A stretch of DNA of 64,000 bases from Rhytidiadelphus loreus (Eukaryota > Streptophyta > Bryopsida > Hypnales > Hylocomiaceae). Positions 1-64,000 of the stretch are shown here, one piece after another (the first letter of the stretch is position 1; every line of letters starts with the position of its first letter). The notes under the pieces are model-generated. The model was not told where the DNA came from and did not search any database. It worked only from the letters and a program-made list of their open reading frames with translations. The DNA lies in assembly GCA_947034895.1 (NCBI GenBank), contig OX344764.1:73451348-73515347 (forward strand), written 5' to 3'. Both the position numbers and the translations under genes were made by a program.

Positions 1-184
1 TTGGGATTTGCCCTTCTTATTGGACTTCGATTTGTTATTGCGAGGCATGGTAAGCTTAATTAAATGATTAATGCTTCACACTTACATTTGAAGTAATTTA
101 AGATCCAACCACAATCGTTCGCACACCAAAGCGGAAGAAGTGTATAGAGCCTCAAGCACTAGATCACCCACTCCGCAAGGGAAA

Positions 185-3100
185 CACTACAAAAAATCTT
201 TGTCCTAAATGACTGTACGAAGTGACTACAAAATGACTGGATGTCCGAAACAATTAAAGAATGACTGCAAATTCTATAATTGCACCAAGGCTGCATTGTC
301 TAAGTGTTTAAGTCATTTTCAGTCATTTTGAACGACTTGCGGATGAAGCAGTGATGAAGTGTGACATTCACTGCAACTATTCATTCAAGATAACATTGAC
401 AATATTAGAAGGGAGTGAGGGGCATCCAATATGGATGTTGAAGTCATTAATAGTGACTGCAGACAACTATTGCACGACTCTAAAATGACTTAAATGTTTT
501 TTTAAGCCAAACTAAGATTTTTGTAGAAAAAACTGATAGAACAATTTGCTGACGTGGACTTTAGTCATTTCTGTGTGACTACAATGTGACTTCAAAATGA
601 CTTAAATGTTTTTTTAAGTCAAATCAAGATTTTTTGTAGAAAAAATGGATAGGACAATTTGTTGACGTGGACATTAGTCATTTTTGTATGACTACAACAC
701 CACTGTCTATGACTTTTGTGTGACTCCAAAATGACTTCAGTGTCTCTTCTAAAGCCAAATCAATATTTTTTGTAAAAAAATGGATAGGGCAATTTATTAA
801 CATGGACTATGATGACCCTAGGGTAACTACAATGCGATTATGTATCACTACTACATGACTCCAAAATGACTTAAGTATTCCAAAAAAGTGTTAAATGCTA
901 AAATGCTCTAAAAAAATGCCCTATGTTTCTTACAAGGGCCCTTTAGAAACTTCCAACACTCATACTCTAATATCCTTCTTAAGCTAATAAGTTATCTTCT
1001 TGGGTACGTAACTCCTTCAGTATATGACCCTAATTACAATCACTTATAAACAAATGCACTTTAGTCCAATCTCAAGGGATGTAATTTATATAAATGTAGA
1101 AAATTCTTGTATCCTTTTTAACAAGAAATTCAAAAATATAATTACATATATGAAATTAATATTCTTTGAGGACTATTAAAGTATTTAAAAACTAATTATA
1201 TGAGTTTTTCTAATACATATATCATAGAACAAGGTATCCAAGATTTTAGATTTTTTTTTAAGATTTAATATTAACTAGATGGGATTTCTTGTAGTCAAGT
1301 TTTAAAAGTTATTCATAGGTGTTTTAATTCTTCATATACATTGTGACTTTTTTTTTAATATGTACACTCTCCAAAATTTTCTACATTTAATTATCTATAA
1401 TTTGGTCTTTTTTGAACTTCTTGTTCTTTTTAAATTCAATATAATTTTGCAAAAGCAGTTGTTCTAACACCAATGACCTTTGCACACACACACACGCATA
1501 TAATACAAGATTTGCGTACCTAAGGTTATCTTTTATTCTTTCTAATTTTTTATTCTTAATTTATTTCTTAAGAGGATCACTCTTAGGAGATTTTGTATAT
1601 CATATGCAATAAAGTGAGTTTTTAATCCCTTACTAATTTTTGAATGAACTCATTAAGAAAAATTTCAACCCTAAAAGAAGCTAGTCAAGCTACTAAGAAT
1701 TCACTTTGAGCACCTCCATGGTGCAATTTTAAAAAAAAAGAAAAAATTAGAAAAAAAAGAAAAATATTTTTAAAAATATTTATCAATTGTCAATCTCACG
1801 TAGTATTGACCCAATACTAGTAGTACCACGTTACATTATAAATTTCAAAAAATTAAAAATAATTTTTTATTTTTATTTTTTTTTATAGTTGCACCATGGG
1901 GGTGCAAAACTTCCAGCCTTTTTTAGAGCTAAAACTTTTCCTAATGATAAATTCAACTTGTAATTTTGAACTTTGATTGATAATAATCTTAGATTTCTAT
2001 TGTTGAAAACTTTCACCTCAAATAATATATAATATGACTTTCAGGAAGATTGAAAAATGAAGGGAAATGACTCATATTGACATGCAGTCCAACTCAAATA
2101 CTTATTGAAAATACATTTTGTTGACCATTGCATCAATATTCAAGAAGTAGAGGATCGAAAGTCTTTATTGCATGTGGTTTGCTAACAATATAAATACATG
2201 GAGTGCTTCCCCTAGGTTTATCTTATTCATTTATTCTTAAACATCTTCTTCTAGAATACAAGACTTCTTTTGTTTTTTAATTTTATTGTAAAATGATGCA
2301 TTGTTGGTGGTCTTTTTCTTTATTCGTGTATACTATTTTTTTCTTTAGAGTCCATTTCTATGATTTATTTAAATTCCGATCAATATGCCACCAATACTTC
2401 TAAAAATGTGTGTCATTGTTATTGCACTAGTTTTGAATACTTCATATGGTTTACATTTGAAATATTAAAAATTTCAATAAATATACACTAAGGTATTTAG
2501 AAAAGACCCAATAGTAATTATTAAGTCCCAGTTTTTCACTTTGGTTCTACTACAAGATGACAACATTACCATTCTAGTTCTACTACAAAATGACTTTGTG
2601 TGACTGCGAAATAGCTACTCAAAAGTCTAGTACTCTTCTTATGTCAATCCTTTTCAAATCTTTCAACAAATTTGTCTATAACTTTTGATTTAAGGCTCAA
2701 AATCTGAAATGGATATTTAGAGGTGAAAGTAACAATGATCTTCTAACCTTCATTAGTTCAAAGTTTTTTGAAAAAAATTCATATACTATGCCTCAATGAG
2801 GTTCAAAATATTATTTGTAATGCAATTCCTGCATTTTACATATCTCACAAGCTTTGTCTTGTCAACTACTATCCTCCTATAAAATGCTTACCATTTCTTC
2901 TATTCATACTCACACATTAAGTTGGTTTGGAAAGATGCATGGCATATGGTGTATGGTATACTCTATATGGTGAAATGTGTATGGCGTATGGTGTATTGTA
3001 TATGATGAATTGTATGTGGTATATTGTGCAATACAAAATTATTGTGTATGATGTATCGTTGTAAAATTTTGAATGTATTCATATATGACTATTGAGTAAC

Positions 3101-3677
3101 TACTTCCCATATAATCACTTCATAATGACTTCCATGTGACTCTAATGTGGATGTCCACATCAGCAACACTCAAACTACATTATAACTACAAAATGATTAA
3201 ATAATGACTTCACAATGACTTCATAGTGACTCTAACGTCAATAATGTACGGATTATTCATAATATCAAAATGACTATATAATGACTTCATAGTGACTTCC
3301 ACATGACTTTGACGTGGATGTCTACATCAACAATACTCGAAGTTGCCAATGACTTCATGGTGATTGAAACGTGACTCTGAAATTGCTGACGTCATGTTGC
3401 AGCTCCAAAATTTTGGATTGGAATGGGCAATTGCCCACAATTTCTCCCCCCATTGCCCAGAAATCCCCTCTGACACTGTAGACCCTAACAACCGTTTTTC
3501 ATTCAAGTACTGTGAGAGATGGTGAGAATACAGTGAGTCATAGCCGAGTCACTACCTTGTCCACAATGACTTGGGACCCGGCAGTCATTTCCTAGTCAAA
3601 AATGTCCTAAATGACTCCACATCAATCATTTTGTACTCACTTTGCGCAGTCATTTAGGATAGCAATTTTTTGTAGTG
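185..3677. mobile_element. Complete non-autonomous CACTA (En/Spm-like) DNA transposon
   Basis: The element begins CACTACAAAAAA and ends with the inverse, TTTTTTGTAGTG. It is flanked by the 3-bp duplication AAA (182-184 and 3678-3680), which is the target-site length known for CACTA elements. Inside both ends, roughly 200-880 and 3080-3660, the short motif AATGACT or its inverse AGTCATT recurs dozens of times. This is the subterminal repeat array that transposase binds in this superfamily. The 3.5-kb interior has no long reading frame, so it encodes no transposase and must have been moved by an element elsewhere. The middle is AT-rich and carries a nested inverted-repeat element at 1710-1905. 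Confidence 0.88.
1710..1905. mobile_element. Short inverted-repeat element (MITE) nested in the CACTA element
   Basis: The ends are inverted copies: GCACCTCCATGGTGCAA on the left and TTGCACCATGGGGGTGC on the right, enclosing about 160 bp of A/T-rich sequence. No coding capacity is seen. The superfamily is uncertain because no clean target-site duplication can be read. Confidence 0.6.
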
Positions 3678-3680
3678 AAA

Positions 3681-4370
3681 CGATTGTGGCAAAATGAGCC
3701 GTCCAACCCACTATTTATGTAGTCGGATGGTGCGATGCCTATGCAGATGCATACGCTCACATCATATGGTATAGAGTTGAAAGGCAAGATTTTGCGGTGA
3801 AAAATCGGTGTTTGTCACATCGTAAGGTCACCGTCAAAGGGGGGACGGACCCACGGTCGGAAGGGACCTACTTCGGACAGTAAGTGGACGGAGATCCACT
3901 TTGATTCGGTCGCCCCATCTACTATGTGCCCATCGCTTATACACGTTGTGTCGTCCATGAAGCCATTGGAAATGCCTATCAGCCCGTCCGCTCCTCTTCC
4001 AATGGCTTGTCCGCTCTACACCGTTGGAAGAATCGGCCATCCGCTCGTCCAGCGGTCGGACGTCATTCACCGCCAGGTATGTCAAAAGACGTTTTGAGGT
4101 TAGCACTTGCGGACTCTAGACATCCAGATGTCCAGCATCATGTCCGGACACCCTGTCAACTCTGATTGTAATCGCATAGCAATACCATGACAATTTGTTA
4201 AATGTGCTATATAAACTAGTAAGCGTATTTAAGTTATTCTCTTTTTTGGAATTACTTGACGTAAATAATGCATGTATATGTATGACTGTCAAAAGATTGC
4301 ATCGTTTCCTGGATCCGCTTACTACAAATGAGACATCACAAAATGCACAGTCTAGCATACATGTTCAATC
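3681..4370. other. Gene-free stretch between CACTA element and RT relic
   Basis: Moderately GC-rich sequence at 3800-4150 gives only short overlapping frames on both strands, with no recognisable motif. I see no gene here. Confidence 0.4.
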
Positions 4371-4377
4371 CATGGAT

Positions 4378-6251
4378 GTCAATATCATCCAAAACGCCCA
4401 ATTAAGGCATGCTGTAGGACAAAGGATGAATCATATTCCGATGAAGCCTACAAAAATCGGCCTATGCATATTGAAAGTCATGAGTGCATACGACTAGTTA
4501 ATAAACATTTTTGGCCTAGTCGAGTTGGATTTCCCCGTGGAAGAAGCTTGAATATGGCTCAAAGACACTTGTCAAAATCGCTTGAATTTGACTTTTCGGC
4601 AGAACAAGTATGGATTTTGCATCTCGGGAGAAGACATACTATCTAAACCCGAGGTCAAAAATGAAATTGTGTGGCTCATAAGTAAGTTGTTCTACTTTGG
4701 TCTCAACAAAGCTTCAAACAACTATTGTTTTCTATACATACGTGATATACAATTGATGGCAGCTAAAAGATTATCAGGATTGAATTTCTATCCATGCCAA
4801 GAAAATAGCAGTTGGCTTTTATAGTCTCATATTCTACTCAAAGAGTCAAAGTCTGAGGGGACTTGCAAAACATTCTACCAAAAATTGAAGTGGAACATGA
4901 AGTGCTCCCTTACCTCATGGCCACTTTTAAGCAACACAAAGGTACCTACAGATGGATCACGAATGCCTCCCCTATAACATACTTTGGAATTTTCCACATG
5001 TTGACAATTGCCACTATGTTTATTTTGGATTTGGGCAAAATATGGGTAGTGGAACTAAACCAGGTATATCGAAACTTCATGCAAACAGAATTGTCAATCT
5101 TCTGGCTTGTTAACTCCGTTGTCAAAGTCACACGTAATTTGCCTGATTCAAACATCTTTGTGGGAGATATAACCAAATGTTATGAGTCAATTCCACTAGA
5201 AGGGGAAGACAACCTTTCTAATGCAATTGCACACCTAGTTAAATCAAGGTTCAAGCAAAATACTAAGCTGCATCCACGCGTAATTCTAAAGATATGGATT
5301 CGGGTAGATGCAAATGGACAAGTAGTTTGGGCAAAATGGATGACATTAGTACTACCAAGGAATTGATTTTTTTTGAATGAGCAACGTCTCATCAGCTTGC
5401 ACAATTGGTTAATAATTCACTACTATGGCAACCTAGATAATAGGATTTGGCAACAAGTAACTGGAATTCCCATGGGTTTTGCATGTTCACCGCTCTGGTG
5501 TAACATGTACTTATTATACTACGAAACACAATTCATACAAAGGTTAGCACGACTGAACTGTCCTAACCTTATGGCAAAATTTCGTCACACATTCTGGTAC
5601 ATCGATGATCTGTATATGATCAATAACAGAATGGTACAACAATTTTTGTCACCAATACAAGAAAGAAGCACTAGTGCTCAACCATTTTTGGATCTACCCG
5701 TTGCAAATGCTCAAAATTAAGCCCAAGGTGACTCAATTTGCAGAATGTGATTCATCTAGGGGAATTGAAGCTCACTTCATGAATATGCAGATCAAAATAA
5801 CTACCTTGGAACAAGTGCAGGATTAAGCATGATTTATTGGATACAACCTTGAATGTAGGTATCAATATTGAATCTAAAAGAATTCGTATATATATATATA
5901 TATAAACAAGATTGGATTTTATATATCCAAATATGCCAATGATTTGATCAACTAAGCAAATTTGACAAACGTAGAAACTTGTCTTTTGCTTACACACAAT
6001 ACATCGCTTTCCAATCCAATAGACCAGTCCACCAATCTTGCAAGATTGCACTCTCCCAAATAGTTTCAATTCTCTATCTCTCTATTAACGTATCAAATGC
6101 ATCCCAGGAAGTCCAGATACTTATCTCTACTATGGAAAGAAATGGCTTCCAACGTTACAGGCTATTGGAATTGATTACTAAGTTCCTAAGCACAAACAAG
6201 TTTCCTAGTGTTAGATTCGATGTCAACATCCTCACAGACACTCTAAGGTAA
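4378..6251 (+). pseudogene. Broken reverse transcriptase, Penelope-like element type
   Basis: Several plus-strand pieces in shifting frames read together as a reverse transcriptase. Around 4430-4490 is NHIPMKPTKI, a segment ahead of the catalytic core. In 4863-5366 lies motif A, GDITKCYESIP (about 5162-5194). After a frameshift near 5366-5373, motif B GIPMGFACSP (5464-5493) and motif C YIDDL (5598-5612, catalytic Asp pair kept) follow. Piece 5979-6251 (containing FQSNRPVHQSCKIALSQI) looks like the thumb region. GIPMG...SPL and YIDD in this spacing fit Penelope-like RTs better than copia or LINE RTs. No GIY-YIG endonuclease is seen. Frameshifts and stops make it non-functional. A (TA)n run sits near 5888. 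An RT of another non-LTR class remains possible. Confidence 0.62.
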
Positions 6252-9200
6252 TCTGCCCCCACTCTGCAGAGTTATATTTCATACCATAGGGTTTTAGATT
6301 CATATTCAAATTTGAACAAATGAAGACCATTTTTTCTTTATGTTCTTATAAATAAGCTTGGTGTGCCTCCTTAGTAACAGGTACACCAATACTCTTACTA
6401 AAGAACGCCATCTAAGAGTGGAGGCACGTACCATAAGCCCTAAACCTTTCTTGTATGTTCCGTAATACGATAAATTATGGGACTAGTCTTTTCTTTGCAT
6501 AAATTGAAGTGCAACCTTGGATTATGGTATAAAAAGGCTTGTTTCAAATACATTTCTGATTAGGGCACCATTTTTTTTCTTTTTCAAGCATGTAGTGTTT
6601 TGTCTGGAAATATTTGTCATCCTATGTTTCTATCATGTAAGCATGATTTCTTGACTCTTATCCAATATATATTCTTCACTAAGCAATCTTGGTTTATGTA
6701 ATATAAACCTTTCCTAGTCTTTGTATCCTTACAGCAAGTAGAGTTAAAACTCATACTCTATTTTTTTCAAGCTAGGACTCATACTACTTCTTCTTTTTCG
6801 AGAGTTAAGACTCCTATTTTATATCTATGAAACAAGTAGAGTAAATAAACTAACTCTATCTTTCTTGTCTATCCACTATATTTTTCCTTAAGCTACTTCC
6901 AATCAAGCATCCATCAATAATTTTGAGACTAAACATAGAGACTCAAAAATAAGCACAAGTTAGAATTTGAAATGGCAATGTGAATCAAGGTACATTATAA
7001 GAATTTAAAAAACTAGATTATATCCTAGAAAGTGTGGTAAGTAGGGGAAGTTAAAAAACATCATTTTTGATCCCACTCCAAGAGACTTGTGGCCTTCACT
7101 TGTGCCCGTCCCAAGAACAAAACAATCCAATGTTAATTTAGTGAGGTGCACGAGGTGTCTTGAGTTCATATGCACATGCTATAGCTATCATAAAGAGTAA
7201 GAAATAAATTATGTAAAGCAAGAGCCATGTGAGCCCCAAATTTGTCACTTAGCACTCATAGTTTTTTGTTTTTTGGGGTCTGTTGCATTTAAAGTCATAA
7301 TAGTATACAAAATGCCCCCAAAGAGTGTAAAACTAAAATAAGTATATCACATGGGGATTGCTAGTATAGCTTTTGGTCATAAATAGCTTTTTATCCTTAA
7401 AACACCCCCGAAATCCACTTGTACAAAGGTTAGAACCACAAAGTAGTGGTAGATAACAGGCTTGTAGGGAATTTACCTAAAATAGCCTAAAACCTAGTGC
7501 ATGTGACTATACTTGGCTAAATTGGTCCCAGGAGAGATAGAGAGGTCCTTACATAAATCTCCAAAGATAAGATCTAGTTTCCCCATTCCATCGACGAAAT
7601 ATTAGGAATCCCAATTGTTAGCATGTAGGTGTCGCTTTTCCAAGACAGGTCACATGGTGGAATCTATGGCCACCGGATGGTGCTCTAGAATTGGGAGCAT
7701 GTCAAGAAGTCAATAGCAAAATCAATTCACCAAGATTTCCTCACATGTGGAAGATTCCCTAATTGTTGATAATTCAAGAGAAGTTGATTTTTCTCCTTCT
7801 GCCAACTGTATGCAAGACTGACTCCAGACTTGGCACGAGTTTTGGGGAATTCCATGAGAGGTTCCCTAAAAAGTCTCGATTTTTTTTATCTCCCAAAAGA
7901 TTTTTTTCCGAATGGTCAATCGCTAAAGCCACGAAAGGAAATTCGTATAAATTACCCAGACTGTGGTAAAATCTCACTACAAATTAGATTAGCCTCTTTT
8001 ATATTAATAATGCTCCCCAACAAGTTTTGAAGTATTCCAATAGCGGTAGGCAGCTGAATCACCGACATTCCCCCAATTATCAAATACAACAAGATCTTCG
8101 TGGGGTTGACCGGCGTCCCGGGAGCACACGAAGTCGGAACGAAGTCATCAAGGGATCTTTTATTACTCCCTAGGTCCCTCTTGACAACCCTAGCTAGTCG
8201 TCTTATTCATAAAAGGTACCCTCCAAAAGTTAGATTTTTACCTTTTTATTGATTCCAATTGGTGCTAGTTGTCGATGAGTTTTTTGCGAGAGAAACAGAG
8301 GGTAGAGGGTTTTTTAGACTATAAAAAATGACCTTCTAAAGCCAATGGCGCAATCCGTTTGCGATTTGGAGTTCAACTCCAAAAGTTAAAGTTTAGAACC
8401 AGGGTAAAAATCCTAATGTGGTGAAAATCCTAAAAGAAAAGGATGAAAATCTAGCATGATAGGGTTACTGAGGTTAAAAAGGGAGGGGAAGGGTGCCCCG
8501 GAAGAATATAAAAGGGCACCCTTCTCCCTTCCAAAACACCACGTTTCTTGTACTTGGAACTGTTGGTCCCACTTTGTGTGAGGATTTTGGCCCTTTCAGC
8601 CAAAATCCTTGAGCAAGTGTTTTTAGGCTCTTTCTTCAGCCATTGTTGGTGTTTTCCAAGGAGTGTAGAGGACTTTGGGGGTCCCTCTACACCTTATGGC
8701 TACTTTGGTTTTGAGTGTGTGCACTTTCGTGCTATATGTGTTGCATTGAGTTGGTCATTGATTCTTGTCCTTGAGTTTAATGTTGTACTAACCTTAGAGC
8801 TTACCCTCCACTGTACCTTGGTGATGCCGCTTTAGAGAGACTCTAGCTTTGTATTTTCTTTACCACCCTTGTATTAACTTTCCACCACTAACTCCGTCCT
8901 TGCCACTAACCCAAGCCTAAGCATTGTGTTGAGTTTCGTCCTGCTTGTCTTTATTAGGAAAAGAGTGGAGTGGTTCCCTTTTGGGTAACAAAACCCTACC
9001 TTTCCTAGTTAGTTCAAGTCCTAGATTGTGTGTTAAAACTCATGGACAATGGAGCTTTGAATACCTAAGTTCACGTGAAGTCCTAGATTTGGTGTTAAAA
9101 CCAATCTGATAATTTGTTATGGGACGACCAAGGGGGTTCGCTCTAAAGTTTAGTCTCCAAAACATCTTGGAGACAAATCAAAGTTGAGTGTTCAAAACAA

Positions 9201-9355
9201 AAAGATAGAGAGCATGAAGAGTAGGGAGGAACTAGGCCTTTTCTTGTCTTCCAAACTCCATCTCTTAAGTGTAGAAATTTCTTCCGGTCCTTTTTTTCCC
9301 TTTATTTCTTTGTGATTACAATTCCCCCTTTTTCTCGTTGTTACCACTTTTGTCT
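6252..9355. other. Gene-free AT-rich region; possible TATA-type promoter or LTR remnant near 8.5 kb
   Basis: No frame here has recognisable motifs. At 8500-8520 the run AATATAAAAGGGCACCC resembles a TATA box followed by a pyrimidine-rich start region and a 95-codon frame (8548-8835) with no known domain. This could be the U3/R part of an old LTR, but I found no matching second LTR. The rest is unique-looking AT-rich DNA. Confidence 0.3.
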
Positions 9356-9359
9356 AGCC

Positions 9360-9750
9360 AGCCAAGAACTGCCACTAGACCAATAGCATCTCTGGCCAAC
9401 CGGGTACTGATGGTGCAGCACTAGCCCAGCCAACCGGGTACCGATGGTGCAGCACTAGCCCAGCCAACCGGGTACCGATGGTGCAACAGTAGCCCAGCCA
9501 TCCGGCACTATAAGAAACTTGCATTTTAGTTGGCATTTTGTAATTTTTTCAAATGGATTTTAGATGATTTAAAAAAAAATTACAAAACGCCAACTAAAAT
9601 GCAAGTTTCTTATAGTGCAAGTACCGCGGTGCAGCAGCAGCCCTAGCCAATCGGGTATTGCTGGTGCAGTAGTAGCCCAACCAGCCAGGTACTGCCGTGC
9701 AGCAGTAGCCCGCTAGTTGGGTACTGCCGGTGTAGCAACAACCCAACAAC
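9360..9750. repeat. 34-bp minisatellite, interrupted by a hairpin element
   Basis: Unit of about 34 bp containing AGCCCAGCCAACCGGGTACC followed by GATGGTGCAGCACT. Two units (9423-9456 and 9457-9490) are nearly identical. More diverged units lie at 9370-9422 and 9618-9750. The array is split at 9506-9617 by a palindromic insertion. The minus-strand translation is a repetitive Cys/Tyr/Leu-rich peptide, probably meaningless. Confidence 0.72.
9506..9617. mobile_element. Hairpin MITE with CACTATAAGAAA ends
   Basis: A 112-bp near-perfect palindrome: CACTATAAGAAACTTGCATT at the left end is mirrored at the right end, with arms of about 43 bp around a loop of about 25 bp. The CACTA-type end resembles plant CACTA termini. 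It sits inside a minisatellite unit, so the empty sequence can be inferred from neighbouring units. No clear target duplication is visible. Confidence 0.68.
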
Positions 9751-9751
9751 C

Positions 9752-9940
9752 CACTAGTACAAACCCATGTTTTTCTAGACAAATTTTTCTAGACAAATTT
9801 TTCTAGACATCCACATGTTTTTCATGTTAACAGTGACGTCAAATAAAACATCTCAATGTTTCATTTGACATCACTATTAACATGAAAACATGTGGATGCC
9901 TAGAAAAATCCGTCAAGAAAAACGTGGGCTCTTACTAGTG
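9752..9940. mobile_element. Palindromic MITE with CACTAGTA ends
   Basis: A 189-bp inverted-repeat element beginning CACTAGTACAAACCCATG and ending with an imperfect mirror that finishes TACTAGTG. The inner arms (ATGTTTTTCATGTTAA and its inverse) also pair. A short internal direct repeat, TTTTTCTAGACAAA, occurs near the left end. It may be a relative of the hairpin 130 bp upstream. Confidence 0.55.
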
Positions 9941-10925
9941 GCCGGATCCACCGGTGCAACAACAACCCACAAGCCAACTACTTCCATTAATGAGACATGC
10001 AAGTTGAGGCGGAAAGAAAAGGAAGAAGGCTAAAGGAAAAGCCAACGCCTCTTTCGAAACCATTGTTGCAATAAATTGCTTGGCCACTGGTGGGGCCATC
10101 TTTGTGATTTGCAATGGTAGAAGAAGGGGACTTGTCCAACCTAATCATGGCTCTCCATGCTAGGGTAAGACCTTAACCTCTCCTCCTTAAACTAGTCCAT
10201 TAGAGGCCAATTATCAAGTAGGGCCGAGAGCTAGGTACTAATTGGAGAGAGGTCAGGTCCAATTGGAGTAAATAAACTTAGAATAGACGTCAAGGGGTTT
10301 CCAAAAACATGAGACACGTAGGAATCAAAGTTAGGATGTAGAAGATATAGACAGATGAAGTTTAGAGCTAAGAATGGATGAAACTTGGGAGTTCTCATCC
10401 ATCCAAGTCGGAGCTTGGAACTTAGCTAGATCATAGGAAGTCAAGTCTATAGGTCAAATCTCACCCCCATTTGGAATTAGGAGCCCTTAGAAACCCGTGG
10501 ATGAAGTTGAAGGGCCAAACAACCAAAACTTCATCTGACCATAACTCTTCACCAAAGTGTCCAAATTAGGCGAAATTTAGGTCTTTAGAAATGGCATGAA
10601 ATGATCTTTATCCACAAAAAGATAGATTAAGTTTGAAAAGTCTTAGCCCCAAGCCTCTTAGCATAGCAATTAGCATAATAAATAGTCGACTCTAGGGCCA
10701 CATTTCGAAGACCAACTTAGGAAATTAGCAAAAGATCCATCGCTTGGAAGGCACAATGAACCAACGTTAGGCACCCACTAGGATAGAAATTACCATAGAA
10801 CTAGAACCTGGTTGTGTTCGTCGATTTACCAAGGGTGGGTAAATAAGCGCCCACATCCATCAAGAACTTTAAGGAATTTATTTTGGCTTTCTTCATTGGT
10901 GGTTCAACTTCTAGTGATTTGACTT
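9941..10925. other. Gene-free stretch
   Basis: Mixed-composition DNA with no supported reading frame or repeat. The end of the stretch may hold the lost 5' LTR and leader of the copia element that follows, but no LTR copy or primer-binding site can be recognised. Confidence 0.3.
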
Positions 10926-11249
10926 GTGGAAAGTTTGAATTCCATCAATCTTTGCAATGGCTTCATCTTCCCATTTGGCCTCTTGTGCATATTCCATACT
11001 AGCACTTTTGCATATAATTATACCACATGGAGTATAAAACTTGAAATGTTCCTTATTAGGTCAGAGCTGTCAATGGTTGATAGCATGGATTCTGCTCCTA
11101 CTACTTGGCAATCTCTATTACAAAAAGATTCATTGCTATTACAATTTATTAGAAATGCAAGTTTATCAAGCCGTCTTTTAATAAAAACAACTTGTGGGGT
11201 CACAAATTCAAATCCTACAAACCAAACTTTTGACTTTTTTCATTACTAA
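10926..11249 (+). pseudogene. copia gag N-terminal remnant
   Basis: The frame contains NYTTWSIKLEMFLIRSEL, the typical opening of copia Gag, where the family has a Tyr-x-x-Trp motif near the N-terminus. The Trp-rich start and the following SMVDSMDSAP fit. The frame ends early at 107 codons. The zinc knuckle expected downstream is not seen. Confidence 0.6.
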
Positions 11250-11297
11250 CTTCAGGTCCAACATCAAATCCCATTATCTATCATTATTGCATCATTC

Positions 11298-11700
11298 TTG
11301 ACCACAAGGTACCTGATTGTCAAAAGAAGAAATGAGATCTTCGACACATCAAACCACACTCATACAAAAAATTATACAACTAATGAACCCCATTTCTTTT
11401 TCAGTGCTACTAAAGCCTCATATGCAATATCGTCTTCTTGGTACCTTGACTTTAAGGCTAGTCAACACATGATTGCCTTTAGATCCTTGCTTTGTGATTA
11501 TAATGAGTTTGATACACCTTGTACAATCCTTTTGGGTGATAATAGTTCATATAGCGCACCTAGCTATGGTTCAGTTCTTCTTCGCCTTTCCACTAGCAAG
11601 AATCTCCTTATTGAAGATATTTTATTTGTACCAAGATTAGCTAAAAATCTAATCTCCATGGTTCAACTTACTTCAATATTGTTGTCATCTTCAACTCAAA
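11298..11700 (+). pseudogene. copia protease remnant with altered active site
   Basis: The piece SSWYLDFKASQHMI corresponds to the copia aspartic protease start, where the family normally reads WYLDSGAS. Here Ser-Gly is replaced by Phe-Lys, so the catalytic DSG triad is lost. Downstream VPRLAKNLISMVQL matches the usual end of the domain. The frame then runs into the nested MITE at 11701. Confidence 0.68.
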
Positions 11701-12256
11701 GGGTTCACTTAGAGTGTCCATTAGAAACCACGTGCAAACAAAACTTTGGACCCCCTATATACTTTTTAAATTTTAAATAAAGCAAAATTTTAAAAAATAT
11801 GAATAGATTTTCCTACTTTGAAAGTTTATGTTTTGAATTATTGATATTTTTATTTGTTAATAATAATTAGTTACAAATTTTTGAAGTAAAAAGATACACT
11901 GTAGAATTGAAAAATAACTTTCACACCTCTATATTATATAAAGAAAACTTTGTCTAAAAAATGAACAAAAAATTTCTAAAAATAACTCTGTATTGAAAGC
12001 TCATTTTGAGTTGAATATTGATTCAATGGTCATCTAAATGTGTTCTCTACAATTATTTGAGTTGAAAACATGCCATTTTAGTTCATTTTCAACCTCTTCT
12101 AGAAATCATTTCATATTTTATTTGAATTGGAAATTTCGGCAATAGAAAGCTATAGTCATTATTAAACAATGTTCAAAATTTTAGGTTGAAATTATAGTTT
12201 ATTAGAAACTACTTGTTTGCACGTGGTTTGTTATAGTAGAACTAAATGCACCTCCC
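11701..12256. mobile_element. 0.56-kb inverted-repeat MITE, copy 1 (in copia protease)
   Basis: This copy is about 90% or more identical by eye to 19220-19775. Its ends are inverted copies: GGGTTCACTTAG on the left and CTAAATGCACCTCCC on the right. Further in, both ends carry CACGTGCAAAC in opposite orientation. It interrupts the copia reading frame between protease and the pre-integrase segment, so it inserted after the copia element. No coding capacity. Confidence 0.75.
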
Positions 12257-13305
12257 GAGATCTTCAAGCATGATCCAGACGTGTATTATCACATCTAAAT
12301 CACATACTTCCAAAGAAACACTAAATCTTTTTATTCCCAAAGCCAAGAATCTCTTCTCTCTCGGCATTGGTATTGATAACTTTACCTTTAATTATTTAGC
12401 ATCCACACTTTCTTCATCAGACTTCACTACACTAAAGTGGCACCACTGACTAGGCCATTTGAATATCATACAATGAACACACAAGATATTGTTACCGGAT
12501 TACTACTTATAAAATCTATTAATCCCCTTTGTAAAGGATGCATTTTAGGTAAACACCACAAGTTGCCCTACTTGATCGATTCTACTACTCGGGCCATGGA
12601 AGTCCTAGCCCTTGTGTACATATACTTATGTGGTCCTATGAAAACACCAATTTTAGGTGGTACCTTGTATTTCCTTCTCTTTATCGATGATTATACATCG
12701 TACTCTCTAATGTTTATTTTTTACAAAAGAAAATTGTTGTACTATCTCACTTCCTACACTATAAAGCTCTTGTTGAAAATCAAACTAGCAAAAAGATTTC
12801 CTTTTTCGCTCGAATAATGATGGAGAATTCACTTCAACAAAATTCCACCAATTTTGTCAAGACCACTACTGTAGTCAACACCAATACACTAACCCGTACA
12901 ATCCTACTCAAAATGGAGTTTTTGAATGCAAAAATTGGACTCTAGTAGAATCCACTCGAAGTATGTTGAGTACGGCACACCTTCCTAATTCTTATTGGGC
13001 TGAAGTTCTCCTTACTACATGTTATTTACAAAATCTTTTTTATACTTTAGCCTTAAAAATAACTACTCCTTTTGAATTATGGACTGACCTTAAACCAAAT
13101 TTTAAGTCATCTTCGAATCTTTGGTTGTATAGCTTTTTCTCATATCCTAGACGAGAAGCGTACCAAATTAGCAGACAAAGCCTTAAAGTGTATTTTTCTT
13201 GGATATGGCAAACCACTTGGCATAAAAGGCTATTGCTTATATTATATTGCTCAATCTCCTAGTATTACTCCTTCACCAATAACCTCCGGTGTTGTGGACT
13301 TTTAA
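12257..13305 (+). pseudogene. copia GAG-pre-integrase and integrase remnants
   Basis: After the MITE the copia frame resumes with KWHH near 12440 and the Cys pair in NPLCKGCILGKHHKLPY (about 12520-12570), together the zinc-binding pre-integrase segment. FIDDYT near 12680 keeps the first catalytic Asp of the integrase core. TAHLPNSYWAEVLLTTCYLQN (12966 on, broken here as two blocks, TAHLPNSYWAEV and LLTTCYLQN) and LRIFGCIAFSHI (about 13105) are the usual C-terminal integrase landmarks. Frames shift several times, so the protein is dead. Confidence 0.72.
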
Positions 13306-13779
13306 CTTGTTAATGATCCTCTTCTAGATTCTAACTCCATTATGCCAATAAAACTTCTAACACCAGCTGCTCTGTCTACTTCTAATATTCAAAACCAATC
13401 ATCAAGTTCTTCTCCAAAATCAACCCCAATCTCTCCTTCAGCTCAACCTCCCATGGTCAACCTTCTTCCTCTAATGACTCAATTTTAGGAATGTCTCCTC
13501 ATCTTTGTTCTCATTATCGCCAATCTAATTCCCCACCACAACTAAGGACCTCTAACTATTCAAATCGTGAAGCGTGAAATACTACGAAATACTATGATGA
13601 AAATTATTATACTTATGCGTTTTGGGCTCAAGTCACTGAATCCAGCTCTATTGATACATAATATAAGCTTTATCTGGTCTACACTCTATACAATGGCAAA
13701 AAGCTATCAATACAGAATATAAGTCTTTACTTGACAACAAAACAAGGCACCTTGTCGAGCCACTTTTCAATCAATCCAT

Positions 13780-15075
13780 TATCAGTACCAAGTGGATTTT
13801 TCGAAGATAATACAACTTCGACGAATCAATATCCCATTTAATTTAAAGCTTGTCTTATTGCCCGTGACTTTATTCAACTAGAGGGACTCGATCATATTGA
13901 GACTATCTTTTCAGTTCTTAAAATAACTTCTCTACGCATTCTTTTAGCTCTTGCAACTTTATATAATTATCATGTTCACCAAATGGACGTGATTATTGCA
14001 TTTTAAAATAGTACATTAAATGAAGAAATCTATATTACTCAGCCTAACGGTTATGTCAAACATGGTACCAAACATCTCGCATGTTAATTGCTCAAATCAC
14101 TCTATAGGCTTAAGCAAGGTCCTCATGTCTGGTATGATCTTTTCGATCACTTTTTTTTTACCTATGGATTCTTCAAATGCTCTTCTCATTGCAATGTTTA
14201 TATAAAATGATCACAACACTCGTTACTTCTTCTAGGTCTCTATATTGATGACTTGATATTAATTTCCAATAGTTTCAAATTTTTATTGGTGCCCAAAACT
14301 TTGCTTACACAAAGATTTTCAATGACTGATCACAATGAGATAGCATACATTCTTGGGATCTAGATTCGTCGTGATTGTGCAAATAAGATTCAAACCCTAT
14401 ATATCCCAAGATAAATATATTCACGACATTTTACTTAAATTTAATATGATTTCGTGCCATCCTGCCACTAATCTTCTTAAAGCTGGTATCCGTTATTCTC
14501 AACAACAAAGTGAAGACCTTCCAACAGATCAATTATTAATAACACAAGTTTCGTATAAATAAGCTCTTGACTCTTTGCAATATCTTTGCACCTTGACTTG
14601 CTAGGATATTGCCTTCTCTATCTACTATTTTGCTCAATTCATGAGCGACCCTGCTCCTGTTCATTGGGTTGGGATTAAATATATTTTTTGTTACTTCTGT
14701 GGAACCATGCATTGTGGATTGACCTATCATGGTCACAATTTTCAATACACTGATTCTCATCTTTTACGTGGCTAGAGTGACGCTGATTGGGCAAGAGATC
14801 TTGATATGTGCTGCTCAACTTTTAGTTACCTTTTTCAACTTACTTCTTATGTTATAATTTGGCAAAACAAAAAGTAGTATATTGTAGTAGCTATTGCTAC
14901 AAAGAACTTCTTTGGCTTCAAACTCTTCTCCAAGAACTTAGTTAGTCTCACTTTTCCGAGTACACTTTTCTACGACAACCAATCCTATATTGCCTTAAGT
15001 GAACATCCCAAGTTTCATGCTTGATCGAAACATATTGACATTGTAGACTGGAATTTACTATAGATTAAACTATTG
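13780..15075 (+). pseudogene. copia reverse transcriptase and RNase H remnants
   Basis: STKWIFR near 13790 and YIDDL at 14241-14255 mark the RT core. The stretch from about 14350 (IRFKPYISQDKYIHDILLKF) is the typical RT-to-RNase H connection. SDADWARD at about 14776-14800 is the RNase H start, with its catalytic Asp present, and the usual SKHIDI near 15025 ends the domain. Many stops and frameshifts occur. Confidence 0.7.
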
Positions 15076-16304
15076 AGAAATTCCTATAGTTTTAAGTTCG
15101 TTCTCAGGGAGGCAAGGTGCTATGGGTAATTCTTATAAGGTAATGGATTTAATCCATTTCCAAGTTTATGCACAATTGAAGGGAATGGGGAAATGTTACC
15201 TTGGCCAATCAATCAATAGATAAAGTCCATACTTATTATATTTTAAACCAAGGTGGAAGGACTTATCCCATCATTATAAATGTCATTCTTTAGTCTCTAT
15301 TGAATTCTCCTTTCATTTACAGGATCTATTGCTCTTTAGCTTTCATCTCCAGCTTGACAGCATCAATAGATATTTCTTCTGTTTATTTCGCTCCTTGCTA
15401 CTTTTTCTCAATTGATCTTCAATTCCATCTTCGAATTCTCCGCATGTTTTTTTGATGTAATTTCTCTACAGCATAGTTTGCACTTACTACAATTGCTATT
15501 GATTCCGCTTATGTCTATATTACCATCACTCAAGATCCTAAACTATTGCATTAAAACTATTGATATAATTTCTATGTTATCTCTCATATTGCATACTCCG
15601 TTTATACACAATAGATAATCCAATTGGAAACAACCAACATATAAATTTATTTCTTCTTCACACAATAGACCGTAAATTCTCCAAATCTATATCTATAGAT
15701 CTAAAACTCAGCCCTCATTACCACAACCACAATCGATACATATTCCATTGTTCACAAACTCAATCACCATTCAAGTACAAACTATAGCATCAGCCCACCA
15801 CATTATCACTTTAATGCACAATAGATCCCAATCACATAGATTCACACACATTACTTCACTTTCAAACAATTGAGCGCCATACACTTGATCCATAATCTCC
15901 GCATTGTATTTCAAAATGTGTTGATTTCAACAAATTTTGGTTGTACAGTGACCAGAACAACTCGACCGAATCAACAGAATTGTGTTGAAATTTCAGCGTT
16001 TTCTAGTAGTGTTCTCAAACTTGAGTATACTTCAACCTCCACCATGTCAGCCCAAATCTCTTCCCAAAATTAAGCATGAAGTTTGTATTCAAGGCCTCAT
16101 TGATGAAGCTTCTTCCAATTCGAAGCAAGGGAGCGACTAATTGGATACTACTTCTCCTCTTAGACGCTTCAATCAACTTTCAAGCAAGGGGGTGACTACT
16201 TAGCTATACATGTCTGGATTTGACTAATATTAGTAGAATGCTTTTAGATTTTTATTACACTTCAAATTAACATGTTAGTTTTAGCTATGCAGCTGAAAAG
16301 GGCG

Positions 16305-16465
16305 TGTTAGTATAGTCAGCTAGTTCAGAAGGTACACCGATTTGTTATCTCAACAGTCACATCTATTGTGCTTCACTACTTACTTAAGTAGCTAAACATA
16401 TGGTAATAATATGATCTTAGTGAATACATGATTCATCTTCTTGCTCTTCTAGCTTCAACTTAACA
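16305..16465 (+). repeat. Candidate copia 3' LTR
   Basis: A 161-bp block begins TGTTAG and ends CTTAACA, giving inverted TGTTA/TAACA ends. It is preceded by the purine run GAAAAGGGCG, a possible polypurine tract. It lies 1.2 kb after the RNase H remnant. Without a second copy in the window this stays tentative. Confidence 0.35.
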
Positions 16466-16489
16466 CATATATATACTCGTTAATAATGG

Positions 16490-16615
16490 TGCAGAGTAGG
16501 GTTGCCAATAATGATGCTCAAATGATGATATTGTTGTCAAATTTGACAACTGCCAGATTTGAAAATGAGCGGATTAAACCGCTATAGTCAGGTTTATCAT
16601 ATTCATGAACCACAA
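16490..16615. repeat. Diverged copy of the left border of the right duplication unit
   Basis: About 120 bp resemble 49985-50100: shared blocks include GATGCTCAAAT, GGATTAAAC and TTCATGAAC at similar spacing. It suggests an older, third copy of the border sequence. Downstream, 16846-16990 holds loose repeats of GGATGAATTTTT. Nothing else is recognisable to 17.9 kb. Confidence 0.4.
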
Positions 16616-17889
16616 GAAATCTACACTGGTTCACAACAAGGTGAATCGGTAGTGAATTCACGGAGTTCACCTTCATTTCACTGCCACTTCACCTTGAATT
16701 CACCTCGTATAAATAAAAGGAGGGTGAATTATACTTGGCCTTGTTTACTACCGTTTTACTAGCATTTGACACCCACTTTACTACCGTTTTTGTACTACTT
16801 ACTAGCATGTAAAATTACTACCAAGTGAATTTTCACTAGAAATATTGGATGAATTTCATTAGCAACATGGGATGGATGAAATGGATGATTTACATATAGA
16901 AATAGATAGATGAAAAAATTTGGATGAATTTTTGGATGAACTTTTGGATGAATTTTTATGGATGAATTTTTGAAAAACGAGATGAATTCATGGAAAATTG
17001 AATGACGAAGACAAATATTTTTATTGGCAATGCTCCATAACCAAGCAAAAAAACTATAATTTTGATCTTACACTACCTATCTATTGACACTATCACTATC
17101 TCTACAATCTACCGCCTCCAAATCAACACTACTACTACCGCAAAGAGGCCCTATTGGATATCAAGGGACCGAGAAGAACACCTGTCCATCCAGCTTCTGT
17201 TCCTGTGTAAAATTACTGCACAAGACAAATTCTTTAAAAACAACATACCCACATGCCCCCAAAATATATATAACATGTGATTATATTTCAACAGTACCAA
17301 ATGCAAGCTTATCTCATTGAGAAGACAGAAAAAACAACTTGAGACGGTGATACTTAAATCTTGACCTTGAATTCTCAATTGCTTCATTTCTGACTTTGGA
17401 CTCACCTAAGATTGGTAGCAGAAAGTTGATTAGGTGAGATTGGAATGTCTTTGGCATGCATCCTTCCAAAGATTGGACCATCTAATTGCCTATTGCCATC
17501 CTACAGCATCCTTTGTAACTCCTGCTTCTGCACATCAATGCATTGACAAGCCACTTTTATCAACGAATGGTTAAAAAGACACTTGTAGCATAGTAACAAG
17601 CGAATAAGTTAATAAGGACCTCAATAGATTGTCACATTAACCAAACTAGGGTAGTGTTATAAGTCGGAGGAAGTCCTGGACAAACTAAACAAGCTAGTAT
17701 GACAATGAAGAGCGCCAAAATAGTCACGTGATGTATGCCTTAGAGTGAGGAACGTAAGGTGATGAAAGTTGAAGTGACATAGCCAATCCTTGAATATCCT
17801 TAGTCGTCTGTCGCACTTGAATATCCAATCTTCCTATTAGGACGGAGAGGGAACCCAACATCATTTAGTAAAAGGTATTAGTTTGATCT

Positions 17890-18665
17890 AGTCGCAATTA
17901 GTTGAAAATGCGTCCTATCATCTAACAAGGGTACAACAGATTGAAGCATTGAGTGCAACATCATCAGTTGTAGATTCACTATAAACCTGGGCATGGAGTT
18001 TGGGTGCAAAGTCTAACAACATGTCAGTCACCTCATGTACCGGATCGTGAAACACCTTATCCGTCAAGGATATCTACACAAGAAGCACTCACAAACACAT
18101 GCTTATGGGTTTTGCTAATTCTAGGTAATATGGTTGGAGAAACACAACTAAAAAGCCAGGACGTAAATAGAAAGAGACTGCAGCGGATTAGTAGGTCAAA
18201 GAGGATTGAAATGTGTCTTAACCCCTAAGCGCCCAAGAGGCCAAAATCTGGCCTCTCTATTTTGAAAAACGTTCTTGTTTGACCATCATAATCTTTTGAT
18301 TAGTACGGTCAAAGGACAAGTCCTTTTCTCCACACTTCTTGGTCCCTCTTGAATATCAATCGGTACAATTGGATTATGTGGATTTCTTCTTAGAAGAAAG
18401 CTTGAGTGGATTGAAGTGGAAAAGGTATGGATTTCACTAGGCGCTCAGGGGTTAAGAATAAGATTTACCTCCATTCTGTTGATAGGCAAGTTGTTGCAAT
18501 CCAAGTCACATAAAGAGACTTCCAAGAAGTCAAAGGGGGACCCTCGTCCAAGTCCCATTTGTCATATGACAGATAACTAGCGCTTGAACAGGCTCCACCA
18601 GGTCCTGCACCTGCAATCGCTTGTAGTGCTGTTCCCATAGCACACTAGTTTTTGCATTATGAGCA
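17890..18665 (-). pseudogene. Unrecognised coding scraps, minus strand
   Basis: Two minus-strand pieces look protein-like but I do not recognise the family. One is near 18660-18540 (containing VLWEQHYKRLQVQDLVEPVQ), followed in another frame by DFLEVSLCDLDCNNLPINRM. The other is near 18030-17900 (containing VTDMLLDFAPKLHAQVYS). They are separated by an inserted TTAA-type MITE (18222-18451). They may be exons of a decayed gene together with the piece at 19915-20139. Confidence 0.3.
18222..18451. mobile_element. piggyBac-like MITE, 230 bp, perfect TTAA flanks
   Basis: TTAA at 18218-18221 and 18452-18455. The inner ends are CCCCTAAGCGCCCA and, inverted, CCCCTGAGCGCCTA. The 4-bp TTAA target with ends starting CCC is the hallmark of piggyBac superfamily insertion. 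No coding capacity. Confidence 0.72.
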
Positions 18666-19219
18666 AACTGCATGTCAAATAGAGCACTCAATTTGTACTA
18701 TACATTCACTGTGCAAATTCCCTTTTCAATAAACAGATGTAGCAGATAGCAAGGTCATAACTTCCATAGTTTGTGAAGAAAGAGACGACATGTAATGGCA
18801 ACATGGTGGCAAATAATGCCGAGTGATTACACAAAAATCTGATTAATTAATGTGAACCCCGAGCGCAGTATAAGTCAGCACTCCCAGAGACCCAAACATC
18901 TAGAATCTTTTAAAATTGACCTAGATTTTGAAAGCAACGAACATGAAGAGCAACCGCATTGCAACCCCACGCACTCCACCCTTCTACCATAGCCATACAT
19001 CACTTCATCTCAAAACCCAACTTCCGAACAACCACCAAATCAAACTTCATCCGCAACTCGAACTAAGAGACCAATTTCAATCCGGAATGAATACGTGCGA
19101 GTTCGAGCAGATATATATATCTGATGCAGAAGCAAGTTGGTTTCAAGACACACACCTTATAAATGTTAAGGAAAGTCATTGAATTGAAGCTCCACTTCAC
19201 ACGATGGATGTCTGCCTCA

Positions 19220-19775
19220 GGGGGGTCATTTAGAGTGTCCATTAGAAACCACGTGCAAACAAAACTTTAGACCCCCTATATACTTTTTGAATTTTAAATA
19301 AAAATAAATAAATAAAATATGAATAGATTTTTCTACTTTGAAAGTTTATGTTTTGAATTATTGATATTTTTATTTGTTAATAATAATTAATTACAAATTT
19401 TTGAAGTAAAAAGATACATTTTAGAACTGAAAAATAACTTTCACACCCCTATATTATATAAGAAAAATTCGTCTAAAAAATGAACAAAAAATTCCTAAAA
19501 ATAACTCATTATTGAAAGCTCATTTTGAGTTAAATATTGACTCAATGGTCATCTAAATGTGTCCTCTATAATTATTTGAGTTGAAAAACATGCCATTTTA
19601 GTTCATTTTCAACCTCTTCTAGAAATCATTTCATAATTTATTTGAGTTGGAAATTTTGGCAATAGAAAGCTATAGTCATGATTAAACAATGTTCAAAATT
19701 TTAGGTTGAAATTATAGTTTATTAGAAACTACTTATTCGCACGTGATTTGTTATAGTAGAACTAAGTGGCCCCCC
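19220..19775. mobile_element. 0.56-kb inverted-repeat MITE, copy 2
   Basis: Homologous along its whole length to 11701-12256 and in the same orientation. Ends are GGGGGGTCATTTAG and, inverted, GGGGGGCCACTTAG. CACGTG lies about 25 bp inside the left end, and the right copy has mutated to CACGTGAT. This copy preserves longer G runs at the tips than copy 1, which helps define the true termini. Confidence 0.75.
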
Positions 19776-19914
19776 AAGATGTTTGCATCGTAAGAGTGAA
19801 GCACCAGACGATCATACCAAGATTCAAGCTCAAACATCCGCGCCACTCGGTTGGACAGCTTCACCAACCCTAATTTGCACTTAGGGCTCCGTTGCTAAGT
19901 CGTTGCTCCTTATT

Positions 19915-20139
19915 TCAGCCTGGATTCAATAGCTTCGACCACCCAACATCATCTTCCACCAGAATCCTACAAATAGAATGCAGATCCGCAATAAACCGTA
20001 ACAAGGGTTGTTTTGGGATGCCCCCACTAAACCATTTGAGAACACTAAACACCTCATCCAAAGCAAACTCATCTCCTTGCAACAATGCACACACAACAGT
20101 CGGGTTCAAGTGAGGTAGCTTGAATTGTGTTTTCTTCAA
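19915..20139 (-). pseudogene. Unrecognised gene fragment, minus strand
   Basis: A 74-codon minus-strand frame reads like genuine protein, including LLQGDEFALDEVFSVLKWF and PKQPLLRFIADLHSICRILV. The hydrophobic helical periodicity would fit an alpha-helical repeat (ARM/HEAT-like) domain, but that is a guess. It sits just beyond the MITE copy at 19220-19775. The flanking frames have stops, so it is at best one exon or a captured fragment. Confidence 0.35.
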
Positions 20140-20174
20140 ACCATACAGTATCTCTAAACCATATTGAATTTATT

Positions 20175-20545
20175 TGTTTTTAAAAGTAACATTAGAAATT
20201 CATTTAAAAAAATTGTATAGCAATTGGGGTTATGCATGTTATACCCTTTAACCTCATGTTTTTTTGGTGACCAAATTTTTAGATTTGACATGTAAAAAGA
20301 GGGTTGCAATTAGAAGACTTCAAATTACTTTTGTGGTTTTAACACCCTCATGGTCAAACATCATAATCTTTCAATCCATAAGTAATAAGGTTGTGTTTTC
20401 TTTCTAATGTGATCTCTTTATCATCTTAGTTTGAATTAGTACAATTACAATATACTAAAAAAAACATTACACAACTTATCAAAATGTTTGTTTCTTGTTC
20501 AATTTAGAGCAATTTTCTAGAAGCTCAAAAAAAAATATTATAAAG
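20175..20545. repeat. Truncated copy of repeat family A
   Basis: This 370-bp stretch matches the right-hand half of the elements at 37858-38493 and 38638-39290 (shared GGGGTTATGCATGTTA, TTTTTTTGGTGACCAA, AACACCCTCATG). The left end and both terminal repeats are missing. Confidence 0.6.
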
Positions 20546-20647
20546 AAGGGATTTGATGTAAAATTCAACCAAATTTTACACACACAATATTTTTTTTAAA
20601 TTAAAAAGAAGGAACACTTCATTTGAAATCATCAAAACAAACATTAA

Positions 20648-22950
20648 CCCCTAAAAGACCAAACTGCATTTTTTGACAACATAGCAATTCTGGACAGCTT
20701 ACTTTGAATGGATTTTCTATTTTTTTTATTTGAAATTTCCACTCAACATGTGCCCAAGGTGTAGCTTTAAATCCCAACAATTTTCATAATTTTTTGACAT
20801 GATATGTAATTTTCAATGCTCAATGGGCAACCCAAAAATTTCTTAGAAAATCACTCTTTTCAAAAATAAAAAATTGAAATTGGTTCTCTAGATTTATATA
20901 TATACATGGAAAACTCTGAATCATTCCATTTTGATTATGATATGAAAGTTATGAGGTGTACTACTTTCCGGGCACTTATAGATTCCCTACTCTAAAATAA
21001 ACTTTGGAGCCATTTATTTAACTCAATTTTTAATAATTTTGAAAAAAATAAAATTATATGATGTAGATTGTTTATTACTACATTACAACCATTGGGATTG
21101 GAATTTTTCAATTCCATAATTAAATTCTTAACAATTTAGTGTTTTGAATCATTCTCTACTTGTTTCTACTTACTATTTTTTTCCTATATGTTGTGCAATT
21201 CGAAATGATCTAAATTTTTCAAGAATGTATACAATTTTTCTTGAAGAATGAATCTAAAAGGTCACCACCATTTTGGACATTTTTTTATACAAATGTGACC
21301 TTATGAAGTGCAGTTGCCCAATTTTTTGTAGGGCCAAAAAGATGACTTTTGTCAATTCAAACACTAATATCTTGCAATCTACACGGTGGAAGTTTTTGAA
21401 ATTTTTTCTACATCTTTTCAAACTAGAGTACTACAATATCCTATGGTTACTTGTGTTCAAAAATATTTTTCTTCTAAAATTTGGTATTTGTATTAGAAAT
21501 GGCAGTTTCAAAGCATTTTTGGACATATTTTTTGTAATTAAACAATCGCAATTAAACATGGAAGTGATTTTCTAACCTTTCTGGACATATTTTTTGTACA
21601 AATGCATAGGATAGGGCAATGTTCTGTTAATATATCCAATGAATATTGTATTTGCAAATTACAAGTGCGAAGGTCTCTAAAAAAAATAAAAGTCAATTAA
21701 CAAAGATACATAATGAAAAACTTGACACAATTCCAAATAATTTGCATATTTTGGCTAAATTATACCATTTTTTTAATACATCCCTTGAATTTGCCCATAT
21801 TCACTCAAAATTGTGAACTAACACAATGTACCTATTCTTTGTTGCATGCCAAGTCTAGAAACATTAGAAATTGTAACCTTATGATGTCTACTAAAATCCT
21901 CACTATGAAAAAATTTGCAAGACTTGAAAAAAGTTATTGTACTATGCACACTTGAGCCTTGGCATTCTTATTCCAACACATTTTCTTGCTTGAATAAACT
22001 AGTATGCATTCTTCAAAACATCATTGAATCTTGTTAGCGTGTCATGCATAAAAACTTCAAAATAATTACAAAATTCTTTTGGGGATGAAAAAAGACTAGG
22101 AATTTGTAACTTTGCTAGAACGGAAAATCTTCACAATAAAATCTTTTTCTATGATTAAAAAATATGACATTGTGAAAATCTAAAATTCTTTTGAATAATA
22201 ACATGTGTGAGTGACTTGCGATGCATTAGATACCAAGTTCAAATCTTTCTTCTCCATCAAATTAGAGTGGATTATCCAAATTATATACATGCCTACATAC
22301 ATATATCCATGTATACGTATCCATGCATGCATGCATATATATAATTTATTTATATGATGGTCATTCCACTTGCAAAATAGAACATGTCCAAATAATATCA
22401 AGACATGGAAGAAATGGTAAATTTTTCAACTTTTCTACACTTTAACAAAAAAAATTCAATCATAAAATTGGAAGAAATAAGTCTTTTTGATTTCTTTTAA
22501 ATTGGCATATTTTATTTGACAAAATCAATTTGATTGTTGTAGAAATTTTGAATATTCTTTGATGCACTTGAGAATAATTTAAAATTGTCTTAGATTTTTA
22601 TTATTAGAATAGAAAGAATTTAACTTTCAAGTAATTTCAAATATTGCTATACATTCACTAGTATTGAATTTATTTCAACTAGCGGCAAGCACTTCAATGG
22701 TGTAAGGAAAATTTGGCACATACTTCATCTTTAGCTAGTGGAATTTTGAAAACACCCGATTGCAATTGGATAACATGTGCAAGAGTGTGGTGTCCAAATT
22801 TACAAGAACTCTATTTGGAGTGAAAAATAGAAAAAATAACTGAGTCCTCGGAAATGGTTCAATATGGGAAATAAAGAAAAATAGTTGGTAAAGTGCAAAA
22901 GATATATATCTTGACATTGGGTCAATGCGTGCGGGGGCAAGCCAAAGGTT
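20648..22950. repeat. Repeat family B, long copy 1, with piggyBac-like left end
   Basis: TTAA at 20644-20647 is followed by CCCCTAAAAGACCAA. The first 0.9 kb matches 46006-46927 and 23880-24760. The homology with 23880 on then continues past the usual element end (shared GTGTCATGCATAAA near 22040 and 24850; CAATATGGGAA near 22860 and 25730). No right terminal repeat or transposase is seen. Small frames inside have no known motifs. Confidence 0.5.
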
Positions 22951-23879
22951 CATGCTCCACGCATATTGAAGCACCACGCAGTTCATATTGTCATCTTTAG
23001 ACATGTATTTGAATAGTAAGTAAGTCTTGGACATTTTTGGAGGTGAAAGGTTATTTGAGAATGAGAGTATTTTGAATTGAAAAGACTGAAAACAAGTTAG
23101 TGTTTACAACTAACCTTGGAACTTCATTTAAAAAAATTGTGACCATTGATCTTGGAATGTTGTTGATGCCATTCTATGGTGTTTGGATGAGAATTAAATT
23201 AGTTGTAAAGTAGTTGGGATCATTTTTTCATCCATGTTTTTCTTGTTTACCTTTTAGATTGGGTTGTGAAGAATATCCAATTGTGTTTGTAGTCTTGCTT
23301 GTTTCAACGTGATTGAGAAGTTAAAAAAAAAAGTGGATCACATAATATGGTCTTTTAGTATATTTTTGGAAGTCGTTACTCCTTGCTCTATATATATAAA
23401 TTATCAACAAAATTGATAATTTTTTAATTTGAGCTCATCTAACAAAATGAAGGCCATCTACTCTAGTTTGTACTCCAATTTGAATTTTGATTAATTCTTT
23501 TAATATTAAATATTTTTTTGCAATTTAAACTTTAGATGTATTTTCAATGTTTACTAAATTTTAATTATAGAATGACATGGAAATTGAGTTCATATTGTGA
23601 TGTTTGTAATTGTAATATACACAAGTGGTGAAAATTTCCAATTTTTGAAATAATTTTCTAGTGGATGTGATGTTTCTTCACTTTTTCTTCAAAAATTCTT
23701 AAAAAATAATCAATCTTCTACCATAAAAATCTAATTTTTTTGAGATGTATAAAAAACATGTAATTTCATCTCTGGAAAATAAATATAAAATTTTTCATAC
23801 ATATCTAATTGCAAAATGGTAGCAAACTAAGTGATGGGCAATGAAGCTTGAAATTAGTAGCCATATGCCTATCCTTTAA

Positions 23880-25790
23880 CCCCTACTTGCTTAAACAATA
23901 CTTTTTGGCAACATAGTAATTTTGGGCAGCTCACTACGAATGGATTTTTGTTAGTTTTTTCTTTGAAATTTTCATGCAAGATGTGCCCAAGGAGAATCTT
24001 TAAGGCCCAACAATTTTTATAGCTTTCAACTACATGGTTAGAAATTTATTGTATGATATGTAATTTTACATATATACAATAACTTTCTTTAAAAACCACT
24101 TTTAAAAAAAAGTGACAATTTGAAACTGGTTCTTTTGATTTATATATACATGGAAAGTTTTTAATCATTCCATTTTGATTAATGAGATGAAAGTCATGAA
24201 TAGTTTTAGTTTGGGATAGTTTGGGATAGTTTATGGAATTTCTACTCTAAAGCAAACTTTAAATTCATTTATTTAACTCAATTTTCAATATTTTTGGGAA
24301 AAAATAAAAACATTAAATGTAGATTGTTCATTAAAACATTACAACCATAATTGGGATTGGCATTTTACAATTCCATAAATAAATTGTTAACATGTTAGTA
24401 TTTTGAATCATTTACTATTTTTTTCAATTTACTATTTTTTTCCTATATGTTGTACAATTCCAAATGATATGAAATTTTCAAGCATGTATCCAACTAGTTT
24501 TGAAGAATGAATCCAAAGAGTAACCATCATTTGGGCCTTGTGAAGTATAGCTACCATGTTTTTAGTAGGGCAAGTTTTTTTTTTGTCACTTCAAACGCTA
24601 ATATTTGGCAATGTACATGGCAGAAATGTCTGAAATTTTTTCCACATCTTTTCAAACTAGCGTACTACAAGATCCTATGGTTACATGTATCTAAAAAAGA
24701 TTTTAAAAATAAATTTGGTACTTGTCCTAGAAATGGCAGTTTGGGAGTGTTTAAAGTGAAAGCATACTTAGTTGAAATCATTTACTATAGCAGTTAAAGT
24801 TTAAAGTAGTACACATTCTTCACAACTTTATCGAATCATGTTTGAGTGTCATGCATAAAGACTTCAAATTGCAACATAGTGTTTGGGATGAAAGAGGATT
24901 TGGGATTTTTAACTTTGCTTAATTGAAAAAATTGCACCTTAGAGCCATTTGCTATGACTAGTTGTGTACAAAACTTTATTCAAAAAATTGATATTGTTGA
25001 AATTCACACAAGCTTGTAAGTTTCTTTTAAAATAGAACATGTACAAGTGACTTAGAATGAATTTGTCAATTCTTTCTTCTATAGTAACCCACACTGGATT
25101 ATCCAAATATAAGTATTTTGTGAAACAAGATGGACATTTTATGTCACTACAAAATAGAACATGTGAAATATTGCTTGAAAATTCAATAGTATTCATTTTA
25201 TTTCAACCACTAGCAACAACTTTAGTAGTGCTCGGGACAAATCAATAGCTATCCTACATGTAGGACAATTTTGTACATAATTAGAGAAAATTTTGAAGAT
25301 GTCTAAAATATGAAAAAAAAATTAAAAATTTGAATAACTAAAGAACTATTTCTAAAAATATGAGAACTAACTATTACTATCACCTCTTAATATTAAAAAA
25401 ATTTAGAAAAAATAACACATTTACATATGAATAGAAAAAAATATTACTATAATGAAGAGTGTCGAAAAATGAAGAAGAGCACCATCATGCCAAAAGTCTA
25501 AACAAATAGTCAAATTGTGCAAATGCCAAAATTGAATTATTTTGACACCCAAATGTCAAATCCAACTTAAACATATGGTACTTCATCTGTTGCCGATGGA
25601 ATTGGAAAACAATGTGGTTGCACTCACAAAATATTGGCAAAACCCCCCATCAGAAATGAAATGTACAAGATTTATATTTGGAGTAATAAATAGAGAAAAT
25701 CACGGGACTTGGCACTTGAAAAAATGCTTCAATATGGGAATTAAAGAGAAAATAGCTAATAAACTATGAAGTGCAAAAACACCTCTATAG
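23880..25790. repeat. Repeat family B, long copy 2
   Basis: TTAA at 23876-23879 is followed by CCCCTACTTGC. Order and spacing of shared blocks parallel 20648-22950, making a direct repeat of about 2 kb. It is AT-rich and non-coding. Confidence 0.5.
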
Positions 25791-26080
25791 AAAATTCAAT
25801 GCCTAAATTTAATGCTACATAACATGATTTTTATTCAAATTTTAACATTCATTAGCAAAAATTAAATTAAATTAAATTGTTACTAATTTCAAAATTTCCA
25901 AACAGTGAAAGATCTCCCTTCGAAACTAACTATTATATTAATTGCTAATGTATACAGTCAATTTCCTTATTGATTTTTAAAATTTCAGCGTATGGAGGTC
26001 AAAGGTTCACGTCAGGCAGGCGCCAAGCCACGGAGGGACAAGCCAGCGCGGCCAGCGCGCAGACAAACGCGTGAGCAGTT

Positions 26081-26122
26081 GTTTACTGGGCAGTAAGTTT
26101 CGCACTTCACTGCCCAGTAAAC
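26081..26122. repeat. Perfect 14-bp hairpin with 14-nt loop
   Basis: GTTTACTGGGCAGT at 26081-26094 is exactly reversed at 26109-26122, with AAGTTTCGCACTTC between. It lies at the left edge of the duplicated unit. It could be a small foldback insertion footprint. I see no T-run that would make it a terminator. Confidence 0.5.
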
Positions 26123-26345
26123 CGGGCCAGGTTCCCTGTGGAACTCGAACTCAGTTTGATTCGGGATTTTGCTTTTCGCCAAATGAAAAATTCCACAATA
26201 CCAACTCCATAAAGACTGATATGTACAAGACTCATGATTTGATGAGCATGTTCTGTAAACCTTGTGTCACACGGCCACAAAGTGATATAGGTCAAGTTTA
26301 ACTATCTCAGGTTCCACATGTATCGATCTGGAAAAGTGCCAATCT

Positions 26346-26640
26346 TTAGAAATTTGCCAAAGTGACGCCAACCTCCGAGATGCAATACTCCAGCAGCAAG
26401 ACACAAATGTCGCCTTTGAAATCCTTCGACAACCAATCACGCGGCCACCACACGTCCGGCTTGCCACGCTGCAGTACCCACGTATCCTTGAACCACAGGT
26501 ACTTCCGCCGTCCGCCGTTCTCTTCGAAGAAGATCACTTACAGCTTCGTACTAACCGAGGTTGCGTCCTGTGTAACCACGGGGTTCACGAGGTAGCCCAG
26601 CGGCTTGCCCTCAGATTGCGTCTTTGACGAACCTGCAGCA
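26346..26640 (-). pseudogene. SERAC1-like alpha/beta hydrolase, N-side exon (broken)
   Basis: The minus-strand frame contains SEGKPLGYLVNPVVTQDATS, a stop, then VIFFEENGGRRKYLWFKDTW and, further on, WWPRDWLSKDFKGDICVLLL. In SERAC1/PGAP1-like lipases a Trp-Pro-x-x-Trp-Leu motif followed by Asp-Phe precedes the first core strand, which fits WPRDWL...KDF here. The in-frame stop between KL and VIFF and the lack of adjoining exons make this a relic. The Ser-containing core and C-terminus appear separately (see 28268-28466 and 51003-51800). A remnant of the same motif (DIRVLLLEYCILEAG) is kept at 50335-50400 in the right unit. Confidence 0.55.
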
Positions 26641-26654
26641 GTACATTATGACAC

Positions 26655-27135
26655 TAAGAATCGGCAATCCTGGACACTGAAACAACACAAAAACAGATCA
26701 TTCTCCAAACGTGCCACTGACCTGCTGTCGACTGCTGCCGGATGAAGTTTTGGATGGCTTGGTTGCTCGGGTGCCGTCCGGAACAAATACATTACAAAAG
26801 TAAGTTGGATCAATGTCCGTAGCCAGTGGTGCAAAGGGAATCGACTCTAAAGCGACACTGATGCAACAACATTGGGATATTGTCTCGACGACTCGACCCC
26901 AGTTTGTTGAGATACCACCATTAGAAGAACTCCGTGACCATCCGGCACTCTAGACTCTTAGTTCCCTGTCATCACTATTGTTCAACCCACGTACGATGAG
27001 CTTCAGTTTTGCAAGACGGAAGATGCATGGAGTGAGGAAAAGTTCCTGGCTGTCATAGACCCTGAATCGTGAGTGTATAGGTTCACAACTCATGAACTGA
27101 AGAGGATCTGAATGAAACTCCGGGACCAAATCTGC
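26655..27135 (-). pseudogene. Third copy of the tandem-kinase 3' end region
   Basis: This segment is homologous to 28490-28740 and 52260-52690, the DNA that follows the kinase stop codons. Shared landmarks are CCAGTTTGTTGA, the run CACTCTAGACTCTTAGTTCC, and GGCTGTCATAGAC. No kinase exon accompanies it, so it is the tail of a lost or rearranged gene copy. Confidence 0.55.
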
Positions 27136-28267
27136 ATGAAGTTCAATGCATTGATTTCAGCACAATCCACACCAAAACTGGCATTTGCTAGTACAAAGGA
27201 AATTTGTTGCATATTCAACCCTATGATTTTGCAGTATACCAGTATGAGAATGAGTGGATGAAATTTCAGAAACTTTTACCATACAGATTGAGTGATTCAT
27301 AGAAACTCAAAAGAAATGCTTGATTTGCTAATTATCATATTAGGTCATCAAACTAAATAAATTTGCATTATAGATTTTGAATTTGAAAATATTGTTGTTA
27401 AGAAATTGAGTTCAGGAAATTGTTAGGAAAAATATTTCAATAAAAAAAATATTGTCTAATTTCCAATCTCGACAAAAATGGCAAATAGAAGTCCCGGATA
27501 GAAGCAGCTACAAGACGGAAGGGAAAACAAAATTGATTATAGATTTATAAATCTAACCCCTAAAAACTTGTCAAATTGGGAAATTGGGAAATTGTAAGCC
27601 TTGAATTCAAGAACAAGTACTATATAACAAATTCAAGGAGATGGACCTAATGCCCTTCATAATTTTCACAGCAATAATCCAAATGGAATTAATTTAAGTC
27701 TTCAATGTAGATGTACAAATAGTGTATGAAGAACAAATAATTTTCATGTTACTTTTTGTTCTTCTTAGTTGCCCAGTTAGTGCTTAGGGCAACATGACTA
27801 TTGCCCATGGGCAATGATTAAAATAAAAATTGTAATCCTAGAAAGCTATTTTATTCCCTTATCTTCAAAAAGTTTTAAGAAAAAGCTTTGGTCAAAAAGG
27901 CTATAAGAAAGACAATGATGTTCTTTCAACTTCTGAGTTCCATTCCCTCAAAACATCTCCATTAAAACCAAAATCCTACACAATTTATCGATCAAGTAGG
28001 CAAAATGCTTGATGTATTTCCATACTTATTCAAATATTCTCAATGAACTCCAAAACCCTAAACCCCAAAGTATGCATTGATCACGCACTCGAAATGCTTG
28101 CTGTTTCGTAAAGATTAGCGGCGTCTCGTGACTGAGTTTAGGCCCCTAGCTATGCTGGGGATATTGACAGCCTCTAAAAAGTGAATATTCATTGAAAATC
28201 CAAGACCTTCAAACATATCAAGATTTGAGGACAATTTTCACTGCCCACTGTAGTTGAGGAAAATACC
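27136..28267. other. Duplicated gene-free spacer
   Basis: From about 27650 this matches 50400-51000 (shared TTTTTGTTCTTCTTAGTTGC and GGCAACATGACTATTGCCC). No reading frame is supported. Confidence 0.45.
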
Positions 28268-28466
28268 TCTCTCATTCAAGATCTCCACAAGAAACTCGAA
28301 AAGGTGTTTGTAAGAAGGGTGCTCCTTGTTGGTTGGTTTGTACGTATGGAATCCACGAGCTCCACCACGCTGCCTCTACTTTCTTTGAACTCCTGCATCG
28401 ACGCTGGAGGCAGAACGGTTCTCTGCAAATGGCAATCGCTTCAGAAAACAAACAAACAAATTCAAA
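28268..28466 (-). pseudogene. SERAC1-like hydrolase C-terminal fragment, left unit
   Basis: Minus-strand translation gives LPPASMQEFKESRGSVVELV and then a Thr-Asn-Gln-Pro stretch in place of the conserved CKPASK. It is the counterpart of the better-kept fragment at 51003-51215. In SERAC1-like hydrolases a His shortly before this CKP-type motif completes the active site. Only the C-terminal exon remains here, directly downstream of the left kinase gene. Confidence 0.5.
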
Positions 28467-28591
28467 GCGAAAGAAGGAATCGACAGTAGTGCGGACCCCC
28501 CGTTGCAAAAACATTGAGATTATTTCTCGACCCCAGTTTGTTGAAACACAACCCTTTTAATAAACTCTGTGACAATCCGCACTCTAGACTC

Positions 28592-31276
28592 TTAGTAACT
28601 TAGTTCCCTGTAGTCACTATTGTTTAACCCACGACGAGCGTCGTTCTGGCTGTCATAGACTCTGAACCCTCGTATGCATAAAATTCTTTGACGAATAGAT
28701 GGAAGTGAATGGAACTCCGGGGTCAAATCTGTGATGTTCTCTGGTAACTTAATGGTTAAATGAAAGAACATTGAGAACACACAGAAAATGGGATATTGTT
28801 TCAGCCTTCTAGTTGAACCGACATAATGGTTTCGAAATGTCGCTCCGACAGGGGATTGTGCGCTAGCGAGAGAAGAATCTCCACGCAGATGCAAGATGAA
28901 TGACATACTTCTGGTGGAGAGCGAAGTGATCCGCCGGAAAAGCAACCCAAAAGAGTTCGGTTTCGGATCCTTGTCAGGAACAGGCATTTCATGCAAGTTT
29001 TTCACAACGCCGTCTCTCGTAGTAAAAGCGAAAAGGTCGTGGTCCTCGCGAATGATACCGAGGCTCCGGACCTGCGCAAACCGAAGAAGTTTCCACAAAT
29101 CGGTGAAGTTGGGCCTGTCCTGCGGACGGAGCTGCCAGCAATTCACGATGCAGAACTTCAAGTAGTCAGGACAATTCGCTGGGAGCTGCGGCCGCAGGCC
29201 TTCCTGAATCTTGGTGTGCAACTCACCCTCGTCGTGTGTCTGTTCTACCAGGAACGGAGGCTGTCCACTGAGCACCTCGCTGAACATGATCCCGAAGCTC
29301 CACACATCCACAAGGCGGGGAAACTTCCGCGATTCCTTGAGAAACGGGGAATCTTTGATGAATACCTCCGGCGCTCCATACATCCTCGTTCCCACATTTT
29401 TCGACATCATGCTGGATGCGATGCTCATGGCCCTGGTGTTCACCAAGCCGAAGTCACCGAGCTTCACACGCAGGTAGCCAAGCGCGGCGAGCTCGGAGAA
29501 CTCCTTGGAACTCACGGGTTGCACCAGCACGTTGCTGGGCTTCAAATCTCGGTGCGCGACGTTATAGTTGTTCAAATGCCACATCGCCTTGGTCACTTGA
29601 AGCATCACGTCGATTGCGACGTCCTGCGGCATGGCGTTGGTCGAGGGATGGCGAATGTGCTTCGCCAAGTCGGTCGGCAGAAACTCCATCAGAATGTTCG
29701 ACTGCGACTGATTGGCGATAGCGCTAGGCTCCGGGAGTGCGTCGAAAGTGTCGCGAGGCGACGCGGAACTCCTAAAGCACACAACCTGGGACCAGCTGTA
29801 GGGCGTAGATCTGCCCGACTTGGACGGGACCGGCGCTTCCCAGTAGCGGAAGAACTGCACGATGTGCGGATGCTGGAAAGAACTCAAGATCGTGGCTTCC
29901 TTCAAGCATTTGAAGTTGAGAACTTTCAATGCGCAGTTGCGTCCCAACCATTGCACATTTAGCACCGCGCCATATACCCCACTGCCGATTAAACCCGCGA
30001 GTTTGTGCGCATTGAGGTCCACATTCGCCATGGAATGGACCAGGTCGGTATTCTCCAGCCGCGTCCGCACTTGGGTCGCGAGCAGATAGTCGAGGTCGCG
30101 GGGTTTGCCAGGATATGAACTCAGAACCTCTCGCACATGCTGCAGCAGCTGCTGCTTGTCCTCGACGAACGCCTTATCGAGCTCATTGTCGGGCGACTGT
30201 AACTCGTGCAGCAGTTTCTGGAAATTCTTCTCCGCCCCTTCCAGAAACACCTGTTCGATTTCCCTCTCGAACGTCATCTGCGTGACGGACACGATGGTGA
30301 TGTCCACCATGGACGTCCACCAGCGAAGGTCGAGAAGGATGTGCACGATGTTCTCCTTGATTTGGGTGAGCGTCACGGCGGACTCCAGCCACGAGAGCTC
30401 CACCTCGCAGCAACAGCCGCGAACCAGCTTCTCCGCGCACTTCACCGTAAAATGCAGCTGCCGCAGAGCCTTCCGCCGGATGTCATCGCCGTTGGTAATG
30501 CCAACGAGAGATTCCGACTTCGCCTTCAGGAAATTCCCAGTGTCGCTCAACTTGGTCGAAAGGTACTGGCATTGACGCAGATGCAGTTGCACGCGGCGCC
30601 CGGATACCATCTCCCGGACAAGCTTGATAGACGACGACGCCTCCCTCCAGTAGTCCACGTCGAGGTAGTCCATCGCCAACCCATTTCGAGACACTATCGA
30701 AGGTGTCGGGCAGCACTTGTTGGCACCTGAGGAGGGTGGATTTACAGTGGCAGTAGCTGCAGGGTTGGATTCGGATTGCCCGCAACAAGGTGCAACTTGC
30801 AGTGGGGTAGAGCAATGGTGCAGAAGTAAGGACTGTTTCCCCTTGGCTTGCAATGATGTGACAGCGATTCTCGGTAATCCAGAGTTGAAAGGTACATCTG
30901 CAAAGAGCTGTCGAGGAATCGCTAGCGCCGGCACCCCCGCTTGCGCCTGCATGGCCTCTACACCCAACGGATGTGATGCAGTCACCGGAGGAGATGCACT
31001 CCACTCCACCGTCCCTCTATCGGTTGAACTTGACAGTAAAGGTGATGTACTAGACAGATTCAAAACGATTCCAATACTCTGAGGAGAATCTACACCAACA
31101 CCAACACCACTTGAAGAACCCCAAGGAGACACTTGCAACCCACCACAGGAGAGGCTTCCACTGATGCAACTCCGGTTATCCTTAGCAACACCCATTCCAA
31201 CTGCAATTTCTTCCTGAGAAGCAAGTCCTTGCAGAAGCTGCTGCTGGGTTCGAACGGACTGTTGTTCCTCCTCAAC
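28592..31276 (-). CDS. Tandem kinase protein, left gene, exon 2 (second helical + kinase module)
   Basis: Exon 2 starts at the acceptor CAG|GTTGAGG (31276) and encodes 894 residues. The first 27 codons (opening VEEEQQSVRTQQQLLQGLAS) precede a Met at 31195 but are conserved with the right gene, so that Met is internal. Counting from it: Ser/Pro-rich linker 1-174; helical domain about 175-385 with HLRQCQYLSTKL and EKLVRGCCCEV; kinase about 398-708. Kinase landmarks are loop GSGVYG (404-409), Lys424, alphaC Glu433, HRD 548-550, DFG 581-583 and APE 608-610, so it should be catalytically active. An insert of about 45 residues lies between strand 3 and the hinge. The C-terminus runs about 110 residues beyond the right gene's stop. 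The exon is clearly GC-richer than its surroundings. Splicing is inferred from sequence. Confidence 0.82.
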   Translation of the reverse strand, partial: VEEEQQSVRTQQQLLQGLASQEEIAVGMGVAKDNRSCISGSLSCGGLQVSPWGSSSGVGVGVDSPQSIGIVLNLSSTSPLLSSSTDRGTVEWSASPPVTASHPLGVEAMQAQAGVPALAIPRQLFADVPFNSGLPRIAVTSLQAKGKQSLLLHHCSTPLQVAPCCGQSESNPAATATVNPPSSGANKCCPTPSIVSRNGLAMDYLDVDYWREASSSIKLVREMVSGRRVQLHLRQCQYLSTKLSDTGNFLKAKSESLVGITNGDDIRRKALRQLHFTVKCAEKLVRGCCCEVELSWLESAVTLTQIKENIVHILLDLRWWTSMVDITIVSVTQMTFEREIEQVFLEGAEKNFQKLLHELQSPDNELDKAFVEDKQQLLQHVREVLSSYPGKPRDLDYLLATQVRTRLENTDLVHSMANVDLNAHKLAGLIGSGVYGAVLNVQWLGRNCALKVLNFKCLKEATILSSFQHPHIVQFFRYWEAPVPSKSGRSTPYSWSQVVCFRSSASPRDTFDALPEPSAIANQSQSNILMEFLPTDLAKHIRHPSTNAMPQDVAIDVMLQVTKAMWHLNNYNVAHRDLKPSNVLVQPVSSKEFSELAALGYLRVKLGDFGLVNTRAMSIASSMMSKNVGTRMYGAPEVFIKDSPFLKESRKFPRLVDVWSFGIMFSEVLSGQPPFLVEQTHDEGELHTKIQEGLRPQLPANCPDYLKFCIVNCWQLRPQDRPNFTDLWKLLRFAQVRSLGIIREDHDLFAFTTRDGVVKNLHEMPVPDKDPKPNSFGLLFRRITSLSTRSMSFILHLRGDSSLASAQSPVGATFRNHYVGSTRRLKQYPIFCVFSMFFHLTIKLPENITDLTPEFHSLPSIRQRILCIRGFRVYDSQNDARRGLNNSDYRELSY

Positions 31277-31455
31277 CTGCTCGACTCACAACAACCTCCG
31301 CTCGTCAAAGCTCAAATCAAATATCTAAACTCACATGCAAGAAAACTCCCGACGCACCCATCGTATAGCAAATTAAACTAGAGACAGTTGTGAAAATGAC
31401 CCCATTTGACCAGACAAAATAAGAGGCATTTTTCTTCACAAAGAGTGGGACTCAC
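31277..31455 (-). other. Phase-0 intron joining the two kinase modules, left gene
   Basis: Donor GAG|GTGAGT at 31456/31455 and acceptor GAGCAG|GTTGAG at 31277/31276; length 179 bp. Both sides are phase 0, so removal fuses the two open frames. The right gene has a matching 179-bp intron. Reading through instead gives short tails that differ between copies (25 versus 11 codons), as expected for intron sequence. Confidence 0.78.
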
Positions 31456-33105
31456 CTCATCCCCATCAAACGACTCCTCTTCAGTGATCAACTTCCTAGC
31501 TGTTTCAGGAGAGCGTCGAAGCTCAGACCGCTTCATCATCGTTTTCTTTATATACAAATCATTAGGATGCACTTCATCATATCGATCCTCGACTTTCAAT
31601 CCTAAACCCAAAGAATGTAATGAATGGTTCCTCAAAAGCCTGTGCCTGAGCTTCTCGAGTCTTGCACAAATCTCCAAAAAATTGGGTCTCAAATCCCTAT
31701 CCATAGCCCAACCCTCCTCGATTAGTGATGCCAACTCCTTTGGAGTGTCAACAGGCAGATTTGGCCTCTGTCCTGAGCGAACTGCTGCGCGTACATCATT
31801 CCTCTTCTTCATGTCTTGAAAAGGTTCCTCTCCTGAAAGAATTTCTGAGCACATCACTGAGAAGCTGTAGACGTCAGCCTTGAACCAATTTGCTTTGCCC
31901 TTCGAGAATGACTCCGGGGCCATGTGAGTCGTGGTACCAGTTTTTCCAGGATCTGATATTGTAATTGACTGGTCCTCGTTCAATTTGATTTTAGCAAGGC
32001 CAAAATCAACAACCTTCACCTCAAGAAAATGTTGATAATAACTACAAACCACGTTGGCAGCCTTGAGGTCCCGATGAGCAATTCCATTATCATGAAGGTA
32101 GCACATGCCATATCCAATTTGCAATATAATGTCAAGAGCTAAAATCAAAGAGAGCTTCCCTCCTCTTTCCTTTAGCCTCCTAATAAACAAACCAAGGCTA
32201 GTTTCCATTTGCTCCATTGCAATGAAAAGGCCTCTTGTATGAAAAGTATCATATTTGTCGCAGCAAAGAAACTTCACGATGTTGGGGTGATTGAGACTGG
32301 CTAAAATCTTGGATTCTGCTAGCCATTGATCCTCCCACGACCTATTCCCAAACTCCTTCTTTGCACAAGGTACATCAAGCCAAGCTGTCTTGATAACGTT
32401 CTTACCGAGACTTACTGACTTCTCACTCCACTCTCCAGCAAGGTCTTCCCCATCCAATGACAAATTGTACGACCTCACATCAAAATCCTCGTCGACAGGT
32501 TGTTTGAGAGCAAAATTCACTCTCCCCAACAAATACTTTCCAAGGTGTAGGGATCGGAGGTCACTGCTGGAGATATTTGCAGCAGTGATATTTGGTGATA
32601 TTTGCAGCAGGCCATCGAGTCTATCCCTTAAAGCAACGCCATCTTCACGAATCTCCTCTGCACTCAGGGGATCAAAGGTAGAAGAACTACGAAGATCCAA
32701 ATGGGATTTTCCCTTGTTGATGTCCCCCAAAAGTTCATAGATGGTGCTGTAACTGAGGCTTGCCTCCAGCAAAATCTCCCTAAATGCCTCCTCGTTTTGG
32801 ATTTGAAATGCGGATGCCCGGCACCAATCTACACTGCAACAGTTCTCCACAAGCTTCTTCGCCTTCTCAGACACTCGATAAAAGTTCTCCAAAGCCACAC
32901 AACCGTAGAAAGGGTTGATGTCTTCAGACAAAGATGCCCAGGATTCAATATTTTCAACGGTCTTCTTTAGCTTGGAAGAAATACTTAAACATTGATGTGG
33001 ATTCAAAGGTTCTTCAAGCCTTACCAATTCACATATTCTCTCTATGTTTGTCCTCGAGAGAAGCAGAAAATTTGTAGGTGAGGAAGATCCACTTGCACTC
33101 GCCAT
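31456..33105 (-). CDS. Tandem kinase protein, left gene, exon 1 (first helical + kinase module)
   Basis: The ATG at 33105 has a good plant context (AAAATGGCG). The frame is open further upstream (to 33240) but contains no other ATG, so this is the chosen start. It encodes residues 1-550 of a joined protein of about 1,444. Helical domain about 15-190 with HQCLSISSKL and KKLVENCCSVDW; kinase about 226-491. The ATP-loop region (LGKNVIKTAW) has only one Gly and lacks GxGxxG. Catalytic features are otherwise kept: Lys249 in CAKKEF, alphaC Glu264, HRD 344-346, DFG 367-369 and APE 396-398. The tail is charged and ends at the donor site. The predicted product is a soluble Ser/Thr kinase, with no signal peptide or membrane segment. 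Confidence 0.82.
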
Positions 33106-33162
33106 TTTATATATGCAAAATCTAGATTCTTCTTCAGGATGAAAGCAGAGAGTGGCCAACAC

Positions 33163-33885
33163 TTGCTTCTCGCATCTCTGTATAGAAGTGCACGGCTTCT
33201 GATGAACGCTTGAAAAAACTTGAGCCTTCCTTTGTGTAGTTCACAAAGCGTTCAATCCCCACAATAACCACAGTCATGGAAAAATATTAATTGAAAGGAA
33301 ATATCTTAAGCTTAATGTACACAAATTCCAAGAAAATTCTACTTGTTCATTTCGATGGTCAAGTCAGCCTAGATACTCAGCATCTAAAAAGTTATGACTG
33401 TCATATCATTCGCATCTGCACTTTCTTCAGTACTACAAACTTGAACTAATAAAAGCACCATATCTCCACAAATAATCGCAGCAGGGGGCATCACAATCCT
33501 GATGTTGCTTAATACTGTCCAGACGTAGGCACATTCTCTAACGTTTTAGAATCTAGTACTTTCAGAAAGGCCTGGCAATATTTGTGGCTCTAGCAAGTGT
33601 ACAAACAAGAGAAAGTTTGAATCGGGTTGCATTGCCTACCACTTCATAGGCTTCAAAGAGGCTGGAGTAATTTATGATAGTCGCAGAGTAAGCATGACAC
33701 AAAAAAAGAGTGCCAACGTCGCATCTATTCCAAAGCGTCCACAGAAACTGCGCGAAACTACAAGTACAGAAAACCCTTGCACCGCATATCTTGCAAAACC
33801 CGAGACCAGTCACCAGATAAACGCTCACTGCCACATCACACATGAAAGCACACATTTTTACATATATCAAATGATCTCAAGAACT
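33163..33885. other. Conserved upstream region of the left tandem kinase gene
   Basis: This matches 57060-57815 along its length but neither copy keeps a shared reading frame. It is therefore probably 5' UTR and leader intron of the kinase gene. A 102-codon minus frame at 33562-33870 is not preserved in the right copy. Confidence 0.45.
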
Positions 33886-33888
33886 TAA

Positions 33889-34115
33889 CCCCTAAAGTAC
33901 CAGATCCATTGGGACATGAGCTCAATTTAGACTTTCAAATTGTGTTCAAATATCAATCTTATATTTTTATTATGTCACATTATGGATTGTCTACCACTGA
34001 AAATTTTCAATTTGTTCCTTGAAAAATTGTCATTGTTATAAATTTTGTAGCAAAAAGTGAAAATAAATTAGCAAAAACATTCTATTCAAGTAGAATTTTT
34101 TCAGGACATATAAGG
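33889..34115. repeat. Repeat family C copy with piggyBac-like left end
   Basis: TTAA at 33885-33888 followed by CCCCTAAAGTACCAG. The body is shared with 57822-58075 (paralogous position) and with 42836-43090 and 63722-63960, which lack the terminal motif. All contain AGCAAAAAGTGAAAATAAATT or a close variant. No right end was found. Confidence 0.5.
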
Positions 34116-34120
34116 GCAAT

Positions 34121-34299
34121 AACGGATATTTTATTAAAATGGCAATATTCCCAAACTTCAAACTTTTAGGTTTAGATCATGTAGTTTGAAATGTAAACCT
34201 GTCCTAGACTTTAGACCATGTGGTCTAAAATCTATTCTAATCTTAGAAAATGAATGGACAAATGGAGAAGAATATTGCCATTTTGACAAAATATCCATT
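34121..34299. mobile_element. MITE with 30-bp inverted ends, absent from the right unit
   Basis: The left end AACGGATATTTTATTAAAAT is mirrored at the right end with about three mismatches over 30 bp. Flanks read CAAT on the left and CAAT on the right. The right unit at about 58075-58090 (GTAGCAAATGGAGTG) lacks the element, so it inserted after the duplication, or was lost cleanly from the other copy. The end sequence resembles that of 41641-41951. Confidence 0.62.
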
Positions 34300-34924
34300 C
34301 AATGGAGGTTGGAGTCAAGATTTGAGAGTTAACTCCTTTAAGACTATACAATCAACTTTTTAACAGCAGATGAAAGCAAACACATCCCAAGCATACAAAA
34401 ATGCATTTTTTTCATCCAAATTTCAGTTCAAATACTTTTTAAATGCATAATATTTACAATAGTAACATTGTAGTTTGGGGGGGGGCGTTGCTGCAAGTTA
34501 CCTTGAGAAATTGAAGGATGTATTATTCATACAAAGTCTAGATAAATAATTGAAAAGGTCCTAGGTAAACAAGTTTTGCCCTTCACGGAGAGAACCTGAA
34601 GAAACAATAAAATACTCAACTTTTAGAAATTTTAAGATCTATAAAGTGAAGGACACACTAGACTTGACAAACTTCAAACCTTAGCCCAACATTTCCCTGT
34701 TCAAAATTGGTTTGATGTTTGGTCCTTCAGTTGGAAGATGAAAGCGCTATCAATAGCAACTTCAAATTGCAATGCATCACCAAACAATTCTACATCATGC
34801 CCTCAACAGAATAGAAAACAAAATTATTCTCTGTGAGAAACTCAACCCCTAACTGCAGAAGTAGCACCAAAATTCACAAAGACGGGAAACATCACAAAAT
34901 TCGACTGCAAGCAACAAATCTTAC

Positions 34925-34985
34925 CTTCAGATAGCATGTGATTCCAAATCCGCAACTTCACGCTGGAGAGCTACAGCGCAAGACC
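34925..34985 (-). other. Candidate 61-bp leader exon of left kinase gene
   Basis: On the minus strand the block is preceded by CTTGTCTTTGCAG and followed by GAAG|GTAAGA, strong acceptor and donor sites. The right copy (58701-58766) has the same sites but is 66 bp. A 5-bp difference would break a coding exon, so this is more likely a non-coding leader exon. In the right copy one frame is open, so a coding role there cannot be excluded. Confidence 0.45.
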
Positions 34986-35499
34986 CTGCAAAGACAAGAA
35001 CGAAATGTTAAAACCATTTTGATAATAATATTTGGAGAAGAGCCTGCACAGAAACGCAGAAAACGTGATGTGATAGTTTTCGAGCTCCTCAAATAGCTAG
35101 GGGAAACAGACATACCATCAGTACAACAACTTCTAATTCAAAACAGTAAAATGAAATGAACGAGGCTGAACCGGGGAATTCAACATTCTAAGCAAACAAA
35201 AGTAACTCTCTTGACTGCCTATCGCATATTAACTACGAGATGATCCAGAATACTATTCCGCCTGCCAGTAAATTTTCTCGCAGATCACTTTGCATTTCTA
35301 AGGTGATGAAAATAAGTAACCGCAGCATGAACCTCACATACATGTATCCGCGTAAGCAAAAGAAAGGAACCTGGAATAAGTTAAAGAAACACATCCACGT
35401 CTAAAAACTCTCCCGCAAATTGGAGTGCTGCATACAAATCTAACAAAACAGGACAAAATCACGACATTATAGCGTGGCTCAAGAAGCTTGAAAGGACAC

Positions 35500-35885
35500 C
35501 GGAAATTCAGGGAATGCGAAGATCCTTTCGAAATTCACAAGCACTGCTCTGAGATATCTCGAACTGCTGACGCTCAAGGTGAAGACCGACAGACATAGCA
35601 TCCAACGCTACCCCTCGGCCTCAGTCGCTCTGAATCCTTCTACAACAGAAACCCTAAGAGTACTCGTGTGTTCTGTACCCAGAGGAACCTCAAACTCCAG
35701 TGAAATCAAACCAGTGAAGCTCTACCGACACCAAATTCCTAACACTGCAAAGCGATTCGGATTTGCGCATCGTCTTCCATGACGTGATAGTGAACCGTCG
35801 TGGGCCGCAGGTATAGCATCTCTCCCACTCGCTCTCCAGGAACAACAACTGGAGATTTCCAGTGCAAAATGTCGGTAACTTACGC
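35500..35885 (-). promoter_or_regulatory. Conserved promoter/first-exon region, left gene
   Basis: This matches 59270-59640 closely, more than the flanking spacers, and homology between the units stops just beyond, near ATGTCGGTAA. Position (2.4-2.8 kb upstream of the start codon, outside the leader exon) suggests the transcription start and promoter. No TATA box is obvious. The short reading frames differ by frameshifts between copies, arguing against coding. Confidence 0.4.
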
Positions 35886-35972
35886 AGTGTTTGAAGTTCC
35901 ATGGGCGATAATGGTGGCGTTGAGGTAGCCAAAGTCGCCAAGCCGTGGGCCCGTGGCTGATGAGTTGTGTAA

Positions 35973-36813
35973 GAGCATCGCCACCCCTGCCCCGTATGTG
36001 GGGCCGGGACGGCAAAAAATTGGGCCGGTCTTCAAAGCTGTCCCCACCGTGTCCCTGGCAGAGCCCGGTTGCAAGCCAAGCGCACCAAATATTGTATTTT
36101 TCTCCTCAGCACAGTGCGCACGGTTCAAACTTCTCCGCGCCCGGAATTTGAAGATCTTCCTGTTTTTTTGGTGTTTTGTTGTTGAAGATTTGATGGCGGC
36201 TGACAGTCGAGGCTTGGTTAAAGGACGCAGGGCGGGCGAGGGCTTCACTAACGAGCTGTAGCAGAAACTACCAAGCAACAATCAAGACTTTTTTTAATCG
36301 CGTCTATGTGGGCCAGGGTTATTTTCAAAAAAGTTCCCCCGCTCATGGAGGGCTCCGGCAGTCCAACGGTGGGGTGTGCAGGCTCCCCAGTGCCCGGGAT
36401 TAATATTTGCCATGCCACCGTGGGTTCATCGTGGGAGATTGGCCGCCCCACGGTGGCGATGCTCTTAGTTTTCTCCACAGCACAGCATTCGCGGTTCAAA
36501 CTTCCCCGCACCTAGAGTTTGAAGATCTTCCTATTTTTTTGGTGCTTTCTTGTTGATGATATGGTGAGCGACAGAGCCAGTCATCACTGAGGGGCTATTC
36601 ATTACTGTCCCAGAATCTCCCGAGCAACTTCAAAGGCTTTTTTTAACTGAAATTTGTGGACCAGGGTTTCATGACAAAAAGTTCCACCACATTTGGAGCG
36701 CTCTGGCTGTCCCAACGGTGGGGTGGAGCAACCCAATAGTGCCCGGGATTGCTGCCTGGCACGCCACTATGGTTTCACTATAGGGGATTGGCCGCCCCAC
36801 AGTGGCAATGCTC
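35973..36813. mobile_element. Harbinger-like (TAA-flanked) element with duplicated right half
   Basis: Starts GAGCATCGCCACC after TAA (35970-35972) and ends CAATGCTC before TAA (36814-36816). The interior contains a direct repeat of about 350-380 bp (36096-36465 and 36468-36813, both ending with GATGCTC or ATGCTC). One interpretation is a nested or tandem pair. The TAA/TTA target and GAGCATC ends fit PIF/Harbinger-type MITEs of plants. It lies directly upstream of the kinase gene's conserved promoter region. Confidence 0.55.
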
Positions 36814-36816
36814 TAA

Positions 36817-37549
36817 GAGCATCGCCACCGTGGGACGGCCAATCCCCCATGGCAAACCCACGTTGGCATACCAAAATATTATTGCAGACACGGTTGCCAC
36901 AAACTGCCCCACCGTTCAACCAGCTAGTGAGTCTAAATCCGGCATATTCTTCTGCCACAATTGCAGAGACCCACGAATTTTAGCATGGACGGTTAAAAAA
37001 AAAAAAAAAGTTGCTCGTTCCGGGCGCAATTCTACTTTCCCCGTGCACGCTGTCCTGAGGTGAAATTCGGAAATTTTGTTGCGCCCGGTTGCCAAATGGG
37101 CTCTGCTAACGTCACAATGGGGGAGATTTGGAGACCGGGCTACCTTTTGGCCGTCCCGGCCCCATGTGCAATATATGGGGCTAGGATGGCCAAAAGGTAG
37201 CCCGGTCTCTAAATCTCCCCCACTGTGAAGCACCAAAATTTCCGAATTTCACCTCAGGATAGCGTGCACGGGGAAAGTAGAACTGCACCTGGGGGTTCGT
37301 GTTTTCTGAGTTTTCTGAGTTGTCCATCCATGTAGCAACAACAAGTGAGCAACTTTTGGGTCTTTTTTTAACCGTCCCATGCTGAAATTTGTGGGTCTGT
37401 GCAGTCGTGGCAGAAGGATATGCTGGATTTGAGGCTTACTAGCCGTCTGAATGGTAGGGTAGTGCATGACATCTGTGTCTGCAATAATATTTTGGCACTC
37501 CACCTTGGGTTTGCCGTGGGGGATTGGCTGTCCCACGGTGGTGATGCTC
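36817..37549. mobile_element. Foldback element, TAA-flanked, 733 bp
   Basis: The entire element is a long inverted repeat. Left arm 36817-37165 (opening GAGCATCGCCACCGTGGGAC) mirrors right arm about 37185-37549, with the centre near 37175. The central stem of about 50 bp around GGCCGTCCCGGCCCCAT is nearly perfect. TAA flanks both sides (36814-36816 and 37550-37552); the left TAA is shared with the preceding element. RNA from it would form a long hairpin. Confidence 0.7.
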
Positions 37550-37571
37550 TAACAATTCTATTTAAGCTCAA

Positions 37572-37793
37572 CCCTTAAAGGACAAAGGGGTGACCTTGGA
37601 AATCATCCCTTTTCATTACCGTGTGCATCATGGGCTTTAAAAATAGCAAAAGCACTCATTGGAAGTCAAAGTACTGTAGAAGACTTCCCCTTTTCACAAC
37701 AAAATTCCAAAGATGAATAGTTGCACTTTTGTCCTACTACAAGGATTCCTTGTCATCCATCAGACACTAAACATCCTCCTCAACATTTAAGGG
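37572..37793 (+). mobile_element. piggyBac-like MITE, short family, copy 1
   Basis: Ends CCCTTAAAGGACAAAGGGG and, inverted, CCCTTAAATG. Flanks TCAA (mutated) and TTAA (37794-37797). It is the inverted-orientation homologue of 40254-40463 along its full length. Confidence 0.68.
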
Positions 37794-37857
37794 TTAAAAG
37801 ACAAGCCAGTCACCGTGGAAATCATTTGTTTGGGTAGCACGTGAATTGTTGGCTTAA

Positions 37858-38493
37858 CCCCTAAATGCCCAAGGCACCAAAATGTGGTATTGAAGAAACT
37901 TTGAAGTTGAATAAAACTCTACCAAACTGCTATTTTTAGTAGTTTATATTTTTGATAGGTTCTTTTTGAAGTCTAGTTTTAACATCAATAATCCGATTTT
38001 GAAAATGAATGATTATGGTTTTTCTATTCAAGATTTAGTGCAAGGGTACCCATTGCAATCTTGACTTTCTGCAATGTTGAGGACTCCTGGAAATGAGCCT
38101 CAAATACATTAAATCTTGGAGAAAAAATCACACTAGAAATTCATTTATAAAAATTATAGAGTAGATTTTCAAAAGCCATAAATTGATTGAGGTTATGCTT
38201 GTTAGGCCCTTCAACCTCATATTTTTTTGGTGACCAATTTTTTAGATTTGACATGCAAAAAGAGAGCTCAAAGATTTTCATAGTTTTAACACCCTCATGA
38301 TCAAACATTATGATCTTTCAATCCTTAAATGATATTATTGTATTTTCTTTTCCTATGTGATTTCTAACATGTTTAGTTTGAAAATGTATGGTTACAATTC
38401 AAAAAAAATTGATTCAACTTATCAAAATGGTGACTTTTTGTTCAATTCAGAGCAAATTTCAAGAGGCTCAAAAAGGCCTTGGGCATTTAAGGG
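37858..38493 (+). mobile_element. piggyBac-like MITE, family A, copy 1
   Basis: TTAA (37854-37857), then CCCCTAAATGCCCAAGGC. The right end is GCCTTGGGCATTTAAGGG followed by CTAA. The 18-bp inverted repeats differ at one base. The body matches 38638-39290 over its whole length. Non-coding. Confidence 0.75.
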
Positions 38494-38637
38494 CTAACAA
38501 GAGTTTTGCAAAGCAAATGTTAGTAAGGTAAGCAAGCGATACACTATTTGAAGGGTATGGTCCAATTTTGAATTGGAAGGGCAACGATGGTGGGGTTGAA
38601 GTAGCCAAAGTCACCATGGTGAGTGCTAGTAGTTTAA

Positions 38638-39290
38638 CCCCTAAATGCCCAAGGCACCAAATTTTGGTGTTGACAATACTTTGAAGTTAAATAAAACCTA
38701 ACCAAGTTGCTATTTTTAGTAGTTTTATTTTTTTGAAAATTTCTTCTTGAAGTCTAGTTTTAGCATCAAAAATACGGTTTTGAAAATGATTGATTATGAT
38801 TTTTCTATTCAAGATTTTGTGCAAAGGTGACCATTGCAACCTTGATTTTCCGTAGTGTTGAGGGCTCTTGGATATGAGCCTCAAATACACTAGATCTTGG
38901 AGAAAAAATCACATTAGAAATTCATTTAAAAAAATTATAGAGTAGATTTTGAGAAGCCATAAATTGATTGGGGTTATGCATGTTAGGCCCTTCATCCTCA
39001 TATTTTTTTGGTGACCGACTTTTTAGATTTGACACATGAAAAGAAGATTGAAAGACTTCAAATTAGTTTCAGAATTCTAACACCCTCATGATCAAACATT
39101 ATAATATTTCAATCCATAAATGATATTGTTGTGTTTTCTTTTCCTATGTATGTGATCTCTAACATGTTCAATTTGAATTTTTATGGTTACAATTCAAAAA
39201 AAAATTTATACAACTTATCAAAATGTTGGCTTTTTGTTCAATTTAGAGCAAATTCCTAGAAGCTCAAAAAAGGTCTTGGGCATTTAGGGA
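38638..39290 (+). mobile_element. piggyBac-like MITE, family A, copy 2
   Basis: TTAA (38634-38637), CCCCTAAATGCCCAAGGC at the left, and GTCTTGGGCATTTAGGGA then TTGA at the right. The body is the same as copy 1, in the same orientation, 145 bp further on. Confidence 0.75.
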
Positions 39291-39364
39291 TTGACGAGGG
39301 GATTAACAATTGTATATCAACTTGAAGTAAGGATGATTTTCATCTAATATTTTTTGTTTATTAA

Positions 39365-40167
39365 CCCCTAAATGCCTGGGCGACCAAATATGGTCCATCT
39401 GAAATTTCAGGCTCATTTTGGAGTGGATAGTTAAATTCGTTTGACCGGTTTAAAAAAAAATTCAAGCAATTTTTAGGGTTAACTATTGAAAACTTTCATT
39501 TTTCACTGTAAAAGGTACATATTTGATTGTTGAGAGGTCTCCAAAGCCATATATGTCCATTAGTGGAAGAGTAAAGCTTTCAAATTTTACTTCATTTTCC
39601 AACTTTGAACAATTTCACTTGATTTGAGATTTAAAAACTTGTATTTATCCGTTTGCTTTGAAAATGGTTCCAATGGAAAGAGTAAAGTGTTTTCTTGATT
39701 TTCACCATTGAAAATTTAAACAAGAAAGTGTTGATTTGGAGTTATTTGTGATTTATACTTATAAAAGAAAATTGCATCTCAACAATTGCAAGGTGGATTG
39801 TGTAATGAGTTTAATAGCTTTTCAAGTGATATTAAGTTTTTTGAAAGGGTACTTTAGTGTGCTAACACAATTTGTAGTTGTTCATGTCACCTCCAATCCC
39901 AAAAGGCTTTTATGTGCAAATTTCTGAAACATTGTGAAGAGGGACAACATATTAAAAATAGAAAACGTACATTTCTCTTATTATAATCTCACAACTCTTA
40001 TGCAATTTTGCACTCAAAATTGGTGTGCATACTAATAAGCAAGCTCTTTAAACATCCATACGGTTAGATTTTGAAAAAAAAACATTTTGCTTCAATGGAG
40101 ATAACTATAAGTCCATGTTCTTTTTTTATGGGAAAAACACACTTGGAAAGGCTTAGGCACTTAGGGG
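39365..40167. mobile_element. piggyBac-like MITE, 803 bp, perfect TTAA flanks
   Basis: TTAA at 39361-39364 and 40168-40171. Ends CCCCTAAATGCCTGGG and, inverted, CCCCTAAGTGCCTAAGCC. The ends are related to family A but the interior is different, so the same transposition machinery moved at least two unrelated cores. Confidence 0.75.
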
Positions 40168-40253
40168 TTAAGTAAACAATGGGCTTAATCCTAAAAGAAT
40201 GCTCTAAACCTAAAATTAATGTATTATGGTGGGATGGATGACTTCATTGTTAA

Positions 40254-40463
40254 CCCTCCAGTCAAACATCGAGGAGGACGTTTAATTTGTATCTAATGGA
40301 TGACAAGGAATCCTTGTAGTAGGATAGAAGTGCAACTATTCATCCTTGAAATTTTGTTGTAAAAAGGGGACTTCCAATGAGAGCTTTTGCTATTTCTAAA
40401 GCCCATGATTCACACGGTAATGAAAAGGGATGATTTCCAAGGTCACCCCTTTGTCCTTAAGGG
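40254..40463 (-). mobile_element. piggyBac-like MITE, short family, copy 2, with paralogous empty site
   Basis: TTAA at 40250-40253 and 40464-40467. The right unit reads GACTTCATTATTAACTATAG at 61182-61201, with a single TTAA and no insert, against GACTTCATTG-TTAA-[element]-TTAACTATAG here. This pair shows the insertion boundary and the 4-bp target duplication directly. Confidence 0.85.
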
Positions 40464-40467
40464 TTAA

Positions 40468-43250
40468 CTATAGAAACAAAAAATGCTCCAATAATATTGG
40501 TTCAATAATCAAAGTATTTTAGTTGGTGACTACCTTTGTCATGGGGGTGAGAGCCTTTTAGAGTTAACCATACGACCTTGGATGGTTGCAAATGGCAAAA
40601 AGCAGCTAATGGATGACTTTCAAAATTAATTGTGTATTTAAAGAATGCACTTATTGGTCCAGAAATTAGATCATTTTCAATTGGCAAAGCACCATGATAA
40701 TAGGTCTTTTCATCTTGTTTTTCAAGGTTAAATCTTATGTGACGGAACCTATAACCACGTGGTTACACTTCAAAAGACTTCAATCTTTATTGTCCATTTT
40801 GCACCTAAATTGAACTGAATCTTCTTATTTCTTTCTTATTATTTAGAGGTGAAGTCACTTATCATCTATAGATAAATAAAAATTCAAATTCTTCTATAAA
40901 AACATAAATGAAATTATCATGATTTTTTATATAAAAAATAAAAAATAACATTGAAGTGCAAAATAAGCTTAAAAAATCTAAATTTTTTACCTATGGGTGT
41001 AAATTATAGTACATAATTTTTTTTTTAATAATTCTATAATTAGAAATATAAGTTAATATGGTTATAGACCCCAAAATCAAATAGTGATAAAACATTTAAT
41101 TTGGGGAATTTTCAAAATTTCAAATTAGACTAGACACTAGACTTTTTCAGCTTCATTTCATTTCTCAATTTAAAATTTACAAAATGACATTAGTTTTTTT
41201 GTGCTAAAATTTAGATTAAGAATTAGGGCATAGAATTTGCCAAGTATACTAGAAATGCATTTCTTGATTTGCAAATTTAGCATCTTCTTTTGAAAATAAT
41301 TCTATAGTTATATAAATAAATTGGAATTTTTCACCACCAGAGTACTATAATAACACTTAAGAAACTTTTTTTTTAAAATTGGTTAAAAATCATTCGTTTC
41401 ACAGTAAGGAAAAACCTTCACTAGTACAAATGCACATTGAAGAAACCATTTCAAACTATTACTAGAATAAAAAGGAGGCTTCCTAAGGGCTCAAGGAGGT
41501 TCTCTAGGTTGTGAACTACCACAGTTCTGGTCAAAATATCATATAATTTAATAATGAATACAAAAAAAATTAATAAAAAAATTTTAATTTAAAAAATAAT
41601 CATAATAATAAATTAAGTAAGTAATCAAATCTAACATGATGGGCAATTTCATTAAAATAGCGGTATTCCATGTGCCATTTTCAAATTGCCTTCTCTAAAC
41701 TGTAAAATTGACATCTAGGAGTCTAGGACTAGTATAGATTTTAGAAATCTTTGATTTTTATAGATTCCATAAATCTAGGACATATAAAGGTGTCAAATTG
41801 TAAAAATGACATCTTGGATAGATGTAGATTTTAGATATCTAGGAAATATATAGATTTCAAACTTCTAAGACTATTGTATATTTCAGATTGCCCGGTTTGA
41901 ACCGTAAAATTGCCAAAGTAGTGGAATGACGCTATTTTAACAAAATTGCCCATTATGGTAGTTTTTCAACTACATTAGATTTAGAATTCTATAATTTTGG
42001 ATTTAATTTAACATTAAAGATTTTTATTTTCTTAAATAATTATTTAATTAAACTATATTGTGCAATTTAGGCCTAGTAGTTTGTTGATTTTTTGTTTTTT
42101 GTTTTGGTCAACATTCTCCATTGTCTAGGAACTCATAGCCTTCCTTAGGCCCGAGCTTAGACCTCATTCTTCTTCCAATGGTTAGGATGTTAAACCTGCG
42201 TTTTTTTAAATGCAATTGTATTAGTTTTAGCCTAGATTTAATACAAAACAATGGTTTGAAATGGGTTTTTAATGTGGATTTTTACAATTAGTAAGTGTTT
42301 GTTTAATGTAGTTTTCTTTTGTTTGATATTATGAGAATGTCAATTGTACAAGCTAAAAAGTAATGAAGGTGCTATCAAACAATATTACATTCAATTGTGT
42401 ATATCTAGAAGTACATGTAATCAGTAATTTGATAACTATTGTTTTTCCAAAACATACATGGACTTGAAGCTGCCAATATTTGTGGTTTACAAAGAGTAGA
42501 CTGAATTGTGTGGCACAACAATGGCAGGGTTTGACACATAAAGAAGATAAACTCTAACTCTTCATACCAACATGAATAAAGAAATTATTCAATCCTAACT
42601 GGGTCACACAAATAGTTACACTAAATGTCAAAGATGGTAAGGATTAAAAATAATCTACAATACATCAATTCTCTTTTAGCCATATGATTTTTTTTCTCAA
42701 ATTTTACTTTTACAAATTAGCAATTTGGAATGCTAAAAATTATGATTTTGAAGTGATGACAAAGATGGATTTCTTTTATAGTTTACTATTTGAAGTATAA
42801 AACCCTAGAGCTATAAAATTAATTGTAATTTGTGAAGGACAAGTCCATTGCAAAATGGTCAAACATCATGTTTGAGCTAATTTGGCCTTTTAAATTGTGT
42901 TTTAAATCTTAATACTATATTTTTAGTAAGTGACATTATAGATTGCATTAAAAAATTATTTGGTGAAAAATGATCATAGTTGTAATTATTGTAGCAAAAA
43001 GTGAAAATAAATTAATAAATATAGAAAAAACAAACAATTCAATTAGTTTGAATTTGGGGGAAGTTCAAGTAAAAATGAAGATTTGTTAATAAAAATAAAA
43101 ATAAAAATATATTAATTAGAATATATGTTAGAATAATTTGAAACTTTTACCGTAAATGAAGGTTAGATTGAGAAACATTGTTTTATAAAATTTTAAAAAG
43201 AAAAAAATTGAAGAAAATAAAATGAAATACACACAATTATATTGTGTAAT
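40468..43250. repeat. Downstream part of the duplicated unit, gene-free
   Basis: This matches 61196-64000 with interruptions: 41457-42180 exists only on the left, 62154-62470 and about 62650-63160 only on the right. Entirely AT-rich, with no supported gene. Confidence 0.6.
41641..41951. mobile_element. MITE with GGGCAATTT ends
   Basis: GGGCAATTTCATTAAAATAG at the left is mirrored by GCTATTTTAACAAAATTGCCC-type sequence at the right (ends 41951). It lies within the left-only block 41457-42180. The interior repeats short GAT/CTA-rich words (CTAGGA, AGATTT). It shares its end design with 34121-34299. Confidence 0.58.
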
Positions 43251-43810
43251 TTGGATTCTAATACATAGAGCTTGCAATTGCAATAATTCTTCTAATTTTT
43301 GAATTTTTCAAATTTTTCAAATAGAATAGGAATAAAACTTATCAAACTGCATTTTTTTAGTTCAAATCAAATTCCAAAAATGGTTATAGTTTGAAAATCC
43401 TAAATCTAAGATTGTCAACTTAGCAACTTCAATAAGCCATAGATTGATAGATAGCAAATTATAAGAGTTTTGAATCTAAATTTGGAAATGTAAGATTACT
43501 AGTGGCTAGGAAGGGAGAACCAACAAAACATGAGGGAGAAAGACTTAGGCAAAAATTGTTTAGGGATTTTGGAAAACCCTAATTATGATGATTGACTACA
43601 ATTACATTTTAGTTGCATTTTTTCTAAGCTTTGAATTCAAATGCATGTATACATGTACATGTAATTATATAGGAAATTTTTTTTTTAATTCAATGTAGTG
43701 GAATTTGGAAAAAATCCAATCCAATCCAAATCAAATCAAATCAAATTTCATACAAGATTGGAAATAACATTCCAATGCCCTAAAGCCTTACAACACAAAA
43801 AATGCAACAT

Positions 43811-44640
43811 CTATTTAGAAGTATCGGAAGAGTGCTTCACCTTCAACACTTCAACAAATAAAGTTGTCATCTGCAGTTGTCCCTTCAACACTATCTCCCT
43901 ACTCTCTTTCATTATCAACTTCTCAGTGATTTGCAATTTCATTTTCTTTACCTCTAGAATTTCCTTAGAAAAATCGATGATGGTGGCGGCAATAGAATCT
44001 CCGGTAGTCAACTTCCTCTTTCTCTTTCCAATACTCTTGTTGACCCTTCACATTATGATTGGTTAACTACCTCTGTGCTTGGTAATAGTTATGAAGAAGT
44101 ACACCTATAGGGGGGATAGGAGTTCTAGACAAAGGTACCTTCATCATTATCATTGCCAATGCGAACTTTTAAATGTTGCAAGCAAACACACTGATCAATA
44201 CTATGAGGCACACCGTTGATTCTAGTAGTACCACCAAAAATATCGTCAAAATTTTCATACAATGGTGTCCAAGTGGAAGGTGGAATTCCCGTTTCATCTT
44301 GTTCCACTTGTTCTACTTTTGTCTCTAAATTCTTTGAGGTTTGTTAGGGAACTATGCATTCAACTATCTTACAAAGGACTCCCAATTCGCAACTTGAAGG
44401 GCTTGCAATTGTACTTTCATTACTTTTTTTCACACATGTCTATAAGAAACCTTAAAGTCCACTCCTTCCACTCCTTTAAATTTGAAGTACCACCCCTACA
44501 TCTCTTTTGAGTCTTTGAAAACCATCCCCCCTCATTACCAAGCATAAGTACAAATAGTCCCCCCTTGGAAGCTCCGATCCATAATGTCACCAAAAAAACT
44601 AATCCTAACTCACTCTCAAGCAAACACACTCAAAACGTAG
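43811..44640 (-). pseudogene. Broken trihelix/SANT-like DNA-binding protein
   Basis: Minus-strand pieces in order: GGWFSKTQKRCRGGTSNLKE (44420-44629), then IPPSTWTPLYENFDDIFGG (44125-44307), then SIGKRKRKLTTGDSIAATII and a Lys/Glu-rich helix with QLQMTTLFVEVLKVK (43811-44040). A TP/S-rich middle followed by KRKR and a coiled C-terminus is the usual plan of plant trihelix/Myb-SANT-like proteins, some of which belong to Harbinger transposons. Stops and frame changes separate the pieces. It lies in DNA not shared with the right unit. The family call rests on pattern recognition only. Confidence 0.42.
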
Positions 44641-44649
44641 GCATCATAT

Positions 44650-46001
44650 ATTTTGACGTTGCACGTTGCTCGTTTACTTAGCTTCATGTGCACGGGACTA
44701 ATGCATGGAGGATCCTAAATGAGCAATGCTAGCAACAAATTCATTGGTGAGTCACCTAGGCAAATAGTTTCTGGTGGATGTTTCAAACTATGGAAAGGTT
44801 GGCAAGGTCAGTCGGGTGAAATAACTTTGATCGTCACGGATGTTGGAAAACAAAGGCAATTCTAACTTCAGGGTTCCTTAAAGAGACCATTTACCATCTG
44901 ATCCGCAATTTTGGGGAGTTTGAGCTTATTTTTCTTAAAAGATAAATGAAATTGGCATGTAATCCAAGTCATTTAGCATTATTGGACCTTTGTGGAATTA
45001 GTTATTGGTTTTGAAGTTGGAATTATTACATAAGGCTTTTTAAGTGTTCATTTCTTGATATGCTTCATGTTAGTACATTGATGAATGCAATTGGTATATT
45101 CATTTGAAGAAAATAGTGTGTATGTCTATGTTAAAGAGTGTGGTTGCTTTATGGACCTCTTGCCTTTATTTACAGATATCCGTAAGCTAGGCATTAAGCC
45201 TGAATCTAGTTTAGAAAGGCATAGTTAGAATGGTTTTGGAGTAGAAAATATTTGAATGGCACCTTAATTAGAATGGTTTTGGAATCAAATGTAAATTTGA
45301 ATTTGCAAGGTTGTAATTGCAACTATTATAGGGGGACATATTTTAGTTTGTAATTCATGACCATTTTTACATTGTAGACCCCTTTTAAAGAGCCGTTTAA
45401 CTCACATACTTCACCTAAATTACAAGGGAATTTGGATGAACTTATGGTTTAGGGTGATTGCAAAAAACACTTGTCTTATTCTTTGTCCCCTTGGCCTTAG
45501 ACAAGTGATTTTTTGCTCATAACTTTTGTGTCACATGTGATTTTTATATAAAATTTGAAATGAAGGTAGTTGTAGTAGTTATAGACATTGAATAATTTTT
45601 TTGTATTTAAAAAAATTTATTTTACTATTTTTAAATAGATTCCAATTGGATGTCTATCTTGGCCATTTTGATAGGGTTCAGTACTATTTTTGATCCAAAA
45701 ATGCAAATTTGAAGCTCAAAATTGAGATTCAAGGACTTATATAAAGTTATACATGCCCAAAAATAGATTTTCTAAATATAATGAACTGATCACTTTCCAC
45801 ATCTGCTCAAAGAGCACTACCTTTGAGCAAGTGCAGATAACACAATTTTTTTTCCCATAGATGAAAATGGTTGAGAAGGAGCATCTTGAAGTTAGAAAAT
45901 ATGCATTATTTTGTTAAATTTTTTTACTAAATTTCTAAAAATCAAACATCAAAGTGTCCATTTTCTTTGAATTTTTCATCGTACTTTTTTTGTACATAAA
46001 T
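44650..46001. other. Gene-free AT-rich stretch
   Basis: No supported frame, no inverted repeat and no similarity to other parts of the window that I can see. Confidence 0.35.
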
Positions 46002-46005
46002 TTAA

Positions 46006-46927
46006 CCCCTAAAGGACCATTGTCCCTTCAGGGGACAAATGCGTTTTCGGGCAGGTACCTACAAGCTGAAATTTTCTCCTAATTTTTTGAAATTTTTTTG
46101 GAGGTAGAAAAGTTGATTAGCTTTGTGGGAATATAATTTTTTTCAAAATCGGTGCCCGGGAACAATAGTTATGACCAAATAAACTCAAACAAGGGGACGG
46201 CGGGCAGCTCGGGCAGCCAAAAAAAATGGACAAAAATTTGAATTTTCTTTTTAATATTATTTTTTCTCATAGATTATATTTTTGTCTATTTGGAAAGCTT
46301 TGATTCATTTCATTTGGATATGTTATGAGAAAGTTATGGACATTCTTGTTTTTCGAGCAGTTAGAGTATCTTCTTGAAAAAAATAACTTCTAGGATTCAT
46401 TTCTAAATGCAATTTTTCAAATTTTTCAATTTTGCATGGTTTGATTTACTTGCTAGAACAATCTCACCATTGGGATTAGTGCATTTCAACTCCATCTAAA
46501 ATATATGAATATTTTAGATTTTCCTTCTATCTCATACCTACTTCTACTTAACAAATTTTTTAAGAATGATAATTAATTTTTTTTTGAATTTTTTTTTTAC
46601 TTGGACTCTCAACTCAAATCTCCACTATAAAGATTTAAAGCTCAAAACTCTGTATTGCAAAAAATTTAAGTTAAAAATGTTCAAAGTTAAAAAATCTAGT
46701 CTCGCAATGTGCTGAAAAACTTGTTTTTTCCACTTTAAACGCAGATATCTTGCAATCTGAGCAGTCAAAAATTCTGAAATTTTTTCCACTCACTCTCATA
46801 CTAGTTAGGTGTAAGATCCTACAGTTAGATATGAAAAAAAATATGTTTCAATTTTTTTTACTCCTTGCTATAGGTATGGCAGTTTTGAGTGTTTTCTCGC
46901 AGAAAAAAGGCCTTGGTCCTTTAGGGG
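46006..46927. mobile_element. piggyBac-like MITE, family B, complete, 922 bp
   Basis: TTAA at 46002-46005 and 46928-46931. Ends CCCCTAAAGGACCA and exactly the inverse, TGGTCCTTTAGGGG. The interior matches 20648-21560 and 23880-24760 (shared ATCTTGCAATCT, GAAATTTTTTCCAC, GATCCTA, ATGGCAGTTT). This is the only family B copy with both termini, so it defines the element. Confidence 0.78.
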
Positions 46928-47137
46928 TTAAAGGTAAAATTTTCTAGATATGAATATTTAGAGATATGATGTTTTTAATGCTTTACAAATTATCAAGATT
47001 TTAATTCATTGAAAAAAAATTATTCCTAAAGTTACAATACTCATTGAACTATTGAAATAGGCTGTTTTGAACCTAAAACAGCAAGTGTTTCTTGCAATGA
47101 CTCTAAACTTCTTATCTTTAGCATTATTAATACTTTG

Positions 47138-47446
47138 TCATTAGAGGAGATTTCAGCCCCCTGGAGGGCTGTGAGTTCCCAGACTGCGGGAACTCGTTCG
47201 CAGGGGGCCGCAGCAGCTTGCAGACGTGGAATGGCGACTTCCACGTCGGAAAAAAATAATTTTTTTTTTCAAAAAAATAAAATAAATTTTTTTTTTCTGT
47301 TTTTTTTTTGCATTTCAAGAGTGAAATTTTATTTTTTTTTGAATTTTTTTTATCGGGAACAGCCGTTCCCCAAAAAACTGCAGGGGGACAGTTCCCCCGC
47401 AGCTGCTTGAAACGGCCCTCCAGGGGTCTGAAAACTCCTCTAATGA
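47138..47446. mobile_element. MITE with GC-rich ends and T-rich core
   Basis: Inverted ends TCATTAGAGGAGATTTCAG and CTGAAAACTCCTCTAATGA, followed inward by GCCCTCCAGG-type sequence in both arms. The middle has long T and A runs. A related but incomplete element lies at 49284-49540. Confidence 0.62.
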
Positions 47447-49283
47447 ATATTTTGTACCTCTTGACCAATGTGCATATTAATTGTTTTGATGGTTAATTGA
47501 AAGTTTAGGCCAGTGTCTATTATCTCAAATTTTGAAGTAATTTGCTAGAAAACATAAGAAAAGAAAATATGTTTGTTTTGGAGGTTTAATTTTTATTTCT
47601 AATCCTTTCTCTAAGACAGAAATCATGCCATCCAATCTAAAAACAAATTGTAAGCCACATCAACAACAATATAAATATCTAAGTGACAAAATTGTATGTT
47701 TAAAAAAAAAATCATCTTGTAAAATGCTTTCATAAGGCAAATGTGTAGTAGGGTGTACCACTTTTTAGGTAGAGGTTCTACTATAACTAGTGCACTTTGT
47801 GCACATTATGCATTTTGTTTAAATTATTAGTTTTAAATCCAATTTAAAAAATATATAACATTAGCACAATAAAAATCGAAATGATCCATGTACCCGTCCA
47901 TGTATAGACATAATTACATATGACTAATTTCTATCCAAACTATGGTACTTAAAATTTCCCATGTTTAGATCCAAATTTGAAAAATTCAATGATATTCTCA
48001 CCTTTCAAAGAATTCCTTCAAGCATATCAAAAAAATAATCTATGAAAGAAAATCTTCAAAATAGATTAAAAAATTAAAATAAACTATAAATGGATAATAA
48101 TTTAATACAAAAGTTGAAAAAGACAAAAATGTCTCAAATTTTTTTGACTAATTTTACTAATATATTTTTGAATAAATTCAAATTTCTAGCTTATAATTCC
48201 ACCAACAATCCTTAGAGAAAATTTAGAATCTCAAGTACTACGTTAGATTTCAATTTCAATTTTTTAATTTAACTTCCAATATCTGCATTATTAATCTAGA
48301 GTTAAATGGCCTTGTAGAGAGGCCAAATTTTCTCTAATGTAGGTGAAGTTACCTCATTTTACAACCCTCACTCTAAGGCATGCTCATGTCACTCTGATGA
48401 GTAAAGGGGACATTGATAGTGACTCCCTAAGCCCTTTAAGAGATGACGTGAAAGAAATGTGGAGTTTTAAGCAAACATAGCATTATAGCACTTTGGTTGG
48501 GACAAATTGGATGGTGTGCCATACATGCTTAGAAAGCTAGTGAGAAGATGCGTCTATGGGCCTAAAGAATGTGAGGATCCAAGTTGGAAGTCAAAAGTTA
48601 TGGCTCTTCAAAGTTGGTAGTGTCTTTGTTGTGAAACGAGGTGTGGGAAGTGGGAGTAGGGATTTTGGGAGGATATCCTAGCCCAAATAGGACATACCAA
48701 ATATCATTGAAAATTTAACAAGACTAGATTTTTAGAATGCTAAGGCTCATAAGGAGATAAGATGTGAACTAAAAGTTATAGGAATCCAAAGAAGGTAGAG
48801 GACAACACTTTCCATGGGACTTGAATCTTTGAAAAACCATAACTTCCTCAATACTTGTTGCATTTGGGAAAACAAATAGTTTGTAGTGATCTATAAAAAG
48901 AGTAAATCACAACCATGATCTTGCACTTTGGATTTGGAGTCCATAGCTAAAAGTAACTCCAATAGGAAGACCAGTTGAATTTTGCAACCAACCTTGGGTC
49001 GAAAATAGGAAGATCTATATGACTAGCATGGATCAAATACAATCTTGAGCTAAAAAATTCATTGTAATTATGTTTTTACAAAAAAAATCTGAAAATTTAT
49101 AGAATCCTTCCAAGTTCTATTTTTGTACATTGGAAAATTTCCCCACTCAAAGAAACCTACACTCCAAATATGCGTAATTGCTTAAGTGGTCAAAAATGGG
49201 TTGGCTCTGTTATCATATGCACTTCATCATCAAGCAAGGAAATATAAGGTAGTATGCTCTAAAAGGTGCCCCTCTCCTTCAAA
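47447..49283. other. Gene-free AT-rich stretch
   Basis: No reading frame with recognisable content and no internal repeat visible. Confidence 0.35.
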
Positions 49284-49368
49284 CATTAGATGAGATTTCG
49301 GGGTCCCAGAGGGCCGTTTCAGGTCCGTTCCCCCAGTAGTGAAAGAACGTTGCTGTCAAAATTTATTT

Positions 49369-49410
<42 letters not shown>

Positions 49411-49540
49411 GTCCTTAAAATGAGAAACAAAGTTAAATTATTTTTTTTTCGAAAAAATTGACGGGGAATGGCGGGTTTCGGCGGTTCTCAAGGGGTTTCG
49501 AGTTGGGAACTCGTAACCCTCCCAAGCAGCCAAAACACAT
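49284..49540. mobile_element. Degenerate relative of the 47.1-kb MITE, with 29-bp A run
   Basis: Begins CATTAGATGAGATTTCGGGG then CAGAGGGCCGTTTC, close to the inverted right end of 47138-47446. It contains an uninterrupted run of A at 49376-49404. The far end is not a clean inverted repeat. Confidence 0.45.
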
Positions 49541-50334
49541 GTCATGTCCCCCTATTTTTAGCTAGAAAATGGACATGGAATGATCCATAAATGGACCACC
49601 CTAAAAAATTGTTTTTTTTTATTGTAAGAGCCAATCATTGTCTTTGATTTGTGCACATCTCTTTACAAGTTACAAGTGGACAAATTTTGGGAGACCTATA
49701 GTCACAATTAGGTGCCTATGCCCCAAATCTTTGAAAATTTATAAGTAATTCAAAAGTGCTTGGAAAAATACAAAACCACATCTGAAAATATTTTTCTCCA
49801 CAACAACCTATGAAAAACACATAACAGCCCTTAAATGGTCACTTTTAGAGCAAACTACCTTACACAACGTATTTATAAGTAGCCTAGCTGATTTAGGACT
49901 CGAGACCTTGAGTGTCTTGTTGTCTCCTGAGAGCATATTGTCCCGGGAATTTCGGTCAGAACGAGACTAACTTATTCATCAATAATTGTGCAGAGCAGGG
50001 CGATGCTCAAATTCTGATATTGAGGTCAAATTTGATGACTAACAGATTTGAATATCAGTGGATTAAACGGTTCTATTCAGGTTCACCGTGTTCATGAACT
50101 CGAACTCAGTTTTAGTCGGGGTTTTGCTTGTCGCTGAATGAAAAAATCCACAATATCAACTCCATAAAGACCGTTACTTACAAGCCACATGATTTGATGA
50201 GCATGTTCTGTAAACCATCGCCAAAAAGTGTGACATAGTTCAAGTGCAATGCATGAGCGCTAAAACTTTGGACGAGAACAGATCTCAGGTTCCACAAATA
50301 TAGATCTAGGAAATTGTTAATCTTTAAAATTTTT

Positions 50335-50400
50335 GCCAAACTGACGCCAGCCTCCAAAATGCAATACTCCAGCAGCAAGACGCGAATGTCGCCTTGAAAC
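50335..50400 (-). pseudogene. SERAC1-like hydrolase scrap, right unit
   Basis: Minus-strand DIRVLLLEYCILEAGVSLAK corresponds to the end of the exon at 26346-26640. The upstream part of that exon has been deleted here and the sequence jumps directly to the spacer homologous to 27655. Confidence 0.45.
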
Positions 50401-51002
50401 CTTTCATAATTTTCACAACAATAATCCAGATGGAATAAGTTTTCCATATAGATGTACAAATGGTGTACGGAGAACAAATCATTTTCATGTTAATTTTTGT
50501 TCTTCTTAGTTGCTTGGACTCAAAGCACTTACTGCTGACGGCAACATGACTATTGCCCGTGGGCAATTATTAAAATAAAAATTATAATCCCAGAAAGCTA
50601 ATTTATTCCCCTATCTGAAAAAAGCTTTAAGAAAACCAAGCCAAGAATTGTGATCATAGGAGCCTACCCAAACTCCCAATTGAGGGAACTTTGGTCATTT
50701 AAGGCTATAAAACAGACAATGTGATGTTCTTTCAACCTCCGAGTTGCATTCCCTCAAAACATCTCCAATAAAACCCAAATCCTACACAATTTAACGATCA
50801 GGTAGGCAAAATGCTTAATGTATTACCATACTTATTCGAAATTTCTCAATGAACTCCAAAACCCTAAACCCCAAAGTATCCGTTGATCAGGCACGCGAGA
50901 CGCTTGCTGTTTCGGAAAGATTAGCTGCTCTGAAGATATAGACAGCTTCTATAAAGTGAACATTCATTGAAAATTCAAAACCTTCAAACCTATCAGAATT
51001 TG

Positions 51003-51800
51003 AGGACAATTTTCATTGCCCACCATGGTTGAGGAAAATACCTTCCTCTTATTCAAAATCTCCACAAGGAACTCAAAAAGGTTTCTGTATGCAGGGTACT
51101 CCTTGCTGGCAGGTTTGCACGTATCACCGTGATTAAAATCCATGAGCTCCACCACCCTGCCTCCACTTTCTTTGAACTCCTGCATCGACGCTGGAGGCAA
51201 AATGATTCTCTGCAAATGGCAATCGCTTCAGAAGACAGCCAAACAATTTCAATGCGAAAGAGGTTGTATCGAATTCAAGAGAAAAAGTGTCCACAGAGAA
51301 TTCTGAAAATTCATCAATGGATGACAGAAATTCAATCAGAGTTTGTCTGGATTTACTTACCCCTCGGGTATGAAAGCCCTCGATCAATGCTATCAACTTC
51401 ACGCGTTCACGTCTCTTGCATGAAGTGCTCGGAAAGCTCCTGCAGTTTCGAAGAATCTAAACACAGATCGTTGAAGAGATTAGGCGAGTAGCTCAAGCCC
51501 CCAAAGACGTATTCGAGAGTATCCTCACTAGGCGTCAGTCCGGTGTACGGAGGAGCGTAGAAGAAGCATCCGGCCAGGCTTGCGAGGAAAGTCTAGGTGA
51601 CCTTGGCGCGGTTGGCTTCGAAGTCGTCCATAAGCTTCCGATTGACTTCGCTATTTGGTTCAGGGCCACCGATCATCACGCATCCTAAGCTATGGCCGAC
51701 GAGGACAACAGGACGGTTCCAGCTATGCCCGCGGTTCCATCGATCACTGCATCAAGCAAGCAGGCAAGTATCATGTTAGAGACGATTGGAATCTCTTGCG
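51003..51800 (-). pseudogene. SERAC1-like alpha/beta hydrolase, core and C-terminus (broken)
   Basis: Reading the minus strand downward from 51800, NRPVVLVGHSLGCVMIGGP gives the nucleophile elbow GHSLG with its Ser. An in-frame stop follows within KVT-stop-TFLASL. Then come AGCFFYAPPYTGLTP (normally GxxFYGTPH), FNDLCLDSSKLQELSEHF and another stop. A donor-like GTAAGT (about 51360) precedes the last exon, which holds LPPASMQEFKESGGRVVELM, then HGDTCKPASKEYPAYRNLFE. His before CKP is the expected catalytic base position of this family. Two stops make it a pseudogene. It lies tail-to-head just beyond the right kinase gene, as in the left unit. Confidence 0.6.
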
Positions 51801-52818
51801 TCTTCAAAAGACAGGTGACGGGTATTTTTTATTCTTCAATAATCCAAAGATTTAATGGTTCTAAAATGACCAATTGGATTGATCATATTGTCAGAGGTGG
51901 AATTCAGATGAGGTAAATCTTATATCATCAGAATCAGTCAAAGAACCTAGAATGTGCTGGTCAAAAACAAAATAAAATCGTCCACAAGGAAGCCCCAATG
52001 TGATCCACTCAAAAGTGCTAAACAATCATGAAATCCAGTTTGGGGTTCACGTTCTTTTGCAGTTTGGATTAGGTCAGAAGGAGACTAGCTTTTGTCCCAA
52101 TATATCTATATCAGTTTTGACCAACAAATGAAATGCTCTTCACTTGATTTTCTGATGAAAAAGTGGCCCACTCTGAAGCACGCGTTTCATTATATGATCA
52201 ATGCAATTGGTAGTTTTATGACCATGAATATAGAATATAGATATGTTCATGGCCATCCCGAACATTCAACAACACAAAACCAGATCTCCAAACGTGCCAC
52301 TGACCTGCTCTCGAATGCTGCCGGATGACTTCGTTACTGGGGCGCCGTCCTGAACAAATAAATAACAAAAATAAGTTCGATCAATGCCCGTAGCCAGTGG
52401 TGCACAAGGAAAGCGACACTAGGGCAAAACACCTTATGCAACAATATTAATGTTTTCTCGACCCCAGTTTGTTGAAACACCACCATTAGAACAAATTCCG
52501 TGACCATCCGGCACTCTAGACTCTTAGTTCCCTGTAGTCACTATTGTTCAACCCACAAGGAGCGTGACGACAGACGCAAATGTTGAGTGACAGAAAAGTA
52601 CCTGGCTGTCATAGACTCTGAACCCTCATGAGCGTAAAACTCTTTAACGAATGGATGGAAGTGAATGAACTCTGGGGTCAAATCTGCGACGTTCTCTGGT
52701 AACTTAATGGTTAAATAAAAAAACATTGAAAACACACAGAAAATGGGATGTTGTTCAAGCCTTCTAGTTTAACCTACATAATTGTTGCGAAAATTGTCGC
52801 TTCGACAGGGGGGTTACG
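51801..52818. other. 3' flank of the right tandem kinase gene
   Basis: From 52260 on it matches 26655-27135 and 28490-28860. The left gene's longer C-terminus is encoded in the homologous DNA, but here a stop and frameshifts close the frame. Confidence 0.5.
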
Positions 52819-55173
52819 CTAGGCTGAAGAGAATTGCCGGAAAAGCAACCCAAAAGACCTGGGTTTCGGATCCTTGCCAGGAACAGGCACTTTATGCAAG
52901 CTTTTCACAACGCCGTCTCTCGTGGTGAAAGTAAAAAGGTCGTGGTCCTCGCGAATGATGCCGAGGCTCCGGACCTGCGCAAACCGCAGCAGCTTCCACA
53001 AATCGGCGAAGTTGGGCCTATCCTGAGGACGGAGCTGCCAACAATTCGTGATGCAGAACTTCAAGTAGTCAGGACATTTCGCTGGGAGCTGCGGCCGCAG
53101 GCCTTTCTGGATCTTGGTGTGCAACTCGCCCATGCCGCGAGTCTCTTCTACCAGGAACGGAGGCTGCCCACCGAGCACCTCGCTAAGCATGATCCCAAAG
53201 CTCCACACATCCACAAGGCGGGGAAACCTCGGCGACTCCTTGGGAATCACCGAGTCCTGAATGAAAACCTCCGGTGCTCCGTAAATCTTCGTCCCCACAT
53301 TTTTCGACACCATGTCGTACGTGATGTTCATCGCCCTAGTGTTCACCAAGCCGAAGCCACCGAGCTTCACACGTACGTAGCCGCGCGCGGCGAGCTCGGG
53401 AACCTCCTCGAGACTCACGGGTTGCACCAGCACGTTGCTGGGCTTCAAATTTTGGTGCGCGACGTTGTAGTTGTTCAAATGCCACATCGCCTTGGTCACT
53501 TGAAGCATCACGTCAATCGCGACGTCCTGCGGCATGGCTTTGAACGCGGGGTCGCGCATGTGCTTCGCCAGGTCGGTCGGCAGAAACTCCATCAGAATGT
53601 GCGATCGGGCGATAAAGCTGAGCTCCGGGGGTGCGTCGGAAGCGTCGCGAGGCGACGCGGAACTCCCCATCGCCGTGATGCTCCCAGGGCGCGTGCTGTA
53701 GGGCTTGGATTTGCCCGACTTGGACGAGACCGGCGCTTCCCAGTACCGGAAGAACTGCACGATGTGCGGATGCTGGAAAGAACTCAAGATCGTGGCTTCC
53801 TTAACGGAATTGTGGTTCAGAAATTTCAATGAGCACTTGCGCCCCAACCATGTCACATTCCACATGGCGCTAAAGCTGCCAGTGCCGATCAAACCCCCGA
53901 GTTTGTGCGCGTTGAGCTCCTCGTCCTCGAGATCCAGATCAGTATTCTCCACCCGCGTCCGCACATGGGTTGCGAGGAGATAGTTCGAGTCGCGGGGTTT
54001 GCCAGAATATGAACTCAGAACCTCCCGCACACGCCGGAGCAACTGCTGCTTGTCCTCGACGAACGCCTCATCGAGCTCATTGTCGGGCGACTTCAACTGG
54101 AGCAGCAGCTTCTGGAAATCCTTCTCCGCCACTTCCAGAAGTTCGAATTCCTCCCCGCTCGTCATCCGCGTGACGGACGCGATGGCGATGTCCACCATGG
54201 ACGTCCACCAGCGAAGGTCGAGAAGGATGTGCACTATGTCCTCCTTGATCGGGGTGAGCGTCACGGCGGACTCCAGCCACGAAGGCTCCACCTCGCAGCA
54301 ACAGCCGCGCACCAGCGTCTGTGCGCACTTCACCGTGAAATGCAGCTGCCGCAAAGCCTTCCGCCGGATGTCATCGCCGCTGGTAATGCCAACGAGAGAT
54401 TTCGACTTCGCCTTCAGGAGGTTCCCGGTGTCGCTCATCTGTGTCGAGAGGTACTGGCATTGACGCAGATGCAGTTGCACGCGGTGCCCGGATAGCCACT
54501 CCTGGACGAGCTTGATAGACGACGACGCTTCACTCCAGTAATCCACGTCGAGGTAGTCCATCGCCAACCCATTTCGAGACACTAGCGAAGGTCTCCGCAA
54601 GCGCTGGTTGGCACCTGAGGAGGATGGATGTGTTGCAGTAGCTGCAGGGTTGGATTCGGATTGCCCGTACGAAGGTGCAACTTGCAGTGGGGTAGAGTAA
54701 TGTTGCAGAAGTGAGGAGTGTTTCGCCTTGGCTTGCAACGATGTAGCAGCGATACTCGCTAATCCAGAGTTGAAAGGTACATCTGCAGAGAGCTGTCGAG
54801 GAATCGCTAGCGCCTGCCACCCCGCTTGCGCCTGCATGGCCTCTACACTCAATGGATGTGATGTAATCAACGGAGGAGATGCACTCAACCACGCCATCGT
54901 CACTCTATCGGTTGGACTTGACCATAAAGGTGATGTACTAGACAGACGCAACGCGATTCCAACATCCTGAGAAGAATCTACACCACTAACACCAACACCG
55001 ACACCACCGGCGGAGCCCCAAGTGGACACTTGCAACCCACCACAGGAGGATCTTCCATCGATGCCGCCTCGGCCATCCTCGGCAACACACATTCCAATAG
55101 CAATTTCTTCCTGAAAAGCAGGTCCTCGTAGAAGCTGCTGCTGGGCTTGAACGGACTGTTGTTGATCCTCAAC
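52819..55173 (-). CDS. Tandem kinase protein, right gene, exon 2 (second module, pseudokinase)
   Basis: Starts at the acceptor CGCAG|GTTGAGG (55173) with 27 conserved codons (VEDQQQSVQAQQQLL...) before the Met at 55092. Counted from that Met the piece is 757 residues. Ser/Pro-rich linker to about 178; helical domain about 179-385 (HLRQCQYLSTQM, CCCEVEPSW); kinase-like domain about 397-707. Changes from the left gene are severe: loop GTGSFS (third Gly lost), HRD to HQN (546-548; catalytic Asp to Asn), DFG to GFG (579-581; metal-binding Asp lost). Lys423 and APE 606-608 remain. The frame is otherwise intact, with no stops, so this looks like a maintained pseudokinase. It stops at FRQFSSA, 110 residues short of the left product. 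Confidence 0.82.
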   Translation of the reverse strand, partial: VEDQQQSVQAQQQLLRGPAFQEEIAIGMCVAEDGRGGIDGRSSCGGLQVSTWGSAGGVGVGVSGVDSSQDVGIALRLSSTSPLWSSPTDRVTMAWLSASPPLITSHPLSVEAMQAQAGWQALAIPRQLSADVPFNSGLASIAATSLQAKAKHSSLLQHYSTPLQVAPSYGQSESNPAATATHPSSSGANQRLRRPSLVSRNGLAMDYLDVDYWSEASSSIKLVQEWLSGHRVQLHLRQCQYLSTQMSDTGNLLKAKSKSLVGITSGDDIRRKALRQLHFTVKCAQTLVRGCCCEVEPSWLESAVTLTPIKEDIVHILLDLRWWTSMVDIAIASVTRMTSGEEFELLEVAEKDFQKLLLQLKSPDNELDEAFVEDKQQLLRRVREVLSSYSGKPRDSNYLLATHVRTRVENTDLDLEDEELNAHKLGGLIGTGSFSAMWNVTWLGRKCSLKFLNHNSVKEATILSSFQHPHIVQFFRYWEAPVSSKSGKSKPYSTRPGSITAMGSSASPRDASDAPPELSFIARSHILMEFLPTDLAKHMRDPAFKAMPQDVAIDVMLQVTKAMWHLNNYNVAHQNLKPSNVLVQPVSLEEVPELAARGYVRVKLGGFGLVNTRAMNITYDMVSKNVGTKIYGAPEVFIQDSVIPKESPRFPRLVDVWSFGIMLSEVLGGQPPFLVEETRGMGELHTKIQKGLRPQLPAKCPDYLKFCITNCWQLRPQDRPNFADLWKLLRFAQVRSLGIIREDHDLFTFTTRDGVVKSLHKVPVPGKDPKPRSFGLLFRQFSSA

Positions 55174-55352
55174 CTGCGCGGCTCACAACAACCTCCGCCG
55201 GTCAAAGCTCGGGTCAAATATCTAAACTGACATTCAAGAAAAAACCCAACACACCCATCGTATAGAAAACTAAACAATAGACAGCAGTGAAAATGACCCC
55301 ATTTGACCAAACGAAATCAAAGGCATTTTTCTTCACAAAAGAGAGGACTCAC
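55174..55352 (-). other. Phase-0 intron joining the two modules, right gene
   Basis: Donor AAG|GTGAGT at 55353/55352 and acceptor GCGCAG|GTTGAG at 55174/55173. Length 179 bp, identical to the left intron, with the same phase. Confidence 0.78.
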
Positions 55353-57002
55353 CTTCCCATCGAACCTCTCCTCTTCAGTGGTCAAGTTCACAGCTATTTG
55401 AGTAGAGCGATACAGTTGTCGAAGCTCAGACCGCTTCTTCATCGTTTTTTGTATATACAAATCATCAGGATACTCTTCACCATACTGATCCTCTCCTTTC
55501 AATCGTAAGCTCAAAGAAGGTAATGAATGGTTCCTCAAAAGCCTGTGCCGGAGCTTCTCGAGTCTTGCACAAATGTCCACAAAATTGGGTCTCAAATCCC
55601 TATCCGTAGACCAACCCTCCTTGATGAGTGATGCCAACTCCTTTGGAGTGTCAACAGGGAGACTGGGCCTCTGTCCTGAGCGAATTGCTGCACATACATC
55701 ACTCCTCTTCATGTCTTGAAATGGTTCCTCTCCTGAGAGAATCACTGAGCACATCACTGAGAAGCTGTAGACGTCAGCCTTGAACCAATTTGCTCTGCCA
55801 TTCGAGAATGCCTCCGGGGCCATGTAAGTTGTGGTACCAATTTTGGGGCGTGTTATTGTATTTGACTTGTCCTCATTCAATTTGATTTTAGCAAGGCCAA
55901 AATCAACAACCTTCACCTCAAGAAACTGTTCACTTATACTACAAACCACGTTGGGAGTCTTGAGGTCCCGATGAGCAATTCCATTATCGTGAAGGTAGCA
56001 CATGCCATACCCAATCTGCAATATAATGTCAAGAGCTAAAAACAAAGAAAGCTTCGCTCCTCTTCCCTTCAGCCTCCTAATAAAAGAACCAAGGCTAGTT
56101 TCCATTTGCTCCATTGCAATGAAATGGCCACTCGTATGAACAGTCTCGTATTTGTTGCAACAAAGAAACTTCACGATGTTGGGGTGATTGAGACTGGCTA
56201 AAATCTTGGCTTCTGCTAGCCATTCATCCTCCTGCAATCTATCCTCAAACTCCTTCTTTGCACAAGGTACACCACGCCAAGCTGTCTTGATAACGCTAGC
56301 CCCGAGACGTTCTGACTTCTCACTCCACTCTCCATCACGGTCTTCCCCATCCATTGACAAATTGGAAGACCTCGCATCAAAATCCTCGTCAATAGATTGT
56401 TTGAGAGCAAAATTCACTCTCCCCAACAAATACTTCCCAAGGTGTAGGGATCGGAGGTCACTGCTGGAGATATTTGCAGCATTGACAAGGCCCTCGAGTC
56501 TATCCCTTAAAGCAACGCGATCTTTATGAATCTCCTCTGCACTTGGTGGATCAAAGGTAAAAGAACTACGAAGATCCAAATAGGTATTTCTCTTGTTGAT
56601 GTCTCCCAAAAGTTCATAGATGGTGCTGTAACTGAGGCTTGTCTCCAGCAAAATCTCCCTAAATGCCTCCTCGTTTTGGATTTGAAATGCAGATGCTGGG
56701 CACCAATTTACACTACAACAGTTCTCCACAAGCTTCTTCGCCTTCTCAGACACTCGATAAAAGTTCTCCAAAGCCACACAACTGTAGAAAGGGTTGACAT
56801 CCTCAGACAAAGATGCCAAGGATCCAATATTTTCAACGGTCACTTTTAGCTTGGATGACATACTTAAACATTGATGTGGATTCAAAGGTTCTTCATGCCT
56901 TATCAATTCACATATTCTCTCTATGTTTGACCTCGAGAGAAGCAGAAAATTTGTAGGTGAAGAGGATGCACTTGCAACAAATGGACACCATGAACTCGCC
57001 AT
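55353..57002 (-). CDS. Tandem kinase protein, right gene, exon 1 (first helical + kinase module)
   Basis: Start ATG at 57002 in the same AAAATGGCG context as the left gene. It encodes residues 1-550 of about 1,334. A 7-residue insert (within SSWCPFVAS) near the N-terminus and small deletions distinguish it from the left copy. Helical domain about 20-190 (HQCLSMSSKL, ENCCSVNWC); kinase about 226-491 with Lys249, HRD 344-346, DFG 367-369 and APE 395-397. As in the left gene the ATP loop (LGASVIKTAW) lacks GxGxxG. This half should retain activity, giving an active-kinase plus pseudokinase arrangement. The frame continues upstream without an ATG. Confidence 0.82.
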
Positions 57003-57059
57003 TTTATATATGTAAAATCTAGATTCTACTTCAGGATGAAAGCAAAGAGTGACCAACAC

Positions 57060-57815
57060 TTGCTTCTTGCATCTCTGGATAGAAGTGCAACGCTTCTGAT
57101 GAACGCTTCCAAAAGCTTGAGGCTTTCTTTGTGTAATTCACCCTAACCAAAGCTTCCAATTGTGACAAAGTGTCCAATCTCTACAAGGCTGCACATGAAG
57201 CCACAACAACCACAGTTATGGAAAAATCTTATTTGCAAGGATGACTACGCAAATTCCTAGAAATTTCTACAATTCGACCTTGTTCATTCTGTGAGTCAGC
57301 ATGGATACTCAATGTGTAACAAGTTATGACTGTCATATCATTTGCATCTGCACTGTCTTCAGTACTACAACTTGAATTAATAAATGCACCATACCACCAA
57401 AAATAATTGCACCAGGGGGCATCACAATCCTGATGTTGCTTACTACTGTCGTCACGTAGGCACATTCTCTAACATCCTAGAATTCAGTACTTTCGAAAAG
57501 GCCTCGCAATTGAGGCTCTGGCAAGTGTACAAACAAGAGATAGTTTGAATCGGGTTGCAATTTCCATCATCACCTACCACTTGATAGGCTTCAAGGAGGC
57601 TGGAGTCATTTAGTCGCAAAGCAACCATGACACACAAAAAAAGGTGCCAGCGTCGCATCTCTTCCAAAGACTCCACAGACACTGCACGAAACTACAATAC
57701 AGAAAAACCTTGCACCACATATCTCGCAAAACCTGAGACCAGTCACCAGATAAATTCTCACTACCACACCACACACACAAGTACACATTTTTACATATAT
57801 CAAATGATGTCAAGA
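57060..57815. other. Conserved upstream region of the right tandem kinase gene
   Basis: Counterpart of 33163-33885. Small frames on the minus strand differ from those in the left copy, so they are unlikely to be coding. Confidence 0.45.
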
Positions 57816-57821
57816 ACGAAA

Positions 57822-58100
57822 CCCCGAAAGGACCAGATCCATTGGGACATGATCAAAACATCATGCTTGAGCAAAATCTATACTTTCAAATTGTGTTCAA
57901 ATATCAATCTATATTTTTATTATGTGACATTATGGATTGTCTATCATTGAAAATTTTCAATTTGTTCCTTTGAAAAGATTGTCATTGTTAAAAATTTTAT
58001 AGCAAAAAGTAAAAATAAATTAGCAAATATAGCAAAAACACTCCAATTAAGTTGACAATTTCTTAGGAGGTACAAGTAGCAAATGGAGTGAAGATCTATG
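57822..58100. repeat. Repeat family C copy, right unit
   Basis: Paralogue of 33889-34115. The left terminal motif is worn to CCCCGAAAGGACC and the TTAA is mutated. It keeps the AAACATCATG segment that the left copy has lost and lacks the 34121-34299 insertion. A further TTAA-CCCC start occurs at 58103-58110 without a visible partner. Confidence 0.5.
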
Positions 58101-58700
58101 AGTTAACCCCTTAAGGACCAAACATTCAAATTTTGAACAATGGATGAAAGCACATCCCAAGTACACAAAAATGCGTTTTTTCACCCAAATTGAAATTTGT
58201 ACAAACTTTAGGTCAAATACTTTTTAAATGCATATTATTTACAAAAGTAACAACTTAATTTTTGGGGAGTGTTGCAAGTTACATTGAGAAATTGAAGGAT
58301 ACAGAATATTATTCATATAAAGTCTAGATAAACAATCGATAAGTTGCTAGGTAAACAAATTTTGCCCTTCACCCAGAGAGACTGCAGAAACAATCAAATA
58401 CTCAACTTTTAGAACTTTTAGATCTATAAAGTGAAGGGGACACTAGACTTGAAAAACTTTCAAACCCTAGCCCCACATTTCCCTGGTCAAAATTGGTTTG
58501 ATGTTTGGTCCTTGGACGATGGAAGCACTATAGCAACTTCAAATTGCAATGCAATTCAAGGAAGGCCTACATCATGCCCTCAGCAGAAAAAGAAAAAAAA
58601 ATTCTTGGTGAGAAACTCAACCCCCAACTGCAAAAGCAGCACCAGGATTTACAAAGACGGGAAACATCACAAAATTCGGACTGCAAGCAACAAATCTTAC

Positions 58701-58766
58701 CTTCAGATAGCATGTGATTCCAATCGAAGTCCGCAACTGCACGCTGGAGAGCTACGGCGCAAGACC
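58701..58766 (-). other. Candidate 66-bp leader exon of right kinase gene
   Basis: Bounded by CTTTGCAG and GAAG|GTAAGA on the minus strand, like 34925-34985. One frame is fully open (containing VALQRAVADFDWNHMLSE), which is the only reason to consider it coding. Confidence 0.45.
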
Positions 58767-59269
58767 CTGCAAAGACAAGAACGACATGTTAAAACCATTT
58801 TGATAATGATACTCAGACAAGAGCCTGCAAAGAAACGCTAGGGGACACTGACATACCATCAGTACAATGACTATTAATTCAAAACAGTAAAACACAATGA
58901 ACAAGGTTGAACCGGGAGAATTCAACATTCTAAGTAAGCAAATGTAACATTCTTGACTGCCTATCACATATTAATTACAAGATGATCCAGAATACTATTC
59001 TGCCTGCCAGTTAATTTTCTCGCAGATCACTTTGCATTTCTGAGGTGAAGAAAAACAAGTAACCGCATACATGTATCCGCGTAAGCAAAAGAAAGAAACC
59101 TAGAAATCAATTCAAGAAACACATCCACGTCTAAAAACTCTCACGCAAATTGGAGTGCTGCATACAAATCTAACAAAACAGGACAGAATCAAGACATAAT
59201 TGCGTGGCCCAAGAAGCTTGGAAAGACACCGGAAATTCGTGGAATGCGTAGATCCTTCGAAATTCACAA

Positions 59270-59640
59270 GCACTGCTCAGAGATATCTCTAACCTCGGAG
59301 GCTCGGACTGCTGACAATGAAGGTCAAAACCGACAGACATAGCATCCAACGCTACCCCTCGATCTCACTCGCTCTGAATCCGTCTTCAACAGAAACCCTC
59401 AGAGTACTCGTGTGCTTCTGTACCCTGCCATGACAGAGGAACCAAAAACTCCAGTGAAATCAAACCAGTGATCTCTGCCGACACCAAATTCCCACCACTG
59501 CAAAGCGATTCGGATTTGCGCATCGTCTTCCAATGACGTAATGGTGAACCCTCGTACGCCGCAAGTGTTGCATCTCTCCCACTCGCTCTCCAGGGACACT
59601 GACAAGAGTATTGCAGAGCAAATGTCGGTAAGGTCCAATT
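59270..59640 (-). promoter_or_regulatory. Conserved promoter/first-exon region, right gene
   Basis: Counterpart of 35500-35885. The two copies share GAGAGCGAGTGGGAGAGATGC-like sequence (first 20 bases GAGAGCGAGTGGGAGAGATG) and the run to CTATGTCTGTCGGT. Beyond 59640 the units are no longer alignable. Confidence 0.4.
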
Positions 59641-59732
59641 TCGAATTGATGAGCAGTGGTTTGAAGAGTGGATGATTTTCATCCGATATTCTGTGTTTAT
59701 TAACTAAGTGCCTGGCAATCAGTGGGATTAAG

Positions 59733-60527
59733 AGCATCACCACCCGTCTCACAAAATGCGGGGTGGTTTGGCTTGCAAAATCCGGGGCCATCCAATTTGC
59801 AAGTCATGCCGCCCCACCCATTGCATGCTATAACCCCATTCTGCAAGACAAGTAAGTTTCCAAATTTGGATCGCTTTGCAAGGTAGACCAATGGGCTATA
59901 GCGCTAAAGGTCCGTACTTTGGGGGAAAGTGTCGGTGCTCTTGTCTCATGTGGTTTGCAAGCCAATTTGCAAGCCATGCTTTGGCTTAGAGCATCACCAC
60001 CCGTCTTGCAAAAAGTGGTGGTGATTTGGCCTGCAAAATGCAGAACCATCTGCTTTGCAAGCCGGGTGGTGAGCTGCGCCCCACTCACAACCTGCTAAAA
60101 GGTGGTTGCCAATAAACACAGAGTAATAAACATGATAACAAATTGTGTATGACCACCTGTGCGCAAATGACCCGTGGACAATCAAGTAAAACCATTTGGT
60201 GCCAAAGTTGTGGAAAGGCGGTTGAGAGCTTGTCACTTCTATTATGTAGGCCGCTCTGACTACCAACTTGCAACCTACAAAATCTCAAGATATGTTAGCC
60301 GCCGAATAACCCCGCTCATCCGTTTTGCAAGACAAGTGGGGATGCTCATACAAAATCCCCCAATTTGCAAGTCATGCTTTGGCTTGCAAAATCCCCCATT
60401 TTGCAAGCCACCCAAGGCTTTTTGCCCGGTCTCTTAACAATTTCATTTGTTTTGTAAGACGGGTGGGGCACTTTTGCAAGCCATCCAAGGACAAGTCATC
60501 CGTTTTGCATGACGAGTGGGCATGCTC
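59733..60527. mobile_element. Harbinger-like (TAA-flanked) element, probably two nested
   Basis: TAA (59730-59732) then GAGCATCACCACCCGTC; a second start TTA-GAGCATCACCACC at 59986-59989; common end GAGTGGGCATGCTC (60527) then TAA. The interior repeats the words TTTGCAAG and CTTGCAAA many times. End sequence and target site match the elements at 35973-37549, but the interior differs. Both kinase genes therefore have independent insertions of this class just upstream. Confidence 0.58.
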
Positions 60528-60530
60528 TAA

Positions 60531-61109
60531 CCCCTAAACGTCTAGAGTATTCTCCAAAATTCACGATTTGAGAAAAATCACCGTGAAGTACTCTTAGGAA
60601 GAATACTTTGGAATTGATAAACAAATAAAAGTTGTAGATTTTGATTTTTAGATTTTATCCGTACGGTTAGATTCACCAATGCTATCACTAATATTTTTCT
60701 ACAAATTTTGAAAGGGAAATTTCAAAATTCCTTTGAAATTCAATTACAAGCAAAATATTGTCATTTTTTGAGTAAAATTTGTTGGAATGGATTTGAAATG
60801 AGGTTGCCTTGATATGGTGATTTTTTGAAATTGTTCTTTTCTCAAAATCTATGACCTCATTTTTGCAAATCCAATTTTGAACTAGAGTCAATCCAATTTT
60901 GGTTTAGTCAACCACTTGACACACTTCCACATTTGTAATTTAGAAAGATAATGTACTCTAGTAATACCAAATCCAACCATTAGATAGGACAACAACTTGA
61001 TAAAGTATCTCCACGAATTAGGATGACTTTCATCCAAGTAGTAATGAGAAAAAAAAGTGATTTTCAATTTGTTCATCATCTAGAAATTGGACAACAGAGC
61101 GCTTCAGGG
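60531..61109. mobile_element. piggyBac-like element, worn, directly abutting the previous one
   Basis: CTAA (60527-60530) then CCCCTAAACG at the left; CGCTTCAGGG then TTAA (61110-61113) at the right. The inverted repeats are short and imperfect, so this is less certain than the others. Confidence 0.45.
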
Positions 61110-62153
61110 TTAACCTTGGAAGGACATTGTCAACCTAAAATGTTTGATGGTCCGATGAATGACTTCATTCTTAACTATAATGACTTCATTATTAACTATA
61201 GAAACAAAGAATGCAACTACAATAGTAGTCCAATAATCCAAGTTTTTTGGTGACTACCGGGGTCATGGAGGTTGTAACCTCTTAAAATTAATCCTATCCT
61301 AGTTGATAGATGACTTTCAATATTAATTGTACATTTGAAGAATGCACTTATTGGTTCGAAAATCAAATCATTTTCAATTGGCAAAGGAAATTGGTGATAC
61401 GTCTTGTCATCTCATTATTTTCAAGGTGAAACCTTATAGGATGGAGCCTATGACCATATGGTTACACACTTCAAAAGCCTTCAATTTGTATGGTCCATTT
61501 TGCATCTAAATTGAAATGAATCTTATTTTTTATTTCTTATTATTTAGAGTTGAAATCATATGTGTTCTTTCAATAAATAAAAATGAATAGTAAATCAAAT
61601 TCTTTTATAAAAAAAATGAAATTATTATGATTTTTTCTATAAAAAATTAAAATATAACCTTAAATTACAAAATAAGCCTACAGAATCTAAGAACTCATCT
61701 ACAAGTGCATATTATAGTACAAATAGGTGTTATCTAAACCAAATTTTTGAATAATTCTATAATTAGAAATTCAAGAGCCCATGGTTATCCTAAGAATCAA
61801 ATACTTAGTGATAAAGTATTTAATAATGGAAAATTTCAAAAATTTCAAATTGGACTAGACACTAAATTTTATAAGCTTCATTTCATTGGTTAGGATCAAA
61901 TTTACTAAATGATAATAATTTTTTTGGTCTAAAATTTAGATCAAGATTAACAAGATAGAAGTTACTAAGTATACTAGCTAGAAAGGCATTTTGTGATTTG
62001 CAAATTTAGCATCTTTATTCTAAAAAGAAATCCATAGTGTTCTAAATAATTTGGAATTTTTCACCACTAAAGCACTACAATAATACTCAAGGAACTATTT
62101 TAAACAAATTAGTTAAAAAACATCCATTTTACAAAAAGAAAAACCCTTCACTA

Positions 62154-62470
62154 CACTAAAATTGGTAACTAAAATTGGTAAATAGTGTTGGCTACACTAA
62201 TTGTCAATAATAACACTAAATAATTGTGATTTGCAAGGTTAGTGTAGTGATGGTTAATAGTGTAATCTTCATTTTAATCTATTCTAACACTATTTTAGCT
62301 TTTTAGTAAAATTTGGTCATTTCAACATTTTTACGAGAGTGCATTTAGTGTTAGATGGGAACAAAATATAGAAGTTTGAAAATAGAAGCAGGAACAAAAT
62401 ATAGAAGTTAGAATATAAAAAACAAGGAACAACACTAATTATCACCCAACACTATTTACCAATTTCAGTG
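62154..62470. mobile_element. MITE with TA target site and CACTRAA ends
   Basis: CACTAAAATTGGTAA at the left and TTACCAATTTCAGTG at the right, with TA on both sides. The left unit (about 41420-41435, CTTCACTAGTACAAATG) is uninterrupted at this point. TA duplication with CACT ends fits Tc1/mariner-type MITEs rather than CACTA elements, which duplicate 3 bp. A short internal tandem copy of ACTAAAATTGGTA sits at the left end. Confidence 0.7.
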
Positions 62471-62935
62471 TAATACAAATGCAAGTTGAAAAAACCATTT
62501 CAAACTATGGTTGGATGTTAAATTTGCGATTTTTTATGTGCAATTGTATTAATTTAAGCCTAAATTTCATACAAAACAATGTTAGGTTTGTGCACAATGT
62601 TTTCTTCAATGTGGATTTGTATTAGTGGTTGTTTCATTATTCATAAGGCTTTTCGACTCTACTAGTGTTTTAAGATTAATTTGTGTTCTTAAATAGTATA
62701 CTTTGTCAAATTTCCAAAAGAGATTTTAGTGAGTTTCATATAGAGGGGCTCTTTTGACATAATGCCTAAAGATCTTAGTGACCAATTATGTATAAGTCAT
62801 AATCCTACAAGTTTTTCTTAAGCCCCTACCAAATATCAATTATAACCTCTTCCAAACTACATTAAGATTGACAAATCTTGAAGTTGTAAGGTTCCCTCAA
62901 GTATATAAGGAAGATGGCAATTGGAATTATAACTA

Positions 62936-63038
62936 CACTGAATAGTGAAATTAGGTTGCCCTACACTAATTTCTCATATCTAACACTGTTAGACATGGTC
63001 AACTATAGTTTGGGGCAACCTAATTTCACTATTCAGTG
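62936..63038. mobile_element. 103-bp palindromic MITE with TA target site
   Basis: CACTGAATAGTGAAATTAGG at the left is exactly mirrored at the right, ending CAGTG, and TA flanks both sides. The arms (27 bp, closing with GGTTGCCC and GGGGCAACC) are near-perfect. It lies in a right-only block (about 62650-63160). Ends are related to 62154-62470. Confidence 0.68.
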
Positions 63039-63721
63039 TATACAAACTTCCCTTCTTCTTTCCAACCGCATTGAGTACGTAGCAATGCTAGTTAAGTGAC
63101 AAGAAAGGGTCATGGATTAGTAGGACCTCACTTAATAAAAGCTTTCTACAAATCCAATGGGTACTTTTCTTTTCTTTCATATTAGTAGAATTTTGATCTT
63201 ATGAGTTGCAAAGCAAAGAAGGTACTATCAATGAAACAATATTAACTTCAATTGTGTATATCCATAAATACATGTGGAGCAATTTGCATAATAACTACTA
63301 TTTTACTAAGCATACAAGGAATTGAAGTTGCCATTATATGTGGTTTGCAAAGAATAGAATTGTTTGGCACATCAATGGCAGGGCATCACTAATTTAACCT
63401 AAACACAAAAAGAAGATAATTTGTGATCTTGAAACCAATATGAATGAAGAATTTGTTGGGTAGTTCAATCCTAACTACCTCAAACGAATATTTATAGTGA
63501 ATGTCAACTCAAAGATCAAGGATGGCACACATTCACTATACGATGGCAAGGATTAGAAGTAATTAACAATAGGTCAATTCTTTTATAGCCATAATTGATT
63601 TTTTGACAAATTTCATTTTCACAAAATGTGATTTCAAGTGCTAAAAATGATGACTTTCAAGAGATGGAAATTTTATATAGTTGACTATATGAAATATGAA
63701 ACCCTAAAGTTATAAAGTTAA

Positions 63722-63960
63722 CCTTGAACTATTGCAAAATGATCAAACATCATGTTTAAGCTAATTTATCCTTTCAAATTGTATTTAAAGTATTAATCTC
63801 ATATTTTTTGTATGTGATATTTTGGATTGTCTTTCACAATTAAAAAATTCAATTTCTTTTGTGAAAAATTGTCATTATTAGATTTATTATAGCAAAAAGT
63901 GAAAATAAATTAGTAAAAATAGCAAAAATAATTCAATTAATTTGAATTTTTTTGAGGGTT
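63722..63960. repeat. Repeat family C copy at window end
   Basis: Matches 42836-43090 (paralogous) and, more distantly, 33889 and 57822. The final 40 bases before the window end (containing GGGGAGGACACTCCCC) leave the repeat and are GC-richer. Confidence 0.5.
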
Positions 63961-64000
63961 ACAAGTCCGGGGAGGACACTCCCCACGTTTTAGCAACCCA

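What the first reader, a model, noticed from the sequence alone, without database searches (positions are those of the whole stretch)
28592..33105. Two long open frames are two exons of one tandem kinase protein
Seen: both copies have a strong donor (GAG or AAG|GTGAGT) at the end of the first frame and a CAG|GTTGAGG acceptor before the second, with 179 bp between, and phase 0 on both sides. The 27 codons between acceptor and the first Met of the second frame are conserved as protein (VEEEQQSVRTQQQLL versus VEDQQQSVQAQQQLL). Established: plant tandem kinase proteins, such as the WTK proteins of cereals, are immune receptors. Inference: this locus encodes one, with an unusual repeated helical domain before each kinase. 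A gene caller that treats the frames separately would miss the architecture.
Basis: partly seen in the sequence, partly recalled or inferred. Interest (0 to 1): 0.87.

Follow-up and report, generated by a model that had tools for sequence, protein, structure and literature searches.

The report
Tandem MLKL-like kinase gene in moss
A moss-like genome carries two copies of a gene that appears to join two cell-death-type (MLKL-like) kinase modules into one protein, an arrangement that resembles plant tandem-kinase immune receptors but is built from different parts.

Summary
The frames, splice-like sites, 179-bp gap and phase 0 are exactly as reported, in both copies. One argument fails: the 27 junction codons show dN/dS 1.23 and are hardly better conserved than the intron. 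Other evidence supports one gene: 13 of 13 indels between the copies inside the joined frame are multiples of 3 (flanks: 5 of 45), the 201-204-codon linker stays open, the exon-1 end recurs in five of 12 clade members, and 11 of 104 helical-domain proteins found here have two kinase domains in one chain. The "unusual helical domain" is not unknown: each helical-plus-kinase module matches Arabidopsis MLKL structures along its length, by profile and by predicted fold. The locus is therefore a tandem plant-MLKL-like protein (HeLo-brace-kinase, twice), probably from a moss. Copy 2's second kinase has lost the HRD and DFG aspartates, giving a kinase-pseudokinase layout. The two modules come from different subfamilies. 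Some module-2 relatives continue into an alpha/beta-hydrolase domain, and decayed pieces of it lie downstream of both copies, so the gene looks like a fusion that lost a third domain. An immune or cell-death role is inference. No transcript was available, so splicing is not shown.

The parts
31456..33105 (-). Copy 1 exon 1: HeLo four-helix bundle (about residues 10-130), brace, kinase 1 (31633-32436), tail up to the donor
   Evidence: model pLDDT 85.5; AtMLKL3 match over residues 11-521
31277..31455 (-). Copy 1 putative phase-0 intron, 179 bp, with a stop in the exon-1 frame
30674..31276 (-). Copy 1 exon 2, first part: 201-codon linker, open frame, dN/dS about 1.3
28925..30673 (-). Copy 1 exon 2, module 2: HeLo-brace-kinase 2 (29054-30016), HRD and DFG intact
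28592..28924 (-). Copy 1 C-terminal open stretch, not conserved as protein; a possible further donor AGAA|GTATGT (exon end 28909) lies in it
   Evidence: a similar 'RSK' read-through in 5 of 7 module-2 homologue ORFs
55353..57002 (-). Copy 2 exon 1: HeLo-brace-kinase 1 (55527-56324)
55174..55352 (-). Copy 2 putative phase-0 intron, 179 bp
54562..55173 (-). Copy 2 linker, 204 codons
52819..54561 (-). Copy 2 module 2: HeLo-brace-kinase 2 (52954-53916) with HQN for HRD and GFG for DFG, a predicted pseudokinase; stop codon at 52819-52821
28244..28422 (-). Decayed C-terminal piece of the alpha/beta-hydrolase domain downstream of copy 1
   Evidence: tblastn with P0007, matches in two frames
26271..26776 (-). 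Decayed N-terminal piece of a hydrolase domain, in-frame stops
51027..51748 (-). Decayed hydrolase piece downstream of copy 2 with a GHSLG stretch, an in-frame stop and frame changes
50343..50399 (-). Short hydrolase piece, out of order, downstream of copy 2

Best explanation
Each copy is one two-exon gene whose spliced product is a tandem plant-MLKL-like protein: HeLo bundle-brace-kinase, a linker of about 200 residues, then a second HeLo bundle-brace-kinase. It arose by joining a gene of one moss HeLo-kinase subfamily to the 5' end of a HeLo-kinase-hydrolase gene of another subfamily through a phase-0 intron. The hydrolase part decayed and the unit was duplicated (copies about 24 kb apart). 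Most likely mechanism (inferred, about 45%): an autoinhibited oligomer in which the kinase/pseudokinase halves sense a pathogen effector or a phosphorylation signal and release the HeLo bundles to act on membranes and trigger cell death. In copy 2 the degenerate second kinase would be the sensor or bait. Two bundles per chain would lower the number of chains needed for assembly. Shown: frames, homology, predicted fold, motif losses. Inferred: splicing, order of events, oligomer, cell death, immunity.
Against: No transcript or junction read. Single-module relatives of module 2 start within a few residues of the Met in MDYLD, and that Met is kept here, so an internal start is possible. The linker shows no protein-level constraint, and no indel tests the 27 junction codons. 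The acceptor is weak by composition. P0133, an annotated Ceratodon gene model of the module-1 clade, ends a few residues after the shared exon end as a single-module protein. No homologue seen joins exactly these two subfamilies. The downstream hydrolase has decayed in both copies, so loss of function in progress is possible. No functional data.
Confidence: 0.66

Rival explanations
1. Two separate genes lie head to tail: module 1 ends in the 'intron', and module 2 starts at its own Met (MGV.. or MDYLD..).
For: Several module-2 relatives start within a few residues of the place of MDYLD. Several module-1 relatives are deposited as single-module proteins, among them the Ceratodon gene model P0133. 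The linker shows no protein-level constraint.
Against: Fewer than 300 bp between the modules' frames would have to hold a terminator and a promoter (inference). Linker indels are all multiples of 3 (3 of 3) and no stop arose in either copy (chance about 0.04-0.055 by simulation); this speaks against a start at MDYLD but not against a start at the first Met of exon 2. The exon-1 end recurs in homologues. Tandem homologues exist.
Confidence: 0.13
2. Exon 1 is a cassette that is spliced to several partners. The tandem form is only one product, or exon 1 truly continues elsewhere.
For: Ceratodon members of the module-1 clade (P0128, P0008) run on into an AP2-like domain (Pfam E 1e-5 for P0128, below the cut-off) and others of the wider family into C1, ARM, response-regulator or LOTUS domains.
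Against: tblastn with 18 family proteins, which include the AP2-like, C1, ARM and response-regulator fusions but no LOTUS one, found no convincing partner exon in the window other than the hydrolase pieces. The next open frame in phase is module 2.
Confidence: 0.1
3. Former tandem or triple-domain receptors that are now dying genes: the hydrolase is broken and copy 2's second kinase has lost catalytic residues.
For: Hydrolase pieces carry stops and frame changes. dN/dS between the modules is 1.27. Copy 2 has HQN/GFG.
Against: Both copies keep about 1,330 codons open with only in-frame indels, and the modules show dN/dS 0.52. The second-position module of P. patens P0005 has also lost these residues (HMN/GFS), which may point to a role rather than decay.
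Confidence: 0.11

Closest known systems
Plant MLKLs (AtMLKL2, PDB 6lba; AtMLKL3, PDB 6ka4)
   Same: HeLo bundle, brace and kinase-like domain in the same order. Best whole-module match by profile and fold.
   Different: Two modules in one chain. The catalytic Lys, HRD and DFG are kept in three of four kinase domains; kinase 1 has a glycine-rich loop shortened by about four residues.
Tandem kinase proteins (WTK1/Yr15, Rpg1, Sr62)
   Same: Two kinase domains in one chain (if spliced), kinase-pseudokinase in copy 2. Fusion of different kinase families is one of two origins named in PMC6170490 (passages read).
   Different: A HeLo bundle before each kinase, whereas the 92 TKPs of 2018 had no further conserved domain (PMC6170490). 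Closest to MLKLs, whereas 175 of their 184 kinase domains were RLK-associated. A moss-like source. No resistance shown.
Pm13 (MLKL_NTD-kinase, wheat relative)
   Same: HeLo-like bundle, three-helix brace and kinase, needed for mildew resistance (PMC10951266, passages read).
   Different: Single module. Its kinase is placed in the LRR_8B/DLSV subfamily.
Moss PK-NBS-LRR (PNL) receptors
   Same: N-terminal kinase followed by a conserved phase-0 intron at the domain border (PMC3352924, passages read).
   Different: No NB-ARC or LRR here. Common descent of the kinase exon was not tested.

Membership tests
Plant MLKL | N-terminal HeLo/MLKL_N (DUF1221) four-helix bundle | tested here: met
   Profile alignments to 6lba and 6ka4 include the bundle for both modules; fold match from residue 11 (module 1) and 6 (module 2). 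Against: the window proteins themselves show no DUF1221 or MLKL_N hit in Pfam at E up to 1, and a single-sequence PDB search with module 1 matched kinase domains only in the rows shown; family member P0010 does pass the MLKL_N cut-off.
Plant MLKL | Brace helices and C-terminal kinase or pseudokinase domain | tested here: met
Plant MLKL | Tetramer; cell death on expression | not testable with these tools
   needs biochemistry and expression
Tandem kinase proteins | Two kinase domains in one polypeptide | tested here: inconclusive
   Both domains present. One polypeptide is supported but not shown by a transcript.
Tandem kinase proteins | Kinase-pseudokinase pairing (common, not universal) | tested here: met
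   Copy 2 only: HQN and GFG in kinase 2; copy 1 keeps both aspartates
Tandem kinase proteins | No further conserved domain (the 92 proteins of PMC6170490) | tested here: not met
   HeLo bundles are present
Tandem kinase proteins | RLK-type kinase origin (175 of 184 domains in PMC6170490) | not tested
   No plant RLK kinase was put in the tree
Moss PK-NBS-LRR | NB-ARC and LRR after the kinase | tested here: not met
   No such Pfam hit in the four frames at E up to 1

The most novel reading that the evidence does not exclude
In mosses the HeLo-kinase module is a mobile immune cassette with a phase-0 intron border, joined in turn to hydrolase, AP2-like, C1, ARM, response-regulator, LOTUS or a second HeLo-kinase module. 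The tandem form is an NLR-free receptor that carries its own pseudokinase bait and two death bundles in one chain.
Probability: 0.3. Interest if true: 0.82.

Novelty: new variant of a known kind. Interest (0 to 1): 0.6.

Why it matters
It links two plant immune protein types that are usually treated apart, MLKL-type cell-death proteins and tandem kinases, and suggests that mosses build many proteins by joining one HeLo-kinase module to different partners. If tandem MLKLs act without NLRs, a moss model would allow a direct test of how kinase-based resistance proteins trigger death. It also warns that a caller splitting the frames would list two ordinary kinases.

Tried and rejected
The 27-codon conservation as evidence for coding was rejected. 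The donor 8-mer as evidence by itself was rejected. The helical domain as an unknown fold was rejected. A complete HeLo-kinase-HeLo-kinase-hydrolase gene in the window was rejected because the hydrolase pieces carry stops, frame changes and a scrambled order. Pfam on the window proteins gave kinases plus weak hits below the cut-offs, among them RPW8 at E 0.19 for exon 1, and the single-sequence PDB search with exon 1 ranked an EGFR chain first and the two AtMLKLs second and third, over the kinase only; the link to MLKL came through profiles, relatives and folds. Foldseek with module 2 showed only other kinases in the 50 rows printed; its MLKL matches appear in the VIA-align second look. Foldseek's AtMLKL3 match for module 1 has TM 0.62 and rmsd 15.0 A, so the relative placing of bundle and kinase differs or is badly predicted.

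Literature: searches for tandem kinase protein with Physcomitrium, plant MLKL with HeLo domain, tandem kinase proteins with plant kingdom, moss with tandem kinase or kinase fusion protein (75 papers, 12 listed), MLKL with Physcomitrium, AtMLKL with bryophyte or moss (3,841 papers, 10 listed) and tandem kinase with MLKL showed no paper on tandem HeLo-kinase proteins of mosses in the titles and abstract starts listed. A fuller recent survey of tandem kinases that I recall did not appear in those lists. MLKLs were already counted as NLR-associated proteins in a survey that included mosses (PMC11218826), and one P. patens protein was among the 89 tandem kinases of PMC6170490; whether it is P0005 was not checked. 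Long branches (P0005_B, P0006_B, P0196_A and P0196_B among others) make their exact places in the tree unsure.

Selection effects: the 104 helical-domain proteins come from three searches that list at most 120 hits, one of them with a tandem-length query, so 11 of 104 is not a frequency. Alignments A3 (43 rows) and A4 (29 rows) were my pick from the hits listed.
Full report
OBSERVATION. The minus strand holds two long frames per copy. The reading of donor, acceptor, 179-bp spacing and phase 0 is exact in both copies, and the joined frames give 1444 and 1334 residues. The two copies are 76% identical over the second frame and 80% over the first and lie about 23.9 kb apart. The 179-bp stretch is not a multiple of three and holds a stop in the exon-1 frame, and in both copies a stop codon ends 9 bases before the exon-2 border, so only splicing could join the frames.

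IS IT ONE GENE? Three other tests support one gene. First, indels between the copies: 13 of 13 within the joined coding frame are multiples of three (exon 1: 6, linker: 3, module 2: 4), against 5 of 45 in three flanking stretches (0 of 9, 2 of 13, 3 of 23), p = 3e-9; the linker alone gives 3 of 3, p = 0.003. After 78 random substitutions, the number seen, the linker would stay free of stops with probability 0.04-0.055. The linker shows no constraint on residues (dN/dS about 1.3), as expected of a disordered spacer. Second, homologues: of the 12 other members of the module-1 clade examined, five (P0125, P0127, P0130, P0133, P0134) end in an acidic stretch followed by E or Q, then Val, then unrelated sequence, which is what a shared donor (GAG or CAG|GT) gives when read through. 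Four of these are ORFs from collections without organism names; P0133 is a Ceratodon gene model that simply ends there, which can also be read as a single-module gene. P0129 keeps the stretch but runs on; P0008 and P0128 are gene models that run into an AP2-like domain; P0126, P0131, P0135 and P0136 could not be aligned there by eye. Third, of 104 proteins with the helical domain found here, 11 have two kinase domains by my profiles (two of them, P0196 and P0256, with a weak second one), and P0005 (Physcomitrium patens), P0006 (Ceratodon purpureus) and P0010 have two helical domains as well. These are database predictions, the sample is shaped by my queries, and none joins exactly the two subfamilies found here. 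A start at the first Met of exon 2 cannot be excluded by sequence, because no indel falls in the 27 codons.

ORIGIN. In the kinase tree (115 rows, quick method) module 1 falls with P0125-P0129 and P0008 (8 rows with the two window copies, SH-aLRT 99), and module 2 with the Ceratodon proteins P0006, P0007 and P0009 among others (14 rows, 99). They are thus two subfamilies, not an internal duplication. The part of the window with exon 2 is richer in G+C than that with exon 1. Several single-module relatives of module 2 start within a few residues of the place of MDYLD, and four (P0006, P0007, P0009, P0250) go on into an alpha/beta-hydrolase-like domain with a GHSLG motif; Pfam's hydrolase hits for P0007, P0009 and P0250 are below the cut-offs, and P0006 showed none at E up to 0.01. 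tblastn finds pieces of that domain downstream of both copies, with stops, frame changes and an order that no gene could use. Copy 2 has lost, and copy 1 keeps, a donor-like site (AGAA|GTATGT, exon end 28909) at the place where five of seven read-through relatives show 'RSK'. I infer fusion of a module-1 gene to a module-2-hydrolase gene, decay of the hydrolase, and duplication, in an order that is not fully resolved. The moss-like origin is inferred from the best named matches (Ceratodon, Physcomitrium).

CATALYSIS. Kinase 1 of both copies keeps the lysine, HRD and DFG but has a shortened glycine loop. Kinase 2 is intact in copy 1 and HQN/GFG in copy 2. In the 14-row module-2 clade, 2 of 3 second-position modules (win_c2_B and P0005_B; not win_c1_B) lack these aspartates, against 0 of 11 others, p = 0.03; the comparison was made after seeing the data and the numbers are small. 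Over all 115 modules, 11 lack the HRD aspartate, 5 the DFG aspartate and 2 the lysine. dN/dS over both modules is 0.52 (z = 5.6), so selection has acted on at least one copy since duplication.

MECHANISM. By established knowledge of MLKLs and of Pm13 (PMC10951266, passages read), HeLo bundles can cause cell death; that the kinase half controls them is recalled from animal MLKL. By the tandem-kinase model (PMC8956640, passages read), a pseudokinase may act as effector decoy. I combine the two as the most likely mechanism, at about 45%, entirely by inference for this protein.

NOVELTY. Tandem kinases, MLKLs (also counted in mosses) and bryophyte kinase- or hydrolase-NLRs are known (PMC6170490, PMC3352924, PMC11218826, passages read). 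A tandem of two HeLo-kinase modules was not described in the listings and passages I saw. One P. patens tandem kinase was counted in 2018. The wider observation, one HeLo-kinase module joined to AP2-like, C1, ARM, response-regulator, LOTUS, hydrolase-like or a second module, may matter more than this locus.

Noticed in passing
Related proteins P0006, P0007, P0009, P0250: HeLo-kinase joined to an alpha/beta-hydrolase-like domain with no NB-ARC hit; kinase and hydrolase are also N-terminal domains of bryophyte NLRs (PNL, HNL in PMC3352924), so similar parts recur in a different assembly.
   Followed up: partly
Related proteins P0128, P0013, P0138, P0142, P0189: HeLo-kinase modules run on into AP2-like, C1, ARM, response-regulator and LOTUS domains, resembling integrated domains of immune receptors.
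   Followed up: partly
Related proteins P0168, P0185, P0187, P0190, P0192: A second tandem type, one helical domain then two kinases, with HGE in place of HRD in the first kinase: pseudokinase-kinase order.
   Followed up: no
31633-32436 and 55527-56324: Kinase 1 has a glycine-rich loop about four residues short while keeping Lys, HRD and DFG; by eye, close relatives such as P0126 share this.
   Followed up: no
11250-12255 and 19284-19775: Direct repeats 7,520 bp apart (89-94% identical) beside a frame with a Pol_BBD domain, E 7e-17: likely retroelement remains.
   Followed up: partly
28904-29962 and 52828-53832, plus strand: Long open frames (352 and 334 aa) antisense to module 2 in both copies; probably a by-product of G+C-rich codons.
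   Followed up: no
33919-34077 and 63759-63919: A piece of the region upstream of copy 1 recurs near the window's end (81% over 162 bp), which may hint at a further copy beyond the window.
   Followed up: no
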